NCBI RefSeq assembly: GCF_014837055.1
Contig: NZ_JACSPQ010000001.1
Span: forward strand, 547,035 to 611,034
From: Phocaeicola faecium
GTDB taxonomy: Bacteria; Bacteroidota; Bacteroidia; Bacteroidales; Bacteroidaceae
Length of the DNA: 64,000 nucleotides
Direction of reading: 5' to 3'
Shown: piece after piece, positions 1 to 64,000 of the stretch
Numbering within the stretch: position 1 is the stretch's first letter
Layout: every line of letters starts with the position of its first letter
Notes under the pieces: model-generated
What the model saw: only the letters and a program-made list of their open reading frames with translations
What the model was told of the DNA's origin: nothing
Database searches by the model: none
Program-made: the position numbers and the translations under genes

Positions 1-126
1 GATACACAGGCTGAACAAGGCAACCGCACAATTTTTGCTTAGCTCCCGATTTCTGCAAAAAGAATCGCAGATAAAGAAAATGGTGTAATACCAATACTTA
101 TACCAGTTCATCATTGCTTGTTTGAT

Positions 127-363
127 TTAATGGTTTAACAAAGGGAAAGCATCCGGCAGTTGCCCCGGCATCGTTATGAGCCTGCCGGAATAAGGAAATG
201 CGAAATCCCAAGTCTCCAAATCTCCGTTTGCTTTGTTTTCATCGCAATGTTTTACACATCCATTGCTTCCTATTTTCATCTTGAGGGTGAGTGTTTCTTC
301 ATCTTTAGTTCCTGTATAAAATAGAGGTCGGGAACTGTTCTTATCACCTTCAACATTGTTTTC
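127..363 (-). pseudogene. Possible 3' remnant of a coding gene
   Basis: On the minus strand a 78-codon open frame runs from directly after an in-frame TAG (364-366) to a TAA at 127-129. It has no start codon until an internal ATG. The translation reads like real protein: it is rich in D, E, K and G, with sense segments such as TGTKDEETLTLKMKIGSNG and FAFPYSGRLITMPGQ. I do not recognise the family. The blocked 5' end suggests a decayed gene or a frameshifted tail. A chance open frame cannot be excluded. Positions 1-126 show nothing I can support. Confidence 0.35.
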
Positions 364-416
364 CTAATAATTGTTTAAAAGAGCTTGGCGATTTTTTTAA
401 AAAAGTAAAACAGTGC

Positions 417-1067
417 CTATTCTATGCTCGATATGGTTACATCGTCAAAATCATCCATATAGTCGATAAGACGCTCGGTGTGATTGCCGCGTTTCACCTT
501 CATCTCTATGCTCGCTTCATAGATTTCGCCTTGCGAAGTACGCCGGTCGCGCAACTCATAGGAATAGAGTTCGATGCAGTCGTTTTTTATCTGACCGATA
601 ACCCGCTTCACGCTCTCCCTCTTGGTAGCCGTAAAGGTGAGCTGCACCGTGGTAGTCCCGAAAGTCGGGATGAAAGAGTTCAGCACTTCCAGCCCGAAAA
701 GCACCAACGCTGTGGCTATGGCGGCTGCCAAATACATGCCGGTTCCGCAGGCAAGCCCGATTGCCGCCGTCACCCACAATCCGGCGGCAGTGGTAAGCCC
801 CCGCACCACATTCTTTTGGAAAATGATAGTCCCCGCTCCAAGAAAACCGATGCCCGAAACCACCTGTGCCGCCACGCGCGAGGAATCTTTCAAATCGACC
901 CCGAATCCGTATTGCGACACAATACAGAAAAGGGCACTGCCCAATGCCACTAAAAAATGCGTGCGGAAACCGGCTTCCTTTGAACGGTATTCACGCTCTA
1001 TCCCGATGACTCCTCCCAAAAGCAGAGCCACAAATAATCTGAGTGTTATTTCTAAAATCATATTCAT
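417..1067 (-). CDS. MgtC/SapB family inner membrane protein
   Basis: A 216-residue protein with several hydrophobic helices in its first ~140 residues and a soluble C-terminal domain of about 75 residues. The family signature is clear near the N terminus: a GVIGIERE motif followed by AGFRTHFLVALGSALF. MgtC-type proteins act in the inner membrane. They are linked to growth at low magnesium and, in Salmonella, to inhibition of the F1Fo ATPase; many bacterial homologues have no tested role. The C-terminal part fits the ACT-like domain of longer MgtC proteins. The gene is transcribed away from fhs. A promoter-like element about 500 bases upstream suggests a long leader. The family call is firm, but the physiological role here is only inferred. 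Confidence 0.9.
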   Translation of the reverse strand: MNMILEITLRLFVALLLGGVIGIEREYRSKEAGFRTHFLVALGSALFCIVSQYGFGVDLKDSSRVAAQVVSGIGFLGAGTIIFQKNVVRGLTTAAGLWVTAAIGLACGTGMYLAAAIATALVLFGLEVLNSFIPTFGTTTVQLTFTATKRESVKRVIGQIKNDCIELYSYELRDRRTSQGEIYEASIEMKVKRGNHTERLIDYMDDFDDVTISSIE

Positions 1068-1182
1068 TTTTAATGTGTGGTTATTCAGAAACTTACTTTA
1101 TTTAATTGCGCAAAGCAGTTTATACGCAGAACCTATTAAAACTTACTTATCTTACACCATCACAGGAAGAGATACTTGGTCT

Positions 1183-1291
1183 GTATATCCCGAAAAACGC
1201 TACCGTTAGTGTTATCCAACTCATGCGGATGCGTTAACCATTTCTATTCGGAGAGTTACTTGGTTTTACCGTTAGTGTTTTTCAATCTTCC
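1183..1291 (+). repeat. Dispersed intergenic repeat, copy R1
   Basis: This copy holds two CTACCGTTAGTGTT-like cores (near 1200 and 1267) separated by ATGCGG and ACCATTTCTATTCGG segments. Its reverse complement closely matches 54304-54413, with the same order of blocks over about 105 bases. Related copies lie at 6494-6590, 15033-15122, 20637-20737 and 36178-36260. It is non-coding and lies between the divergent mgtC and fhs genes. Confidence 0.75.
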
Positions 1292-1343
1292 AGACTAAAC
1301 CGGAAATGTCTGAAAACAAGGTTGTTAAAAGTTTGGATTATTT

Positions 1344-1405
1344 CGCCTATTATCTGGTAAATAGGCGCACGAAAATTTTATTGTTCTCCAATGAAGAACA
1401 ATAAA
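1344..1405 (-). other. Tandem hairpins in the mgtC upstream region
   Basis: Two perfect inverted repeats stand side by side. The first has 8-bp arms at 1344-1351 and 1360-1367 (CGCCTATT/AATAGGCG). The second has 11-bp arms at 1377-1387 and 1395-1405 (TTTATTGTTCT/AGAACAATAAA). If transcription starts at the promoter-like site at 1567-1597 and runs leftward, both would fold in the mgtC leader RNA. Neither is followed by a convincing U-tract on the minus strand, so they are not obvious intrinsic terminators. Confidence 0.5.
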
Positions 1406-1566
1406 TTATTCCTTTTTCATTATTCCGGAAAACAACTTATATGCGTTGTGTTTTATCTGAATCGTGTTAACACCATAGAGCCATAATAATAAACGATGTG
1501 TTTTCTACAAAGATTTTTTTGATATTCACTGCCTTCTTTAAATGCACTTGGTTATACGGTGTTTTG

Positions 1567-1597
1567 CAAAGATACGGGAAATATTCGATAAAACCAA
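1567..1597 (-). promoter_or_regulatory. Predicted Bacteroidetes-type promoter facing mgtC
   Basis: On the minus strand a TATCTTTG -7 box (1567-1574) is preceded after 20 bases by TTG (1595-1597). The predicted start near 1560 would give mgtC a leader of about 490 bases. This rests on consensus matching only. Confidence 0.45.
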
Positions 1598-1756
1598 CCT
1601 TGTCGATAATAGATACTATGCTTTTTCAGCGTCATACATAGTATGAATATTTTTGTTTTTTACAGGTTATATTCCCCAAATATAGGCATAGGGATTGAAA
1701 AATCATACAGGCTTAAATAAAACCTCTGTAAATCAAATCTGTTACTTCGTTCTTCC

Positions 1757-1783
1757 TTGTTTCACTTTTTTGTCGTAACTTTG
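1757..1783 (+). promoter_or_regulatory. Predicted fhs promoter
   Basis: TAACTTTG at 1776-1783 matches the Bacteroidetes -7 box TAnnTTTG, with TTG 16 bases upstream (1757-1759), slightly shorter than the usual spacing. It would start transcription about 20 bases before the fhs ATG. Confidence 0.55.
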
Positions 1784-1811
1784 CCGCTCCTAAATTTTTA
1801 AAAGTTACTAT

Positions 1812-3479
1812 ATGAAATCAGATATTGAGATAGCCCGCAGCATTGAGCTGACCAAGATTAAGCAAGTAGCACGCAATTATGATATTCCGGTGGAGGAGAT
1901 TTCCAATTACGGACGTTACATCGCCAAAGTACCGGAAACGCTGATTGACGAAGAAAAAGTGAAACAGAGCAACCTGATTCTTGTTACTGCCATTACACCG
2001 ACCAAAGCAGGTATAGGCAAAACAACTGTTTCCATCGGTCTGGCGTTAGGACTGAACAAGATAGGGAAGAAAGCTATTTGTGCGCTTCGTGAGCCTTCGC
2101 TCGGTCCTTGCTTCGGTATGAAGGGAGGAGCAGCCGGAGGTGGTTATGCCCAAGTATTGCCGATGGAGAAAATCAATCTGCACTTTACAGGCGATTTCCA
2201 TGCCATCACCTCGGCACACAACATGATTGCGGCGCTGCTCGATAATTATATGTATCAGAATCGCGATAACGGTTTTGCGCTGAAAGAGGTGCTTTGGAAC
2301 CGTGTTCTCGATGTAAACGACCGCGGTCTGCGCTACATTGTTACCGGATTGGGAGGAAAAAGTAACGGAATCACCCGCGAATCGAGTTTTGATATTACGC
2401 CGGCTTCTGAGATTATGGCAATCCTCTGTCTGGCTAAAGATGAAACGGATTTGCGTCGGCGCATCGAAAACATCTTGTTGGGCTTTACCGTGGATAACAA
2501 ACCCTTTACAGTGAAAGACTTAGGTGTAGCCGGCGCCATCACGGTATTGCTGAAAGATGCCTTGTCGCCTAACCTCGTACAAACCACCGAACACACGGCT
2601 GCTTTCGTTCACGGAGGTCCGTTTGCAAACATCGCTCACGGATGTAACTCTGTACTGGCTACCAAACTTGCCATGACTTTCGGCGATTATGCCATCACGG
2701 AAGCAGGATTCGGGGCAGACTTGGGGGCAGAAAAGTTTTATGACATTAAATGTCGGAAGGCGGGACTGCAACCCAAACTGACGGTTATCGTAGCTACCGC
2801 ACAGGGCTTGAAGATGCACGGCGGGGTAGACCTCGAACAAATTAAAGAGCCAAACATGGAGGGACTGAAAGAAGGAGTCAAGAATTTAGATAAGCACATT
2901 GAGAATCTTCGTTCGTTTGGTCAAACCGTTGTTGTGGCATTCAACCGTTACGCCAATGATACTGACGATGAAATCGATTTCGTTCGCCGTCATTGCGAAG
3001 AACAAGGTATCGGATTTGCCATCAATAACGCCTTTATGGAAGGAGGAGACGGCGCAATAGATTTAGCAAACTTGGTAGTGGAAACCATTGAAAAAAATCC
3101 GTCGCAACCGCTGACTTTCGCTTACGAAGAAACCGATTCGGTAGAAGAAAAGGTTACGAAGATTGCTTGTGGATTATATGGTGCTAAACAGGTATTGTTT
3201 GGCGCTGCTGCTCGTAAAAAGCTGAAGATGATAGAAGAATTAGGATACACCAATTTCCCGATCTGTATTGCTAAGACGCAATATTCTTTCTCTACCGACC
3301 CGAAATTATATGGCGTGGCTCAGGGTTTCAACTTTGCCGTGCGCGACATTGTAATCAATGCCGGTGCGGAAATGTTGGTTATCATAGCCGGAGAAATCAT
3401 GCGTATGCCGGGACTTCCCAAAGAGCCTCAGGCGTTGCATATTGATATCATCAACGGAGAAATAGAAGGCTTGTCATAA
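1812..3479 (+). CDS. fhs: Formate--tetrahydrofolate ligase
   Basis: This enzyme joins formate to tetrahydrofolate at the cost of ATP, giving 10-formyl-THF for the cytoplasmic one-carbon pool. The protein has 555 residues, the usual length for the family. The nucleotide-binding loop [11 protein letters not shown] is at residues 62-72. The conserved stretch [17 protein letters not shown] follows, then [14 protein letters not shown]. The ATG lies just downstream of a good Bacteroidetes promoter. The next gene, an HpaII-fold protein, begins 17 bases after the stop, so the two are probably cotranscribed. glyA, elsewhere in the window, also feeds one-carbon folate. Confidence 0.97.
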
Positions 3480-3496
3480 ATATTAAAAATAATACG

Positions 3497-4582
3497 ATGG
3501 CATTCGAAGCAACAAAAAGAGAATGGGGCGAACTGTATGCGTTTTTCCGTCTGTTGGCAGACGGGTACGTACATGCAGGTACGCCCGAAGCCGGAAAAGA
3601 TGAAACCTGCCGTTTCCCGGTCGCTATGATTCAGCGTGAAGAGCATGACGGAACACGGCGTTACATCATCGAAAAAGAATACATCCACATTCAGGGCGAT
3701 GAGATTGACAAACGGATTCCGCGCGAAGACTTTGCAACCGTTGCCGAGCTGATATTGAATGGCGTTCGCGATAGCAGGACGGATGATGTCACTTCGCCTG
3801 ACGGGGTAGAGGGCTTTCTGGATGAAGTGGCTATCTATGATTTGGAAGCAAAAACCGACGACCGGACAGATTTCAGTGTGGCATTTTATAGCGAGGATGC
3901 CCCGCTGACCGGAATGTGCGTGCGTTCCCGTTTGGGAACGATGTTCCCATTGCTGGACGGAGGACGCTCTGCCAACTTCAAGTTCGAGCAGACCGGAGTG
4001 CGGTTCGCCGTCCCCACCATCAATAAAATCAATGCCGAGGGCGAGGAAGACGATGTATTGAGACGCATGTTGATGATTGAGCGCTTGGGAGGAGTATTAA
4101 AGTATAGCGACGTGGCGGATAAGGTGTTCCGCAGCAATCTGTCGATGATTGATTTACACATGGGACGGTTGCTGGCAGAAATGACCCGCCTGATGTGGCT
4201 CGATGACATAACGAAGGTCTCAGATTTGACCGAGGCCATAAAATCGTTGAATCCCTTAAAGATAAAAGACGAACTGATAAACAAGCACGGCTTTTACGAA
4301 TATAAGATAAAGGAATTTCTGCTGGCTTTGGCAAACGGTATGCGTCCGGCTAAACTTTACAGAGGTACAGACAGCGCAATCGCCGGACTGCTTTTTGTTA
4401 CGGGAGACGGTGAAGTGCTTTGTTACCAACGGGCTTTCCGCCAGACATTCGCCGATTTCCTTTTCCAAAATACCCGCTTGGAGCGAGGCTCTACCGAGAA
4501 AGACAAGTATGGATATCTGGAGCGCGAGAACGGAACTTATTATTTCAAACTTAATCTGAAGGTAGGATTGCTGAAACGATAG
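3497..4582 (+). CDS. Orphan HpaII-family restriction endonuclease-like protein
   Basis: A 361-residue protein close in length to HpaII-family (RE_HpaII) endonucleases, which cut CCGG. From memory of the family, several blocks match in order: N-terminal REWGELYAFFRLLADG (8-23), a D125-containing block, GMCVRSRLG...LLDGGRSANF (139-161), and C-terminal NTRLERGSTEKDKYGYL with YYFKLNLKV. Family members as I recall them read GFSIKS where this one has GMCVRS, so a conserved lysine is apparently arginine (R143). No cytosine methyltransferase lies in the 64 kb, although CCGG sites are frequent. The gene sits between fhs and thiD with gaps of 17 and 12 bases, and its codon use looks like that of its neighbours. 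I infer a domesticated or non-cleaving DNA-binding role. Fold family is fairly sure; activity is unknown. Confidence 0.8.
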   Translation: MAFEATKREWGELYAFFRLLADGYVHAGTPEAGKDETCRFPVAMIQREEHDGTRRYIIEKEYIHIQGDEIDKRIPREDFATVAELILNGVRDSRTDDVTSPDGVEGFLDEVAIYDLEAKTDDRTDFSVAFYSEDAPLTGMCVRSRLGTMFPLLDGGRSANFKFEQTGVRFAVPTINKINAEGEEDDVLRRMLMIERLGGVLKYSDVADKVFRSNLSMIDLHMGRLLAEMTRLMWLDDITKVSDLTEAIKSLNPLKIKDELINKHGFYEYKIKEFLLALANGMRPAKLYRGTDSAIAGLLFVTGDGEVLCYQRAFRQTFADFLFQNTRLERGSTEKDKYGYLERENGTYYFKLNLKVGLLKR

Positions 4583-4594
4583 AGCAAAAACATC

Positions 4595-5428
4595 ATGACA
4601 ACATACCCTTGTATTTTAACCATAGCCGGTTCGGATTGCAGCGGAGGAGCCGGTATTCAGGCAGACATCAAAGCGATATCTGCATTAGGAGCATACGCAG
4701 CAAGTGCTATTACGGCAATTACCGTACAGAATACCTGTGGTGTAACAGGGATTCATCCTGTGCCGCCTGAATACGTTAAGGGACAGATAGAAGCCGTTAT
4801 GACCGATATCCGTCCGATGGCTGTGAAAATAGGCATGATTAACGATGCCGAAATTGTACACGTCATAGCAGATGCCCTCCGTAAGTTCTCTCCCCGTTTT
4901 GTGGTGCTCGACCCCGTCATGGTTTCAACCAGCGGCTGTAAGCTGATAGAAGATGCGGCTATCAACGCATTGACTACCGAACTGATGCCACTGGCTACGC
5001 TGATAACTCCCAATCTGAGTGAGGCAGAAGTTTTGACCGGCGGGCAAATAGAAGGGGTGGAAGGAATGAAAATCGCCGCCCGTAAGCTATTGGATTACGG
5101 CAGTTCCGCTGTTTTAGTAAAGGGCGGACATCTGGAGGAAGGAGAGATGTGCGATGTTCTTCAGATAAATAACGAATCCGCTCCCCACCTCTATACAATG
5201 AAAAAAATAGAGAGCCGGAATACACACGGAACCGGCTGTACACTCTCGTCTGCCGTTGCTACCTACTTGGCATTGGGCGAACCGATGACCGAAGCCGTGC
5301 GTAAGGCAAAAGAATACGTCTACCGCGGGATTTTGTCGGGAAGCAACGTTCACATCGGAGAAGGACACGGACCGCTAAATCATTTTCACGCTCCCGTGGC
5401 TATGCACATTTTCAATGAAAATGAGTAA
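4595..5428 (+). CDS. thiD: Hydroxymethylpyrimidine/phosphomethylpyrimidine kinase
   Basis: ThiD phosphorylates HMP and HMP-phosphate to give HMP diphosphate for thiamine synthesis in the cytoplasm. The 277-residue ribokinase-fold protein starts with the family hallmark LTIAGSDCSGGAGIQADIK and carries the HGTGCTLSSA loop with Cys215. Its length is normal. It starts 12 bases after the HpaII-fold gene, so fhs, that gene and thiD look like one operon. No other thiamine gene is nearby, and a salvage function is possible. Confidence 0.95.
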   Translation: MTTYPCILTIAGSDCSGGAGIQADIKAISALGAYAASAITAITVQNTCGVTGIHPVPPEYVKGQIEAVMTDIRPMAVKIGMINDAEIVHVIADALRKFSPRFVVLDPVMVSTSGCKLIEDAAINALTTELMPLATLITPNLSEAEVLTGGQIEGVEGMKIAARKLLDYGSSAVLVKGGHLEEGEMCDVLQINNESAPHLYTMKKIESRNTHGTGCTLSSAVATYLALGEPMTEAVRKAKEYVYRGILSGSNVHIGEGHGPLNHFHAPVAMHIFNENE

Positions 5429-5445
5429 TATATCAAAAGAATCAT

Positions 5446-5453
5446 TACCTTTG
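5446..5453 (+). promoter_or_regulatory. Predicted -7 box for fabD
   Basis: TACCTTTG matches TAnnTTTG and is followed by C, as often in Bacteroides. It lies 26 bases before the fabD ATG and just after the thiD stop. I see no clear -33 TTTG, so it may be a secondary promoter. Confidence 0.5.
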
Positions 5454-5479
5454 CATCAGTAACATTAATAAAAAGAGAT

Positions 5480-6367
5480 ATGAAAGCATTTGTATTTCCC
5501 GGTCAGGGAGCTCAGTTTGTAGGTATGGGCAAGGATTTATACGAAAATTCTGCACTTGCCAAAGAACTGTTTGAAAAAGCAAACGATATTTTAGGTTATC
5601 GAATTACGGATATTATGTTTGAAGGCACAGACGAAGACCTGCGCCAGACTAAGGTTACTCAGCCTGCTGTATTCTTACACTCGGTGATTTCCGCATTGTG
5701 TATGGGCGATGCTTTTCAGCCTGAAATGACGGCCGGACACTCTTTGGGCGAGTTCTCGGCGCTGGTAGCTGCGGGTGCGTTGTCGTTTGAAGACGGATTG
5801 AAATTGGTATACGCACGTGCGATGGCAATGCAGAAAGCCTGCGAAGCACAGCCTTCAACAATGGCAGCTATTATTGCTCTGCCTGATGAAAAAGTAGAAG
5901 AAATCTGCGCATCGGTGGCAGCCGAAGGTGAAGTATGCGTGGCAGCCAACTATAACTGCCCGGGACAGATTGTTATCTCCGGTTCTATCGAAGGCATCAA
6001 TAAGGCTTGCGAACTGATGAAAGCTGCCGGAGCCAAACGCGCATTGCCGCTGAAGGTAGGAGGGGCGTTCCACTCTCCGCTGATGGAACCCGCCAAAGTA
6101 GAGCTGGAAGCTGCTATCCAGTCTACCGATTTCCATACACCGAAATGTCCGATTTATCAGAACGTGGATGCTAAACCGCACACCGACCCTGCCGAAATCA
6201 AGGCCAACTTGGTGGCTCAGCTTACGGCTTCGGTACGCTGGACACAAACGGTGCAGAACATGGTGGCAGACGGAGCCGATGATTTTACAGAATGTGGTCC
6301 GGGAGCCGTTTTGCAAGGATTAATCAAGAAGATAGATAAGAATGTAAATGCGCACGGCATTTTATAA
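5480..6367 (+). CDS. fabD: Malonyl-CoA--ACP transacylase
   Basis: FabD moves malonyl groups from CoA to acyl carrier protein for fatty-acid elongation in the cytoplasm. The 295-residue protein has the oxyanion motif FPGQGAQ (6-12), the nucleophile motif GHSLG with Ser88, and the catalytic His198 in GAFHSP. The length is typical for stand-alone FabD. It has its own -7 box and is followed by a strong terminator, so it may be expressed apart from thiD. No other fab gene is in the window. Confidence 0.97.
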   Translation: MKAFVFPGQGAQFVGMGKDLYENSALAKELFEKANDILGYRITDIMFEGTDEDLRQTKVTQPAVFLHSVISALCMGDAFQPEMTAGHSLGEFSALVAAGALSFEDGLKLVYARAMAMQKACEAQPSTMAAIIALPDEKVEEICASVAAEGEVCVAANYNCPGQIVISGSIEGINKACELMKAAGAKRALPLKVGGAFHSPLMEPAKVELEAAIQSTDFHTPKCPIYQNVDAKPHTDPAEIKANLVAQLTASVRWTQTVQNMVADGADDFTECGPGAVLQGLIKKIDKNVNAHGIL

Positions 6368-6386
6368 TCTTACATAACTGCGCAAG

Positions 6387-6462
6387 ACACGGGTTACACG
6401 AACCGCTTCATTTTCGCTCTGCAACACAGAAAAGGAAGGGTTTGCGTAATCCGTGTTTTTTA
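6387..6462 (+). terminator. fabD terminator
   Basis: ACACGGGTTAC (6387-6397) pairs with GTAATCCGTGT (6446-6456) with one wobble, and the stem ends in a run of T. It stands 20 bases after the fabD stop. Confidence 0.75.
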
Positions 6463-6493
6463 TTAGCTTGTTTTAAACCGTACCGGGGGCATG

Positions 6494-6590
6494 AAAACAC
6501 TACCCGTAAGACTGATGGTTTCTATGGGTAGAACCGGACCATTCTACCGCTTGGGATGACCGACGCTAACGGTAGTGTTTCCCAAGTCAT
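6494..6590 (-). repeat. Dispersed intergenic repeat, copy R2
   Basis: Read on the minus strand it gives CACTACCGTTAGCGT, then GCGGTAGAA, TTCTACCCATAG and a final TACGGGTAGTGTTTTCATG. The block order matches copy R4 (20637-20737). It fills most of the 309-base gap between fabD and the amylase gene. I found no clear promoter for the amylase in the rest of the gap. Confidence 0.7.
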
Positions 6591-6676
6591 GATATTGGGA
6601 AATTCTTTCGCAGGCGGAGGGGTTTGACAGGCTCTGTATCACAAAACCATATAAAAGACACTTCACTAATTCAACT

Positions 6677-8374
6677 ATGAACACCACTGAAAAAATAATT
6701 ATTTACCAAGTATTTACCCGATTATTCGGAAATACAAGCGTGTGCTGCCAGCAGAACGGAGACCTCCGGACAAACGGTTGCGGCAAAATGGATGACTTTA
6801 CGAAACAGGCTCTACACGCCATTAAGAAGATGGGTGCAACGCATATCTGGTACACAGGCATTATAGCTCACGCTACGCAAACCGACTATACGGCTTATGG
6901 AATCCCGAAAGACCATCCTGCCGTTGTAAAAGGGAAAGCAGGCTCACCGTATGCCATCAAAGATTATTATGATGTAGACCCCGACCTCGCAGTTCGTCCG
7001 GAGAAGCGCATGGAAGAATTTGCCGCACTGGTAGAGCGCACACACGAAAGCGGCTTGAAAATGATTATCGACTTCGTGCCCAATCACGTTGCCCGTCAAT
7101 ACCATTCGCTGGCAAAACCTGCCGGTACGAAAGACTTAGGAGAAAACGATGATAAGACACAGGCCTTCAGCCCGAACAACAACTTTTATTACATTCCCGG
7201 ACAGGCTTTGGGGGGCGACTTGAATCTGTATGATGCCGAAGCCGGGCGTTACGAAGAAATGCCGGCAAAGGCTACGGGAAATAACCGTTTTGATGCTACT
7301 CCTAACGTCAATGACTGGTATGAAACGGTAAAACTTAATTACGGAGTAGACTATATCGGCAATACCGGATGTCATTTCGACCCGATACCCGACACGTGGC
7401 ATAAGATGAAAGATATTCTGCTGTTCTGGGCAGCAAGGGGTATCGACGGATTCCGCTGCGACATGGCGGAAATGGTTCCCTGTGAGTTCTGGGGCTGGGC
7501 GATTCCGCAAGTAAAAGCCGTTTACCCTAATCTGATATTCATTGCCGAAGTGTATAATCCGAATGAGTATCGCAACTATATCTTTAACGGTCATTTTGAT
7601 TATCTTTACGACAAGGTGGGACTGTACGACGCCTTGCGTGCGGTAACTTGCGGATATGCTTCTGCCACGTCGATAACTTCCTGCTGGCAAAGTGTGAACG
7701 ATATTTGGAGTCACATGCTGAACTTCCTCGAAAACCATGACGAGCAACGTATTGCTTCCGATTTTTTTGCCGGAAATCCGTTCAAAGCAATTCCTGCAAT
7801 GATTGTTTCCGCATGTATGAACACCAATCCGATGATGATTTATTTCGGTCAGGAACTGGGCGAATCGGGCATGGACAGCGAAGGATTCAGCGGACGCGAC
7901 GGGCGGACTACCATTTTCGATTACTGGAGCATTGACAGCATCCACCGCTGGAACAACCACGGACGCTTTAACGATCATCTGTTGAACGATAAGGAAAAAG
8001 ATTTACATCATTTTTACACCCGGCTTCTTACGCTATGTAATTCTGAGCCTGCCATTGCAAAAGGAGAGTTTTTCGACCTGATGTATGTCAACCGGAATAC
8101 TTGGAAAATGGACGAGCATAAACAATATGCTTTCCTTCGCAAATATGGAAAAGAGGTATTATTAATCGTAGTTAATTTTTCAGAAATGCCGATGCACGTG
8201 TCTGTTAATTTGCCGCAACATGCCTTCGATTATTTGCAGATGCCTGCCCAAGCTACTTGTCAAGCGAAAGAACTGTTAAGTGGAAAAACAGAAACCATTT
8301 CTTTTTCTCCGGAACGTACTGTGAACTTGGATCTTCCGGCTTTGGGAGGAAAAATTCTGAAAATAACTTTTTAA
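6677..8374 (+). CDS. GH13 alpha-amylase family glycosidase
   Basis: A 565-residue protein with all four conserved GH13 regions: DFVPNH (132-137), GFRCDMAE with nucleophile Asp262, FIAEVYNP with acid/base Glu291, and LENHDEQR with Asp355. Family members hydrolyse or rearrange alpha-glucans. There is no signal peptide, so the enzyme probably acts in the cytoplasm on imported maltooligosaccharides or glycogen-derived chains. The C-terminal ~90 residues resemble the usual small beta domain. It is a single gene between a repeat and a bidirectional terminator, without susC/susD partners. The exact substrate cannot be read from the sequence. Confidence 0.93.
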   Translation: MNTTEKIIIYQVFTRLFGNTSVCCQQNGDLRTNGCGKMDDFTKQALHAIKKMGATHIWYTGIIAHATQTDYTAYGIPKDHPAVVKGKAGSPYAIKDYYDVDPDLAVRPEKRMEEFAALVERTHESGLKMIIDFVPNHVARQYHSLAKPAGTKDLGENDDKTQAFSPNNNFYYIPGQALGGDLNLYDAEAGRYEEMPAKATGNNRFDATPNVNDWYETVKLNYGVDYIGNTGCHFDPIPDTWHKMKDILLFWAARGIDGFRCDMAEMVPCEFWGWAIPQVKAVYPNLIFIAEVYNPNEYRNYIFNGHFDYLYDKVGLYDALRAVTCGYASATSITSCWQSVNDIWSHMLNFLENHDEQRIASDFFAGNPFKAIPAMIVSACMNTNPMMIYFGQELGESGMDSEGFSGRDGRTTIFDYWSIDSIHRWNNHGRFNDHLLNDKEKDLHHFYTRLLTLCNSEPAIAKGEFFDLMYVNRNTWKMDEHKQYAFLRKYGKEVLLIVVNFSEMPMHVSVNLPQHAFDYLQMPAQATCQAKELLSGKTETISFSPERTVNLDLPALGGKILKITF

Positions 8375-8397
8375 GTCGTTGACCTGCACATCTTGTC

Positions 8398-8447
8398 ATA
8401 AAAAATATCAGCATGTTTCCTTTCAAAAACATGCTGATATTTTTTAT
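8398..8447. terminator. Bidirectional terminator between amylase and OmpA-like gene
   Basis: Arms 8398-8418 and 8427-8447 are fully complementary over 21 bp around an 8-base loop. Their A/T-rich ends give a T-run on either strand. It serves two convergent genes. Confidence 0.9.
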
Positions 8448-8490
8448 AGCCTTCCGACAAACCGACAGGCTTGTTGAAAGACGATTGGCA

Positions 8491-9207
8491 TTACTGGAGC
8501 GTACCGGCTTCAGCCTGTTGAATCATCTGCTGACTGGCATACATATAAACTTCTACGCGACGATTTTCCTGACGACCGGCTTCGGTAGAGTTATCTGCCA
8601 CGGGATTTGTTTCTCCCAAGCCCTGTACGGTTTTAATCTGAGTAGGAGTGACCCCGCATGACAGCAAGTAGCTTGATACGCTCTGCGCACGCTGTTGAGA
8701 CAAATCCATGTTTTTCTGATAGCTCTGTTGCGCCGTAGAGTTTCTCCATCCCTGATTGTCGGTATAACCGTAAATGGTTACATCCATATCGCGGTTCTGA
8801 TTCAACACATTATTGGCAAATTTGCTCAATGAAGCCTGTGCCGAAGGGCTGAGCGTTGAATTACCTGTGCTGAACAAAATGCCCGAATCAAAAGTAACCT
8901 TTACAGCCTGCAAGCCATTATTGTCGGTTACCTGTTCTACCTCTGCACCCTCTACCTGCTGAGCCTGTGCAGCCGCTTTGTCCATTTTTTTACCAATCAA
9001 TACACCGGCTCCCGCACCGACAGCAGTACCTACTGCCGCACCGATGGCTGCGCCTTTACCGTGTCCGATTACACCGCCCACTAAAGCACCCAATGCAGCG
9101 CCGCCTCCGCCGCCTATCATACCGCCTTTCGCGGTATTTGTCATACCACAACCGCTGAATACTAAACATGCGCTTAGTAATACAGCCATAAAGCTAATTT
9201 TTTTCAT
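8491..9207 (-). CDS. OmpA-family lipoprotein with glycine-zipper segment
   Basis: A 238-residue envelope protein. The N terminus is a lipoprotein signal with lipobox ending VFSGC (Cys20). A glycine-zipper stretch at about residues 28-72 (repeated G-x-x-x-G, as in GGAALGALVGG) probably inserts in a membrane or self-associates. The C-terminal ~120 residues form an OmpA-like peptidoglycan-binding domain with GYTDNQG and RRVEVYM. Such proteins tie the outer membrane to peptidoglycan. The gene lies 28 bases after glyA and ends at a strong bidirectional terminator, so it may be the last gene of the pyrB-glyA run. Confidence 0.92.
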   Translation of the reverse strand: MKKISFMAVLLSACLVFSGCGMTNTAKGGMIGGGGGAALGALVGGVIGHGKGAAIGAAVGTAVGAGAGVLIGKKMDKAAAQAQQVEGAEVEQVTDNNGLQAVKVTFDSGILFSTGNSTLSPSAQASLSKFANNVLNQNRDMDVTIYGYTDNQGWRNSTAQQSYQKNMDLSQQRAQSVSSYLLSCGVTPTQIKTVQGLGETNPVADNSTEAGRQENRRVEVYMYASQQMIQQAEAGTLQ

Positions 9208-9235
9208 ACGCTTAGTTTTTTAAGTTTCTTATAAA

Positions 9236-10516
9236 TCAATAAGCAAATATGGGGTAATTTTTCATCGTATCGTTTACACGTTTACGAACCGAAGCAATTA
9301 CCTCTTCATTGTCAACATTCGAAAGTACTGTTTCAATCATTTCGGCTATTTCGTACATCAAATCTTCTTTCGCCCCGCGTGTTGTAATGGCAGGCGTACC
9401 CAAACGGATACCGGAAGTCTGGAATGCCGAGCGAGTGTCGAACGGTACCATGTTCTTGTTTACTGTAATATCTGCCGATACCAGTGCCTTTTCTGCCACT
9501 TTACCCGTCAAATCGGGGTATTTGGTACGTAAATCAACCAACATCGAGTGGTTATCTGTGCCTCCCGACACGATGGTAAACCCGCGGTCCATCAGCGCCT
9601 GTGCCAGTACCTTTGCATTCTTTTGCACCTGCTTTTGGTATTCCTTGTATTCAGGCTGCAAGCATTCGCCGAACGCTACCGCTTTGGCAGCAATTACGTG
9701 TTCCAGCGGACCACCCTGTATGCCGGGGAATACGGCAGAATCGAGCAGCTGAGACATCATTCTGATTTCTCCCTTCGGAGTCTTCTTTCCCCACGGGTTA
9801 GGGAAGTCTTTACCCATCATGATTACACCTCCGCGCGGTCCACGCAATGTCTTATGCGTAGTAGAGGTTACGATGTGAGCGTATTTTACCGGATTATCAA
9901 GCAGTCCGGCTGCAATCAGTCCGGCGGGATGCGCCATATCTACCATAAAGATAGCACCCACTTTATCGGCTATTTCACGCATACGCTTATAGTCCCATTC
10001 GCGTGAGTAGGCAGATCCTCCTCCGATGATCATCTTAGGACGTTCACGCAAAGCAATTTCTTCCATCTGGTCATAGTCTACACGTCCTGTTTCCTTATTC
10101 AAATTATATTCGCAGGGCGTATAAATAATGCCGGAAGTATTAACAGCAGAACCGTGAGAAAGATGTCCGCCATGAGCCAGATTCAATCCCATGAACTTGT
10201 CACCAGGATTCAGTACAGCCAGAAAAACAGCGGCATTAGCCTGTGCTCCCGAATGAGGCTGTACGTTAGCCCATTCTGCACCGAAAATCTGCTTCAAACG
10301 GTCGATTGCGATTTGTTCGCTTTGGTCTACCACTTCGCATCCTCCATAATAACGTTTACCGGGATAACCTTCGGCATATTTGTTGGTCAAACAAGACCCC
10401 ATCGCTTCCATCACCTGATTGCTCACGAAGTTTTCCGAAGCAATTAATTCGATACCTTTCAACTGGCGTTGATGTTCTTTCTCGATAATGTCAAAAATCA
10501 GTTCGTCTCTTTTCAT
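9236..10516 (-). CDS. glyA: Serine hydroxymethyltransferase
   Basis: GlyA interconverts serine and glycine while moving a one-carbon unit to tetrahydrofolate, using pyridoxal phosphate. The 426-residue protein carries the PLP-lysine motif [13 protein letters not shown] with Lys222, and the N-terminal LIASENF motif. Its length is typical. It starts 36 bases after the small barrel gene, so it appears to be in the same transcript as pyrBI, although a promoter inside the barrel gene cannot be excluded. Confidence 0.98.
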
Positions 10517-10552
10517 GATATTCTATAAATTAGTTACTATTTTAATTGTTTG

Positions 10553-11290
10553 TTAAAAAATAAGTCCGACAGAAAAACTCAAAATGTTCCGTCGTCTTTC
10601 TATTTGTATTTTCCCCTCATTATAAGGAGATTCTGTCAGCGAACGATTGTAAGTGACAGATTTGGTCATATTATGCAACCCGACTTCATAGCGGAAATCG
10701 AAAAAGATATTCGATACATTGACGGCAAGTCCTACCACCGCGCTGTAATTCCACCGACGAAAGGTTTCATGGATGTCCTGTTGATAAAAACCAGAATATT
10801 CGTTTTTTGTTTGCTTGTCCCAAATATAAGCTACTTTCGGACCTACGAAAAACGCCATCCCGTAAGGAGATACGTCGATAAACTTATAGCCATAGAGGAT
10901 GGGCAAATCAAAAGAAGAAATGGTGGTTTTTATCAATGCACTTTCAGGGATAATCTCAGAATTGGCCAGTGTATAAGGAATTGATATACTCCCTTTCGAA
11001 ACGTTATAAGAGAGCTCCGGCTGAATAAAATGATGTTTTTTCAGGTTAAACCGACAAAAGAGAGTAGCAAAATATCCTACTTTGTAATTATTTTGGATAT
11101 TTTCTACTCTTTTGTTATCGACAGATAATTCATCGCTGAAAAACATCGAAGAGTTAAATCCCGCTTTTGCCCCCACACTTACCAACGATTTATGGAGCGT
11201 AACCATAGGCGCACTCTGAGATTGTGCATACAGCGGAAATGCTGACAACACAGCAGATAAGCAACCAACTAAAGCGAGACTTTTAATCAT
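10553..11290 (-). CDS. Small outer membrane beta-barrel protein
   Basis: A 245-residue protein with a cleavable signal peptide ending near LYAQSQS. It has alternating amphipathic strands and ends in an aromatic barrel signature (SFSVGLIF). It resembles the PorT/OMP_b-brl class of small Bacteroidetes barrels, whose functions are mostly unknown. It is tightly packed in the pyrimidine run, 3 bases after the flavin reductase and 36 before glyA. The location in the outer membrane is likely, but no transport role can be assigned. Confidence 0.8.
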   Translation of the reverse strand: MIKSLALVGCLSAVLSAFPLYAQSQSAPMVTLHKSLVSVGAKAGFNSSMFFSDELSVDNKRVENIQNNYKVGYFATLFCRFNLKKHHFIQPELSYNVSKGSISIPYTLANSEIIPESALIKTTISSFDLPILYGYKFIDVSPYGMAFFVGPKVAYIWDKQTKNEYSGFYQQDIHETFRRWNYSAVVGLAVNVSNIFFDFRYEVGLHNMTKSVTYNRSLTESPYNEGKIQIERRRNILSFSVGLIF

Positions 11291-11293
11291 TGT

Positions 11294-11860
11294 CTATTTT
11301 TTCTTTTCGACCGACCATCCGAACTTGCCGATTTTCTTGCCCATCCCGTAGTAATTACCGTGGGCATATACCAGAAGATTAGCACGTGCAAGGTCGAATT
11401 TACCGGTTTCACTATCCAGATATTTATCATCGGCTTTCACATTCACTACGTCGGCAATGAACATATCGTGCGAGCCCAATGAAATAATTTCTTTTACGCG
11501 ACATTCGATGCAGAGGGGAGACTCTTCGATAATCGGAGCATTTACTATCGTAGCTTTACCCGGGGTGAGTTTCATCTCTTCAAATTTGTTGTAATTTCTT
11601 CCCGAACGTACTCCGCACCAATCCGTAGCAAACGCCATATCTTCGGTGGTCAGATTGATGACAAACTCCATATTCTTTTTCAATATGGGGTAAGAGTGAC
11701 GCTCCGGACGAACCGAGATATAACACATGGGAGGATTGGTACAAATCGTACCCGTCCATGCTACAGTCAGTATGTTATATTCGTCCTCCTTGCTTCCGCA
11801 ACTTACCAACACCGCAGGAAGCGGATAAATCATCGTACCCGGTTTCCAGTCTTCTTTCAT
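11294..11860 (-). CDS. Flavin reductase family protein
   Basis: A 188-residue protein of the FMN-binding split-barrel type (flavin reductase-like). Supporting stretches are PAVLVSCGSKEDEYNILTVAWTG at the N terminus, CYISVRPERHSYPIL, and the mid-protein SPLCIECRVKEIISLGSHDMF. These proteins bind FMN and often reduce flavins with NAD(P)H. It begins 3 bases after the pyrI stop and ends 3 bases before the barrel gene, so cotranscription is nearly certain. A link to pyrimidine synthesis is possible but is only inferred from position. Confidence 0.87.
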   Translation of the reverse strand: MKEDWKPGTMIYPLPAVLVSCGSKEDEYNILTVAWTGTICTNPPMCYISVRPERHSYPILKKNMEFVINLTTEDMAFATDWCGVRSGRNYNKFEEMKLTPGKATIVNAPIIEESPLCIECRVKEIISLGSHDMFIADVVNVKADDKYLDSETGKFDLARANLLVYAHGNYYGMGKKIGKFGWSVEKKK

Positions 11861-11863
11861 TTA

Positions 11864-12322
11864 TTAAAGCAATTTAATATTATCCTTCAACTGTTCCTTT
11901 TCGCAGTAATGACATTTCAGCAGGCCTTTTTCTTTATTTACTACGTGAAACCACGTCTGCATCGGCTCGTTATTGGTGATACATTTCGGGTTATTGCACT
12001 TTACGATTCCTTTCAGCTCATCAGGCATAACCACCTGCTTTTTCTCTACTACCTCGTAATCGCGGATAATATTCAGTTTGACATTCGGGGCAACTACCGA
12101 CAAGCGGCTGATTTCTTCATCCGTAAAAAAACGGTCGGCAATCTTGATAATACCTTTTTTGCCTAACTTCTTACTTTCAAAATTATTGCCGATGGTAATA
12201 TTTGTTTCCATGTGCTGCAAATCGAGCAACGACACCACCGTAAATAATTTATCGGAGGGGATATGATCGATAACCGTTCCATTCTTGAGAGCGGCTACTT
12301 GTAATTCTTTTTTATCGCTCAT
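11864..12322 (-). CDS. pyrI: Aspartate carbamoyltransferase regulatory chain
   Basis: PyrI binds nucleotides and holds the PyrB trimers in the allosteric holoenzyme. The 152-residue protein has an N-terminal nucleotide-binding domain and a C-terminal zinc domain with Cys109, Cys114, Cys137 and Cys140 (CNNPKC and CHYC). Both parts are complete, so feedback control by CTP/ATP is expected as in E. coli. It starts 12 bases after pyrB. Confidence 0.97.
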
Positions 12323-12334
12323 AAGTTTTGTTTT

Positions 12335-13276
12335 TTATTTGTTAGTATCCGCTTTCACTTCATCCAATGAAATGCCCAACACGTCGCAAAGAATAGCTTC
12401 ACGAGCATATAATCCGTTCTGAGCTTGCTGAAAGTAATATGCTTTCGGGCTTTCATCTACATCGTAAGTAATTTCATTTACTCGGGGCAGAGGATGTAAG
12501 ATACGCAAATTAGGACGGGTTTTACCCAGCATCTTACCATTTAAGATATACAAATCTTTTACCCGCTCGTATTCCATCAGGTCAGTAAACCGCTCGCGCT
12601 GGACACGTGTCATGTATAAGATGTCAGCATCTGCAATCGTGTCTTCCGTAAAGTCGGTATGTTCGATGTATTTAATGTTATGCTCCTGACAATACAGTTT
12701 GTATTCTTCCGGCATTCTCAGTTCCGTAGGCGCAATGAAATGGAAAGTAGGGTTAAAATGGCGCATAGCCATCAGCAAGGAGTGAACGGTGCGTCCGTAT
12801 TTCAAGTCTCCTACCAAATAGATATTCAGATTATCCAGCGTCCCTTGCGTTTTATAAATAGAATAGAGGTCGAGCATCGTTTGAGAGGGATGCTGGTTTG
12901 CCCCGTCTCCGGCATTGACGATAGGTACGGGCGCTATTTCGCTGGCGTAGCGTGCAGCCCCTTCCAGATAGTGACGCATCACGATGATATCGGCATAATT
13001 ACTCACCATCATGATGGTGTCTTTCAGCGTTTCGCCCTTCGATGAGCTGGTTACTTTCGGGTCGGTGAATCCGATAACTCTTGCTCCTAAGCGATTTGCC
13101 GCCGTTTCAAAACTTAACCGCGTGCGAGTGGAAGGTTCGAAGAAAAGAGTCGCAACCACTTTCTCGGCCAGTAAGCGACGGTTAGGCTTCTTCTCAAACT
13201 CTTTTGCCATTTCCAACAGATAAAGGATACGTTCTTTGGAGTGATTGGCAATCGTAACTAAACTTCTATTTTCCAT
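12335..13276 (-). CDS. pyrB: Aspartate carbamoyltransferase catalytic chain
   Basis: PyrB condenses carbamoyl phosphate with aspartate, the first committed step of pyrimidine synthesis. The 313-residue protein contains the carbamoyl-phosphate motif STRTR (49-53) and the HPLPRVNEI motif near residue 265. It is the first gene of the leftward pyrB-pyrI-flavin reductase-barrel-glyA run. A TACCTTTG box lies 36 bases upstream. I see no attenuator or PyrR-type leader in the short upstream gap. Confidence 0.98.
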
Positions 13277-13311
13277 ATTTTCGGTTTTCTTATTGCATTA
13301 ATACCGGAATT

Positions 13312-13319
13312 CAAAGGTA
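13312..13319 (-). promoter_or_regulatory. Predicted -7 box for pyrB
   Basis: TACCTTTG on the minus strand, 36 bases before the pyrB ATG. No convincing -33 TTTG at the usual distance. Confidence 0.5.
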
Positions 13320-13385
13320 GACAAAAAAAATAAATTTGCCATTCTTTTCATCAGATTTCTTTTGCCCGAACAGAAGGAATAGTGA

Positions 13386-14315
13386 TTAATTTTGCAGGTC
13401 TTTCAGGTATCTTGTTTGTTGTTCAAGCTCGTAAGCATTTTGTCTCACTTTGTCTTTGCGGAAAAATTCTTTCTGGCGTACAGAGTCTTCCGCCTGTTTT
13501 CTGCGAATGTACTTGTACCAGTCGCCTGCCGATTCCGGCTCGTCTGCCTGCGATTTCCGCTTGACGGGTTGGACTTTGGGCAGAGTGTCTTTTGCCGCTA
13601 CGGATGGAATATGGGTTAATGAGTCGGGCTTTACCGAATCCGTTAAACTTGCGGATGCTTGCATCCAACGGTAGAAGTTCGGGAATTTCAAGCTGTCTTC
13701 TTTCGTGGGCTGATAATCCTTATAAATCTTCCATGCATTGGCATACTTGCGGTTATGCCGGAGCATACGTCCGCGGCGCGTCAGGTTCTCGGTAAGAAAT
13801 TTGTTGAAATCGACGGTAATTGCCACGCCTGCTCCCGCCGAGCCTCCCACGCTTTCATACATTCTGCCCGGAGATGGAAGAATGGTTCTTCCGTACTCAT
13901 CTTTATAAATACTGCTCGACAGCTTCCACGTCATTTCCCTTTCTTTCTTCCTGCCCACGATGAGTACGTCGTAAACGGGGTCGTCGCCAAAGCGTGTCCA
14001 AATGCTATATGGCAGCAGGCGGATATACCCTTCGGGCTTTTTTACAATCGTAGTGTCGAGCAGGCTGCGGGGAATACCGATATCTGTTTTAAAGTTCATC
14101 CATTTTTTATCAATCGGAGCTTCTTCCGGCTGAGATTCCGGCACCTTCATACCGCTGAAATCAAATTGAATCATTTTTACAACGTCTTTGTTCAGGCGCC
14201 ACTCTTTATCGTCCGTTTGCGTCTGAGCCGAAACCGTGTTTATTCCTATTCCCAAAAAGATTCCAACCATTAATTTTACGGTATTGTTAACATTAGATAT
14301 TCCTTGCATAATCAT
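13386..14315 (-). CDS. Secreted or membrane-anchored protein of unknown function (possibly DUF4858-like)
   Basis: A protein of about 309 residues from the chosen start. The ATG at 14313-14315 overlaps the TGA of the upstream NlpC gene as ATGA; upstream ATGs lie inside that gene. The N terminus has a hydrophobic signal (KLMVGIFLGIGINTVSAQ), so export to the periplasm is likely. A proline-rich stretch (PESQPEEAPIDKKW) follows. The C-terminal third is charged, with many K, R, E and Q and a helical look. The overall form recalls Bacteroidales DUF4858 proteins, but I am not sure of this. Translational coupling suggests a shared envelope role with the NlpC lipoprotein. Confidence 0.7.
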   Translation of the reverse strand: MIMQGISNVNNTVKLMVGIFLGIGINTVSAQTQTDDKEWRLNKDVVKMIQFDFSGMKVPESQPEEAPIDKKWMNFKTDIGIPRSLLDTTIVKKPEGYIRLLPYSIWTRFGDDPVYDVLIVGRKKEREMTWKLSSSIYKDEYGRTILPSPGRMYESVGGSAGAGVAITVDFNKFLTENLTRRGRMLRHNRKYANAWKIYKDYQPTKEDSLKFPNFYRWMQASASLTDSVKPDSLTHIPSVAAKDTLPKVQPVKRKSQADEPESAGDWYKYIRRKQAEDSVRQKEFFRKDKVRQNAYELEQQTRYLKDLQN

Positions 14316-14833
14316 TTCACCCTTCCGCCTTGCATCCAGCATTTTTTATAATAAGTGTCATTTACCCGGCTGATAATCACCCCCTGACTGCTGCTGGCAT
14401 GAATAAATTTTCCGTCTTTCAGATAAATCCCCACATGGGTAGCCCTGCGTTTGCTTCTGCCGTTATGAAAGAAAACCAAATCGCCTTCCTTCAGCTTTCC
14501 TTTCGTTACCTTCCGACAGTCTTGCGTACGTTGGTCATCGGCATTGTTTTTCAACTTCTTACGATAAACTTTCTTGTAAATTTGCGTAGTCAGTCCGGAA
14601 CAATCCACCCCGCGCATAGTCTTTCCTCCGTAACGATAGGGAACTCCCATCCACCGCGCTGCTTCTATATACAGGGCATGGTTATCTTTCTCGTCGATAT
14701 CCATGTCGAGCCTTACTGCTGCATGGGCAAGTGCCTGAAAATCATAACGTGGAGCGCGCGTACCACAAGAGGTCAGAACCATCGTAACGATAATGCCTAC
14801 CCATAAGGAAATATGTTTGAAGCGTCTGCACAT
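14312..14833 (-). CDS. NlpC/P60 (C40) family cell-wall peptidase, lipoprotein
   Basis: A 173-residue lipoprotein with signal and lipobox ending LTSC (Cys23). The NlpC/P60 domain covers about residues 50-170, with catalytic Cys78 in GVDCSGL, His133 in ATHVGIYL and a third polar residue around His145 in FIHASSSQ. These enzymes cut D-Glu-meso-DAP or related bonds in peptidoglycan stems. It is the first gene of a two-gene unit and overlaps the next gene by 4 bases. A TACATTTG box lies just upstream. Confidence 0.93.
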   Translation of the reverse strand: MCRRFKHISLWVGIIVTMVLTSCGTRAPRYDFQALAHAAVRLDMDIDEKDNHALYIEAARWMGVPYRYGGKTMRGVDCSGLTTQIYKKVYRKKLKNNADDQRTQDCRKVTKGKLKEGDLVFFHNGRSKRRATHVGIYLKDGKFIHASSSQGVIISRVNDTYYKKCWMQGGRVK

Positions 14834-14860
14834 TTGCTCTCTCTTTTAATCTTATCGGAG

Positions 14861-14868
14861 CAAATGTA
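14861..14868 (-). promoter_or_regulatory. Predicted -7 box for the NlpC lipoprotein gene
   Basis: TACATTTG (minus strand) fits TAnnTTTG and lies 27 bases before the start codon. The -33 element is unclear. The remaining stretch up to 15032 is A/T-rich and I see nothing else in it. Confidence 0.45.
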
Positions 14869-15032
14869 TAGAAAATAAGTATAGCATGTTTTTGCTGTTT
14901 AGACAATTTTTATTTTATTCATGAAGTCTAAGAGCTTGTTTAAATTTTACTCCGCCTTAGTTTGGGAATTGTTTTCGAGGATGTTTTTTCCGTTTTTACG
15001 AGGATGATAGCGGGCTCTTAGAGCCTGCAAAA

Positions 15033-15122
15033 ATTCTACCCATAGGACGACCCAGTCTTATGGGTAGAACCAATGAACGCAACCGCATGGAACAGGATAC
15101 ACTACCGTTAGTGTTTTGGGGA
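15033..15122 (-). repeat. Dispersed intergenic repeat, copy R3, with hairpin
   Basis: Read on the minus strand it shares TTCCATGCGGTTGCGTT and TTCTACCCATA with copy R4. It contains a perfect 11-bp inverted repeat (TTCTACCCATA/TATGGGTAGAA) around a 13-base loop, so a transcript would fold. The CTACCGTTAGTGTT core is at its right end, in inverted orientation relative to R4. Confidence 0.7.
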
Positions 15123-15145
15123 GAAAAGCGAGATGTGAATTTATT

Positions 15146-15745
15146 TTACGCTTTGACGGGATGCTCACTGAAATATTTCCACAAAGGAGCAGCCATGAGC
15201 GATTGTTTGATGCGGTCTGTACACAACAGTTCATACACCTCTTCTTTCGTAAGCAGATGAATGGATATATCTTCGGTATCTTCCAAATGTTGGGTAGAAA
15301 CAGACTCTACGCCGGTGGCAACGAAGCAATGACAAATATTGGTCATGGTACTGGTATTAGCAGATATTTCCATGTACGGTTTCCATTCTCCGCCGCCGAA
15401 TCCGGTTTCTTCATACAGTTCCCGTTTTGCCGATTCGAGCGGTGTCTCTCCCGGCTCGCATACTCCGGCACAGATTTCGTAACTCGTCAGCCCGATACCG
15501 TGGCGATATTGCCGCTCCATCAAGAAACTCCCGTCCTTTGTTATGGCGATGACATTTACCCAATCAGGATACTCCAACACATAATACTCCTTGTTTTCCA
15601 CCCCGGTCGGCAGTCGCACATGGTCTTTCCGTGCCGTAAGCCACGGACGTTTTATCAGATATTCACTTTTTATAATCTCCCACTTCCGGTCTTGATTGTT
15701 TTCTTTTATCCGCCGCGTGTCAAGGTAAAAATCAGCTGTTGCCAT
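15146..15745 (-). CDS. NUDIX hydrolase
   Basis: A 199-residue protein with a complete Nudix box at residues 94-116 (GVCEPGE..., then RELYEETGF). This binds metal for hydrolysis of nucleoside diphosphates linked to another group. The arrangement around the box resembles ADP-sugar pyrophosphatases (ADP-ribose type), but the substrate cannot be fixed by reading. It stands alone between repeat R3 and tRNA-Gly. Confidence 0.92.
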   Translation of the reverse strand: MATADFYLDTRRIKENNQDRKWEIIKSEYLIKRPWLTARKDHVRLPTGVENKEYYVLEYPDWVNVIAITKDGSFLMERQYRHGIGLTSYEICAGVCEPGETPLESAKRELYEETGFGGGEWKPYMEISANTSTMTNICHCFVATGVESVSTQHLEDTEDISIHLLTKEEVYELLCTDRIKQSLMAAPLWKYFSEHPVKA

Positions 15746-15867
15746 ATTAGAGATTTATTAAGGTTAGTACGTTTTGCTTATTCCATTTGCATCAGATTTG
15801 CACCGTAAATGTACGAAAAACACCGGAATATGCCGCAATATATACCGTTCAATTTAGACGAATTACA

Positions 15868-15903
15868 ACAAAAAAAAGGAGTTACTTTTTATCGTAACTC
15901 CTT
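15868..15903 (-). terminator. tRNA-Gly terminator
   Basis: AAGGAGTTAC (15876-15885) pairs with GTAACTCCTT (15894-15903). On the minus strand the stem is followed by a run of T, 10 bases past the encoded CCA end of tRNA-Gly. Confidence 0.8.
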
Positions 15904-15913
15904 AATTTTCAGA

Positions 15914-15989
15914 TGGAGCGGCAAGCGGGACTCGAACCCGTGACCCTCAGCTTGGGAAGCTGATGCTCTACCAACTGAGCTACTGCCGC
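15914..15989 (-). tRNA. tRNA-Gly (anticodon CCC)
   Basis: The minus strand folds as a cloverleaf: acceptor GCGGCAG/TTGCCGC, anticodon loop TTCCCAA giving CCC, and T-arm GGGTTCGAGTCCC. The CCA end is encoded (15914-15916). The length is 76 with CCA. It reads GGG codons. Confidence 0.96.
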
Positions 15990-16002
15990 ATTTATTCGCC
16001 GA

Positions 16003-16010
16003 CAAAAGTA
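16003..16010 (-). promoter_or_regulatory. Predicted -7 box for tRNA-Gly
   Basis: TACTTTTG on the minus strand, 13 bases before the mature 5' end. Confidence 0.55.
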
Positions 16011-16137
16011 GATTTTATTTTGGGAATATCCAATACTAATCTTGATTTTTTTATTTATCCGGCGAAATTAATTTGATAATGCCTATGGAAGGCAGCAAGA
16101 ACCGTGTTTATCTTGTGCCTCCCATTATTATTTGTTA

Positions 16138-16812
16138 TTAAGCTATTTGACGTGCCTCGCGGATATAGGCAAGAACTTCTCTGCATTTATCCGTAATGTA
16201 TGCCCAGTCTCCGGCAGCTATCGTGTCTTTGGGGAATAGCTTCGAACCCATACCGACACAATACACACCGGCTTTTATCCAGCCTTTCAGATTTTCTTGC
16301 GTGGGCTCTACACCGCCCGTTACCATTAGTTTCGACCACGGCATCGGGGCAAGCATACCTTTTATCAAATTGACTTCGAGTACATCGCCGGGGAAAATTT
16401 TACAAAGGTCGCAACCGGCTTCTTGCGCAAAACCTACTTCGGAAACGCTTCCGCAACCCGGAGTATAGGCTATCAGCCGCCGATTACATACCTTAGCTAT
16501 TTCAGGATTAAAGAGCGGGCCTACGATGAAATTAGCTCCCGACTGAATATACAAAGCTGCGGTAGGGGCGTCTACTATCGAACCGACACCCAATGCCATT
16601 TCCGGACATTCTTTGTTCGCGTATTTAATCAGTTCAGCAAACACTTCATGGGCAAAGTCTCCACGATTGGTAAATTCGAAAGCCCGAACACCGCCTTCGT
16701 AACATGCTTTTACTACCTTTTTGGCTATTTCTACATCCTGATGGTAAAACACAGGAACCATGCCTGTCGAACCGATTTGGGTCAATACGGTTATTTTATC
16801 AAATTTAGCCAT
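16138..16812 (-). CDS. eda: 2-keto-3-deoxy-6-phosphogluconate aldolase (bifunctional KDPG/KHG type)
   Basis: Eda splits KDPG into pyruvate and glyceraldehyde 3-phosphate. The 224-residue class I aldolase has Glu46 in AFEFTNR and Schiff-base Lys138 in [10 protein letters not shown]. The GCGSVSEV and MVTGGVEPT motifs are typical. It starts 28 bases after kdgK, so the two form an operon that takes KDG to central metabolism. Control is probably exerted at the kdgK promoter. Confidence 0.95.
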
Positions 16813-16840
16813 AATTCATATAAAAATAGAGATTAAAAAA

Positions 16841-17863
16841 TCAGCGTTGCACTCTACCGCTGGCGTCACCTCCTGCCAATGCTTCTACTTCGTCAGCCGA
16901 CACCAGATTGAAATCTCCATTAATCGTGTGTTTTAGTGCTGAAGCTGCCACGGCAAACTCTAAGGCTTCTCCCTGAGTTGCTTTGGTCAATAAACCGTGA
17001 ATGATTCCTCCGGCAAAAGCGTCTCCACCACCTACACGGTCGACAATGGGGTCGATGTCATAATGTTTCGATGTGTAAAAATCTTTTCCGTTATAAATCA
17101 TGGCTTTCCACCCGTTATGAGTTGCAGAGAAAGATTCGCGTAGCGTGGATGCAACATATTTGAAACCAAACTCTTTTACCATTGCCATAAATATGCCTTT
17201 ATATCCTTCTGCATCAGTCTTTCCACCGGTTACATCGGCTTCCGGTTTAAATCCCAAGCAAAGTTCGGCATCTTCTTCGTTGCCAATACATACATCTACA
17301 TATTTCATCAACGGGCGCATAATGGACTGGGCTTTTTCTTTTGTCCACAATTTTTTACGGAAATTCAAATCAACTGATACGGTTACTCCCTGACGTTTGG
17401 CTGCCTCGCAAGCTAAGCGGACTAATTCTGCCGCCTTATCAGAAATAGCCGGTGTGATGCCGGACCAATGAAACCAATCGGCATTTTTCATTATCGCGTC
17501 AAAATCGAAGTCTTCCGGTTCTGCTTCTGCTATTGCAGAGTGGGCACGGTCGTAAATAACTTTGCTCGGACGCATGGATGCTCCGGTTTCCAGATAATAA
17601 ATGCCTACGCGGTCTCCGCCTCGTGTGATATAATCTGTTTTTACACCATATTTACGTAGAGCGTTCACGGCTCCTTGCCCGATTTCGTGTTTCGGCAGTT
17701 TCGTAACGAAATAAGCATCGTGTCCGTAATTGGCACAACTAATCGCAACATTTGCCTCGCCTCCACCATACACTACATCAAAGCTGTCCGACTGTATGAA
17801 ACGGGTATTTCCCGGGGTAGACAGCCGCAGCATGATTTCGCCTAAAGTTACAATTTTTCCCAT
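16841..17863 (-). CDS. kdgK: 2-keto-3-deoxygluconate kinase (PfkB family)
   Basis: KdgK phosphorylates KDG to KDPG. The 340-residue ribokinase-type protein starts at the ATG at 17863 (MGKIVTLGEIMLRLS). An upstream in-frame ATG at 17911 lies inside the promoter and operator and is rejected. The PfkB signature VGGGDAFAGG lies near the C terminus. The eda gene follows after 28 bases. The KDG assignment rests on the family pattern plus the eda and uxaA neighbours; other sugar acids are possible. Confidence 0.92.
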   Translation of the reverse strand: MGKIVTLGEIMLRLSTPGNTRFIQSDSFDVVYGGGEANVAISCANYGHDAYFVTKLPKHEIGQGAVNALRKYGVKTDYITRGGDRVGIYYLETGASMRPSKVIYDRAHSAIAEAEPEDFDFDAIMKNADWFHWSGITPAISDKAAELVRLACEAAKRQGVTVSVDLNFRKKLWTKEKAQSIMRPLMKYVDVCIGNEEDAELCLGFKPEADVTGGKTDAEGYKGIFMAMVKEFGFKYVASTLRESFSATHNGWKAMIYNGKDFYTSKHYDIDPIVDRVGGGDAFAGGIIHGLLTKATQGEALEFAVAASALKHTINGDFNLVSADEVEALAGGDASGRVQR

Positions 17864-17893
17864 CGTTTTTTGTTTAAATATTAGATTTGTTCG

Positions 17894-17913
17894 CTTTGTG
17901 TGCGCACACAAAG
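17894..17913. promoter_or_regulatory. 20-bp palindromic operator, probably for the adjacent LacI-family regulator
   Basis: CTTTGTGTGCGCACACAAAG is a perfect 20-bp palindrome with a central CG, the form favoured by LacI-family repressors. It overlaps the kdgK -7 box and the predicted start of transcription. The regulator gene starts 74 bases away on the other strand. Confidence 0.8.
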
Positions 17914-17939
17914 GTACATCTTATTTTTTAATTAGCAAA
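17909..17939 (-). promoter_or_regulatory. kdgK-eda promoter
   Basis: On the minus strand TTTG (17936-17939), 19 bases and TACCTTTG (17909-17916) match the Bacteroidetes promoter closely. The -7 box overlaps the palindromic operator. Confidence 0.75.
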
Positions 17940-17947
17940 AAAAGCAA

Positions 17948-17955
17948 TATATTTG
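17948..17955 (+). promoter_or_regulatory. Predicted -7 box for the lacI-type regulator and uxaA
   Basis: TATATTTG fits TAnnTTTG and lies 31 bases before the regulator ATG. There is no good -33 element, so the promoter may be weak or depend on an activator. Confidence 0.45.
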
Positions 17956-17986
17956 TTCCTTAAAAACTCATGAAACAAGTAGATAT

Positions 17987-19060
17987 ATGGAGAAAGAACA
18001 AGGGCGTATCCGCATCAAAGATATAGCTCGCCAAGCAGGAGTTTCGGTAGGAACAATAGACAGAGTGCTTCATGGGCGAAGCGGAGTATCAGCAGAAAGC
18101 CGAAAGAAAGTAGAGGAGGTGTTGAAGCAGTTAGACTATCAGCCTAACATGTATGCCAGCGCATTAGCCTCGAATAAAAAATATAAATTCGCTTGTTTTA
18201 TCCCTTTACACGTTTCGGGGGAATATTGGGAAGATGTAGAGCAAGGCATGGCTCAAGCTGTAAGTACGTATTCTGATTTTAATATTTCCTTAGAAACGTT
18301 TTATTACGACCAGTATGTTTCGGGAGCGTTTCAGGCCGTTGGAGAATCTGTCATGCAGTCGCTTCCTGATGCCCTTGTTTTGTCGCCGACGGGTGAGGAT
18401 GAAACAGCACTTTTCGTATCTCAGTTACAGCGTGCAGGCATACCTTATATATTTATAGATTCTAATATTCCACGTCTTAATCCTTTGGCATTTTATGGGC
18501 AACATGCGCGTCAAAGCGGTTATTTTGCAGCCCGTATCCTGAAATTGTTGTCGCAGGAGAGCGAAGAGATAGTTGTTTTCCGACAGATAAATGAAGGTCA
18601 TTTGGGTTCTAACCAGCAGTTTTATCGAGAAGCAGGATTCCATTCATACATGAAAGAGCATCACCCTGATTTGAAAATACACGAGCTGAATTTTTACGCC
18701 AAACAGCCTGACGAAAACGAACCGCTGCTCGATCATTTTTTTGCTTCACATCCTAATGTCACATGCGGCATTACATTCAATTCGAAAGTATACATCATCG
18801 GCGAATATATGGAGAAACACCGGCGGAAAGATTTCCGTTTGATGGGGTACGACCTTTTGCGACGTAACGTATCCTGTCTGAAAAACGGAACGGTGGATTT
18901 TATCATTGCCCAGCAGCCTACGCTACAAGGATACAACAGCATAGAGTGTTTATGTAACCATTTAATCTTAAAGAAAAAAGTAAAGCAATACAATTACATG
19001 CCCATCAGTTTGATAACGGTAGATAACATGGACTTCTACATCGACAGTCATACTTTATAA
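17987..19060 (+). CDS. LacI-family transcriptional regulator
   Basis: A 357-residue regulator. The N-terminal LacI helix-turn-helix (residues ~8-55) reads IRIKDIARQAGVSVGTIDRV, with the hinge helix YQPNMYASALA after it. A periplasmic-binding-protein-like sensor domain fills the rest (about 65-355). It probably senses a hexuronate intermediate such as KDG and represses kdgK-eda at the 20-bp palindrome between the two genes. uxaA starts 4 bases after its stop. Ligand and direction of control are inferred from context. Confidence 0.93.
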   Translation: MEKEQGRIRIKDIARQAGVSVGTIDRVLHGRSGVSAESRKKVEEVLKQLDYQPNMYASALASNKKYKFACFIPLHVSGEYWEDVEQGMAQAVSTYSDFNISLETFYYDQYVSGAFQAVGESVMQSLPDALVLSPTGEDETALFVSQLQRAGIPYIFIDSNIPRLNPLAFYGQHARQSGYFAARILKLLSQESEEIVVFRQINEGHLGSNQQFYREAGFHSYMKEHHPDLKIHELNFYAKQPDENEPLLDHFFASHPNVTCGITFNSKVYIIGEYMEKHRRKDFRLMGYDLLRRNVSCLKNGTVDFIIAQQPTLQGYNSIECLCNHLILKKKVKQYNYMPISLITVDNMDFYIDSHTL

Positions 19061-19064
19061 AATC

Positions 19065-20555
19065 ATGGAAACTCGCTGTTTGAAAATAAACCCAACGGAT
19101 AACGTAGCTGTGGCGATTCTCCCGCTTCGAGCAGGGGAAACGATTTGTATATGCGGAAAGGAAATCACCCTGCGCACCGATGTGCCTGCCGGACACAAGG
19201 TGACGTTAAAAAAATTCATAAAAGGGGAGAATGTAATCAAATACGGTTATCCCATCGGTCATACCATCAAGCCGATGGCACAGGGAAGCTGGATAAGTGA
19301 ACGGGAAATCGAAACGAACCTGTCCGGTTTGTTAGAATACAGCTATCAGCCGACAACCGTTTTACTTGATATTCCGCAAGAGAACAAAACGTTCAAAGGC
19401 TATCGGCGCAAGAACGGCGAAGTAGGTATCCGCAACGAAATTTGGATAATCCCAACCGTAGGATGTGTGAACGGTGTAGTCAGCCGACTGGCGGATTTAT
19501 TGCAGCGCGAAACCGGCGGTAAAGGGATAGACGGCATTCGGGCTTTTCCGCACAATTACGGTTGTTCTCAGTTAGGCGAAGACCATGAAAACACAAAAAA
19601 GATTCTGCGCAACACAACGCTTCACCCCAATGCCGGCGGCGTATTGGTGGTAGGTTTAGGCTGCGAGAACAATCAGCCCGACGACTTCCGTAAATATCTT
19701 GGTGCGTATGACAACGAGCGGATCCGTTTCCTGATAACTCAGAATGTAGACGACGAACTGGAAGAGGGTATGCGTATCTTACGCGAGATTTATGCACGCT
19801 GCAAGGAGGATGTGCGTTCCGACATCCCTCTGTCGGAACTTCGGATAGGACTGAAATGCGGAGGTTCCGACGGGTTTTCAGGCATCACGGCAAACCCGCT
19901 TTTGGGACTGTTTTCCGATTACCTGATAGCTCAAGGCGGAACAACGGTATTGACCGAAGTTCCGGAGATGTTTGGTGCGGAAACGATATTGATGAACCGA
20001 TGTCGTAACAAAGAATTATTCGAACAAACCGTACGTTTGATAAACGACTTTAAAACATATTTTCTTTCGCATGGCGAACCGGTGGGTGAAAATCCTTCGC
20101 CCGGAAACAAAGCCGGCGGAATTTCCACGCTGGAAGAAAAAGCATTAGGGTGTACGCAGAAATGCGGAAAAAGTTACGTGTCGGGGGTAATGTCCTACGG
20201 CGAACGGTTGCAGTCGAAAGGATTGAATCTGCTTTCGGCTCCGGGCAACGACCTTGTGGCAGCAACGGCATTGGCAGCCTGCGGTTGCCACCTGATTCTA
20301 TTCACCACCGGACGCGGTACACCTTTCGGTACTTACGTGCCCACACTTAAAATAGCCACCAACTCGGCTCTGGCAAAACACAAGCCGAAGTGGATAGATT
20401 TTAATGCAGGGACTATCGTTGAGGGCGAGTCCATCGAAATTACCTGCCGGCGCTTTATCGATTACGTTATCAGAGTAGCAAGCGGGGAGCAGGTTAGCAA
20501 CGAGCGAGCCGGATATCACGAACTTGCCATCTTTAAAACCGGAGTAACCTTATAG
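19065..20555 (+). CDS. uxaA: Altronate dehydratase (UxaA family)
   Basis: A 496-residue UxaA-type dehydratase. The N-terminal SAF-like domain (about 1-95) is followed by the large catalytic part with NYGCSQLGEDHENTK, GLKCGGSDGFSGITANP and AATALAACGCHLILFTTGRGT. Family members remove water from D-altronate (or galactarate) to give KDG, which kdgK and eda then process. It is coupled to the regulator gene. No uxaB, uxaC or transporter is in the window, so the upper pathway must be elsewhere. Galactarate as substrate cannot be ruled out. Confidence 0.9.
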   Translation: METRCLKINPTDNVAVAILPLRAGETICICGKEITLRTDVPAGHKVTLKKFIKGENVIKYGYPIGHTIKPMAQGSWISEREIETNLSGLLEYSYQPTTVLLDIPQENKTFKGYRRKNGEVGIRNEIWIIPTVGCVNGVVSRLADLLQRETGGKGIDGIRAFPHNYGCSQLGEDHENTKKILRNTTLHPNAGGVLVVGLGCENNQPDDFRKYLGAYDNERIRFLITQNVDDELEEGMRILREIYARCKEDVRSDIPLSELRIGLKCGGSDGFSGITANPLLGLFSDYLIAQGGTTVLTEVPEMFGAETILMNRCRNKELFEQTVRLINDFKTYFLSHGEPVGENPSPGNKAGGISTLEEKALGCTQKCGKSYVSGVMSYGERLQSKGLNLLSAPGNDLVAATALAACGCHLILFTTGRGTPFGTYVPTLKIATNSALAKHKPKWIDFNAGTIVEGESIEITCRRFIDYVIRVASGEQVSNERAGYHELAIFKTGVTL

Positions 20556-20636
20556 TCCCGCTGCTTATTCGCATAGCGCACTTCTATAAATGTTCTTATC
20601 TGACGAAATCGCAGGATAATTTTCCATCGGCATCTT

Positions 20637-20737
20637 TCGTAAAACGCTACCGTTAGTGTTACTCATTCCATGCGGTAGCGTTACTTCGTTCTACCCATAG
20701 CGTTGATGGGTTCTACCGTTAGCGTTTTCAGACTCCA
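20637..20737 (+). repeat. Dispersed intergenic repeat, copy R4
   Basis: Contains CTACCGTTAGTGTT, ATGCGGTAGCGTTAC, TTCTACCCATAGCG and a second TTCTACCGTTAGCG in order. It is the clearest copy and serves as the reference for the others. It follows uxaA in an 830-base gap. Confidence 0.75.
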
Positions 20738-20878
20738 TGATTAGTCTCGCAGGCTAAATCGCGAGAATCCAAAATTTGAAGCCGCACGAGACTTTCTCCG
20801 CAAATTTTAAAATCTCAGCATAACACGTAAGGTTCTCCCAATGGCAGAGTAGCACGGGGCATTTTAAAGCGAATCATA

Positions 20879-21385
20879 TTACAAATGTAACGGGAAGCAG
20901 GTTTATTTATGTAATATCACAAATGTAATCAGCCGTAATTTGTGTACATTTGTAATAGGATAGGGGAGTCAGGCTATTAGAATCCATATTTGTTTCCAAT
21001 CGGAATGTAAACAAATACTATTGTAAACGTATAGATATTAATGGCTTAATATGAACCTTTTAAGTATTGAAAATCAGAAAAATAACAAGAACATATAAAT
21101 AAAAACTCCAATAATTTATGCAAATCATCGGTTTACGTATGTAAAGCAAGCGTTTTACACCTATATTTATTTATTAATCACGTTATTACCATTAATATAA
21201 GGATTGATATTAAAGCGATTATTCAAGTAAAAATAAGGGATTTACATCTGTAATACAGCTATTTGGATAGAAATCACAACCTTTGTAATACATTTGTAAA
21301 ACTTTACTTTTCTAAAATTAAATTTGCTTTTGTCAATCCCTATTTATACCTTTGTAATGTGAAATTTTTAATATTACATCTGTAA
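20879..21385. promoter_or_regulatory. Cluster of TTACA-NN-TGTAA palindromes
   Basis: Three perfect copies stand at 20879-20890, 21242-21253 and 21374-21385, the last ending directly at the ATG of the XRE-type gene. Copies with one mismatch are at 20917-20928, 20944-20955, 21133-21144 and 21288-21299. Such a cluster is what one expects for multiple operators of the adjacent regulator. The DNA is otherwise A/T-rich and shows no gene. Confidence 0.7.
21323..21354 (+). promoter_or_regulatory. Promoter of the XRE-type regulator
   Basis: TTTG (21323-21326), 20 bases, then TACCTTTG (21347-21354). The predicted start is near 21361, so a palindromic site covers the leader up to the ATG. Confidence 0.65.
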
Positions 21386-21835
21386 ATGAAAGACCGTATT
21401 CAACAAATAATGCAGAAAGAGGGACTGACGAATGCCGAATTTGCCGAGAAAATCGGTGTTTCCACCTCTTCGCTCTCTCACATCTTCAGCGGGCGCAATA
21501 ACCCAAGTCTGGATGTGGTAATGCGGATTCATAAGGCATGTCCGTATGTCAATCTCGATTGGCTTCTCTACGGAGAGGGACAAATGGAAAGCCGGAAACA
21601 GGCTGTTACCGGCATTGACCAGTTTTCTCAGGCTGCCGAGAATCGCGAATTTACGGACAGACCGTCGGGCGATAACGATTTTCGCAAGGAAAACCCGCCA
21701 CAACCGCCGTTTTACATGCCTAAAGAAACTGTAAGAGAAGAAATTAAGTATATAGAAAAGCCTCATCCCAAAATAACAGAAATAAGAATTTTCTTCGATA
21801 ACGGAACGTATGAAACCTTTAAACCGGAAAAATAG
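21386..21835 (+). CDS. XRE-family helix-turn-helix regulator
   Basis: A 149-residue protein. The first ~70 residues are a Cro/CI-type HTH (GLTNAEFAEKIGVSTSSLSH, then GRNNPSLDVVMRIH and DWLLYGEG). The remaining half is charged and probably disordered, with a PPQPPFYMPKE stretch, and ends in a short strand-like tail. No catalytic or sensor domain is seen. The palindrome cluster upstream, one copy touching the start codon, suggests tight autorepression. Targets beyond itself are unknown. It is not beside any phage gene. Confidence 0.88.
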   Translation: MKDRIQQIMQKEGLTNAEFAEKIGVSTSSLSHIFSGRNNPSLDVVMRIHKACPYVNLDWLLYGEGQMESRKQAVTGIDQFSQAAENREFTDRPSGDNDFRKENPPQPPFYMPKETVREEIKYIEKPHPKITEIRIFFDNGTYETFKPEK

Positions 21836-21854
21836 CTGATAATCGCCCTGCCGC

Positions 21855-21889
21855 TTTGTCGGGTTGTATTATGTAAATTCGTATCTTTG
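21855..21889 (+). promoter_or_regulatory. Predicted pyrK-pyrD promoter
   Basis: TATCTTTG at 21882-21889 with TTTG at 21855-21858 (23 bases) or TTG at 21864-21866 (15 bases) upstream; neither spacing is ideal. It lies 29 bases before the pyrK ATG. Confidence 0.55.
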
Positions 21890-21918
21890 CCCTACGAAAC
21901 GATTTACCTGATTTTTGT

Positions 21919-22695
21919 ATGAAGAAATACATTTTAGATTTAACGGTTACAGAGAACATACGGTTGCACACCAACTATGTCCTCATCAAACTAACTCAAT
22001 CCGAGCCTCTGCCCGATATGCTTCCGGGACAGTTCGCCGAAATCCGAGTAGATGGTTCGAACACTACATTCTTGCGTCGTCCCATATCCATCAATTATGT
22101 AGATAGGACTACAAACGAAGTGTGGTTCTTAATCCAACTGGTAGGCGACGGAACACGCCAACTGGCTACTGTAAAAAAAGGCGATAACGTAAACGTAGTG
22201 CTCCCGCTGGGGAACGGATTTTCGATGCCGCAAACTCCCGACGAAAAGGTATTGCTGATAGGTGGCGGCGTAGGTACGGCACCCATGCTCTACTTGGGTG
22301 AAGCCTTGCTGAAAATGGGATGCAAACCAGCCTTCCTTTTGGGGGCGCGCTCAAAGAATGACTTGCTGCAACTGGAACAGTTTGAAGCCTTCGGCGATGT
22401 GTACACCACAACGGAAGACGGCAGCGCAGGCGAGAAAGGATACGTGACTATGCACAGTATTCTGAGGGGAAATAAATTTGACAAAATTTACACCTGCGGT
22501 CCCAAACCCATGATGATGGCGGTAGCCAAATATGCAAGCGAACACAACATCGAATGCGAAGTGTCGCTGGAGAATACCATGGCGTGCGGCGTGGGCGCTT
22601 GTCTTTGCTGTGTAGAGAACACAAAAGAAGGACACGTGTGTGTATGTAAAGAAGGTCCGGTATTTAATATAAAGAAATTATTATGGCAGATTTAA
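21919..22695 (+). CDS. pyrK: Dihydroorotate dehydrogenase B, electron transfer subunit
   Basis: PyrK passes electrons from dihydroorotate oxidation in PyrD to NAD+ through FAD and a 2Fe-2S cluster. The 258-residue protein has the FAD motif FLRRPISIN, the NAD-binding [12 protein letters not shown] and the C-terminal cysteines [10 protein letters not shown]...CVCKEGP that hold the cluster. Its end overlaps pyrD by 13 bases, so the subunits are translationally coupled. Confidence 0.96.
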
Positions 22696-23594
22696 GTGTA
22701 AACATTGGCAAGCTGAATATGGCGAATCCGGTGATGACGGCATCGGGTACATTCGGTTATGGACTGGAGTTTCAGGACTTTGTTGACTTGGAGAAAATCG
22801 GGGGCATCATCGTGAAAGGTACTACGCTTCATCACCGTGAAGGGAATCCTTATCCGCGTATGGCGGAAACTCCGATGGGGATGCTGAACGCCGTAGGACT
22901 TCAGAATAAAGGAGTGCATTATTTTGTAGAACACATCTATCCTACGATAAAGGATATACGCACCAACATGATTGTAAACGTATCGGGCTCGCAAGTGGAG
23001 GATTATGCAGAAACGGCAAGCATCATCAACGAACTTGAGAATATCCCTGCCATCGAGCTGAATATCTCTTGCCCGAACGTAAAGCAGGGAGGTATGGCTT
23101 TCGGCGTGACTGCCCGCGGAGCTGCCGAGGTGGTAAGCGCGGTGCGCAAGGCATATAAAAAGACACTGATTGTAAAGCTCTCGCCGAACGTAACCGACAT
23201 TACGGAGATAGCACGTGCAGTAGAAGGTGCCGGGGCAGACAGCGTTTCGCTTATCAACACGCTGCTGGGGATGGCTATCGACGCTGAAAAACGTAAGCCT
23301 GTATTGTCTACCACCACCGGAGGTATGAGCGGGGCAGCAGTTAAGCCCATCGCGTTGCGCATGGTATGGCAGGTAGCTAATGCCGTGAAGATTCCGGTTA
23401 TCGGACTGGGAGGTATCATGAACTGGAAAGATGCCGTAGAGTTTTTGCTGGCGGGAGCCACGGCTATCCAGATAGGAACCGCAAACTTTATCGACCCTGC
23501 CGTTACCGTGAAAGTAGCTGCCGGCATTGATGATTACCTGAACCGTCACGGGTATGCTTCCGTTCGCGACATCATTGGAGCACTGGAAGTATAA
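22683..23594 (+). CDS. pyrD: Dihydroorotate dehydrogenase B, catalytic subunit
   Basis: PyrD oxidises dihydroorotate to orotate with FMN. The 303-residue protein is class 1B: the active base is Cys130 in [13 protein letters not shown], and it is paired with PyrK. The C-terminal phosphate-binding part reads [21 protein letters not shown]. This is the fourth pyrimidine step. Steps two (pyrBI) and four are thus on separate transcripts in this window. Confidence 0.97.
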
Positions 23595-23600
23595 AGACAT

Positions 23601-23652
23601 AAAAAAAATCCGGTTCAGACCGGGCGGGCTTTCCGCCTGTTCTGAACCGGAA
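23601..23652 (-). terminator. trmD terminator (also between pyrD and trmD)
   Basis: TCCGGTTCAGA (23609-23619) pairs with TCTGAACCGGA (23641-23651), with an inner GGCGG/CCGCC stem. The minus strand continues with eight T, so it stops trmD. On the plus strand it lacks a T-run and would act weakly on pyrD. Confidence 0.8.
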
Positions 23653-23670
23653 TAACGTAAATATTATTTA

Positions 23671-26451
<2,781 letters not shown>

Positions 26452-26504
26452 TAAAGAAAAGACTAAAAAGCTATTAAAAATAAACTTTTAACAGAAAATA
26501 TTTC

Positions 26505-26512
26505 TACTTTTG
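26505..26512 (+). promoter_or_regulatory. Predicted -7 box for dapA
   Basis: TACTTTTG, 31 bases before the ATG chosen for dapA. No clear -33 element. Confidence 0.5.
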
Positions 26513-26543
26513 TAATCAAAATAACGTGTATACGAACTTATCT

Positions 26544-27437
26544 ATGATACAGAGAAGACTTAGAGGAATGGGAGTGGCTCTGATTACTCCTTTCAAAGAA
26601 GATGGAAGCGTAGACTATGATGCGCTGGTGAGGTTGGTTGAATTTCAGGTGCAAAACGGAACTGATTTTCTTTGTGTATTAGGAACTACCGCAGAAACTC
26701 CGACATTGACTGCCGAAGAAAAAAAGAAAATAAAACAAACTGTTGTAGAACGGGTAAACGGGCGTATTCCTATCTTGTTGGGCGTAAGCAGCAACTGTAC
26801 CCAAACGGTTGTCGATACTTTGAAAAACGATGATTTCAGCGGTGTAGACGCTGTATTGGTTGCAGTTCCTTATTACAACAAACCCTCGCAAGAAGGCATT
26901 TACCAACACTATAAAGCCATCGCAAATGCTACCAAACTTCCGGTGGTTCTTTATAACGTACCGGGACGCACGGGAGTAAACATGACTGCTGAAACTACGC
27001 TCCGACTTGCACGCGACTTTGAAAACATCGTTGCCATAAAAGAGGCATCGGGAAATATTACGCAGATGGATGATATCATCAAGAACAAACCTAAAAACTT
27101 CGATGTCATCTCCGGAGACGACGGCATTACCTTCCCGCTTATTACGCTGGGAGCGGTAGGAGTTATTTCAGTTATCGGCAACGCTTTCCCGAAAGAGTTC
27201 AGCCGCATGACACGCTTGGCTTTGGCTGGTGATTATACAAGCGCATTAAGCATCCATCACAAATTTACCGAACTGTTTAAGCTATTGTTTGTCGACGGTA
27301 ATCCGGCAGGCGTGAAAGCAATGCTGAGCATGATGGGCATGATTGAGAACCGCCTTCGCCTTCCTCTTGTGCCAACTCGTATTACCACCTATGAAGAAAT
27401 GCGCCGCATCTTGGAGCAACTAAAAATAAAATGTTGA
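26544..27437 (+). CDS. dapA: 4-hydroxy-tetrahydrodipicolinate synthase
   Basis: DapA condenses pyruvate with aspartate semialdehyde, the first step towards lysine and diaminopimelate for the cell wall. I chose the ATG at 26544 (297 residues). A GTG at 26526 is in frame but only a few bases from the likely transcription start. Catalytic Lys166 is in VAIKEASGN, Tyr137 in VLYNVPGRTG, and the GTTAETPTL motif is at 47-55. The gene is single and ends with a clear terminator. Confidence 0.96.
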   Translation: MIQRRLRGMGVALITPFKEDGSVDYDALVRLVEFQVQNGTDFLCVLGTTAETPTLTAEEKKKIKQTVVERVNGRIPILLGVSSNCTQTVVDTLKNDDFSGVDAVLVAVPYYNKPSQEGIYQHYKAIANATKLPVVLYNVPGRTGVNMTAETTLRLARDFENIVAIKEASGNITQMDDIIKNKPKNFDVISGDDGITFPLITLGAVGVISVIGNAFPKEFSRMTRLALAGDYTSALSIHHKFTELFKLLFVDGNPAGVKAMLSMMGMIENRLRLPLVPTRITTYEEMRRILEQLKIKC

Positions 27438-27455
27438 TTACAACCTCTACACAAG

Positions 27456-27498
27456 AAATCCTCCTTACAGATTCATGAATTTGCAAGGAGGATTTTTT
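27456..27498 (+). terminator. dapA terminator
   Basis: AAATCCTCCTT (27456-27466) pairs with AAGGAGGATTT (27485-27495), followed by further T. Confidence 0.88.
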
Positions 27499-27643
27499 GT
27501 ATCTGGAAACCAGAAAGTTGCCAATGAAGCGACCTTATGTTAAAAGTATACAAACCAAAGCCTAATAATAGACAGATAAATTGTTTTTCCCCCATCTTTT
27601 TAGTTTATTTGCAAATATACTTATCTTGATAATTAGGCATACG

Positions 27644-28411
27644 ATGAAAACATATCTTTATTCTCTGCTATTAGCTTTCTCTTTGTTCTTCTTTTCATGT
27701 AAAGATGAAAGCTCCATCGAACTCTTTCAACAGTCGTCAGAGATTGCCATGAATTTCCCGATAAAAGACGGAATCATTTCTTACCGCATCAACCACGGGG
27801 GAGAAATAGCCATGTATGGAGGAGTGGGTACTTACGGCGTTTTTTCAAATAATGAAGTGGTTGCCACTGCCGAGGTCGTTAATAACGAATATATACGGGT
27901 TTATGCACAAAGTGTCGGAACAGCAGAACTAACAGTGCAAGACGATGCGCATAACGCAGCATTGGTACGGATTGTGGTGGAACCGGATCTGCGCGAAGCT
28001 ATCGTTCTAAAAATCGATTATGAAATAGAAGGAGTTTCGGAAGAAGAGAAAGAACTGATAAAAGAAGAACTTACCGCCACCGAAGAATGGAATAATGCCC
28101 ATATCTTATTTGAATTTGACCAAGCCGATGCCGGACAGCTTACAGCAACCGATGGTAAAAGTTCAAATCACCTGATAGAGAATGTTCCATTCGTATGGAG
28201 TGATTATAACTTGTTTGTCGACGATGGGTTAAGAGCGTCTTTAAACTTTGTTTATCGTGGGAACTTACTTGCAGAAAACATTGATTCAACAGACTGTAAT
28301 TCAGAAATTCAATTCGGTGCATGGGAGCTTGATGTTACTTCCGATTTCCAAAAACAGTATCCCGGCATAACCAGTCTGAAGAAAATATTTTGGGTTACGA
28401 TAGGAAAGTGA
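27644..28411 (+). CDS. Lipoprotein of unknown function with possible Ig-like domain
   Basis: A 255-residue lipoprotein from the ATG at 27644; an upstream TTG would place a long stretch before the signal and is rejected. The lipobox ends FFFSC (Cys19). Residues ~45-105 look like a small beta domain of the bacterial Ig-like (Big_2-type) form: FSNNEVVATAEVV and VYAQSVGTAELTV. The C-terminal ~130 residues are acidic and unfamiliar. It stands alone between dapA and the tRNA-Arg genes. I do not recognise a function; surface or periplasmic location is likely. Confidence 0.75.
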   Translation: MKTYLYSLLLAFSLFFFSCKDESSIELFQQSSEIAMNFPIKDGIISYRINHGGEIAMYGGVGTYGVFSNNEVVATAEVVNNEYIRVYAQSVGTAELTVQDDAHNAALVRIVVEPDLREAIVLKIDYEIEGVSEEEKELIKEELTATEEWNNAHILFEFDQADAGQLTATDGKSSNHLIENVPFVWSDYNLFVDDGLRASLNFVYRGNLLAENIDSTDCNSEIQFGAWELDVTSDFQKQYPGITSLKKIFWVTIGK

Positions 28412-28431
28412 TTATACAAAGCAATAAGACA

Positions 28432-28471
28432 TAAAAAAAGTTCCTACATTCTTTTCAGAAAGTAGGAACTT
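28432..28471 (-). terminator. Terminator of the tRNA-Arg cluster
   Basis: AAGTTCCTAC (28438-28447) pairs with GTAGGAACTT (28462-28471). The minus strand continues with seven T. It begins 4 bases past the last tRNA. Confidence 0.82.
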
Positions 28472-28474
28472 CTG

Positions 28475-28548
28475 TGACCGCGACAGGATTCAAACCTGTA
28501 ACCGGCTGATCCGTAGTCAGCTACTCTATTCAGTTGAGCTACGCGGCC
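28475..28548 (-). tRNA. tRNA-Arg (anticodon ACG), copy 1
   Basis: A 74-base cloverleaf on the minus strand: acceptor GGCCGCG/CGCGGTC, anticodon loop CTACGGA giving ACG (read as ICG), T-arm CAGGTTTGAATCCTG. CCA is not encoded. It is the promoter-distal of three nearly identical tandem copies. Confidence 0.95.
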
Positions 28549-28573
28549 ATCAATTATTAACTATGACGAAGTG

Positions 28574-28647
28574 TGACCACGACAGGATTCAAACCTGTAA
28601 CCGGCTGATCCGTAGTCAGCTACTCTATTCAGTTGAGCTACGTGGCC
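28574..28647 (-). tRNA. tRNA-Arg (anticodon ACG), copy 2
   Basis: Same as the other two copies except for one acceptor pair: GGCCACG/CGTGGTC, where a G-C pair is replaced by A-T on both strands. The change is compensatory, so the gene is under selection and functional. Confidence 0.95.
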
Positions 28648-28679
28648 AAAACTTCTTGTTTAAGAATTTCAAAGAACAG

Positions 28680-28753
28680 TGACCGCGACAGGATTCAAAC
28701 CTGTAACCGGCTGATCCGTAGTCAGCTACTCTATTCAGTTGAGCTACGCGGCC
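28680..28753 (-). tRNA. tRNA-Arg (anticodon ACG), copy 3
   Basis: Identical to copy 1 in its cloverleaf. It is nearest the promoter, and the three are probably cut from one precursor. Confidence 0.95.
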
Positions 28754-28775
28754 TTGTGTCTTTTCTTAACGGGTG

Positions 28776-28807
28776 CAAAGGTATGGCTTTTTCATGAAAC
28801 TACCAAA
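28776..28807 (-). promoter_or_regulatory. Promoter of the tRNA-Arg cluster
   Basis: TTTG (28804-28807), 20 bases, TACCTTTG (28776-28783) on the minus strand: a close match to the Bacteroidetes consensus. Confidence 0.72.
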
Positions 28808-28833
28808 TGTTTGAGCAACTTTTTTGCAATAAT

Positions 28834-31146
28834 TTATTCCATAAATCTCGTTCCGAATACTTGCCAGCCCAGTGTAAGACCGAAATTCCAGTTCTTAGAC
28901 GGTGAGCTATAATGATTTACGTAAGCGCTTATCGCACCAAACGGAAGTTTAACAACCAAAGCCAATTCTCCCAAATATTCTACACCGTGGAATAATTCGC
29001 CGTAATAAGCTTTCCGGTTAGCGTCTTGCTTGATTGGAAATATCGGAACAAAACCGTAAATTCCCGCCCGAGCATGAAAAACAGAGTTGAACTGATAAAT
29101 GGGGCAAATACCTGCTCCTACAAATTGGTTTGCACGGAAAGCCTCATTATATGTAATCTTACTGTGAGCAGTAGGTGCAAAAGTTCCTGCCTGCATCATG
29201 CTTGCCCGATAATTATGGCTGAAGTTACGCGATGAATAATAGGCGTGCAGATAAGCCCCTAACGTGAAATTGTGACGTAAATTGTAATATCGCTCCAATT
29301 CGTAAGATAATTGCAGCCACGACTGTATGTATTTATACCCACCCTCGTAAGAGTCTTCTCCGATGCCGGGATAAAAATGTTCACGCCCGGTATAAATATG
29401 TGCAGCCAATCTTTCTCTGCGTCCCGACGTAGCAAACTGGCGGCTGTTCAACGTATTGCCGTCCAGTGCAACCGACCCTCCAAAAATCGTGTATTGACTC
29501 CGATCTCTCTTCGCCGTAGAAAAATCAATAATGTTCGTCTGAAAATACTGGTCTTCCAAATTGCCTAACCCAATGCCAAATTCGGCTTTCTGACGACTGA
29601 GGAATGGAATGGACACATAAAGTTTTACAAACTCTTCCTTCTGCTTATTGAAAACAGGGCTATTTCCTTTCGTTAAAAATTTGCCCTGCTTCTGATAATC
29701 GAACGTAGAAAGCGAAGCTACCAGACGATAAGAAGTAGGTAAACGTGTAGGCAGATCAATACGTCCGGAAAGCTGGACATTATTATAAATCTGCCCCAAC
29801 TGTCCGTCAAACGAAAATTCTTTCGCAAAGTTATTCAGGTTGTGATAAGTCGCCCCCACATAAACCTGATTTGAACCGTTCGAACCAACGTTTCCTCCCA
29901 CACGCAGAGACAGATCGTCTTCCATCGTTACTTTCAGGCGCAAATTAAATACGCTGTCTATCGGATTATAAGTAACGTGGGGAAGGATTTCTGAAATCAT
30001 ATTATCGGAAATCAATCTAAAATACCCCCGTCGAAGTTCTTCCAAATCAAAACTTCCATCTTTTTCCGTATGAAATTCTTTGCGGATATATCGTTGCTGT
30101 TGATAATTCACTCCATCAATGGTTATTTTGCGGAAGCGAAAAGCCGGCAAAGCGTTTCGATAAGCTATTCTCCGTCTGGTTAGTTGCCGATAGTTCACCC
30201 TCCGCGAAATACGTGATTTAATGGTATCCATCAGTTGAATGGCACGCTCGTAACCGATGTCATGAAGTTCATCAAAACGGTCGAAATCCATCAAATTCAC
30301 ATCATCATACTTAAAAGTCATCAAGATACCCAAAGAGTCGGGCAGCGTATAATCGGTTTTCTGCATAATCATACTTTCCAACTGCCCGATAAGATCGCCT
30401 TCTTTGGGCTTTCCGGGATTGGAACTGACCACGCTGCCGATGATGATATCGGGATGAAAATCTTCTACCATCACATTAACCGGAAAGTTATTATAGATGC
30501 CTCCGTCGTATGCCAAGACAGAATCTATTTCAATAGGTTTAAACATGGCAGGGAAACTCATTGAGGCTCGTACTGCATCGCCCAAGTCTCCTCGGCTGAA
30601 TATGATGGGACGCTTATTATACACATCAGAAGCCACACAACGGAAAGGGATGAAAAGTTTATTAAAATCGTTTCGACAAGAGGCCGTGGCCTGACCAAAC
30701 AGTTCAACGAAAGCAAGATTCATCTGAAGCGGATTAACCACGCTCGATGGTAAAATCTGTGTTTTCATCTTGTGAAGCGGATTTTTCAGCGATACGCGGA
30801 TATTTATAAACTCCGGTGTAGGCGGATTCTTTTTAAAATAATACACGTATTTTTCCTCAATGTCTCCGGTATACCAACGCTTGAAATCGTCCGATTTGAT
30901 GATACGCTCCATATCGTCGGGCGAATATCCCATCGCATATAGCGACCCGACGATAGCTCCCATTGATGTTCCCGCCACGTAGTCGATAGGTATATTATTT
31001 TCTTCCAACGCACGGATAATACCAATGTGGGTTAATCCTTTGGCACCGCCTCCACTAAGCACTAATCCTACTTTTTGGGCAGAAAGGGGAAGTACCGCAA
31101 ACCAAGCCGCAACACAAACCAGCAACACGAAGCCTAATCTTTTCAT
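28834..31146 (-). CDS. Patatin-like phospholipase fused to an Omp85-type beta-barrel
   Basis: A 770-residue outer membrane protein. After a signal peptide (ending about residue 23) comes a patatin domain with oxyanion loop GGGAKG (32-37), nucleophile Ser61 in GTSMG and catalytic Asp213 in DGG. A POTRA-like segment (~335-405) and a BamA/Omp85-type barrel (~430-770) follow. The order matches PlpD-type (type Vd) autotransporters, in which the barrel carries the lipase to or across the outer membrane. All catalytic residues are present, so lipid acyl hydrolase activity is expected. It is monocistronic, with a TATCTTTG box at 31170-31177. Confidence 0.92.
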   Translation of the reverse strand: MKRLGFVLLVCVAAWFAVLPLSAQKVGLVLSGGGAKGLTHIGIIRALEENNIPIDYVAGTSMGAIVGSLYAMGYSPDDMERIIKSDDFKRWYTGDIEEKYVYYFKKNPPTPEFINIRVSLKNPLHKMKTQILPSSVVNPLQMNLAFVELFGQATASCRNDFNKLFIPFRCVASDVYNKRPIIFSRGDLGDAVRASMSFPAMFKPIEIDSVLAYDGGIYNNFPVNVMVEDFHPDIIIGSVVSSNPGKPKEGDLIGQLESMIMQKTDYTLPDSLGILMTFKYDDVNLMDFDRFDELHDIGYERAIQLMDTIKSRISRRVNYRQLTRRRIAYRNALPAFRFRKITIDGVNYQQQRYIRKEFHTEKDGSFDLEELRRGYFRLISDNMISEILPHVTYNPIDSVFNLRLKVTMEDDLSLRVGGNVGSNGSNQVYVGATYHNLNNFAKEFSFDGQLGQIYNNVQLSGRIDLPTRLPTSYRLVASLSTFDYQKQGKFLTKGNSPVFNKQKEEFVKLYVSIPFLSRQKAEFGIGLGNLEDQYFQTNIIDFSTAKRDRSQYTIFGGSVALDGNTLNSRQFATSGRRERLAAHIYTGREHFYPGIGEDSYEGGYKYIQSWLQLSYELERYYNLRHNFTLGAYLHAYYSSRNFSHNYRASMMQAGTFAPTAHSKITYNEAFRANQFVGAGICPIYQFNSVFHARAGIYGFVPIFPIKQDANRKAYYGELFHGVEYLGELALVVKLPFGAISAYVNHYSSPSKNWNFGLTLGWQVFGTRFME

Positions 31147-31169
31147 AAAATATTCGGTTAAGTCAATAT

Positions 31170-31177
31170 CAAAGATA
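31170..31177 (-). promoter_or_regulatory. Predicted -7 box for the patatin-Omp85 gene
   Basis: TATCTTTG on the minus strand, 23 bases before the start codon. Confidence 0.45.
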
Positions 31178-31288
31178 CAAGCAAAAACTGATACTCTGTA
31201 AAAAAAAAGATTTTTTAAGGATTACCTTTCCGGAAAAGGGAAATAAAGGACAGAAAAACATACGCATGGACTATGGAAAAACACACGC

Positions 31289-31318
31289 AAAAAAAGAGGC
31301 TGCCAATACTGACAGCCC
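31289..31318 (-). terminator. htpG terminator
   Basis: GGCTGTC and GGCAGCC (minus strand) form a 7-bp stem with one wobble, followed by seven T. It lies 38 bases past the htpG stop. Confidence 0.72.
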
Positions 31319-31355
31319 CTAACCAATATCTTGAAATGAAAGACACTATTAATTA

Positions 31356-33401
31356 TCAGATCATCTCGATGCTGCGTTTTACAAAATTAGTCAACGCTTC
31401 ACCCTTCAACATATTGTTTTGCAATAAAGCAAGGTCAATCAGTTGGTGAACCACCTTATTGCCGGCGGCATATTCATTGATAACACCGTCTTTCTGCTTC
31501 TTCTGGTCATCCAATTTCTTTTCCACGTCTGCCAATTCGTCTTTTCCCGCCGTCGGGATTTCGTCAGACTTCTTGCCTTCTTGCGCTTTATGAAGTTCGT
31601 TCATGCGAAGTGTGAGCATGGCAATCTCTGATTCAATCGGAACCAACTTTTCTGCACATGCCGATTCAGCGTCTGCCAATACTTGTTTAATCAGCTTGTG
31701 GTCGCTGTTCAAAACCAAGCTATACATATCCGGCATTTCGCCGTAGAAACTCATACCCGGCTGAATGTTTGCCATTTCTTTCATTCGGCGCATATATTCT
31801 GCCTGCGTAATCACGATGGGAGCCGCTGTTTCGCCCATAGCCTGTGTATCGACGTTGAATTCAACCTTCTGCACATTCGGAAGTTGTCCTCTGAATACGG
31901 TTGCCAGAACCTGACGCTTGTCTGACGGAAGTTCTTCGCCTTTCTGTTCTTCTTTTACAATCAAGCGGTCAATAACGTCGCTGTCTACACGTGTAAAACG
32001 GCTCTTTTCAAATTTCTGTTCCAGCATGTTAATCATCGGAACATCCAACTGTCCGTCCATCAGCAACACGTTATAGCCCTTGTTTTTAGCCGCATCGATG
32101 TAGGTATATTGTTCATCTGTATTGTTGGCATACAGATAAATCAAGTTGCCATCCTTATCCGTCTGGTTATCTTTAATCAGCGTCTGATATTCTTCGAAAG
32201 TATAATACTTACTGTCGGTGTCTTTGAAGAGAGCAAACTTGTTTGCTTTTTCGTAGAAGTCTTCCTGTGTAAGCATTCCGTAATTAATGAATATCTTCAA
32301 ATCATCCCACTTGGTTTCAAACTCTTTACGGTCGTTTTTAAAGATAGACTGCAAGCGGTCTGCCACCTTTTTGGTAATGTAGGTAGAGATTTTCTTTACA
32401 TTCGAGTCGCTCTGCAAATAAGAGCGTGATACGTTCAGCGGAATATCCGGAGAGTCGATAACGCCGTGCAGCAACGTCAGGAAGTCGGGCACGATACCCT
32501 CTACCGAGTCGGTTACATACACCTGATTGCAATACAGTTGTATCTTGTTCTTCTGTAAATCAATGTTGCTCTTTATTTTCGGGAAATAAAGTACACCGGT
32601 CAGGTTAAACGGATAATCCACATTCAAGTGAATCCAGAACAGCGGTTCGTCAGACATCGGATACAAATCGCGGTAGAACTTCTTGTAATCCTCGTCTTTC
32701 AGTTCGCTCGGCTTTTTCGTCCAAATAGGTGTGCTGTCGTTTATCACGTTATATTCGTCCGTTTCTACCTGCTTGCCGTCTTTCCATTCTTTCTTTTTGC
32801 CGAAAGCTACCGGAACAGGCAAGAACCGGCAGTATTTGCTAAGCAACCCCTGTATGCGTGATTCTTCCAAAAACTCACGGCAGTCATCGTCAACATACAG
32901 TATCACGTCGGTACCACGGTCGGCTCTGTCGGCATCCTCCAGCGTAAACTCCGGACTGCCGTCGCATGTCCATTTCACTGATTTTGCATCGTCACGGTAC
33001 GATTTGGTAACGATTTCGACTTTCTTTGCCACCATGAAGGCAGAATAGAATCCCAATCCGAAATGACCGATGATGGCATTTGCATCGTCTTTATATTTTT
33101 CAAGGAAATCGTTGGCTCCCGAGAAAGCAATCTGATTAATGTATTTATCGATTTCCTCAGCCGTAAGTCCCAAACCACGGTCGGAAATGGTAATCGTGTC
33201 TTTATCTACTTTCACCTGAATGGTCAAGTCGCCCAGTTCTCCTTTAAACTCGCCTTTCGAAGCAAGTGTTTTTAACTTCTGAGTGGCATCGACCGCATTG
33301 GATACCAATTCGCGGAGAAAAATTTCATGATCGCTATACAAGAATTTCTTGATGATGGGGAAAATGTTCTCTGTTGTAACCCCGATATTACCTTTCTGCA
33401 T
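31356..33401 (-). CDS. htpG: Chaperone HtpG (Hsp90 family)
   Basis: HtpG is the bacterial Hsp90, an ATP-driven cytoplasmic chaperone. The 681-residue protein has the N-terminal GHKL ATPase motifs ELVSNAVDATQK and GHFGLGFYSAFMVA, the middle domain (DIPLNVSRSYLQ), and a C-terminal dimer part with charged linker. The usual ELISNASDA reads ELVSNAVDA, which looks like a normal variant. It follows clpC on the same strand but is separated by a strong terminator, so it has its own control. Confidence 0.97.
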   Translation of the reverse strand: MQKGNIGVTTENIFPIIKKFLYSDHEIFLRELVSNAVDATQKLKTLASKGEFKGELGDLTIQVKVDKDTITISDRGLGLTAEEIDKYINQIAFSGANDFLEKYKDDANAIIGHFGLGFYSAFMVAKKVEIVTKSYRDDAKSVKWTCDGSPEFTLEDADRADRGTDVILYVDDDCREFLEESRIQGLLSKYCRFLPVPVAFGKKKEWKDGKQVETDEYNVINDSTPIWTKKPSELKDEDYKKFYRDLYPMSDEPLFWIHLNVDYPFNLTGVLYFPKIKSNIDLQKNKIQLYCNQVYVTDSVEGIVPDFLTLLHGVIDSPDIPLNVSRSYLQSDSNVKKISTYITKKVADRLQSIFKNDRKEFETKWDDLKIFINYGMLTQEDFYEKANKFALFKDTDSKYYTFEEYQTLIKDNQTDKDGNLIYLYANNTDEQYTYIDAAKNKGYNVLLMDGQLDVPMINMLEQKFEKSRFTRVDSDVIDRLIVKEEQKGEELPSDKRQVLATVFRGQLPNVQKVEFNVDTQAMGETAAPIVITQAEYMRRMKEMANIQPGMSFYGEMPDMYSLVLNSDHKLIKQVLADAESACAEKLVPIESEIAMLTLRMNELHKAQEGKKSDEIPTAGKDELADVEKKLDDQKKQKDGVINEYAAGNKVVHQLIDLALLQNNMLKGEALTNFVKRSIEMI

Positions 33402-33448
33402 AATCTATATATTATTAATGTTATTCAAATACCGCTTTACAAGTAGAC

Positions 33449-33484
33449 AAAAAAAATGCCAGACACAAGCGTGTCTGACATTTT
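33449..33484 (-). terminator. clpC terminator
   Basis: ATGTCAGACAC and GTGTCTGGCAT (minus strand) pair around a 4-base loop and are followed by eight T. Confidence 0.88.
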
Positions 33485-33506
33485 GTCTGATTTCAGGCGG
33501 ATTGTT

Positions 33507-36053
33507 TTATGGCTTTTCAACAATCATCCGCAGTTTATCGTTGTCTTTATCCAACACCACGTGTAACGTATCGCCCGCCACAGGAGCCTCATTGATGATC
33601 AACTCGGCCAAACCGTCTTCCAGATTATTCTGGATAGAACGCTTCAACGGACGTGCGCCAAACTGAACATCGTATCCTTTCGAAGCCACATAACGTTTGG
33701 CATCGTCATCGATAACCAGTTTATAACCCACATTCTCAATCCGTTGATACAATCCCTTCAGCTCAAGTTCGGTAATACGGGTCAAGGCTTCCACATCCAA
33801 CTGGTCGAACGTTATGATTTCGTCCAGACGGTTGATAAACTCAGGCGCAAACGATTTGTTCAACGCTTTGGTTATCACGCTGCGCGAATGCTCCTTGTCG
33901 TCGGTACGCATCTGAGCCGTAAAGCCGATGCCTTTTCCGAACTCTTTCAACTGGCGCGTACCGATATTCGAAGTCATGATAATCACCGTATTCTTAAAGT
34001 CTACCGTCCGTCCGTAGCTGTCTGTCAGTCGTCCTTCGTCCATCACCTGAAGCAACAGGTTGAACACATCGGGATGGGCTTTCTCTATCTCGTCTAACAA
34101 CACGATAGAGTAGGGTTTGCGACGGACTTTCTCAGTCAGCTGTCCACCTTCTTCATAACCTACATAGCCCGGAGGCGCACCCACCAAACGTGAAACGGTA
34201 AACTTCTCCATATACTCGCTCATGTCTATCCGGATGATGGCATCTGCCGAACCGAACATCTGCACTGCAAGTTCTTTTGCCAAATGCGTTTTACCTACAC
34301 CGGTCGGCCCTAAGAACAAGAATGTTCCAATCGGCTTGTTGGGGTCTTTCAGCCCTACACGGCTGCGCTGGATGGCTCTTACCAGCGTGTCTACCGCCTT
34401 ATCCTGACCGATAACTTTGGCAAGCAGTTCGCTGCGCATTCCTTTCAGTTTGATGCTGTCTGCTTCCGCCATACGCCGAACAGGAACACCGGATATCATG
34501 GAAACCACATCCGCTATCTGTTCCGCATCCACCGTTTCACGGTTTTCTTTCAGCTTTGCTTCCCATTCGTTTTTCATCACCTCCAGCTGCTCCATATACT
34601 GCTTTTCACGGTCGCGGAAGCTGGCTGCAAGCTCAAAATTCTGTAACCGGACAGCTTCGTTTTTATTCGCCCGCATCTCGTCAATCAGCTTCTCCTGCTC
34701 TTCGATTTCTTTCGGAGCGGAAATGTTTGTCAGATGCACGCGCGAACCCGCTTCGTCCAACGCATCTATCGCTTTGTCGGGGAAATTACGGTCAGTAACA
34801 TACCGCTCTGTCAATTTGACACATGCCTCTAAAGCCGCATCCGTATAATTGACATTGTGGTGTTCTTCGTATTTCTCTTTGATGTTCTTCAATATCTGCA
34901 ACGTTTCGTCCATCGTGGTCGGTTCTACCAACACCTTCTGGAAACGCCGTTCCAAAGCACCGTCTTTTTCAATGCTCTGCCTGTACTCGTCGAGGGTAGT
35001 GGCACCGATACACTGTATTTCTCCGCGCGCCAACGCAGGCTTCAGCATATTCGCCGCATCCATCGAGCCGGCAGCCGAACCTGCACCTATAATGGTATGA
35101 ATCTCGTCGATAAACAAAATAATATTCGGGTTCTTTTTCAGCTCGTTAAGTATGGCGCGGATGCGTTCTTCAAATTGTCCGCGATATTTTGTACCCGCCA
35201 CAACCGAAGTCATATCCAGCGCAATCACCCGCTTGTCGAACAGTATACGCGACACTTTCTTCTCAACAATGCGCCGCGCAAGACCTTCAACGATAGCAGA
35301 TTTACCCACACCCGGTTCGCCGATAAGAATCGGATTGTTCTTTTTACGCCGGCTCAAAATTTGCGCCAAACGCTCTATTTCCTTCTCACGGCCTACCACC
35401 GGGTCTAACTTTCCTTCCTCGGCAGCCCGCGTCATGTCAGTGCCGAAAGAATCGAGCGCAGGAGTGTCGTTATTCGGTTTCTTTTGCGAGGTCTGGGCAG
35501 ACGACTGCTTTGCACCCTGCGAATAAAATCCGCCCTCGTTTCCCATGTTGTCCCGACGGCGTATTCCGTTATCCTCCTCATCGTCTTCGTCTTCTTCGAA
35601 CGGAACTCCGCTTTGCGGTTCGGTTCTCGGAACCAGTTTGTCTATCAACTTTTGATAGCTCACGTTTTTCGTTTCCAGTATTTCTGCCGCTCTGTTCTTG
35701 CCTTCGCGCATGATAGCCAGCAACATGTGTTCGCTGTCAGCCATGTTTGCCTTTAACAGCCGTGCTTCCAATAAACTCATTTTCAATATTCTCGATGCGT
35801 TTTCGTTAAACGTTATGTCTTCAGAATAGCCTTCTGTAACAGATTCTTCACGCAGCATCACTTCCAAGCCGCTCTTTATTTCCTGCAAATCGATATACAA
35901 ACTTTGCAACAAACCTACAGCTTTTCCTTCCCCTTCGCGAAGAATCCCCAACAGCAAATGTTCCGGACCGATATACGTGTTTCGCAACCGGTTGGCTTCC
36001 TCTTTGCTGTATGCGATAATGTCAGTCACTCTTTTTGTAAATTGGTTATTCAT
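33507..36053 (-). CDS. clpC: ATP-dependent Clp protease ATP-binding subunit ClpC
   Basis: ClpC unfolds proteins and feeds them to ClpP. The 848-residue Hsp100 protein has two N-terminal Clp repeats (~1-150), an acidic linker, a first AAA domain with Walker [10 protein letters not shown], an M/UVR-like coiled segment (~430-500), and a second AAA domain with [14 protein letters not shown]. Linker length and M-domain fit ClpC rather than ClpB or ClpA. A strong ribosome site (AAGGAGG, 36065-36071) is unusual for Bacteroidales and suggests high translation. The promoter is at 36098. Confidence 0.95.
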
Positions 36054-36064
36054 ATAATGTAAAT

Positions 36065-36105
36065 CCTCCTTCCAGCTTTGGTTTTTGCATTTCTCTGCAA
36101 AGATA
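36065..36105 (-). promoter_or_regulatory. clpC -7 box and strong ribosome-binding site
   Basis: TATCTTTG (36098-36105, minus strand) is followed by AAGGAGG (36065-36071), about 11 bases before the clpC ATG. Confidence 0.6.
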
Positions 36106-36177
36106 CATATTATAATAATAACTTTTATATATCTTGTTTTTTTACTTACAAAATGTGTGCCACAAAATGATAAAATT

Positions 36178-36260
36178 CATGCGGTAGAAACATCCGACAC
36201 TACCCATAGCGATACCCGACGCTTCCCATAGTGTCAGCTGACGTTAGCCGTAGCGTTTAA
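36178..36260 (+). repeat. Dispersed intergenic repeat, copy R5 (diverged)
   Basis: Shows CATGCGGTAGAAAC, CACTACCCATAGCG, a second CCCATAGTG and a degenerate ACGTTAGCCGTAGCG in order. It is the least conserved copy. It lies in the divergent clpC-gyrA gap. A short palindrome TTTTTGCGCAAAAA (36302-36315) is just downstream. I see only a poor gyrA promoter (TACTTTAG near 36350). Confidence 0.55.
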
Positions 36261-36396
36261 ACTCGGATGGGTTTGCGCTTTTAAGCGAGTAAACCGACAC
36301 TTTTTTGCGCAAAAAGTTTCGTATATCAGGTAAAAGTCGTACTTTAGCATGGTTTTTCTATAAGCCGCAGAGATTATTAAATTAATATTTTACTAA

Positions 36397-38934
36397 ATGC
36401 AAGAACAAGATAGAATTATAAAAATCAACATCGAAGAGGAAATGAAGTCGTCGTACATCGACTATTCAATGTCAGTAATCGTTGCACGCGCCCTCCCGGA
36501 TGTAAGAGACGGCTTCAAGCCCGTTCACCGCCGCATATTATATGGTATGATGGAACTGGGCAACACGTCGGACAAGCCGTATAAAAAGTCAGCGAGAATA
36601 GTAGGTGAGGTATTAGGTAAATATCACCCCCACGGAGATTCTTCTGTGTACGGGGCACTGGTGCGTCTGGCACAAGACTGGGCAATGCGCTATCCGTTGA
36701 TAGACGGACAGGGTAACTTCGGCTCAATAGACGGCGACAGCCCTGCGGCAATGCGTTATACCGAAGCCCGGCTGAAAAAAATCGGCGAAGACATGATGCA
36801 AGACCTGTATAAAGAGACCGTTGACTTTCAAAATAACTTCGACGATACGCTTCAGGAACCTACTGTCATGCCTACACGCATCCCGAACCTGCTGGTCAAC
36901 GGAGCGTCCGGTATCGCCGTAGGTATGGCTACAAACATGCCTACACATAACCTTGCCGAAGTAATCGATGCTTGTATTGCTTATATAGACAATAATGACA
37001 TCGACGTAGCAGGACTGATGCAGTATATCAAAGCGCCGGATTTCCCGACGGGAGGATATATATATGGTATCAGCGGCGTGCGCGATGCATACGAAACGGG
37101 ACGCGGACGAGTTATCATGCGTGCGAAAACGGAGATTGAGACACATCCTACGCACGACAAAATCATCGTCAACGAAATTCCGTATAACGTAAACAAAAAG
37201 GAACTGATTGAAAACATTGCGGCTTTAGTAAACGAAAAGAAAATCGACGGTATTTCTTACGTAAACGATGAATCGGACCGCGAAGGTATGCGAATCGTTA
37301 TCGATGTAAAACGCGATGCGAACGCCAGCGTGGTGCTGAACAAGCTGTTTAAGATGACGGCGCTGCAAACTTCGTTCGGCGTGAATAACATCGCACTGGT
37401 TCACGGACGTCCGAAACTGCTGAATCTGAAAGACTTGATTCACCTGTTCGTTGAACATCGCCACGAAGTGGTTATCCGCCGCACACGCTATGACTTGCGT
37501 AAGGCGAAAGAGCGCGCCCACATCTTGGAAGGTCTGATTATCGCATCGGACAACATCGACGAGGTAATCCGCATCATCCGCGCTGCCAAGACTCCTAACG
37601 AGGCTATAACCAACCTGATGGAACGTTTCCAGCTTACGGAAATACAGGCACGCGCCATCGTGGAAATGCGTCTGCGCCAATTAACGGGACTGATGCAAGA
37701 CCAGCTTCACGCCGAGTACGACGAGCTGATGAAGCAAATTGCTTACTACGAAGAAATTTTAAGCAATGACGAACTGTGTAAGAAAGTCATAAAAGACGAA
37801 TTGGTAGAAGTAAAAGAGAAGTACGGCGACAAACGTCGTTCGGAAATCGTATATGCTTCAGAGGAATTTAATCCGGAAGACTTCTATGCCGACGATTCGA
37901 TGGTTATCACCATCTCCCACATGGGATACATCAAACGTACACCGCTGGCAGAATTCCATACCCAGAACCGCGGTGGAGTAGGCTCGAAGGGCAGCGAAAC
38001 ACGCGACGAGGATTTTATCGAACACATCTATCCGGCAACAATGCACAATACGATGATGTTCTTCACCCAAAAAGGAAAATGCTATTGGCTGAAAGTGTAT
38101 GAAATCCCCGAAGGTAACAAAACATCGAAGGGACGTGCCATCCAGAACCTGCTGAACATTGACTCGGATGACACGGTGACGGCTTACCTGCGTGTGAAGA
38201 ACCTGAACGATACTGAGTTTATAAACAGCCACTACGTGTTGTTCTGTACTAAAAACGGTGTCATCAAAAAGACATTGCTCGAACAGTATTCACGCCCGCG
38301 CCAGAACGGTGTCAACGCCATTACCATCCGTGAAGACGACCGTGTAATCGAGGTACGTATGACGAACGGAAACAACGAAATCGTAATAGCCAACCGGAAC
38401 GGACGTGCGATACGTTTCCACGAAACCGCCGTGCGCGAAATGGGACGTACCGCTACCGGAGTTCGAGGCATTACGCTGGATGATGACGGACAAGACGAAG
38501 TAATCGGAATGATTTGCATCAAAGATCCGCAGAAAGAAACAATCATGGTTGTGTCGGAAAACGGATACGGAAAACGTTCGGACATTGAAGATTACCGTAA
38601 GACAAACCGTGGAGGTAAGGGTGTTAAAACTCTGAATATCACGGACAAGACAGGAAAATTAGTTGCCATCAAATCGGTAACGGACGAAAATGACCTGATG
38701 ATAATCAATAAATCGGGTATTACGATTCGTTTGAAAGTGGCAGACGTACGTATCATGGGACGTGCAACGCAAGGCGTGCGGCTGATTGACCTCGAAAAAC
38801 GTAACGACCAGATCGGTTCTGTTTGCAAGGTTACTTCCGAAGCCGAAGAAGAGAATATTGATTTGCAAGCAGATGAACAAGACACTGCGTCGACCGAAAA
38901 CACAAGCGAAGAAAGCGAGAAACCAATAGAATAA
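36397..38934 (+). CDS. gyrA: DNA gyrase subunit A
   Basis: GyrA cuts and rejoins DNA in the gyrase that adds negative supercoils. The 845-residue protein has catalytic Tyr121 in [10 protein letters not shown], the quinolone-determining segment [17 protein letters not shown] (Ser82, Gly86), and a C-terminal pinwheel domain with the GyrA-box form. It ends in an acidic tail rich in E, D, S and T. The TPR gene starts 27 bases after its stop and may be cotranscribed. Confidence 0.97.
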
Positions 38935-38961
38935 ATTTTGTATCACTAAATTTTTATAGTT

Positions 38962-40176
38962 ATGAGAAAAGTTTTATTTACTGTAGCTTTATTCTTTACA
39001 GCGTGCGCCGTTTCTGCCCAAGAAAGCGTGGTAAAAGAAGCTAAATCAGCCAAAGGTAATCCGGAAGAGGCTGCTAAAATCATTGAACCCGCATTGGTTG
39101 ACCCGTCAACAGCTAACGACCCTGAAACTTGGAAATTAGCTGGAGATTTTCAGAAATCTATCTACGACGAAGAAAACATGAAACTATATATACCGGGTGG
39201 TCAGGCAGATACTACAAGATTGTATAATAGTTTGGCAAAGATGTTCGAATATTACATGAAATGTGATGAAGTAGAACAAGCTAAAGTGAAAAGCGGCGAG
39301 CTGAAGAAACCGAAACTGAGAAAAAAATTGGCTAAAGCCTTGATTGCCGTGCGTCCGCAGCTGACAAATGCCGGTATCGAAGCATTTAACACCAATAACT
39401 ACGAAAATGCGTTGAAATACTTCGGCTTGTATGTTGATGCACCTCAAGAACCGATTTTTGAAGGAGATGACGAACTTAAAAACGATACACTGGTTCCGTT
39501 GTTTGCCAATTATGCAGCTATGGCAGCCAGCTTTGTAAAAGATAATGCCGCTGTTATAAAGTATGGTAATATCGGTAAAAACCACAAAGAAGAAGGTTAT
39601 CGTTCTTTGATGTTCATGGCTGAAACATACGGAAAAAGTGAAACTCCGGACTCTGTTCAGTGGCTGGCAACTATCAAAGAAGGTGTAGAAAAATTCCCGT
39701 CACAGGAATATTTCATCGGTAACTTGATGGACTATTATATCCAGAAAGGTAAAGTAGATGAAGGTTTGGCCCAAATCAATGAAATTATAGCGAACAATCC
39801 TTCTCCTTATTTCATGTATGTAAAAGGTGTGCTCCAGTACGAAAAGAAAGACTATGATGGAGCTATTGCTACATTCAATGAAGTGATTGCTAAAAACGGT
39901 GATTTCGTAGCTGAATCTTATTCAAAAATAGGTGATTGCTATTTCTTCCAAGGACAATCAATCGAAGAAGAAAACTTGAAAACTTCAATGGATGATCCCA
40001 AATATGCGGAAGGAGAAGCTAAAGTAAAAGACTTTTATAGCAAAGCACAACCGTTCTATGAAAAAGCCAGAGAATTGGCTCCGGATAACAAACAACTTTG
40101 GGGACAATTCCTTTTGAGAATTTACTGGAAACTCAACAAGGCTGAATACGAAGCATTAGAAAAAGAATTAAATTGA
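38962..40176 (+). CDS. Secreted tetratricopeptide-repeat protein
   Basis: A 404-residue protein with a signal peptide (MRKVLFTVALFFTACAVSAQ). Helical repeats of TPR form run through it, clearest near residues 270-320 (YVKGVLQYEKKDYDGAIATFNEVI). TPR proteins act as scaffolds. Location is periplasm or outer membrane. It follows gyrA by 27 bases and ends at a terminator. Codon use is that of a well expressed gene. The function is not known. Confidence 0.85.
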   Translation: MRKVLFTVALFFTACAVSAQESVVKEAKSAKGNPEEAAKIIEPALVDPSTANDPETWKLAGDFQKSIYDEENMKLYIPGGQADTTRLYNSLAKMFEYYMKCDEVEQAKVKSGELKKPKLRKKLAKALIAVRPQLTNAGIEAFNTNNYENALKYFGLYVDAPQEPIFEGDDELKNDTLVPLFANYAAMAASFVKDNAAVIKYGNIGKNHKEEGYRSLMFMAETYGKSETPDSVQWLATIKEGVEKFPSQEYFIGNLMDYYIQKGKVDEGLAQINEIIANNPSPYFMYVKGVLQYEKKDYDGAIATFNEVIAKNGDFVAESYSKIGDCYFFQGQSIEEENLKTSMDDPKYAEGEAKVKDFYSKAQPFYEKARELAPDNKQLWGQFLLRIYWKLNKAEYEALEKELN

Positions 40177-40204
40177 TTTTCTAATAAGAAAACAAAAAAC
40201 TAAC

Positions 40205-40247
40205 AAAGAAGGCCGGAATAGAATGTCTATCTCGGCCTTTCTTTATT
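40205..40247 (+). terminator. Terminator after the gyrA-TPR pair
   Basis: AAGGCCG and CGGCCTT, with flanking AAAGA/TCTTT, form a stem with one bulge around a loop, followed by a T-rich tail. The rest of the gap to 40437 shows nothing clear. Confidence 0.68.
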
Positions 40248-40437
40248 AATAATACATAATCAGTATTATGTTTAATTTATAACGGGATAAATTGAATACT
40301 CCCACCCATCCGGGCAAATCAAACAATTAACTATAAAATATAGGCATACAGAATTAAATGAACGGTGTACGAATACTGTCGACAAAATAAAACCGCAAAT
40401 GCGATAAACTTTACTCGACATCTAAAGTAACATTTAT

Positions 40438-43400
40438 ATGGAAAAACATCCTCAACTTTTAGTATATAAAGCATCAGCCGGTTCGGGGAAAACATTTACC
40501 CTCGCCGTTCAATACATCAAATTACTCATCGAAGACCCACGGGCATATCGGAAAATACTGGCTGTTACTTTTACCAACAAGGCAACTGCCGAAATGAAAG
40601 AACGCATACTAAGCCAACTTTACGGTATTGCTTCCGGAGATAAAGACTCGAACCGCTATCTGAAAGAAATTTTAAAGACCACGCAGAAAAACGAAGCGGA
40701 AGTCAGACGGGCGGCAAGCGAGGCGCTGCATAACATCATTCATGATTACAGCCGATTCCGCATCGAAACCATTGACTCGTTTTTCCAGTCGGTCATGAGA
40801 AATCTGGCGCGCGAGTTGGAATTAGGAGCAAATCTGACTATCGAACTGAATAACAGCGAGATATTAAGCGATGCGGTGGACGTATTAATCGAAAAACTAA
40901 CCCCTACCTCACCGGTTCTTTTGTGGCTGTTAGAGTATATCGACGAGCGCATTGCCGATGACCGTCGATGGAACGTATCGGGCGAAATCAAGAGTTTCGG
41001 AAGGAATATATTCGATGAAAGTTACATTGAGAAAGGAAGCGGCTTAAGAAAAAAATTAAACGATTCTTCTTTTATCCCTACATACCGAAAAAAACTTCAG
41101 GATATACGCGAAGAGGCATTGGAAGAAATGAAAGGATTTAACCAGCAGTTCACTGAAGTATTGGAAGCCAACGGATTAAAGCCTGAAGAACTGAAAGGAG
41201 GCTCGCGAGGGATAGGAAGCTATTTCAACAAGATAGCCAACGGTAATTTAAGTAGAGAGGTGCGCAATGCTACGGTAGAGAAATGCTTACAGAGTGAAGA
41301 TGACTGGACTACAAAAACTTCAGCCAAACGAGAGCTGATTCGTACCCTTGCCGCTACCGAGCTGATTCCCCTGCTAAACGCAGCCGAAAAATTCCGTCCG
41401 GTAAATAACCTGTTGGTCAATTCATGCGATTTGTCACTTCGTTACCTCAATAATCTACGTCTGCTTACCCACATTGATGATGAAGTCCGTCTGCAAAACC
41501 AACTTCATAACCGCTTTTTGTTGTCGGATACCAACGCCCTGCTTCACAATCTGATACGCGAAGGAGACGCTTCTTTTATCTATGAAAAGATTGGTACAAC
41601 CATCGATATCGTAATGATAGACGAGTTTCAGGACACCTCGCGTATGCAGTGGGAAAATTTCCGCCTGCTACTTGAAGAAAGTCTTTCACAAAAAGAAGGT
41701 AGCCTTATCGTAGGCGATATCAAACAAAGCATTTACCGCTGGCGGAACGGTGACTGGAAAATACTCGCCGGATTGGGACACGACCATAGTTTCCGCATCA
41801 ACGAACAGACACTTGAAACCAACTGGCGCAGCGAAGCTAACATCATCGGCTTTAATAATGAGCTGTTTACCGCTGCGTGCCGTGTGCTTTCCGCACGCTA
41901 TGAAGAGGAATTGGAAGAACCGTGCGAACAACTGACACAGGCGTATAGTGACGTTTGTCAGAAAACACCCAAGCAGACGGAACGGGGTTACATCAAGGTA
42001 TCTTTTCTCGGAGATACGCAAGAAGAATCTTATGCTGACGCTACTCTGCGGCAGCTTGCCGAGGAGGTATCGCAACTCGTTGCGCAAGGAGTTCATACGG
42101 AAGACATTGCCATCCTTGTACGCAAGAATAAAACCATTCCTGCCATTGCCGATTATTTCGATAAAAACACGCCTTACCGCATCGTGTCCGACGAAGCATT
42201 CCGGCTTGATGCCTCGCTTGCCGTCTGCATGATGATAGACGGTTTGCGCTTTCTTACCTCACCCGATGACCGCATTGCCCAAGCCCGGCTTGCTTCGGCT
42301 TTCCAACAGGAAGTGCTGCGTAAAGATATCAGTCTGAACACCATCCTACTGAACGATATATCGGATTACCTTCCTGCCGGATTCATGCTGCAAACAGAAG
42401 AACTGCGCTTAATGCCGCTCTACGAACTGCTTGAAAAGCTATTTGTTATGTTCGACATGGAAAAAATAGAAAAGCAAGATGCTTACCTCTGCGCTTTCTT
42501 CGATGCCGTAACAGAGTATATGCAGAACAATTCATCGGAGCTGACGGCTTTCATTGCTTTTTGGGACGAAAAACTACACGAAAAGACCATTCCGTCGGGC
42601 GAAATAGACGGCATCCGTATTCTTTCCATCCATAAGTCGAAAGGATTGGAATACCATACCGTGTTGCTTCCGTTCTGCGACTGGAAGATGGAAAACGAAA
42701 CCAACAATCATCTTATTTGGTGCTCGGTGGCAGGAACGGGAAAAGAAACAGACATTCCGCCGTTCAACGAACTGGATATCGTTCCGGTAAACTATTCATC
42801 GACTATGGCGGATTCGGTGTACTGTAACAGCTATCAGGAAGAACGTCTCCAGTTGTGGATAGATAACCTCAACCTGCTTTACGTGGCATTCACCCGTGCT
42901 TGTAAGAATCTGATTATATGGAGCCGTGCCAACCAGCGCGGGACTGTATCTTCTCTACTCTATGAATCTATCACTCAAATGAATACGCTGAAAATGGAAA
43001 GGACGTCTGACGGAAATGAGGAAGGTGATACAGGCGAAGAGGTATTTGAATACGGTGAACTTTGTTTATCTGAAAAGACCGAACAATCTGAATCGAGCAA
43101 CCGCCTGCTTATGCATCCCTCTCCCCTCCCGTTGCAGATAGAAAGTCTCGAAACGAAGATAGAGTTTAAACAATCGAACCGCTCGGCCGACTTTATTCGT
43201 GGAGAAGAAGATAATCAGGAGCAATACATCCGTCAGGGACAACTGCTTCACTATGTGTTTGCTTCCATCGAAAAAGAGAGTGACATGCCTCAAGCCTTTG
43301 AGCGACTGCGCTTTGAAGGAGTGTTGGAAACGGAAGAACAAGAAATGCAAATCCGTAAGCTGGCTACATGGGCGATGAATCATCCGAAAGTAAAAGACTG

Positions 43401-43674
43401 GTATAGTGGAGAATGGACGCTGTATAACGAATGTTCCATCATCTATCTCGACGAGGATGGAACCATGCAAACCCGCCGTCCCGACCGCGTGATGATGAAA
43501 AACGGCGAGGCAGTTGTGGTTGATTTTAAATTTGGAAATAAAAAAGAGACATATAACGAACAAGTACGCCAGTACATGAACTTGCTTGCTCACATGGGTT
43601 ATAAGCACATCCGTGGGTATTTATGGTATGTATTTGCTAACGAACTGGAGGAAGTATCATGGAAACATTCTTAA
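40438..43674 (+). CDS. AddA-like UvrD-type helicase with RecB-family nuclease domain
   Basis: A 1078-residue SF1A helicase-nuclease. Walker A ASAGSGKT is at residues 12-19, Walker B MIDEFQDTS near 395, GDIKQSIYRWRNGD near 428, ILSIHKSKGLEYH (motif V) and LLYVAFTRACKNL (motif VI) follow. The last ~150 residues hold a PD-(D/E)XK nuclease of RecB type: PDRV, then VVVDFKFG near 1025 and EQVRQYM. It overlaps the next gene by 16 bases. The pair resembles AddAB, which processes double-strand breaks for RecA. Confidence 0.92.
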   Translation: MEKHPQLLVYKASAGSGKTFTLAVQYIKLLIEDPRAYRKILAVTFTNKATAEMKERILSQLYGIASGDKDSNRYLKEILKTTQKNEAEVRRAASEALHNIIHDYSRFRIETIDSFFQSVMRNLARELELGANLTIELNNSEILSDAVDVLIEKLTPTSPVLLWLLEYIDERIADDRRWNVSGEIKSFGRNIFDESYIEKGSGLRKKLNDSSFIPTYRKKLQDIREEALEEMKGFNQQFTEVLEANGLKPEELKGGSRGIGSYFNKIANGNLSREVRNATVEKCLQSEDDWTTKTSAKRELIRTLAATELIPLLNAAEKFRPVNNLLVNSCDLSLRYLNNLRLLTHIDDEVRLQNQLHNRFLLSDTNALLHNLIREGDASFIYEKIGTTIDIVMIDEFQDTSRMQWENFRLLLEESLSQKEGSLIVGDIKQSIYRWRNGDWKILAGLGHDHSFRINEQTLETNWRSEANIIGFNNELFTAACRVLSARYEEELEEPCEQLTQAYSDVCQKTPKQTERGYIKVSFLGDTQEESYADATLRQLAEEVSQLVAQGVHTEDIAILVRKNKTIPAIADYFDKNTPYRIVSDEAFRLDASLAVCMMIDGLRFLTSPDDRIAQARLASAFQQEVLRKDISLNTILLNDISDYLPAGFMLQTEELRLMPLYELLEKLFVMFDMEKIEKQDAYLCAFFDAVTEYMQNNSSELTAFIAFWDEKLHEKTIPSGEIDGIRILSIHKSKGLEYHTVLLPFCDWKMENETNNHLIWCSVAGTGKETDIPPFNELDIVPVNYSSTMADSVYCNSYQEERLQLWIDNLNLLYVAFTRACKNLIIWSRANQRGTVSSLLYESITQMNTLKMERTSDGNEEGDTGEEVFEYGELCLSEKTEQSESSNRLLMHPSPLPLQIESLETKIEFKQSNRSADFIRGEEDNQEQYIRQGQLLHYVFASIEKESDMPQAFERLRFEGVLETEEQEMQIRKLATWAMNHPKVKDWYSGEWTLYNECSIIYLDEDGTMQTRRPDRVMMKNGEAVVVDFKFGNKKETYNEQVRQYMNLLAHMGYKHIRGYLWYVFANELEEVSWKHS

Positions 43675-46535
43675 AACAAGTAGCACACGATTTATATGAG
43701 AAACTGAATGGCGATTTCACCAAAGTAGCCATCGTATTTCCCAACAAGCGCGCAGGATTATTCTTCAACGAGTATCTGGCACAGGAGTCTCAGCGCCCAT
43801 TATGGTCGCCTGCCTATATCAGCATCAGCGAATTATTCCGCCGCTCTTCATCGCTGCAAACAGGCGATCCGATAAAATTGGTATGCGACCTTTATAAGAT
43901 ATTCATACAGATAACAGGAAGTAAAGAATCGCTGGACGAGTTTTACTTTTGGGGAGAAATGCTTATCAGCGATTTCGATGATGCCGATAAGAACTTGGCG
44001 GACACCGATGCGCTTTTCAGTAATCTGAAAGATTTAAATGAACTTACGGATAACTATGATTTCTTAGAGGAAGGACAGAAAGAAGCGCTGAGCCAGTTCT
44101 TCCACAATTTTTCTCCCGACCGTATGACCGAGCTGAAGCAACGGTTTACTTCGTTATGGAATGTACTGGGAGATATTTATACACAATACAAAACATTGTT
44201 GGAGAGTCAGGGCATCGCTTACGAGGGAATGCTCTACCGCAAGGTTATTGACACGATGGACGTAGCCGACCTCCCGTATGACAAATATGTTTTTGTGGGT
44301 TTCAACGTACTGAATAAAGTGGAACACAAGCTGTTTTCCCGCTTAAACGATGCAGGGAAAGCTCTTTTCTATTGGGATTATGACCTGTTTTATCTGGAGA
44401 AGAATCCACACGAAGCGGGAGAATTCATACGCCGGAATCTGAAAGATTTCCCTTCGGAACTTCCTTTATCGGCATTCCATAATCTGAACAGACCGAAGGA
44501 AGTGACATTCATCGAATCGCCTACCGAGAACGGGCAAATCCGTTACCTTCCCCAATGGATTCGGGAGAATCTTACTGCGGAAGAAAAAGAAACAGCTGTG
44601 GTACTCTGCAACGAAGCGATGCTGCAACCCGTGTTACATTCGCTGCCAGAGAACATACGCCATATAAACATCACGATGGGTTTTCCGCTCTCACAAACTC
44701 CGGCATACAGTTTTGTCAATGCGCTGACCGAACTTCACACCACAGGCTATAACCCGAACAACGGGCGTTTTCAGTTTAATGAAGTAATCAGCGTATTGAA
44801 ACATCCTTACACGCGACAACTGTCCGCCATCGCCGAAACGTTGGAAAAGACACTTACCGAAGGAAACCGTTTCTACCCTCTCCCTTCGGAGCTGCAACAA
44901 GATGAGGTGCTGGGAAAGATATTCAAGCCTTGCCAAAGTAACCTTGAACTATGCGGTTTGCTTTCCGAAGTCATCAAACAGGTAGCTGTTATCTACCGCA
45001 AACAGAGCGCATCTGCCGATGATGCGTTTAATCAGTTGTATCGCGAATCGCTTTTCAAGACCTACACATTAGTCAACCGCTTCCGGACGCTTACAGAAAG
45101 CGGAGAACTGAATGTACGGCAAGATACTTTCAAGCGTTTGCTTACGCGCGTCATGTCTGCGGCAAGCATTCCTTTTCACGGCGAACCTGCCATCGGTTTA
45201 CAGGTAATGGGCGTTTTGGAAACACGTAACCTCGATTTCCGCCATCTGGTCATGCTGTCGGTCAACGAAGGTCAGCTTCCGAAAACAGGCGGCGACTCTT
45301 CTTTCATACCATATAACCTCCGCAAGGCTTTCGGCATGACCACCATCGACCATAAGATTGCCGTTTATGCCTACTATTTCTATCGGTTATTACAGCGTGC
45401 AGAACGGGTTACCCTGCTTTATAATACGGCTACAGACGGAATCAACCGGGGAGAGATGTCGCGTTTCATGCTTCAGTTCCTCATTGAATGGGAATATCCG
45501 ATAGTAAAGAAACAACTGGAAGCAGAACAATCCCCGCAAGGCTCTGCGCCTATCATTGTCGAGAAAACACCGGAAATAATGAAACGGATGCAGAGCCGAT
45601 TCGATATCCGCGTGAATCCCAAAACCTATCTTTCTCCCTCGGCTCTGAATTGTTACATGGATTGTCCGCTGAAATTCTATTATCAATATGTAGCTTCCCT
45701 CTCCACACCCGACGAAGTGAGTGCAGAAATAGATTCTGCTAAATTCGGAAGTATCTTCCACGATGCTGCTGAGCACATTTACAAGGATTTGACCTCACAC
45801 GGCAGCAAGACTATAAGCCGGGAGGCTATCGAAGCCTTACTGAAAGACGATGTGCGTCTGCGCAACTATGTCGATAGTGGTTTTAAGAGGTTATTCTTCA
45901 ACATACCGGAAGATGAACGTGCGCTTTATAACGGCATACAGCTCATCAACTTCGAGGTTATCGTGCGTTACATCCGCCAACTCTTGCAAAACGACCTGCG
46001 CTATGCTCCGTTCACATTCGTGGCTTCCGAAGTTCCTGTGAGAGAGCAAATCGAAATCCGTACGCCTAAAGGGATGCTGAAATCCTGCATCGGAGGGACC
46101 ATAGACCGCATGGACAGCAAAGACAATACGCTGCGCATCGTGGATTATAAAACGGGAGGCGATGCCGATATTCCCGCCAACATAGAATCACTGTTTATAC
46201 CGGGAAAGAAACGTTCGAACTACGTTTTTCAAACTTTCCTTTATGCTTCCATTGTTTGTCGGAAACTTCGGGAGAAAGGAGACAACAGTCAGGTTGCCCC
46301 TTCCCTGCTCTACATCCATCGGGCAGCATCGGACAGTTATTCTCCTGTTATTCAGATGGGCGAGCCCCGAAAGCCCAAAGAACCGGTTGAAGACTTCAGC
46401 CGATACGAGGAAGAGTTCCGCAGCCAGTTGAGTACGCTGCTTGAGACCATCTTCCACCCCGACATTGCTTTTACGCAAACCGAAACAGAAGAAAAGTGTA
46501 CCTACTGCGATTTTAAAACGCTTTGCAAGAAATAA
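43659..46535 (+). CDS. AddB-like PD-(D/E)XK nuclease with Fe-S cysteines
   Basis: A 958-residue partner of the upstream helicase. The N-terminal two-thirds are a degenerate helicase without a clear Walker A. The C-terminal nuclease has LSPSALNCYMDCPLKFYYQ near 655-670, GTIDRMD and IVDYKTG near 828. The cysteines of NCYMDCP and of the C-terminal CTYCDFKTLC fit the four-Cys iron-sulfur cluster that holds AddB nuclease domains together. Both proteins thus have a nuclease site, as in AddAB rather than RecBCD. No Chi sequence can be read from one window. Confidence 0.9.
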   Translation: METFLKQVAHDLYEKLNGDFTKVAIVFPNKRAGLFFNEYLAQESQRPLWSPAYISISELFRRSSSLQTGDPIKLVCDLYKIFIQITGSKESLDEFYFWGEMLISDFDDADKNLADTDALFSNLKDLNELTDNYDFLEEGQKEALSQFFHNFSPDRMTELKQRFTSLWNVLGDIYTQYKTLLESQGIAYEGMLYRKVIDTMDVADLPYDKYVFVGFNVLNKVEHKLFSRLNDAGKALFYWDYDLFYLEKNPHEAGEFIRRNLKDFPSELPLSAFHNLNRPKEVTFIESPTENGQIRYLPQWIRENLTAEEKETAVVLCNEAMLQPVLHSLPENIRHINITMGFPLSQTPAYSFVNALTELHTTGYNPNNGRFQFNEVISVLKHPYTRQLSAIAETLEKTLTEGNRFYPLPSELQQDEVLGKIFKPCQSNLELCGLLSEVIKQVAVIYRKQSASADDAFNQLYRESLFKTYTLVNRFRTLTESGELNVRQDTFKRLLTRVMSAASIPFHGEPAIGLQVMGVLETRNLDFRHLVMLSVNEGQLPKTGGDSSFIPYNLRKAFGMTTIDHKIAVYAYYFYRLLQRAERVTLLYNTATDGINRGEMSRFMLQFLIEWEYPIVKKQLEAEQSPQGSAPIIVEKTPEIMKRMQSRFDIRVNPKTYLSPSALNCYMDCPLKFYYQYVASLSTPDEVSAEIDSAKFGSIFHDAAEHIYKDLTSHGSKTISREAIEALLKDDVRLRNYVDSGFKRLFFNIPEDERALYNGIQLINFEVIVRYIRQLLQNDLRYAPFTFVASEVPVREQIEIRTPKGMLKSCIGGTIDRMDSKDNTLRIVDYKTGGDADIPANIESLFIPGKKRSNYVFQTFLYASIVCRKLREKGDNSQVAPSLLYIHRAASDSYSPVIQMGEPRKPKEPVEDFSRYEEEFRSQLSTLLETIFHPDIAFTQTETEEKCTYCDFKTLCKK

Positions 46536-46551
46536 GCGTTTTAATATCTCT

Positions 46552-46609
46552 AAATCCGGAATTATGTTTGTGCTATAATCACCTCAAGCGCGAACATTAT
46601 TCCGGATTT
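46552..46609. other. Inverted repeat across the 3' end of the DUF418 gene
   Basis: AAATCCGGAATTATG (46552-46566) pairs with CATTATTCCGGATTT (46595-46609) with one mismatch. The second arm lies inside the last codons of the DUF418 gene. It may be a shared terminator for two convergent genes, although neither side has a long T-run. Confidence 0.5.
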
Positions 46610-47819
46610 CAAACTTTTTGCCATAAGTCAGCATTCGCCAAATCCATTCCAGCAAGCCGAAACGAAAACCGAAGAGCCATAAACGACTGAATAGAATTTG
46701 AAAAATGTAAACAAGGAATGCGATTACTTCTGTCTGTATCAATCCCACATTAGCTCCCCAGCCTAAACCGATACCATAAAATAAAAACATACCAATAACC
46801 GACTGTCCGATATAGTTTGTCAGCGCCATCCTTCCCGGTGCAGCCAGACAGCTCCATAACTTTGCTTCTTTTCTTCGGAGATAGAACAGGCAGATGCCAC
46901 ACAAGTAAGCCAGCCCCAACGGATAAACACTGATCGTATAAATCAAAGTATGCATTGCGTTTCCCCACGGATGTCCGTTCATGCTGCTCCATGCATAAAG
47001 CAATGACAATGGCAGTCCAATCAGAAAACCCAGTCGGGTTATCGTTTTTAACAAACCAATACGGGTTTCCAGTCCGGTGTACATTCGGTTACGTCCAATA
47101 TAGAAACCTAAAATGAACAATCCGAAAACCTTGAAATAGCGGTTACCGTCCACAAATTCCTGCACACGGACTAATGCACCTTGAACAAGGAATTGAAAAA
47201 CCTCTTTATAACTGCCCGCATCGCGCAACCAATAGCCAAAATTTTCTTCTGTTATACCATAAAGATTACAGTAATGCCACTGCGCACGAACTGCCGGAGC
47301 AGAAAGTCTGATGCCGAAAAATGCTGTCAGCGCATCTATAACAACAGGAATTAAAAGGAAAAAAGCGGAAACCTTTAATAGTCCCCTATCAGATACGTTG
47401 CGGAATAACGGGAGCAACATACCCAACAGGGCATACAACATTAAAATATCGCCGCTCCAAATAAACATCAAATGCAGAAAGCCTATGACTGTCAGCACGG
47501 CCATCCGTCGATAAAATATCTGAAAACCGTTTGCCCCTTTCCGTGCAGCATTAGCGATGATAATGGAAAAGCCAATGCCGAACAGCAGTGAAAACAAAGT
47601 ATAAAATTTTCCGTCGACAAAGATGTAAAGCAAATAGCGCAATACATGGTCTATGCCCGATGTCGGCATGGCCTTTATCGTTTCACTGCTTTGGAATGTA
47701 TAAAGTGAAAATTCCGGATAGTTTGCCATGCAAATTCCCAGTATCGCAAATCCCCGTAAGGCATCAAGAATGACATAGCGTTCCGACGATTTTACAGGAG
47801 CAATGTTTTCTGTATTCAT
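46584..47819 (-). CDS. DUF418 (YeiB-like) membrane protein
   Basis: A 411-residue multi-pass protein with about 9-10 hydrophobic helices. The N-terminal RYVILDALRGFAILGICMAN motif and the C-terminal PLGLAYLCGICLFYL...GRMALTNYIGQS stretch are typical of DUF418 proteins. These are inner membrane proteins of unknown activity, distantly like acyltransferase-3 proteins in their first helix. It follows an EamA transporter by 11 bases, so both share the promoter and palindrome at 48753-48799. Confidence 0.9.
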   Translation of the reverse strand: MNTENIAPVKSSERYVILDALRGFAILGICMANYPEFSLYTFQSSETIKAMPTSGIDHVLRYLLYIFVDGKFYTLFSLLFGIGFSIIIANAARKGANGFQIFYRRMAVLTVIGFLHLMFIWSGDILMLYALLGMLLPLFRNVSDRGLLKVSAFFLLIPVVIDALTAFFGIRLSAPAVRAQWHYCNLYGITEENFGYWLRDAGSYKEVFQFLVQGALVRVQEFVDGNRYFKVFGLFILGFYIGRNRMYTGLETRIGLLKTITRLGFLIGLPLSLLYAWSSMNGHPWGNAMHTLIYTISVYPLGLAYLCGICLFYLRRKEAKLWSCLAAPGRMALTNYIGQSVIGMFLFYGIGLGWGANVGLIQTEVIAFLVYIFQILFSRLWLFGFRFGLLEWIWRMLTYGKKFEIRNNVRA

Positions 47820-47830
47820 AAGTCCTTTTT

Positions 47831-48739
47831 TTATTCAGTTTTCTTTTTGTTGACTAACATAACGCTACATAATATAACAGCCAGCCCGATTAATTGGATA
47901 AATGTAATGTCTTCTCCGCCCAATCCGCCAATAACCACAGCCACCACAGGATTAACATAAGCATGAGTCGCCACCTCGGTAGCCGGACGAACTTTCAATA
48001 ACCATACGTAAGCAGAATAGGCAAGTAAAGAACCGAATGTTACCAAGTAAATCAATGACAGCCACGCTGCCTGCGATATCGTTTGAAAATCGACCTCTTC
48101 CCAGTCGTTCGATAATCCGGAACATAACCAGAACATGATACCGGCTGATAGCATTTGCCATGCCGAACCGGCAAAACCATTTATCCCCTCTACCGCCGAT
48201 GAACGATATTTGGCATAAAGCGAACCCAACGACCATGATATACATCCGGCTACCAGTATCAAAATACCATATTCACCATGCTGATAAACAGCACTCTCTT
48301 TTCCCATCTGCTCAACATAAAGCATACCCACACCTATAAATCCCAACAGCAAGCCAACGACTGTTGTTACGCTGCTGAAGGTTTTCTTCCACATCGGAAT
48401 GTCAAATACCATAATCCATAGTGCCGTAGAGGAAGCTACGATGGCTACCACACTGCTACTGACATACCGTTGTGCCAGCATAATAACTGCCATATCAATA
48501 AAAAGAAGGACAATGCCGCTTATTGCCGAACGCCGGACCAGAGAAAGCCGAAAAACCTGTTCGCCACGGATAAAACAAAGGAAGAGTAACAACACACCCG
48601 CCATACTGAACCGTAATGCGCCTAACAAGAAAGTAGGAAATCCGTGCAAGGCTACACCTATAAAATAATAGGTAGAACCCCACACTACATAAATCAAGAA
48701 GTAGGCTATCCAAACGGCATATCTTTTGACTGTTTTCAT
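47831..48739 (-). CDS. EamA-family (DMT) transporter
   Basis: A 302-residue inner membrane protein with about ten helices in two EamA repeats. The start at 48739 (MKTVKRYAVWIAYFLIYVVWGSTYYF) gives the typical first helix. An ATG 33 bases upstream would place the start in the operator region. EamA proteins export amino acids, drugs or other metabolites; the substrate is unknown here. It leads a two-gene operon with the DUF418 gene. Confidence 0.92.
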   Translation of the reverse strand: MKTVKRYAVWIAYFLIYVVWGSTYYFIGVALHGFPTFLLGALRFSMAGVLLLFLCFIRGEQVFRLSLVRRSAISGIVLLFIDMAVIMLAQRYVSSSVVAIVASSTALWIMVFDIPMWKKTFSSVTTVVGLLLGFIGVGMLYVEQMGKESAVYQHGEYGILILVAGCISWSLGSLYAKYRSSAVEGINGFAGSAWQMLSAGIMFWLCSGLSNDWEEVDFQTISQAAWLSLIYLVTFGSLLAYSAYVWLLKVRPATEVATHAYVNPVVAVVIGGLGGEDITFIQLIGLAVILCSVMLVNKKKTE

Positions 48740-48752
48740 CCTTCTTATATAT

Positions 48753-48767
48753 ACCAAACTGTTTGGT
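48753..48767. promoter_or_regulatory. 15-bp palindromic operator candidate
   Basis: ACCAAAC-T-GTTTGGT has perfect 7-bp arms. It lies between the predicted -7 box and the EamA start codon, where a bound repressor would block transcription. The form is like TetR- or HxlR-type sites. No such regulator gene is adjacent. A half-copy (CAGTTTG) is near 48780. Confidence 0.65.
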
Positions 48768-48769
48768 TG

Positions 48770-48799
48770 CAAAAATAACAGTTTGTATCAATAAGACAA
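48770..48799 (-). promoter_or_regulatory. Predicted promoter of the EamA-DUF418 operon
   Basis: TTG (48797-48799), 19 bases, TATTTTTG (48770-48777) on the minus strand. Confidence 0.62.
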
Positions 48800-48897
48800 C
48801 TACCTGTATGGCGGAGATAATTACCACAATTACAGTTTTTTTTGTACAAAAAAATAGAAGAGCGTTGCTTAGAGCTTCGTTTAAAGCGACAGGCTCT

Positions 48898-48943
48898 AAA
48901 AGAAACAGGGATAACTGCAGCCTAACGCTACAATAATCCCTGT
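48898..48943 (-). terminator. Terminator of the NahK-like gene
   Basis: ACAGGGAT (48905-48912) pairs with ATCCCTGT (48936-48943). The minus strand continues TTTCTTTT. The loop is long, so strength is uncertain. Confidence 0.5.
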
Positions 48944-48979
48944 CTCCACAATGCGTTTTCTCTCAAAACGATGTATCAA

Positions 48980-50065
48980 TCAAATCAATCCGGCTATGTA
49001 TGCTTTCATTGCCGATTCGGATTTCCGAACTTCCTGATATAATTTATACTGAGCCAACGTACGGACATAATTATGCTCTCCATATTGTGTTCGGTAGTAT
49101 ACGTCGCCATTCAGATAATCGGTCAAGAACCTAACCGCTTGCATATAAGGGAAAAGCATCACTGCATACGGTAACATTTCTACTTCGAGCGGAGTAAGAA
49201 ACGAACCCGCCGAAGCGATGTATCCTTTGGCAAACGATTTAAATATATCAATGTCAAAATGAACCTTGCTTAAATCCGGCTCATCTTCAGGAGCAGTGTT
49301 AGCAGCCGAACGCAAGAAATCGCCGAAATCAGAAAAAACAAACGAAGGCATTACGGTGTCCAAGTCGATTACACACAATACCTTGCCGTCGGCATCAAAC
49401 AGCATGTTGCTTACCTTCGTATCGCAGTGACATACACGTTTCGGAAGTTTACCTTCTCGATAAAGCTGCTCTGCACGACACATCTCATCGGCATCCCGTT
49501 CGATATCAGCTATCAAAGAAGCAACTTTCTCTTTCCGCCCCACACTGTCGAGCGAAGCAGCCTCACGCAGTTGGCGGATGCGAAGCTCCATGTTGTGAAA
49601 ATCGGGAATCGTTTCGCCCAACGGTTCGTCCAAATCTACCAACATCGCCTCAAATTCTCCAAACTTCAGTCCCACCAGATAAGCCATTTCAGGGTTCACC
49701 TCTGTCAACGTCCGGGAGTTGCGAATAAACACACATGCCCTCCAATAACGCTCCCCATCAAAATAATAGGTAGTTCCATTATCTGCCGACAAAAAACGGA
49801 GCACTTTCCGGTCAATGTCCGGCTCGTTACGTTCTTCCAACTTCCGACGGATATGGCGGGTTACACATTCAATATTGTGTTGCAGAAGAGCTACATCTTT
49901 AAACACATAATGATTTATACACTGAAGCACGTAATCATTCTGCTGAGGCGATGCAGTGCAAACAAGATAAGTCTGGTTTATCAAACCGGAAGTCAAAGGC
50001 TTGATTTCTGATATTCCGGTTATTTCAGGAAAATGACAAACAATTTCTTTAAGTTGTGAATCCAT
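48980..50065 (-). CDS. Phosphotransferase, N-acetylhexosamine 1-kinase (NahK)-like
   Basis: A 361-residue member of the APH/choline kinase fold. The catalytic loop reads HCDTKVSNMLFD and the metal site VIDLDTVMPSFVFSDFGD, followed by NTAPEDEPDLSKV. From memory these match NahK-type anomeric kinases, which phosphorylate GlcNAc or GalNAc at C1 for salvage into UDP-sugars. Plain aminoglycoside kinases differ in the DLDTVMP block. It is alone, without a pyrophosphorylase or phosphorylase neighbour, so the substrate remains inferred. A TACTTTTG box is at 50095-50102. Confidence 0.8.
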   Translation of the reverse strand: MDSQLKEIVCHFPEITGISEIKPLTSGLINQTYLVCTASPQQNDYVLQCINHYVFKDVALLQHNIECVTRHIRRKLEERNEPDIDRKVLRFLSADNGTTYYFDGERYWRACVFIRNSRTLTEVNPEMAYLVGLKFGEFEAMLVDLDEPLGETIPDFHNMELRIRQLREAASLDSVGRKEKVASLIADIERDADEMCRAEQLYREGKLPKRVCHCDTKVSNMLFDADGKVLCVIDLDTVMPSFVFSDFGDFLRSAANTAPEDEPDLSKVHFDIDIFKSFAKGYIASAGSFLTPLEVEMLPYAVMLFPYMQAVRFLTDYLNGDVYYRTQYGEHNYVRTLAQYKLYQEVRKSESAMKAYIAGLI

Positions 50066-50094
50066 AGTCTATTCAATTTATGTTCAATAACATA

Positions 50095-50102
50095 CAAAAG
50101 TA
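50095..50102 (-). promoter_or_regulatory. Predicted -7 box for the NahK-like gene
   Basis: TACTTTTG on the minus strand, 29 bases before the start codon. Confidence 0.5.
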
Positions 50103-50142
50103 ACAAAGTTTTCATAGTAACGAAACATTTTACCAAAAAATC

Positions 50143-50173
50143 TTTGCGTGTTTCTGAAAACTTTATAGTTTTG
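50143..50173 (+). promoter_or_regulatory. Promoter of the TPR protein gene
   Basis: TTTG (50143-50146), 19 bases, TAGTTTTG (50166-50173): a full match. It supports the start at 50198 and rules out an ATG at 50144. Confidence 0.72.
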
Positions 50174-50197
50174 CCGCCGTTAAAAACTAAACGAACC

Positions 50198-50803
50198 ATG
50201 AAAACTACCATGAAGACACTGACAAGCCTTTTAATCTGTTGCTTATTTGCAGCCTCATACGTGAATGCACATACGCTGAACCGCCCCGAAAGTACCAACT
50301 ATATTAATGGGGTTACAGCTCTGAACGAAGGAAATCCCGAAAAGGCATACGAACTTTTAAACGCAGAAATCAACGAACATCCGCAAAACGGATATGCCCA
50401 TTGTTATATGGCTCTTATCTGTAATTATTATGGCGATATGAAAATGGCGCTGGACGCTGTAAACAATGCGTTGGAGTTACTCCCCCAAGACGATAACGAG
50501 TACCGTTCGTTTGCCTATTATACCCGTGGAACAATGTTGCTCAATTTAAAAGAGTGGGCTTTGGCAGCTACCGACCTGACTGAAGCAATCCGTCTGAATC
50601 CGGAAGATACTGAAAACTATAAGGCACGTGCCGAAGCCTATCTGAATAACGGAAACTACGAGGCTTCATTCGAGGACGTTACCACGGCTCTCAAATTAGA
50701 CAGCAAGGCGGATGTGAACGACTTGGTTCTCCAACTTTTGGCAGCAGCTCCGTCTGCCGAACTTGTCAACCGCATCGCTTCTGCTTACACCCTGATAAAA
50801 TAA
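50198..50803 (+). CDS. Small exported tetratricopeptide-repeat protein
   Basis: A 201-residue protein with a signal peptide (LLICCLFAASYVNAH) and about four TPR units covering the rest. Good examples are INGVTALNEGNPEKAYELLN and AHCYMALICNYYGDMKMALDAVNNALELLP. It is probably a periplasmic scaffold. It is monocistronic, with a strong promoter before it and a strong terminator after it. No partner is evident. Confidence 0.88.
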   Translation: MKTTMKTLTSLLICCLFAASYVNAHTLNRPESTNYINGVTALNEGNPEKAYELLNAEINEHPQNGYAHCYMALICNYYGDMKMALDAVNNALELLPQDDNEYRSFAYYTRGTMLLNLKEWALAATDLTEAIRLNPEDTENYKARAEAYLNNGNYEASFEDVTTALKLDSKADVNDLVLQLLAAAPSAELVNRIASAYTLIK

Positions 50804-50897
50804 AGTTGCAATTTACGCTTTCTTGTGGTCCGGACAGGCGGCTCACAAGGGTAAAAAACATGCGGAAGCCCTGACTGACGCATATTGATATTTTAGT

Positions 50898-50940
50898 AAA
50901 ACATGCGTATATATCAAACAAAATATACGCATGTTTTTTT
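50898..50940 (+). terminator. Terminator after the TPR protein gene
   Basis: 15-bp perfect arms (50898-50912 and 50923-50937) with a T-run. Confidence 0.9.
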
Positions 50941-50958
50941 ATTCCTTGTAACATCTCC

Positions 50959-50989
50959 TTGTTTCTAAAGACTTGATTTATTACTTTTG
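50959..50989 (+). promoter_or_regulatory. Promoter of the peptide transporter gene
   Basis: TTG (50959-50961), 20 bases, TACTTTTG (50982-50989), 45 bases before the ATG. Confidence 0.65.
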
Positions 50990-51034
50990 TACTCCGAACG
51001 AGAAAATTACTAACATTTATCAAGACAAAAAAGA

Positions 51035-52582
51035 ATGAATCAAGCAAAAGGACATCCCAAAGGGCTCTATCTGTTATTTGTAACAGAAATGTGGGAACGT
51101 TTCAGTTACTACGGTATGCGTGCGCTGTTCATGCTCTACATGGTACAGGCGTTGCTGTTCGACAAAGAAACAGCCTCACAAGTTTACGGAAGTTATACAG
51201 GATTAGTGTATCTGACTCCGCTTATCGGTGGTTACATAGCCGACCGATACTGGGGAAACAGGCGTTCTATCGTGGTGGGTGCACTGACGATGGCAATCGG
51301 ACAGTTTCTACTGTTTCTCAGTGCCTGCTATTTCCATGAGGTATCGCTTGCCAAATGGCTGATGTTCTGCGGATTAGGAATGCTGATATTGGGTAACGGT
51401 TTTTTCAAACCGAACATCTCCACGATGGTAGGAAGGCTGTATGCGGCAGACGATACGCGCAAGGATTCTGCTTTTACCATCTTCTATATGGGCGTAAACG
51501 TAGGGTCTACCCTTGCTCCGCTTATCTGCGGGCTGGTGGGAAACACCGGACATCCGGAAGATTTTAAATGGGGATTTTTGGCAGCATGTATCGGCATGTT
51601 GCTGGGTGCGAGTGTTTTTTCAGTGTTTAAAAACAAATATATCTGCGACCCGGACGGAAATCCCGTAGGCGCGGTTCCTACCCAGACGAAACGCGACGCC
51701 GATGATACCGCTCCACGTACTGCGACATCGAAACGTACATGCGGTATGGTGATAGGCACTCTCCTGCTGACCCTTTTGTTCTCAATAGATTGGAGCGCAA
51801 CAAACGGCAATTATTTTCACAATGCCGACTGGATAGGTTCGCTTATCTACGCCACTGCCATAACCGTTCCGCTGCTGATTATCACCGATAAATCGCTGAC
51901 ACGCATTGAGCAGGCACGTATCGGGGTAATCTATATCATCGCCTTTTTCGTCATATTCTTTTGGGCTGCTTACGAGCAGGCTGGCGCATCGCTGACTTTC
52001 TTTGCCGATGAGCAGACCGATCGTCATATTGGAGGATGGGAGATGCCGGCAGCTTATTTCCAATCGTTTAATCCGATTATGATTGTTACCCTTGCCCCAC
52101 TGTTTGCTGCCATCTGGTCGTTTTTAGGAAAGCGCGGAATCGAACCTTCTTCACCGCGCAAACAGGCTATCGGCTTGTTTCTGTTGGCTTTAGGTTACTT
52201 GTTCATTGCTTTTGGCGTGAAAGACGTTGAACCGGGCGTAAAAGTAAGCATGGTCTGGCTTACGGGATTGTATCTGATTCACACGATGGGTGAACTCTGC
52301 CTCGCTCCCATCGGGCTTTCTTTAGTTTACAAGCTCTCTCCCGTACGGTTTTCTTCGCTGCTGATGGGTGTATGGTATCTCAGCACCTCGGCTGCCAACA
52401 AATTTGCCGGGATGCTGAGCGGATACTATCCCGAAAACGGAATCAGTAAAAACTTTTTAGGCTATCAGGTTGAAAATCTTTTCGATTTCTTCATGCTCTT
52501 TGTGTTTATGAGCGGCACGGCTGCCGTCATACTTTTTGTATTCTCCGGAAAACTGCAAAAGATGATGAAAGGAACGGAATAA
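51035..52582 (+). CDS. POT/PTR2-family peptide:H+ symporter
   Basis: A 515-residue MFS protein with 12-14 helices that imports di- and tripeptides with protons. The N-terminal EMWERFSYYGMRALFMLY contains the conserved ExxER motif. GGYIADRYWGNRR and FFKPNISTMVG are the PTR2 signatures. It ends at a bidirectional terminator shared with the universal stress gene. A dietary or host peptide supply role is likely. Confidence 0.95.
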   Translation: MNQAKGHPKGLYLLFVTEMWERFSYYGMRALFMLYMVQALLFDKETASQVYGSYTGLVYLTPLIGGYIADRYWGNRRSIVVGALTMAIGQFLLFLSACYFHEVSLAKWLMFCGLGMLILGNGFFKPNISTMVGRLYAADDTRKDSAFTIFYMGVNVGSTLAPLICGLVGNTGHPEDFKWGFLAACIGMLLGASVFSVFKNKYICDPDGNPVGAVPTQTKRDADDTAPRTATSKRTCGMVIGTLLLTLLFSIDWSATNGNYFHNADWIGSLIYATAITVPLLIITDKSLTRIEQARIGVIYIIAFFVIFFWAAYEQAGASLTFFADEQTDRHIGGWEMPAAYFQSFNPIMIVTLAPLFAAIWSFLGKRGIEPSSPRKQAIGLFLLALGYLFIAFGVKDVEPGVKVSMVWLTGLYLIHTMGELCLAPIGLSLVYKLSPVRFSSLLMGVWYLSTSAANKFAGMLSGYYPENGISKNFLGYQVENLFDFFMLFVFMSGTAAVILFVFSGKLQKMMKGTE

Positions 52583-52611
52583 CTTTTCTTTCCATTCCCT
52601 TTCCCTCCCCA

Positions 52612-52666
52612 AAAAAACAGCCACAAGTTTACGCAATGACCTGCTTCGGACGTAAACCTGTGGCTG
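52612..52666. terminator. Bidirectional terminator between transporter and stress protein genes
   Basis: CAGCCACAAGTTTACG (52618-52633) pairs with CGTAAACCTGTGGCTG (52651-52666) with one mismatch. Seven A on the left give a T-run for the minus strand. Confidence 0.82.
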
Positions 52667-52678
52667 AATGTGTTTTAA

Positions 52679-53806
52679 TTATTTAATAACCAGTATGGGC
52701 GTATTAGAATGGAATATCATTCTTCGTGCAATACTCGGATTAAAAAGACGGGCAAATACATTCCGTTTATAATTCGTAATGCAAAGCACGTCTATATTTT
52801 CTTCTTTTACATATACATCTAAATTATTCAGCAAATGGTCTTCCGTCACTATATTATAACTGATGTTTAACTGCGGGTATTGTTTCTTGAAATATTCTTT
52901 AATACCTGCGAGCTTTATTTCATTCCACGTACGACGCTGCTCGTTTGTATTCAGATGAATAAATGAAATGTCGAACTTATAGTTTTGAAAAGTCGTAATG
53001 AGCGAATCAAACGCTATCAGGTCGCGCTGGTCAAAGTTGGTAATAAACCCAACCTTATGTATTTCGTTAAAGTTCTTAGCCTTAACATGTTCCGGAATCG
53101 CATAAACAAACGTAGGGCTACGGTCAATAATTTCCGCCGTCACACTACCTATTAAGTCCAGCTCCTTCTCACCCATTCCGCGGGTGCCCATAATGATGAT
53201 AAGCGGTTCTTCTGTGCGGGCATAATGAAGGATTTCCTCTTCGGGCACTCCCTCACGCAGCAGGCAAGTATACTTCACAGACGGAAGCTCACCGCTATTT
53301 ATCTTTTCTTTGATATGCTCGACAAGTTTATTCAACTGCTCGTGTATATTATCCAACATGCTTTTAATGCCCATTTCTTTTTCGAAAGGAATGCCATACC
53401 CCTCCGTAGCATATTGCAGGCTCGGCATGTATACCGGACTGAAATACACGTGCATCAGAACAACTTCGGCATGAATTTCATTGGCAAAATTGAACCCAAA
53501 CTCACACGCCTTTAAAGAATACCCTGAAAAATCTATCGGAATTAATATCTTCTTGCTGCGGCGTTCCGCTTTCTGAGGCTCTTCTTTTACCACTTCATCT
53601 GCCAGCCAAGCCGAACTTTCAATGATTTTCAAAGCACGCGGCAGGTCGCTTTCTTTAATACGGATTCGTACTCCCGATGAAATAACCGGCTGAATTAAGT
53701 TCACATTATGAATATATGCTTCAATACCTTCATTCTCAAGTACGGTTTTAAGAATTTGCGCCTTGGAATAAGTCAAAATAGCTAACGTAACAAGTTTTTC
53801 TTCCAT
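52679..53806 (-). CDS. Universal stress protein with N-terminal DUF2007-like domain
   Basis: A 375-residue soluble protein with three parts. Residues 1-65 look like a DUF2007 putative signal-transducing domain (LAILTYSKAQILKTVLENEGIEAY). Residues ~85-235 form a UspA domain with the nucleotide motif GTRGMGEKELDLIGS (G-2X-G-9X-GS), so it probably binds ATP. Residues ~245-375 are a second UspA-like domain in which that motif is lost. Tandem Usp proteins sense stress or energy state. The added DUF2007 part is unusual. It is monocistronic. Confidence 0.88.
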   Translation of the reverse strand: MEEKLVTLAILTYSKAQILKTVLENEGIEAYIHNVNLIQPVISSGVRIRIKESDLPRALKIIESSAWLADEVVKEEPQKAERRSKKILIPIDFSGYSLKACEFGFNFANEIHAEVVLMHVYFSPVYMPSLQYATEGYGIPFEKEMGIKSMLDNIHEQLNKLVEHIKEKINSGELPSVKYTCLLREGVPEEEILHYARTEEPLIIIMGTRGMGEKELDLIGSVTAEIIDRSPTFVYAIPEHVKAKNFNEIHKVGFITNFDQRDLIAFDSLITTFQNYKFDISFIHLNTNEQRRTWNEIKLAGIKEYFKKQYPQLNISYNIVTEDHLLNNLDVYVKEENIDVLCITNYKRNVFARLFNPSIARRMIFHSNTPILVIK

Positions 53807-53836
53807 AACACAAGTTTTTTAAGGTTGAACATATAA

Positions 53837-53874
53837 GAAAAAATCCCAGCCATCGGGACACGCTGACTGGGATT
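53837..53874 (-). terminator. Terminator of the small HTH gene
   Basis: AATCCCAG (53842-53849) pairs with CTGGGATT (53867-53874), and the minus strand continues in a T-run. Confidence 0.75.
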
Positions 53875-53880
53875 GGTATT

Positions 53881-54138
53881 TTACGCTTTTTGCTGTTCCT
53901 TTAAGATAGCGATTGCTTTGTCAAGCACTGTCGTATCGTCTAACATGACTAAACCGCCATCCGGTCCCGGCTCCAAGTGAATACCTACACTTTTACCGTC
54001 TTTAAAATTATGTCCGCCAAAGAAGTTCCGCACCGTTTCTACGCTCAGGCTCAGTTCGTCGGCGATACGGTGCATACTTCCGGTGGGCAATGAATCTTTA
54101 ATTTTACGCAACTCGTTAAAAGTTATTGTTCTGTTCAT
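53881..54138 (-). CDS. Small helix-turn-helix DNA-binding protein
   Basis: An 85-residue protein from the ATG at 54138 (MNRTITFNELRKIKDSLP). Residues ~16-36 form a helix-turn-helix (GSMHRIADELSLSVETVRNF), followed by FFGGHNFKDGKSVGIHLEPG and a short C-terminal helix. It looks like a small DNA-binding protein common in Bacteroidales, but I cannot name it. A longer frame to 54216 has an unlikely N terminus. It is alone between two terminators. Confidence 0.78.
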   Translation of the reverse strand: MNRTITFNELRKIKDSLPTGSMHRIADELSLSVETVRNFFGGHNFKDGKSVGIHLEPGPDGGLVMLDDTTVLDKAIAILKEQQKA

Positions 54139-54303
54139 AGTAGTTCCATATTTAAGAGTTAGACTGATTGTTTTAAAATCTCGATATAAAAATAATGAAA
54201 GATTCTGACAAGACAAATAAAATCAATAATATTTTTACAAAAATCGGTTTCCGGGCCTGAATTTCTATCATATAGTTCATAAAAACACGCTCCGGCTTCG
54301 TCA

Positions 54304-54413
54304 GGAGCTTTGAAAAACGCTAACGGTAAAACCGGTCAGTCTTCCGAATAGAAATGGTGAACTCATCCGTTAGAAAAGGACAACGCTAACGGTAGTATTT
54401 TTCGGGATATAAC
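54304..54413 (-). repeat. Dispersed intergenic repeat, copy R6
   Basis: Its reverse complement matches copy R1 (1183-1291) almost block by block, including ATATCCCGAAAAA at one end and ACCATTTCTATTCGG in the centre. It lies in a 407-base gap with no gene; the rest of that gap holds a terminator and A/T-rich DNA. Confidence 0.75.
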
Positions 54414-54468
54414 GGCGGAGAATTTCTTGCTTTCGCAAGGCAGGAAAGTTAAAGGGATTTATATCCAA

Positions 54469-54512
54469 CAAAAAAGCCGAAGAAACTTTACAGTAAGTTC
54501 TTCGACTTTTTT
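54469..54512. terminator. Terminator of the bat operon
   Basis: AAGCCGAAGAA (54474-54484) pairs with TTCTTCGACTT (54498-54508) with one mismatch. Runs of A and T flank both sides, so it can act in both directions. It ends the moxR-to-PAP2 operon. Confidence 0.78.
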
Positions 54513-54545
54513 TATAACAAATTCAAACAGGTTCTATAAGTAGCA

Positions 54546-55265
54546 TCAGAAATCGAGCACTTTGGCTTTAATCATTCCCATTACCAGTGCGTAAATATAG
54601 GTAAGCAACAAGACAAGATGCAGCAAGTTTACATCTTCGCTACCGTATGTTTTCTTGTCGGTGGCATAAGAGGGTGTCGACATGTAGCGGTTATTGATGA
54701 ACAGTTTTCTTTGGAGGAAACTATAAAGCCAGTACGTAAGAAGTGAAATACAGCAACCGCATATTGCCCCGCAGAGGATGTCGCCCGGATAATGTACGCC
54801 CAAATAGATTCGGGAATACGACGGGATGGCTGCCCATACAAACATCATCCATGTAAAGCCTTTGTTACGGATAAGTAGAGAAACAAACATAGCTACCGCA
54901 AACGTATTGGTGGCATGGCCGGAAATGAAGCCGTACAAGCCTCCCCGATACCCGTTGACCGTATGAACCAGATACATTATCTCAGGGTCTTGGGTAGGAC
55001 GGAAACGGGCGAAAAAAGGCTTGCATATACTGGATGAAAGTTGGTCTGCCAACGTTACGGTCAAAGCGATCATCCCGACAATCAGCAGAGCCTGTGTAGG
55101 CTTATTATTCTTGAAAATAACATATAAAAGCATCAATATAGCCGGAATCCAAGTAGCTGTGCTGGTTACCACCCACATCACTCCATCCCAGAACAAGGAG
55201 TGACTTCCGTTCAAGGTAAGCAATAGTTCTTTATCAAAATCAATAAGTTGCTGTATGTCAATCAT
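54546..55265 (-). CDS. PAP2-family membrane phosphatase
   Basis: A 239-residue inner membrane protein with about six helices. All three PAP2 motifs are present: KPFFARFRPT, SGHAT and SRIYLGVHYPGD. Family members remove phosphate from undecaprenyl diphosphate, phosphatidate or lipid A. The start at 55265 lies 11 bases after the batE stop, so it is the last gene of the bat operon. An undecaprenyl diphosphatase role is plausible but not shown. Confidence 0.92.
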   Translation of the reverse strand: MIDIQQLIDFDKELLLTLNGSHSLFWDGVMWVVTSTATWIPAILMLLYVIFKNNKPTQALLIVGMIALTVTLADQLSSSICKPFFARFRPTQDPEIMYLVHTVNGYRGGLYGFISGHATNTFAVAMFVSLLIRNKGFTWMMFVWAAIPSYSRIYLGVHYPGDILCGAICGCCISLLTYWLYSFLQRKLFINNRYMSTPSYATDKKTYGSEDVNLLHLVLLLTYIYALVMGMIKAKVLDF

Positions 55266-55276
55266 AATGGAACGTA

Positions 55277-56029
55277 TCAAATAACTTCAATAGCTTTCGT
55301 CTGCACCCAACCTTTATTACCGTCTTCCAAGCGGATTTCTTTCCACTCTGTCATCGAATTATCTTCGATATATACTTTGGTTCCTTCGTGAAGTACAAAC
55401 AAATCTGTCCCACTTTCATCGGGCGTGCTTTTTACTGTCACCGTAGGGCTCATTATAATTGCCCCGTTACGGATTACCAGTTCTTCTTTTTGCCGACCGG
55501 CAAAGACATTGGCAAATATCGTGACCAGCAACAATACGAAAGCCGAAATAAATCCCACTTTTTTCACCCATATCCGATTGCCGAAAATATAGAAAACCAT
55601 TCCCACCAAAAGCAGTATGAAAGAAATGATACCAAGTCTGCCCCATCCGCTTTCACTCATCAGGTTGGTGAGCGCGTTTATCCATGTTACAATAAACACT
55701 TCACTGGCGGGCGTAATCTGATCGACAGTCTTGCTCCGAGCCATTTCCAAATTAAACCGGGTGTCAGAATCGCCCGGATTCAGCAACAAAGCGCGCTCAT
55801 AGTTGAGTATGGCTTTTGCCATATTCTTATCTTTAAAATAACTGTTTCCCAAGTTATAATAAATATCTGCCGACTCATCTCCGGCATTTAAGATGGCCTC
55901 GTATTTCTCAATAGCTCCTTTAAAGTCATTGTCTTGATAAGCTTTGTCGGCTTCCTCTTTTGCCGAGGCAGCCGATACCAGTTGGACAAGACTTAATAAA
56001 AACACGTATACGACAAATAATCTTTTCAT
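55277..56029 (-). CDS. batE: BatE: TPR and SH3-like aerotolerance protein
   Basis: A 250-residue protein. A signal peptide (ending about residue 22) precedes two TPR units (~24-95), two membrane helices (~125-175) and a C-terminal SH3-like domain (GTKVYIEDNSMTEWKEI...GWVQTKAIEVI). It matches BatE of the Bacteroides aerotolerance operon. The exact biochemical role is not known. It starts 15 bases after batD. Confidence 0.9.
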   Translation of the reverse strand: MKRLFVVYVFLLSLVQLVSAASAKEEADKAYQDNDFKGAIEKYEAILNAGDESADIYYNLGNSYFKDKNMAKAILNYERALLLNPGDSDTRFNLEMARSKTVDQITPASEVFIVTWINALTNLMSESGWGRLGIISFILLLVGMVFYIFGNRIWVKKVGFISAFVLLLVTIFANVFAGRQKEELVIRNGAIIMSPTVTVKSTPDESGTDLFVLHEGTKVYIEDNSMTEWKEIRLEDGNKGWVQTKAIEVI

Positions 56030-56044
56030 CCTTTCCTGTTTTTT

Positions 56045-57874
56045 TTAGTGTTTAATATTGTTTTCCATCTTACTGATGATTTCAACGGATGCGGAATAAA
56101 CTTTATCCATTGCTTCGCTTTCATTTCCCGGAGCATAGCGGGCAAATTCACATTCATTCAGTGCAGCAATAAATTCTTTTACCAGCTCTTCGCTCACGCC
56201 ATATTTTGCAAGCTCAGCTTCAATATTGTCTTTTGAAAGCTGCGAAACCGGAATACTTAACTTATCACTGATATATCCCCACAAAGCCTTCAGCACTTCG
56301 TCGTAGAATTCATTTTTCTTGTTTTCAGCCAATAATTTACCAGCCAGCTTCATACGCTTGGTAGCTACCTTGTTTGCTTTCTTGGTCTTCATTTTTGCCA
56401 CATTTGCATTTTCTTTCGCACGGTTTCTATACAGAATGACAAAAACAACAAACAACAGCAACGGTATGATATACCATAAATAGTATCCCACTGTTCCGAA
56501 GAAGAATTTACCTTTCGGATACAATGTCGTGTCGCCAAGCTTAATAAAGCGTATGTCTTTACCAAGCACTTTGACGCTTTCTTTATTGGTAAAGTCGGAA
56601 ATCACTTGGTCGGCATTTCCCTGTCCTTTTTCCACTTTCAGATTATACGCCTGCGTTTTCAGTGTCTTATAAGAATTACTCTTCAGGTCGAAATAAGTAA
56701 ACTCAATCGGCGGAATAGTAAAGTTACCGGCATGACGCGGAATGGCCAAATACTCAAAAGTCTTCGTTCCGCTCAATCCATTATTTGTCAGGTCGTAATT
56801 ATCCGTGACTTTCGGATCGTAAATTTCAAAATCCTGCGGGAATTTCACTTCGGGCGTATTGATTAACTTCATGTTTCCTACTCCGCTCAGCGTCAACTTA
56901 ATAGTTACAGCGTCATTCGTCTTGACCTCAGTAGCATTAATTGATGAAGAAATTTTAAAATCTCCTACTCCGCCAGAGAAGTTGGCTGGTTTAGCCGGCA
57001 GCGGTTCTACGTTGATAGTCAGTTTCGGGGTTACGATTTTCTTTTTTACTTCTACATATCCGCCCCCGTTAAAAAAGGCATCAAACGGATCTTCCGAGAA
57101 AGTCTGTTGTGCTATTACGCCATCGAAAGTAATAGAGGGAATCTCCAATTTACCAGTCTGCTGCGGAAACAAGATATACTGGCTCCATACGGTTGTATTA
57201 TAATTTCTCCCTTTATAATGCTCCAGTTTGAAAGTTTTCTGCTGGGGAAGTTGTACTTCCTGAGTGTGGAATCCTTTCAAATCAGGCATCTTGCCGTACA
57301 GTTGACGGAGGTTTACCAGCGTATATACTTTATAAGTCAATAAAATAGCTTCCTGCTCGTGTACAGTTGTTTTACTTGCCGTAGCTGTGATAAACAAATC
57401 ATCCTTTGTTATTTTACTGCCCGCTTGCTGGCTACGAGAGGAAGAAGCGCCTCCTTGCTTTCCTCCGGCATTACCACCAGTCGATTGATCTGCCGGAAGA
57501 ACTTTAATCTGTATGGAATTTGAGAAAATCTTTTCTCCTTCAGCCTCTATGCTTGCAGCGGGGATAGTATACGTACCTTCTTTTCCCGCCATCAGAATAT
57601 ACGTAAAGGTAATCGACCGGCTGGACGATACTTTTCCATTAATAATTTGCGTACTGCTTTGCTGCGAGCGACTGGGGCCCATCAAAACATCGAATCCGCT
57701 AATAGACGGAGCACGGAAATCCTTTACCTGCTGTGTATTAACTGTAAACTCCAAACGAAACTGGTCACCGCTTACCACCACATCAGGGGCACTGGCAGTA
57801 AACGTAACTTTATTTGCAGCCTGCATCTGCCACGCAGTAACCGTTAATAATAGTAAGAAAATAATCTTCCTCAT
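56045..57874 (-). CDS. batD: BatD: large periplasmic membrane-anchored protein
   Basis: A 609-residue protein with a signal peptide (ending AANKV), several beta-sandwich repeats (~20-440), one membrane helix near 465-485 and a cytoplasmic C-terminal part of about 110 residues. A low-complexity G/S/Q segment is near 135-155. It matches the BatD/oxygen-tolerance family. It probably holds the BatA/BatB/BatC proteins at the membrane. Confidence 0.92.
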   Translation of the reverse strand: MRKIIFLLLLTVTAWQMQAANKVTFTASAPDVVVSGDQFRLEFTVNTQQVKDFRAPSISGFDVLMGPSRSQQSSTQIINGKVSSSRSITFTYILMAGKEGTYTIPAASIEAEGEKIFSNSIQIKVLPADQSTGGNAGGKQGGASSSRSQQAGSKITKDDLFITATASKTTVHEQEAILLTYKVYTLVNLRQLYGKMPDLKGFHTQEVQLPQQKTFKLEHYKGRNYNTTVWSQYILFPQQTGKLEIPSITFDGVIAQQTFSEDPFDAFFNGGGYVEVKKKIVTPKLTINVEPLPAKPANFSGGVGDFKISSSINATEVKTNDAVTIKLTLSGVGNMKLINTPEVKFPQDFEIYDPKVTDNYDLTNNGLSGTKTFEYLAIPRHAGNFTIPPIEFTYFDLKSNSYKTLKTQAYNLKVEKGQGNADQVISDFTNKESVKVLGKDIRFIKLGDTTLYPKGKFFFGTVGYYLWYIIPLLLFVVFVILYRNRAKENANVAKMKTKKANKVATKRMKLAGKLLAENKKNEFYDEVLKALWGYISDKLSIPVSQLSKDNIEAELAKYGVSEELVKEFIAALNECEFARYAPGNESEAMDKVYSASVEIISKMENNIKH

Positions 57875-57912
57875 TTATTTCATTTTTTATATTATCTACT
57901 CAATAAACAGTA

Positions 57913-58608
57913 TCACCAATCTTTCTCTAACTTACGTCCTTGAACCTGAATTTGTTTTTTCACTTTATCTTGGACATTCTTTTCATCCTGCATCACTGCG
58001 TTCAGCAATTGTTCCGCATTTTCTTTCGACATTTGGTTCTGTTGCTGCTGTTGCTGATTCTGTTGCTGTTCTTGTTTATTTTGGTCTTGCTGATCTTTAT
58101 TTTGCTGTTTATCATCCTGCTTTTGATCTTGCTTCTGCTCTTTATTCTGGTCTTGATTCTGCTGCTGTTGCTGCTGATCTTTCAATTGTTTCTGTGCCAA
58201 GGCCAAATTATAGCGAGTTTCATCATCTTTCGGATTGTTGCGCAATGACTCTTTATATGCTTCAATACACTGCGGAAGCTGTTTCGACGATTGCAGGATA
58301 ACCCCCATGTTATGATATATCCGCGCTAATTTGGATTTATCTTTTTCAATGCGTGAAGCAGCATCAAATTGCTCCATAGCCTCTTTTGCCTTTTCTTGCA
58401 TGAGCAAAGAATTACCGAGGTTATACATGGCATCCGCCGATTTAGGGTTTAGCTCCAACGCTTTACGATAATCCACTTCTGCCTTGACAAACAAACTGTC
58501 TTTATAAAGTTTGTTTCCGCTTCGCAAATAATCCCGCTCTGTTTTCTGTCCGTACGCGAAAACAGAGACAAACATCAACATCAATAATATATATCCCTTG
58601 CGTATCAT
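57913..58608 (-). CDS. batC: BatC: TPR protein with Q/K/D-rich tail
   Basis: A 231-residue protein: signal peptide, three to four TPR units (~30-140), then a low-complexity segment at residues 144-192 made almost only of Q, N, K, D and E, and a short charged end. The TPR part gives the BatC identity. The tail is encoded by repetitive CAG/CAA-type DNA (58033-58179), which may vary in length. It starts 4 bases after batB. Confidence 0.9.
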   Translation of the reverse strand: MIRKGYILLMLMFVSVFAYGQKTERDYLRSGNKLYKDSLFVKAEVDYRKALELNPKSADAMYNLGNSLLMQEKAKEAMEQFDAASRIEKDKSKLARIYHNMGVILQSSKQLPQCIEAYKESLRNNPKDDETRYNLALAQKQLKDQQQQQQNQDQNKEQKQDQKQDDKQQNKDQQDQNKQEQQQNQQQQQQNQMSKENAEQLLNAVMQDEKNVQDKVKKQIQVQGRKLEKDW

Positions 58609-58612
58609 TATC

Positions 58613-59638
58613 TCAATCTCGTTTAAAGAGTCTCACATTCTTGAAAAGCGGATTTTTACGGTCTAATATCATGATTTCGGCTGCCAGTAAAAGCAACGCC
58701 AGCCATGCCAACACCTGAAATTGTTCATCGAATTCGGTAAACACTTGGGTTTCGACATCCGCTTTTGCCAACTTATTAATTTCTGCATTCAATGCCCGTT
58801 CGGCACGATTGGTATTGTCTACACGTACATACATTCCGTTTCCGGCCTGTGCGATTTCCTGACACATCTGTTCGTTCAGCCGCGTAACGATAACGTTTCC
58901 ATCCTTATCCCGCCGGAACTCGTTCTGACCTTCCGTAGGAATGGGAGCTCCATCGGGCGAACCTACTCCAAGTACAAAGACACGCACTCCTTTAGAGGCT
59001 GCTTCTTTTGCGGCTTCTACCGCTCCGCCTTCATGATTCTCACCATCGGTTATCAGCACGATAGCTCTACCAACCCCCTCATTCGGAGTAAAGCTCTTCA
59101 TAGCCAAGTCGATAGCCCCTCTGATATCTGTTCCCTGTGTACTTATCAATGAAGGACTGATAGTTTCTAAAAACATCTTGGCAGATACGTAATCGCTTGT
59201 TATCGGCAGCTGAGTAAAGGCCTCTCCAGCAAAAACAATCAGTGCCACTTTATCATTATTAAAAGTCTCAACCAGCCGCGAAATCAGTTTCTTTGATTTA
59301 TCCAAACGGCTGGGCGTTACATCTTGTGCCAACATCGAATTGGAAATGTCTAACGCCACGACTGTTTCTACGCCCTGACGTTTTACCGTTTCCATCTTCG
59401 AACCGAATTGCGGACGGGCTAACATAAAGATAACCATCGTAAGTGCGGCAAACACTAACCAGAATTTTACATCCGGACGATATTTAGAAACATCCGGCAT
59501 TAATTGTGCCAGCAATTCCGGGTCACCATACCGGCGAATTTTCTTGCGGCGTTTATAATTGGAATACAAATAAAACGCTATCAGAAAAGGCAGTATGATT
59601 AGCAAATATAAATAGATAGGTTCTCCGAATCGAAACAT
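58613..59638 (-). CDS. batB: BatB: von Willebrand factor A domain membrane protein
   Basis: A 341-residue protein with two N-terminal helices, a vWA domain (~85-290) whose MIDAS is DISNS with a later TDGENHEGG, and one C-terminal helix. The metal-ion site is complete, so it can bind a partner through a divalent metal. It starts 12 bases after batA and closely resembles it, pointing to an old duplication. Confidence 0.94.
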   Translation of the reverse strand: MFRFGEPIYLYLLIILPFLIAFYLYSNYKRRKKIRRYGDPELLAQLMPDVSKYRPDVKFWLVFAALTMVIFMLARPQFGSKMETVKRQGVETVVALDISNSMLAQDVTPSRLDKSKKLISRLVETFNNDKVALIVFAGEAFTQLPITSDYVSAKMFLETISPSLISTQGTDIRGAIDLAMKSFTPNEGVGRAIVLITDGENHEGGAVEAAKEAASKGVRVFVLGVGSPDGAPIPTEGQNEFRRDKDGNVIVTRLNEQMCQEIAQAGNGMYVRVDNTNRAERALNAEINKLAKADVETQVFTEFDEQFQVLAWLALLLLAAEIMILDRKNPLFKNVRLFKRD

Positions 59639-59650
59639 AACTTTCTCTTT

Positions 59651-60649
59651 TTAAGGTATTTTCTTTAATACGGTATTGCGCAAAACTATTTCCAGCAAAA
59701 TGCAAAGGAAAGCAATCAGTGCATACAATTCATAGGCCTCTTCGCGCTTGCTGAACTCTTTTACATTCAACTTGGTTTTTTCCAACTTGTCTATTTCGCG
59801 ATATACATCTTTCAACTTCGAGTTACTGGTAGCGCGGAAATAGTTGCCATTCGTGGTTCCGGCAATTTGCGACATGGTTTGTTCATCTATCTCAACAGGC
59901 ATCTGAACATACTGTACTCCTGCATAAGTTTGCATCGGATAAGGAGCGGTTCCATTCGTTCCTACTCCGATAGTATACACTCGGATACCGAACTGCTTGG
60001 CTATTTCGGCAGCAGTAAGCGGAGAAATGTCGCCACGGTTATTCACACCGTCGGTCAAGAGGATAATGACTTTCGATTTTGCTTTGCTATCTTTCAGTCG
60101 GCTTACGGCGTTGGCAAGTCCCATCCCCAATGCCGTTCCATCTTCTATCATTCCACGCTGCACCATATCGCAACTTACGCTGCGGAAAAGATTCAGAAGC
60201 ACACCGTGGTCAACCGTCAGCGGACATTGGGTAAAAGCCTCTCCCGCAAAGATGGTTAAACCGATATTATCGTTCGGACGACCATTGATAAATTCCGATG
60301 CCACCTGTTTTGCCGCCTCAATACGATTCGGCTTCAAATCTTCAGCAAGCATACTGGTAGAAACGTCTACCGCCAGCATGATGTCTATTCCTTCTATTTC
60401 CGTATTCTGCCAATTATCGGTAGTCTGCGGGCGTGCCAATACCAACACTATCATCACAAAAGTAACAATCCGCAATACAAACGGGGCGTGAAGCAGCCAT
60501 ACCTTCCAGCTTCGAGGCGCATTCATATACATACGCGTCGTAGAAACCTGCATGGTAGGCTCCGTTTTTTTACGCTTCATGATATACCATACTATATATG
60601 GGATAAGAAGCAGTAGCAGAAACAGATATTCAATATTTGCAAAAACCAT
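59651..60649 (-). CDS. batA: BatA: von Willebrand factor A domain membrane protein
   Basis: A 332-residue protein with two N-terminal helices, a vWA domain with MIDAS motif DVSTS and LTDGVNNRG, and one C-terminal helix. Bat proteins were linked to oxygen tolerance in Bacteroides fragilis; in other bacteria the set is tied to envelope stress. It starts 15 bases after the unnamed membrane protein. Confidence 0.94.
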   Translation of the reverse strand: MVFANIEYLFLLLLLIPYIVWYIMKRKKTEPTMQVSTTRMYMNAPRSWKVWLLHAPFVLRIVTFVMIVLVLARPQTTDNWQNTEIEGIDIMLAVDVSTSMLAEDLKPNRIEAAKQVASEFINGRPNDNIGLTIFAGEAFTQCPLTVDHGVLLNLFRSVSCDMVQRGMIEDGTALGMGLANAVSRLKDSKAKSKVIILLTDGVNNRGDISPLTAAEIAKQFGIRVYTIGVGTNGTAPYPMQTYAGVQYVQMPVEIDEQTMSQIAGTTNGNYFRATSNSKLKDVYREIDKLEKTKLNVKEFSKREEAYELYALIAFLCILLEIVLRNTVLKKIP

Positions 60650-60664
60650 AACTCTATTAATTTA

Positions 60665-61765
60665 TTAAAAGAAGAGCGCTATTATATGGCGGATAGCCAC
60701 ATAAAGTGCTATCACAGCGCCGATACCCGTAACCGCTATGCTGCACAACAACATAATGCGTCCCTGTTTCGAACGCTTTTCCTCCACCTTAATTTCCGTG
60801 GGTTCTTTCTTGGCATTCGGGTCTTCTTCTTTTTTGGTTTGATTGATAAAATCAACAGCACTAACCAAATTCATATCATTTTCGTTCATCAAAGGCGCGA
60901 ACTTGGCAAACTTCACGAGATCGGCAGTTTCGAAAAGCACTTTCAAGTCATTGATAGACTCTTTATCTTTTTCTTCAAGCAACCGTTCGATAATCTCAGA
61001 AGAAGTCATTTCCATCGCGTTAAATCCGAAACGTTCCTTTATATATACACGGATTACGTCTGTAAGTTCGGTATAATAAAGTTTCGGTTCTTCACGCTGC
61101 CATGCCTTGTTTGCCTTGATTTCTTCTATCTTCTTCATGGCAGCCTGATGAGGAGGCAGCTTGGGTTCGATTTTGATAATCTTAATGATAGGCTTATTGT
61201 TCCGGTAACGGATGACAAAAAAGACTGCCACCGCACCCAATATGAGCATCAACAAGAAAGCGTATACCAACGGGGCAATGTCACTCCATGTCAAGGGTAC
61301 TTCCTGAATACTCTTCGGCCCAAAAAACTGGTCGGGATGAAGTGTATCCACCGGCACAGAATATACCTTTAACGCCAATGCCTGCGACTGATAAGATTCG
61401 TTGTCAACCTTAACTTCAAAAGGCGGCAGATAATATAAAGCCGAATCGAAAGAAGTAATGGTATACTCCTGAGATATCAGCCAACGCTTATTCTCGTTAA
61501 GTAATTGCGTATCCGGTTTAGCAACATCCAAAACTTCAACTCCCTTCACCAGCGTATCACGCACGGCAGGCAGAATCAGTTTATGATTGGCATCCATACT
61601 GACCTCAAGCTTTACCTTTGCCTGCTCGCCGATGAGCAATTGCAAAGAATCGATAGTTGCCTCCACAGTCACCTGTGCGCGGAGCGTGGAAGAAGCCAGA
61701 AAAAGCAAAGCCATACAGCCCAACACTTTCAACGCCCTTAACCTATTACATAGGGTATATTTCAT
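60665..61765 (-). CDS. Unnamed membrane protein of the bat operon
   Basis: A 366-residue protein: signal peptide (LASSTLRAQ), a beta-rich periplasmic part of about 150 residues, a membrane helix (~185-208), a cytoplasmic helical part (~225-320, KIEEIKANKAWQREEPKLYYTELTDVIRVYIKER...), and a second helix at the C terminus. The cytoplasmic part recalls the helical C-terminal domain of BatD. It is a usual member of Bacteroidales bat operons but has no settled name. DUF4381-like identity is possible. Confidence 0.82.
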   Translation of the reverse strand: MKYTLCNRLRALKVLGCMALLFLASSTLRAQVTVEATIDSLQLLIGEQAKVKLEVSMDANHKLILPAVRDTLVKGVEVLDVAKPDTQLLNENKRWLISQEYTITSFDSALYYLPPFEVKVDNESYQSQALALKVYSVPVDTLHPDQFFGPKSIQEVPLTWSDIAPLVYAFLLMLILGAVAVFFVIRYRNNKPIIKIIKIEPKLPPHQAAMKKIEEIKANKAWQREEPKLYYTELTDVIRVYIKERFGFNAMEMTSSEIIERLLEEKDKESINDLKVLFETADLVKFAKFAPLMNENDMNLVSAVDFINQTKKEEDPNAKKEPTEIKVEEKRSKQGRIMLLCSIAVTGIGAVIALYVAIRHIIALFF

Positions 61766-61773
61766 CTTTTCTC

Positions 61774-62643
61774 TTAGTTTCGTTTAGCGAATAAATTCAA
61801 CAATGCTTTTACATAATCTTGGTCGGTACGCACCGAAACCGAATCGACATTACAATGCGTAAAAGTGTCATTCAGTCTGGCTTGTTGTTTCACCCACCAT
61901 TCATGATGCGCTTTACGCAGTGCTTTCGATGAGGTATCAATCCACTGTTCATGACCCGTTTCCGCATCACGTACATGCATCAAACCAATATCCGGTAATT
62001 CCTCCATTCGGCGATCGTACACCTGAATAGCCACCACATCATGCTTACGGTTTGCCACCGTCAGCGCATTTTTAAAATCGCGTTCATCAATAAAATCGCT
62101 TAACATAAACGCCGTACAACGCTTCTTCAACACATTAGTCAGATACTCAATAGCGCATTGCAGATTTGTCCGTTGACTTTGCGGTTGAAAATCCAACAGC
62201 TCACGGATAATGTAAAGAATATGTTTACGCCCTTTTTTAGGGGGAATAAACTTTTCTATACGGTCGGAAAAGAAAATAACCCCGATTTTATCGTTATTCT
62301 GGATGGCAGAAAAAGCAAGCGTCGCCGCTATTTCAGTCACCATACTTTTCTTCATCTGCTTTACCGTTCCGAAATCCAAACTGTTCGACACATCAACCAG
62401 CAACATGACAGTCAGTTCGCGTTCTTCTTCGAATACCTTAACGAATGGTTTGTCAAAGCGAGCCGTTACATTCCAGTCTATATCGCGCACATCATCGCCA
62501 TACTGATACTCGCGCACCTCCGAAAACGCCATACCCCTGCCCTTGAAAGCAGAATGATACTGCCCCGCAAAAATATTGCTCGAAAGTCCGCGCGTTTTTA
62601 TTTCAATCTGACGGACGCGCTTTAGTAATTCACTTGTTTCCAT
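61774..62643 (-). CDS. DUF58 domain protein of the bat operon
   Basis: A 289-residue soluble protein. The N-terminal DUF58 hallmark is GRGMAFSEVREYQYGDDVRDIDWNVTAR (residues ~36-63), followed by a vWA-like part with VDVSNSLDFG and FMLSDFID. DUF58 proteins work beside MoxR ATPases. It starts 74 bases after the moxR stop and ends 8 bases before the next gene. Confidence 0.93.
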   Translation of the reverse strand: METSELLKRVRQIEIKTRGLSSNIFAGQYHSAFKGRGMAFSEVREYQYGDDVRDIDWNVTARFDKPFVKVFEEERELTVMLLVDVSNSLDFGTVKQMKKSMVTEIAATLAFSAIQNNDKIGVIFFSDRIEKFIPPKKGRKHILYIIRELLDFQPQSQRTNLQCAIEYLTNVLKKRCTAFMLSDFIDERDFKNALTVANRKHDVVAIQVYDRRMEELPDIGLMHVRDAETGHEQWIDTSSKALRKAHHEWWVKQQARLNDTFTHCNVDSVSVRTDQDYVKALLNLFAKRN

Positions 62644-62717
62644 TCTTTTAAGATTAATCTTTTAACAACGTATAAGCCCTTTTCGCTATAACAGGCGAGC
62701 CGAAACACTCCGGCTCA

Positions 62718-63713
62718 TTAGGGCACTTCTACCTTGTTCAGAATCTTACTTACGATTTCGTCAGACGTTACGTTAGTCGCTTCTGCTTCGTACGTCAATC
62801 CGATACGGTGGCGAAGCACATCGTGCGAAACAGCACGGACATCTTCCGGAATCACATAACCACGACGCTTGATAAATGCGTAGCTACGTGCCGCCAAAGC
62901 CAAGTTGATAGATGCACGCGGAGAACCGCCAAAGCCTATCAGACCTTTCAAATCTTTCAAATCGTATTTCTCCGGATAGCGGGTTGCAAATACGATATCG
63001 GCAATATACTGCTCGATTTTTTCGTCCAAATAAACTTGATGTACCACCTTACGGGCTTCGATAATATCTTCCGCTCTCAGAATCGGACGGATTTCTATCT
63101 TCTCGCCTGATATATTCTGACGGATAATCTTTTTCTCTTCTTCCAATTTCGGATAGTCGATAAGCACTTTCAGCATGAAACGGTCGACTTGCGCTTCAGG
63201 AAGCGGATAAGTACCTTCTTGTTCTATCGGGTTTTGAGTAGCCATTACCAAGAATGGTTCAGGCAGGCGGAAGGTTTCTTTACTCAAGGTTACCTGACGC
63301 TCTTGCATGGCTTCAAGCAAAGCACTCTGCACTTTCGCAGGGGCACGGTTAATTTCATCCGCCAATACAAAATTAGCGAAGATAGGCCCTTTTCGAGTAA
63401 TAAACTGTTCGTCTTTCTGACTGTATATCATCGTACCGAGAACATCGGCAGGAAGTAAGTCGGGGGTAAACTGTATACGACTGTATTTTGCGTCAATCAA
63501 AGAAGCCAGCGTTTTGATTGCCAAAGTCTTTGCCAATCCGGGAACACCTTCCAAGAGGATATGACCGTCGGACAACAGACCGATTAATAATGATTCTATA
63601 AGATGTTTCTGACCGACGATAACTTGATCCATACCGGTCATCAGATTTGTAACAAACGCACTCTGACGTTCAATGCGTTCATTTAGCTCACGAATGTCAA
63701 TAGCTTCAGCCAT
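62718..63713 (-). CDS. MoxR-family AAA ATPase
   Basis: A 331-residue AAA+ ATPase from the ATG at 63713 (MAEAIDIRELNERI); an upstream ATG at 63839 lies near the predicted promoter and is rejected. Walker A is GVPGLAKT (56-63). Walker B and the following stretch read VLADEINRAPAKVQSALLEAMQE. MoxR ATPases act as chaperones for vWA proteins, here BatA and BatB. It is the first gene of the operon that ends with the PAP2 gene. Confidence 0.95.
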   Translation of the reverse strand: MAEAIDIRELNERIERQSAFVTNLMTGMDQVIVGQKHLIESLLIGLLSDGHILLEGVPGLAKTLAIKTLASLIDAKYSRIQFTPDLLPADVLGTMIYSQKDEQFITRKGPIFANFVLADEINRAPAKVQSALLEAMQERQVTLSKETFRLPEPFLVMATQNPIEQEGTYPLPEAQVDRFMLKVLIDYPKLEEEKKIIRQNISGEKIEIRPILRAEDIIEARKVVHQVYLDEKIEQYIADIVFATRYPEKYDLKDLKGLIGFGGSPRASINLALAARSYAFIKRRGYVIPEDVRAVSHDVLRHRIGLTYEAEATNVTSDEIVSKILNKVEVP

Positions 63714-63858
63714 AATTTTTTTATTATTTAATTTTTCTATTTCAATTAATGGAGCATCCGCATTTTTTATCAGACTCTTTAGCGTAAGAAATCGGACGAA
63801 TGCAGACATCCCTATTTTATTACTCAAACGATGCGTCAAAAAGTTTTTTAACGCACCC

Positions 63859-63889
63859 CAAAATTAAAGGATTCGATTAACAGACACAA
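63859..63889 (-). promoter_or_regulatory. Predicted promoter of the moxR-bat operon
   Basis: TTG (63887-63889), 20 bases, TAATTTTG (63859-63866) on the minus strand. The leader would be about 140 bases. From 63890 to the window end I see nothing else. Confidence 0.5.
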
Positions 63890-64000
63890 CAAATATTTAT
63901 TAAAAAATACAGATTGAGGTACAGATTTAAACCTAATTGGGCTAAAGAAATTTAATTTGAGGGTCTTTCCACGCTTTTTGTCCTTTTCGGCACAAGAACG

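Follow-up and report, generated by a model that had tools for sequence, protein, structure and literature searches.

The window, that is, the whole 64-kb stretch of DNA analysed here, carries on its forward strand a gene of the HpaII family that is closely flanked by fhs and thiD:

1812..3479, + strand: fhs, the upstream neighbour, separated by a gap of 17 bases; the arrangement is local and not conserved
3497..4582, + strand: HpaII-family gene of the solo (methylase-less) type, encoding 361 residues, assigned by a PF09561 match and an AlphaFold2 model
4595..5428, + strand: thiD, the downstream neighbour, separated by a gap of 12 bases; few relatives have thiD at this place

The open reading frame starts with ATG and is free of internal stops. 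Its product matches RE_HpaII (PF09561) with 438.5 bits (E 2.9e-131; curated cut-off 25 bits), with residues 6-357 aligned to positions 1-358 of the 359-position profile, whereas no other Pfam family was found at E values up to 10 and a search of NCBIfam gave no match. These data bear out an earlier note on this DNA, which had described the protein as an HpaII homologue from end to end, lying 17 and 12 bases from its two neighbours. Its claim of native codon use holds in part. The adaptation index of the gene (0.715) is close to that of thiD (0.714) and somewhat below those of fhs, fabD, amylase and glyA (0.776-0.823), the same five genes serving as the reference set, and is thus near-native, but its GC3 of 0.543 is higher than the 0.438-0.472 of the five comparison genes and speaks slightly against the claim.

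The AlphaFold2 model of the protein (mean pLDDT 92.3, pTM 0.90) presents the PD-(D/E)XK restriction-endonuclease fold, and the re-ranked lists of structure comparisons, from which related families may be missing, count MspI and HinP1I among the closest structures. Compared to the window protein, the catalytically active endonucleases MspI, HinP1I and HhaI are smaller (241-262 residues), with an identity of 7-10% over the aligned residues. A search by sequence found no solved structure for either the window protein or the canonical alignment, and the alignment A3 gave only rows at chance level.

Type II restriction genes are usually regarded as mobile, often short-lived passengers of a genome that are toxic without their methylase. 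In canonical HpaII systems, an ORF for a C5-methylase adjoins the HpaII gene in all 31 distinct cases, with a spacing that ranges from an overlap to 13 bases. The earlier note had found no methyltransferase within 64 kb, and the result stands after extension to the whole source genome (3,484,903 bases, or 3.48 Mb, in 65 contigs; 99.99% complete), which has one HpaII match and no match to either the C5-cytosine methylase profile PF00145 or the methylase profile PF01555; the PF00145 search found matches in 10 of 14 control genomes. Among the 36 Phocaeicola genomes searched, 22 are of high quality, and 15 of these have some C5 methylase (PF00145). The other seven (G000, G003, G004, G008, G011, G014 and G031, of which G011 is a single contig) have no PF00145 match, and all of them carry the HpaII gene. 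In agreement with the expectation that relatives would also lack a methyltransferase, no C5-methylase ORF was found on any of 114 solo loci, where the median shorter flank is 5.9 kb and five loci have less than 1 kb on one side. In one further copy (locus L188, genome G533), 7.7 kb separate a solo from a canonical pair.

The sites that HpaII would cut are indeed common in the window, as had been noted: 278 CCGG were counted, compared to 309 expected from a Markov model and 151 from base composition, and seven of them lie inside the HpaII-like gene itself. Pooled over the loci longer than 10 kb, 5,595 CCGG were seen versus 5,795 expected, so that avoidance of the site is not apparent. The window is strongly depleted of two other tetranucleotides, GGCC (40 versus 171 expected) and GATC (38 versus 256 expected), whereas CCGG is not depleted.

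Residue counts were made over 135 distinct full-length proteins of at least 330 residues, comprising 21 canonical and 114 solo proteins, with identical sequences counted once. HpaII-like ORFs shorter than 330 residues (L063, L067, L068, L070, L113/L115/L127, L131, L210, L211 and L233) and matches such as L037 that lack a complete ORF were left aside. With ten more canonical proteins, taken from other families of Bacteroidales, the canonical total rises to 31. Positions that separate or unite the two types lie in the window as follows:

3521..3532, + strand: codons 9-12, which include the acidic residues E9 and E12 of the N-terminal helix, kept (E9 in 112/114 and E12 in 113/114 solos; both in 21/21 canonical proteins)
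3869..3871, + strand: codon 125, D125, the presumed catalytic-site aspartate, kept (112/114 solos, 21/21 canonical)
3917..3919, + strand: codon 141, C141 in place of the canonical serine of the S-x-K motif, lost (S in 12/114 solos, 21/21 canonical)
3923..3925, + strand: codon 143, R143 at the presumed catalytic lysine position of canonical HpaII (K in 0/114 solos, 21/21 canonical)
4559..4567, + strand: codons 355-357, where K355 and G357 replace the Q and R that canonical proteins have close to the C-terminus; lost, as judged from the solo and canonical columns

Residues 139-144 of the window protein read GMCVRS, and GFSIKS is the common canonical form, just as the earlier note had given it. 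Alignment of the presumed catalytic lysine column, a check that it had proposed, revealed lysine at position 143 in 31/31 canonical proteins and in none of the 114 solos. The arginine itself is not a preserved feature, as the 114 solos show seven different residues in this column (R in 86, Y in 15, Q in 7, H in 2, F in 2, C in 1 and L in 1); what is conserved is therefore the absence of lysine rather than R143. Near the C-terminus, Q355 is present in 21/21 canonical proteins and 0/114 solos, and position 357 is R (20) or K (1) in canonical proteins but G (108), A (4) or S (2) in solos.

Altogether, 26 residues are invariant in the 21 canonical proteins, and 13 of them, column 143 included, are kept by less than half of the solos: N6, G8, D29, K123, S141, K143, G147, T151, N154, T159, W288, H311 and Q355, among which the loss of G147 is borderline (kept in 56/114) and H311 is kept by 38. 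Most solos keep the remainder, namely E9, W10, E12, D125, S144, L152, N214, L215, D219, G281, C309, L322 and L352. Since pairwise identity among canonical proteins falls to 29% and yet all 26 invariants are kept, the losses in solos are not mere divergence. Conversely, solos have near-invariant residues that are absent from all 21 canonical proteins, among them R54, R157, K162, P173, K257, D336 and K355, and 46 positions are invariant across 12 diverse solos but not so in canonical proteins. Compared to the canonical HpaII family with its adjacent C5 methylase, the window protein thus shares homology over the whole length, predicted structural elements in almost the same order, and E9, E12, D125, N214, D219 and G281, whereas it lacks the methylase, K143, S141, T151, N154, T159, Q355 and R357. 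The identity between canonical HpaII proteins and solos is 18-36%.

The solo gene is almost universal in Phocaeicola, where a solo-type match occurs in 37 of 38 genomes that are at least 90% complete (split into two pieces in one of the 37); the sole exception (G025) has a canonical HpaII system instead (L129). In Bacteroides, 85 of 95 genomes have a solo-type match, a few of them incomplete or in pieces, and 10 have none, while a third genus has it in five of six genomes, the remaining one having only a canonical gene. The distribution is patchier over the family: of 151 Bacteroidaceae genomes drawn, 66 match HpaII in some form, and we sort these into 59 that have the solo (59/151) and seven with only the canonical gene. 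In a phylum-wide draw, 11/392 genomes match HpaII, and the full-length matches outside Bacteroidaceae (G097, G241, G255, G304 and G371) are canonical with an adjacent methylase. The solos all come from Bacteroidaceae, apart from a few assigned only as Bacteroidales or Bacteroidia. They form one clade in a tree of 135 rows, with bootstrap values calculated on 54 representatives. The median dN/dS is 0.038 over 108 close solo pairs, many of which have dS above 1; the pairs shown with dS of 0.36-0.51 give 0.03-0.10. The claim that the gene is vertically kept is well founded in this single clade, its near-universal presence in Phocaeicola and strong purifying selection, and the sporadic, horizontally moving distribution expected of a Type II system was not seen.

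Full canonical HpaII genes are present in the same genera as the solos (G025, G028, G533, G636, G662 and G502). Mutual exclusion of the two types was considered and not retained: the solo is missing in 2/6 canonical carriers versus 10/133 non-carriers (Fisher p 0.08, not significant), where the type was deduced from the bit score (494-543 for full canonical, at most 285 for solo) and the non-carriers include G676, whose canonical gene is partial. Several canonical or fragmentary copies deserve mention in their own right. The methylases of two canonical systems in Phocaeicola, at 7799-9586 (- strand) of L129 and 1163-2902 (- strand) of L188, have an N-terminal Vsr mismatch-endonuclease domain. 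In L131 (G015), about 5 kb separate the solo at 1217-2305 from a piece of 227 residues (7139-7822) that resembles the C-terminal part of canonical HpaII and near which there is a short C5-methylase piece. Two single-contig Bacteroides genomes contain a second HpaII-like ORF that covers only the C-terminal part, 208 residues at 2447-3073 (- strand) of L210 and 236 residues at 2474-3184 (- strand) of L211, with no C5-methylase ORF beside it in the flanks examined.

The gene neighbourhood varies greatly among solos. Among 104 searched loci, with flanks of less than 1.5 to 8 kb, fhs is present only at that of the source genome (L075), and thiD lies directly downstream only at L075, L007, L009 and L088. 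The fhs-thiD order is therefore uninformative on function; the neighbourhood that the earlier note had proposed to look for in relatives is local, and the functional link to folate and thiamine was dropped. In Bacteroides, the common order is YigZ, in some cases a C39 peptidase, the solo and a nitroreductase, followed by gcvP on the opposite strand, and many Phocaeicola have alpha-amylase, fabD and thiD near the solo; no constant neighbour of the solos was found across genera.

Upstream of some solos lies the gene of FopS, a small RNA that is described in the available part of PMC11697453, as exemplified by the following feature:

L002 7787-7854, - strand: FopS gene (RF04319), divergent, upstream of the solo, found by Rfam

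A 21-mer of FopS (Rfam RF04319) occurs within 400 bases upstream in 31 of the 113 solo loci with sufficient upstream sequence, mostly about 170 bases before the start codon, and in 0/21 canonical loci. An Rfam scan confirmed FopS in L002 and, among 11 further loci, in eight (L001, L012, L028, L036, L156, L158, L161 and L170), again divergently upstream of the solo, and found none in L041, L043 and L157. The 21-mer was considered as a dedicated operator and dropped, being part of the FopS RNA. In the canonical system of L129 (G025), the 21-mer lies about 180 bases beyond the end of the system, and the source genome has nine copies (with at most two mismatches), none upstream of the HpaII-like gene. 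An autoregulatory CCGG operator was likewise rejected, as the upstream regions of solos hold on average 0.67 CCGG per 200 bp compared to 0.87 expected. The strict Bacteroides promoter consensus lies upstream of only 10/114 solos, while looser -7-like boxes could be seen by eye in many Phocaeicola upstream sequences; no operator motif separable from FopS and the promoter was found upstream of solos.

A search of 393 Bacteroidales genomes found HpaII matches in 26 of them, and 19 regions were examined, containing 10 canonical genes, one fragment and eight loci of a distant sister group, four of these in one genus, three in another genus of a different family and one in a third family. Three members that were scanned score 238-295 bits against PF09561. 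No C5-methylase ORF was found by the eight genes in flanks of up to about 2.4 kb (only 543 bases upstream in L235). In a midpoint-rooted tree, the group clusters with the solos of Bacteroidaceae, apart from every canonical protein, with a support of 100/100. Column 143 is lysine in 5/8 rows, although for some of them the assignment of this column depends on the alignment. Lysine is thus present here with no methylase in the flanks examined, which speaks against taking its loss alone as the mark of solos; E12 and Q355 are both missing in 8/8. The ability to cut thus seems, from these residues, to have been lost in different ways in the Bacteroidaceae solos and in the sister group, which fits selection for something besides cutting.

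In seven of the eight loci (L231, L232, L234, L235, L236, L237 and L238, drawn from two Bacteroidales families), the HpaII-like gene is followed directly, in the same orientation, by rnhB, encoding RNase HII:

L231 1833-2429, - strand: RNase HII gene (PF01351), directly downstream of the HpaII-like gene of the sister group

Its identity was established by PF01351 in L231 and L235, which were scanned, and the other five proteins are 70-89% identical to that of L231. The gap is 5-18 bases in L231, L232, L235 and L237, either 14 or 41 in L236, according to which start codon is used, and about 2 in L234. In L238 it is about 165 bases and contains a terminator-like hairpin, so joint transcription of the two genes is not universal. 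Between the two families, the HpaII-like proteins are 33-38% identical and the RNase HII proteins 66-75%, and this pair is the sole gene order in common within flanks of up to about 2.4 kb, in which no other shared ORF of at least 90 residues was found. At the eighth locus (L239), which belongs to the third family, a patatin-like gene immediately precedes the HpaII-like gene, and the flanks contain no rnhB. RNase HII was not found beside Bacteroidaceae solos in the flanks examined or in the 64-kb window.

The core idea of a solitary HpaII protein with a changed function is already published. As given in the available text of PMC3488263 (2012), 11 orthologous HpaII-like proteins in Bacteroides (group 37) include six solitary ones without a cognate methylase and five with a probable separate methylase; a changed function is suggested, and REBASE is cited for a lack of activity in BthVORF1149P. 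By this description, group 37 is very probably the family studied here; what is new are the residue-level case, the distribution, the selection, the single clade and the sister group in other Bacteroidales families. Later work on these solos was not found among the matches listed from the open-licence literature. BthVORF1149P may be the orthologue of the window protein, as its gene order would fit. In the part available, PMC13114119 uses HpaII as a reagent only.

Several other explanations have to be weighed against a protein that no longer cuts. That it remains an endonuclease with an unorthodox active site, silent or directed at a special substrate such as damaged, modified or hybrid nucleic acid, would agree with the almost complete retention of E9, E12 and D125 (112-113 of 114 solos), with the predicted intact fold and with active enzymes in which the catalytic lysine is replaced, as described in the available part of PMC4081073. 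Column 143, however, is too variable for a catalytic residue, S141, N154, T159 and Q355 are also lost by most solos, one member is reported to be inactive (PMC3488263, as far as its text is available), and the sister group dispenses with E12 throughout; we consider continued cleavage quite improbable. A restriction-modification system whose methylase is encoded elsewhere in the genome, as proposed for five of the 11 Bacteroides members in that text, could draw on the C5 methylases of 15/22 high-quality Phocaeicola genomes, but in the source genome it would require a CCGG methylase outside both PF00145 and PF01555, and the seven genomes without a C5-methylase match keep the gene all the same, which leaves it very improbable. 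Loss of catalytic residues, along with genes that are in pieces in a few genomes (G589, G629 and G641) and missing in others, might also be read as a pseudogene in progress. This has a next to negligible probability given a dN/dS of about 0.04, where a value near 1 would be needed, 46 solo-specific invariant positions and the existence of 114 distinct solo proteins that reach 330 residues or more.

A different use for a non-cutting copy would be to shield the host from incoming HpaII-type systems by competing for sites or forming dead complexes, for which the canonical genes in the same genera would provide the occasion. Nevertheless, invariant or nearly invariant canonical residues, Q355 and R357 included, are gone, making site competition unlikely, and the presence of the solo relative to canonical carriers gives no sign of protection; such an immunity role is highly doubtful. 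The upstream FopS gene could instead suggest a sequence-specific regulator of transcription acting, for example, on FopS or its own promoter, as the 21-mer lies upstream of 31/113 solos but of none of the 21 canonical genes and FopS is divergent in the scanned loci that have it according to Rfam. Yet 82/113 solos, that of the window included, have no such 21-mer, and neither the rarity of the strict promoter consensus nor the failure to find a separable operator motif favours regulation, which we regard as rather improbable.

We conclude that the window protein is very probably a non-cutting, domesticated descendant of HpaII, and that it probably does another job than restriction. The conversion of a restriction enzyme is indicated by the absence of a PF00145 or PF01555 methylase and by the loss of the lysine and 12 other invariants in most solos, and its domestication by the single clade, the near-universal presence in Phocaeicola and the strong purifying selection, so that the central proposal of the earlier note is upheld, with DNA or nucleotide sensing as a candidate role. 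Binding of duplex nucleic acid is the most economical activity to have been retained; whether nucleic-acid binding is what was in fact retained, we judge to be evenly balanced. Taken as a whole, a domesticated HpaII-fold protein that clamps duplex nucleic acid is a likely explanation. Nuclease folds are known to be reused for binding, as in the inactive domain of RecC and the B3 DNA-binding domains akin to EcoRII/BfiI; these belong to different families, and here it is a whole stand-alone restriction enzyme that was apparently reused.

We propose that the gene stems from a restriction-modification system and was recruited by an ancestor inside Bacteroidaceae, or possibly earlier in view of the sister group in other Bacteroidales families. 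Cleavage would then have been lost, probably along with the reading of CCGG, while a continued grip on duplex nucleic acid would explain why the fold survived. The protein, present in one copy in most carriers, might thus clamp double-stranded DNA or an RNA-DNA hybrid through its old DNA cleft without cutting it, and act in genome maintenance or gene regulation. A more specific version, in which solos and sister group alike form a non-cutting clamp for RNA-DNA hybrids or ribonucleotide-bearing duplexes and partner RNase HII, is prompted by the adjacent rnhB gene (7/7 loci, two families) and by the cutting of RNA-DNA heteroduplexes by MspI and HinP1I, reported in the available part of PMC7337904; for the Bacteroidaceae solos, the gene of the partner would lie at another place in the genome. 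We hold this version to be unlikely as it stands, but it is the best lead on function, not a demonstration.

The pairing with rnhB thus offers a concrete first hypothesis for the retained function, and since two sister groups with a conserved fold have lost different candidate catalytic residues, the question of what was kept can be put to a direct test. For annotation, Pfam, PADLOC and the public record still label the gene a restriction enzyme, and its presence should not be taken to mean that a restriction system exists or that CCGG is methylated. In these organisms, a restriction gene has apparently lost its cutting activity and since been inherited vertically across two large genera of gut bacteria.
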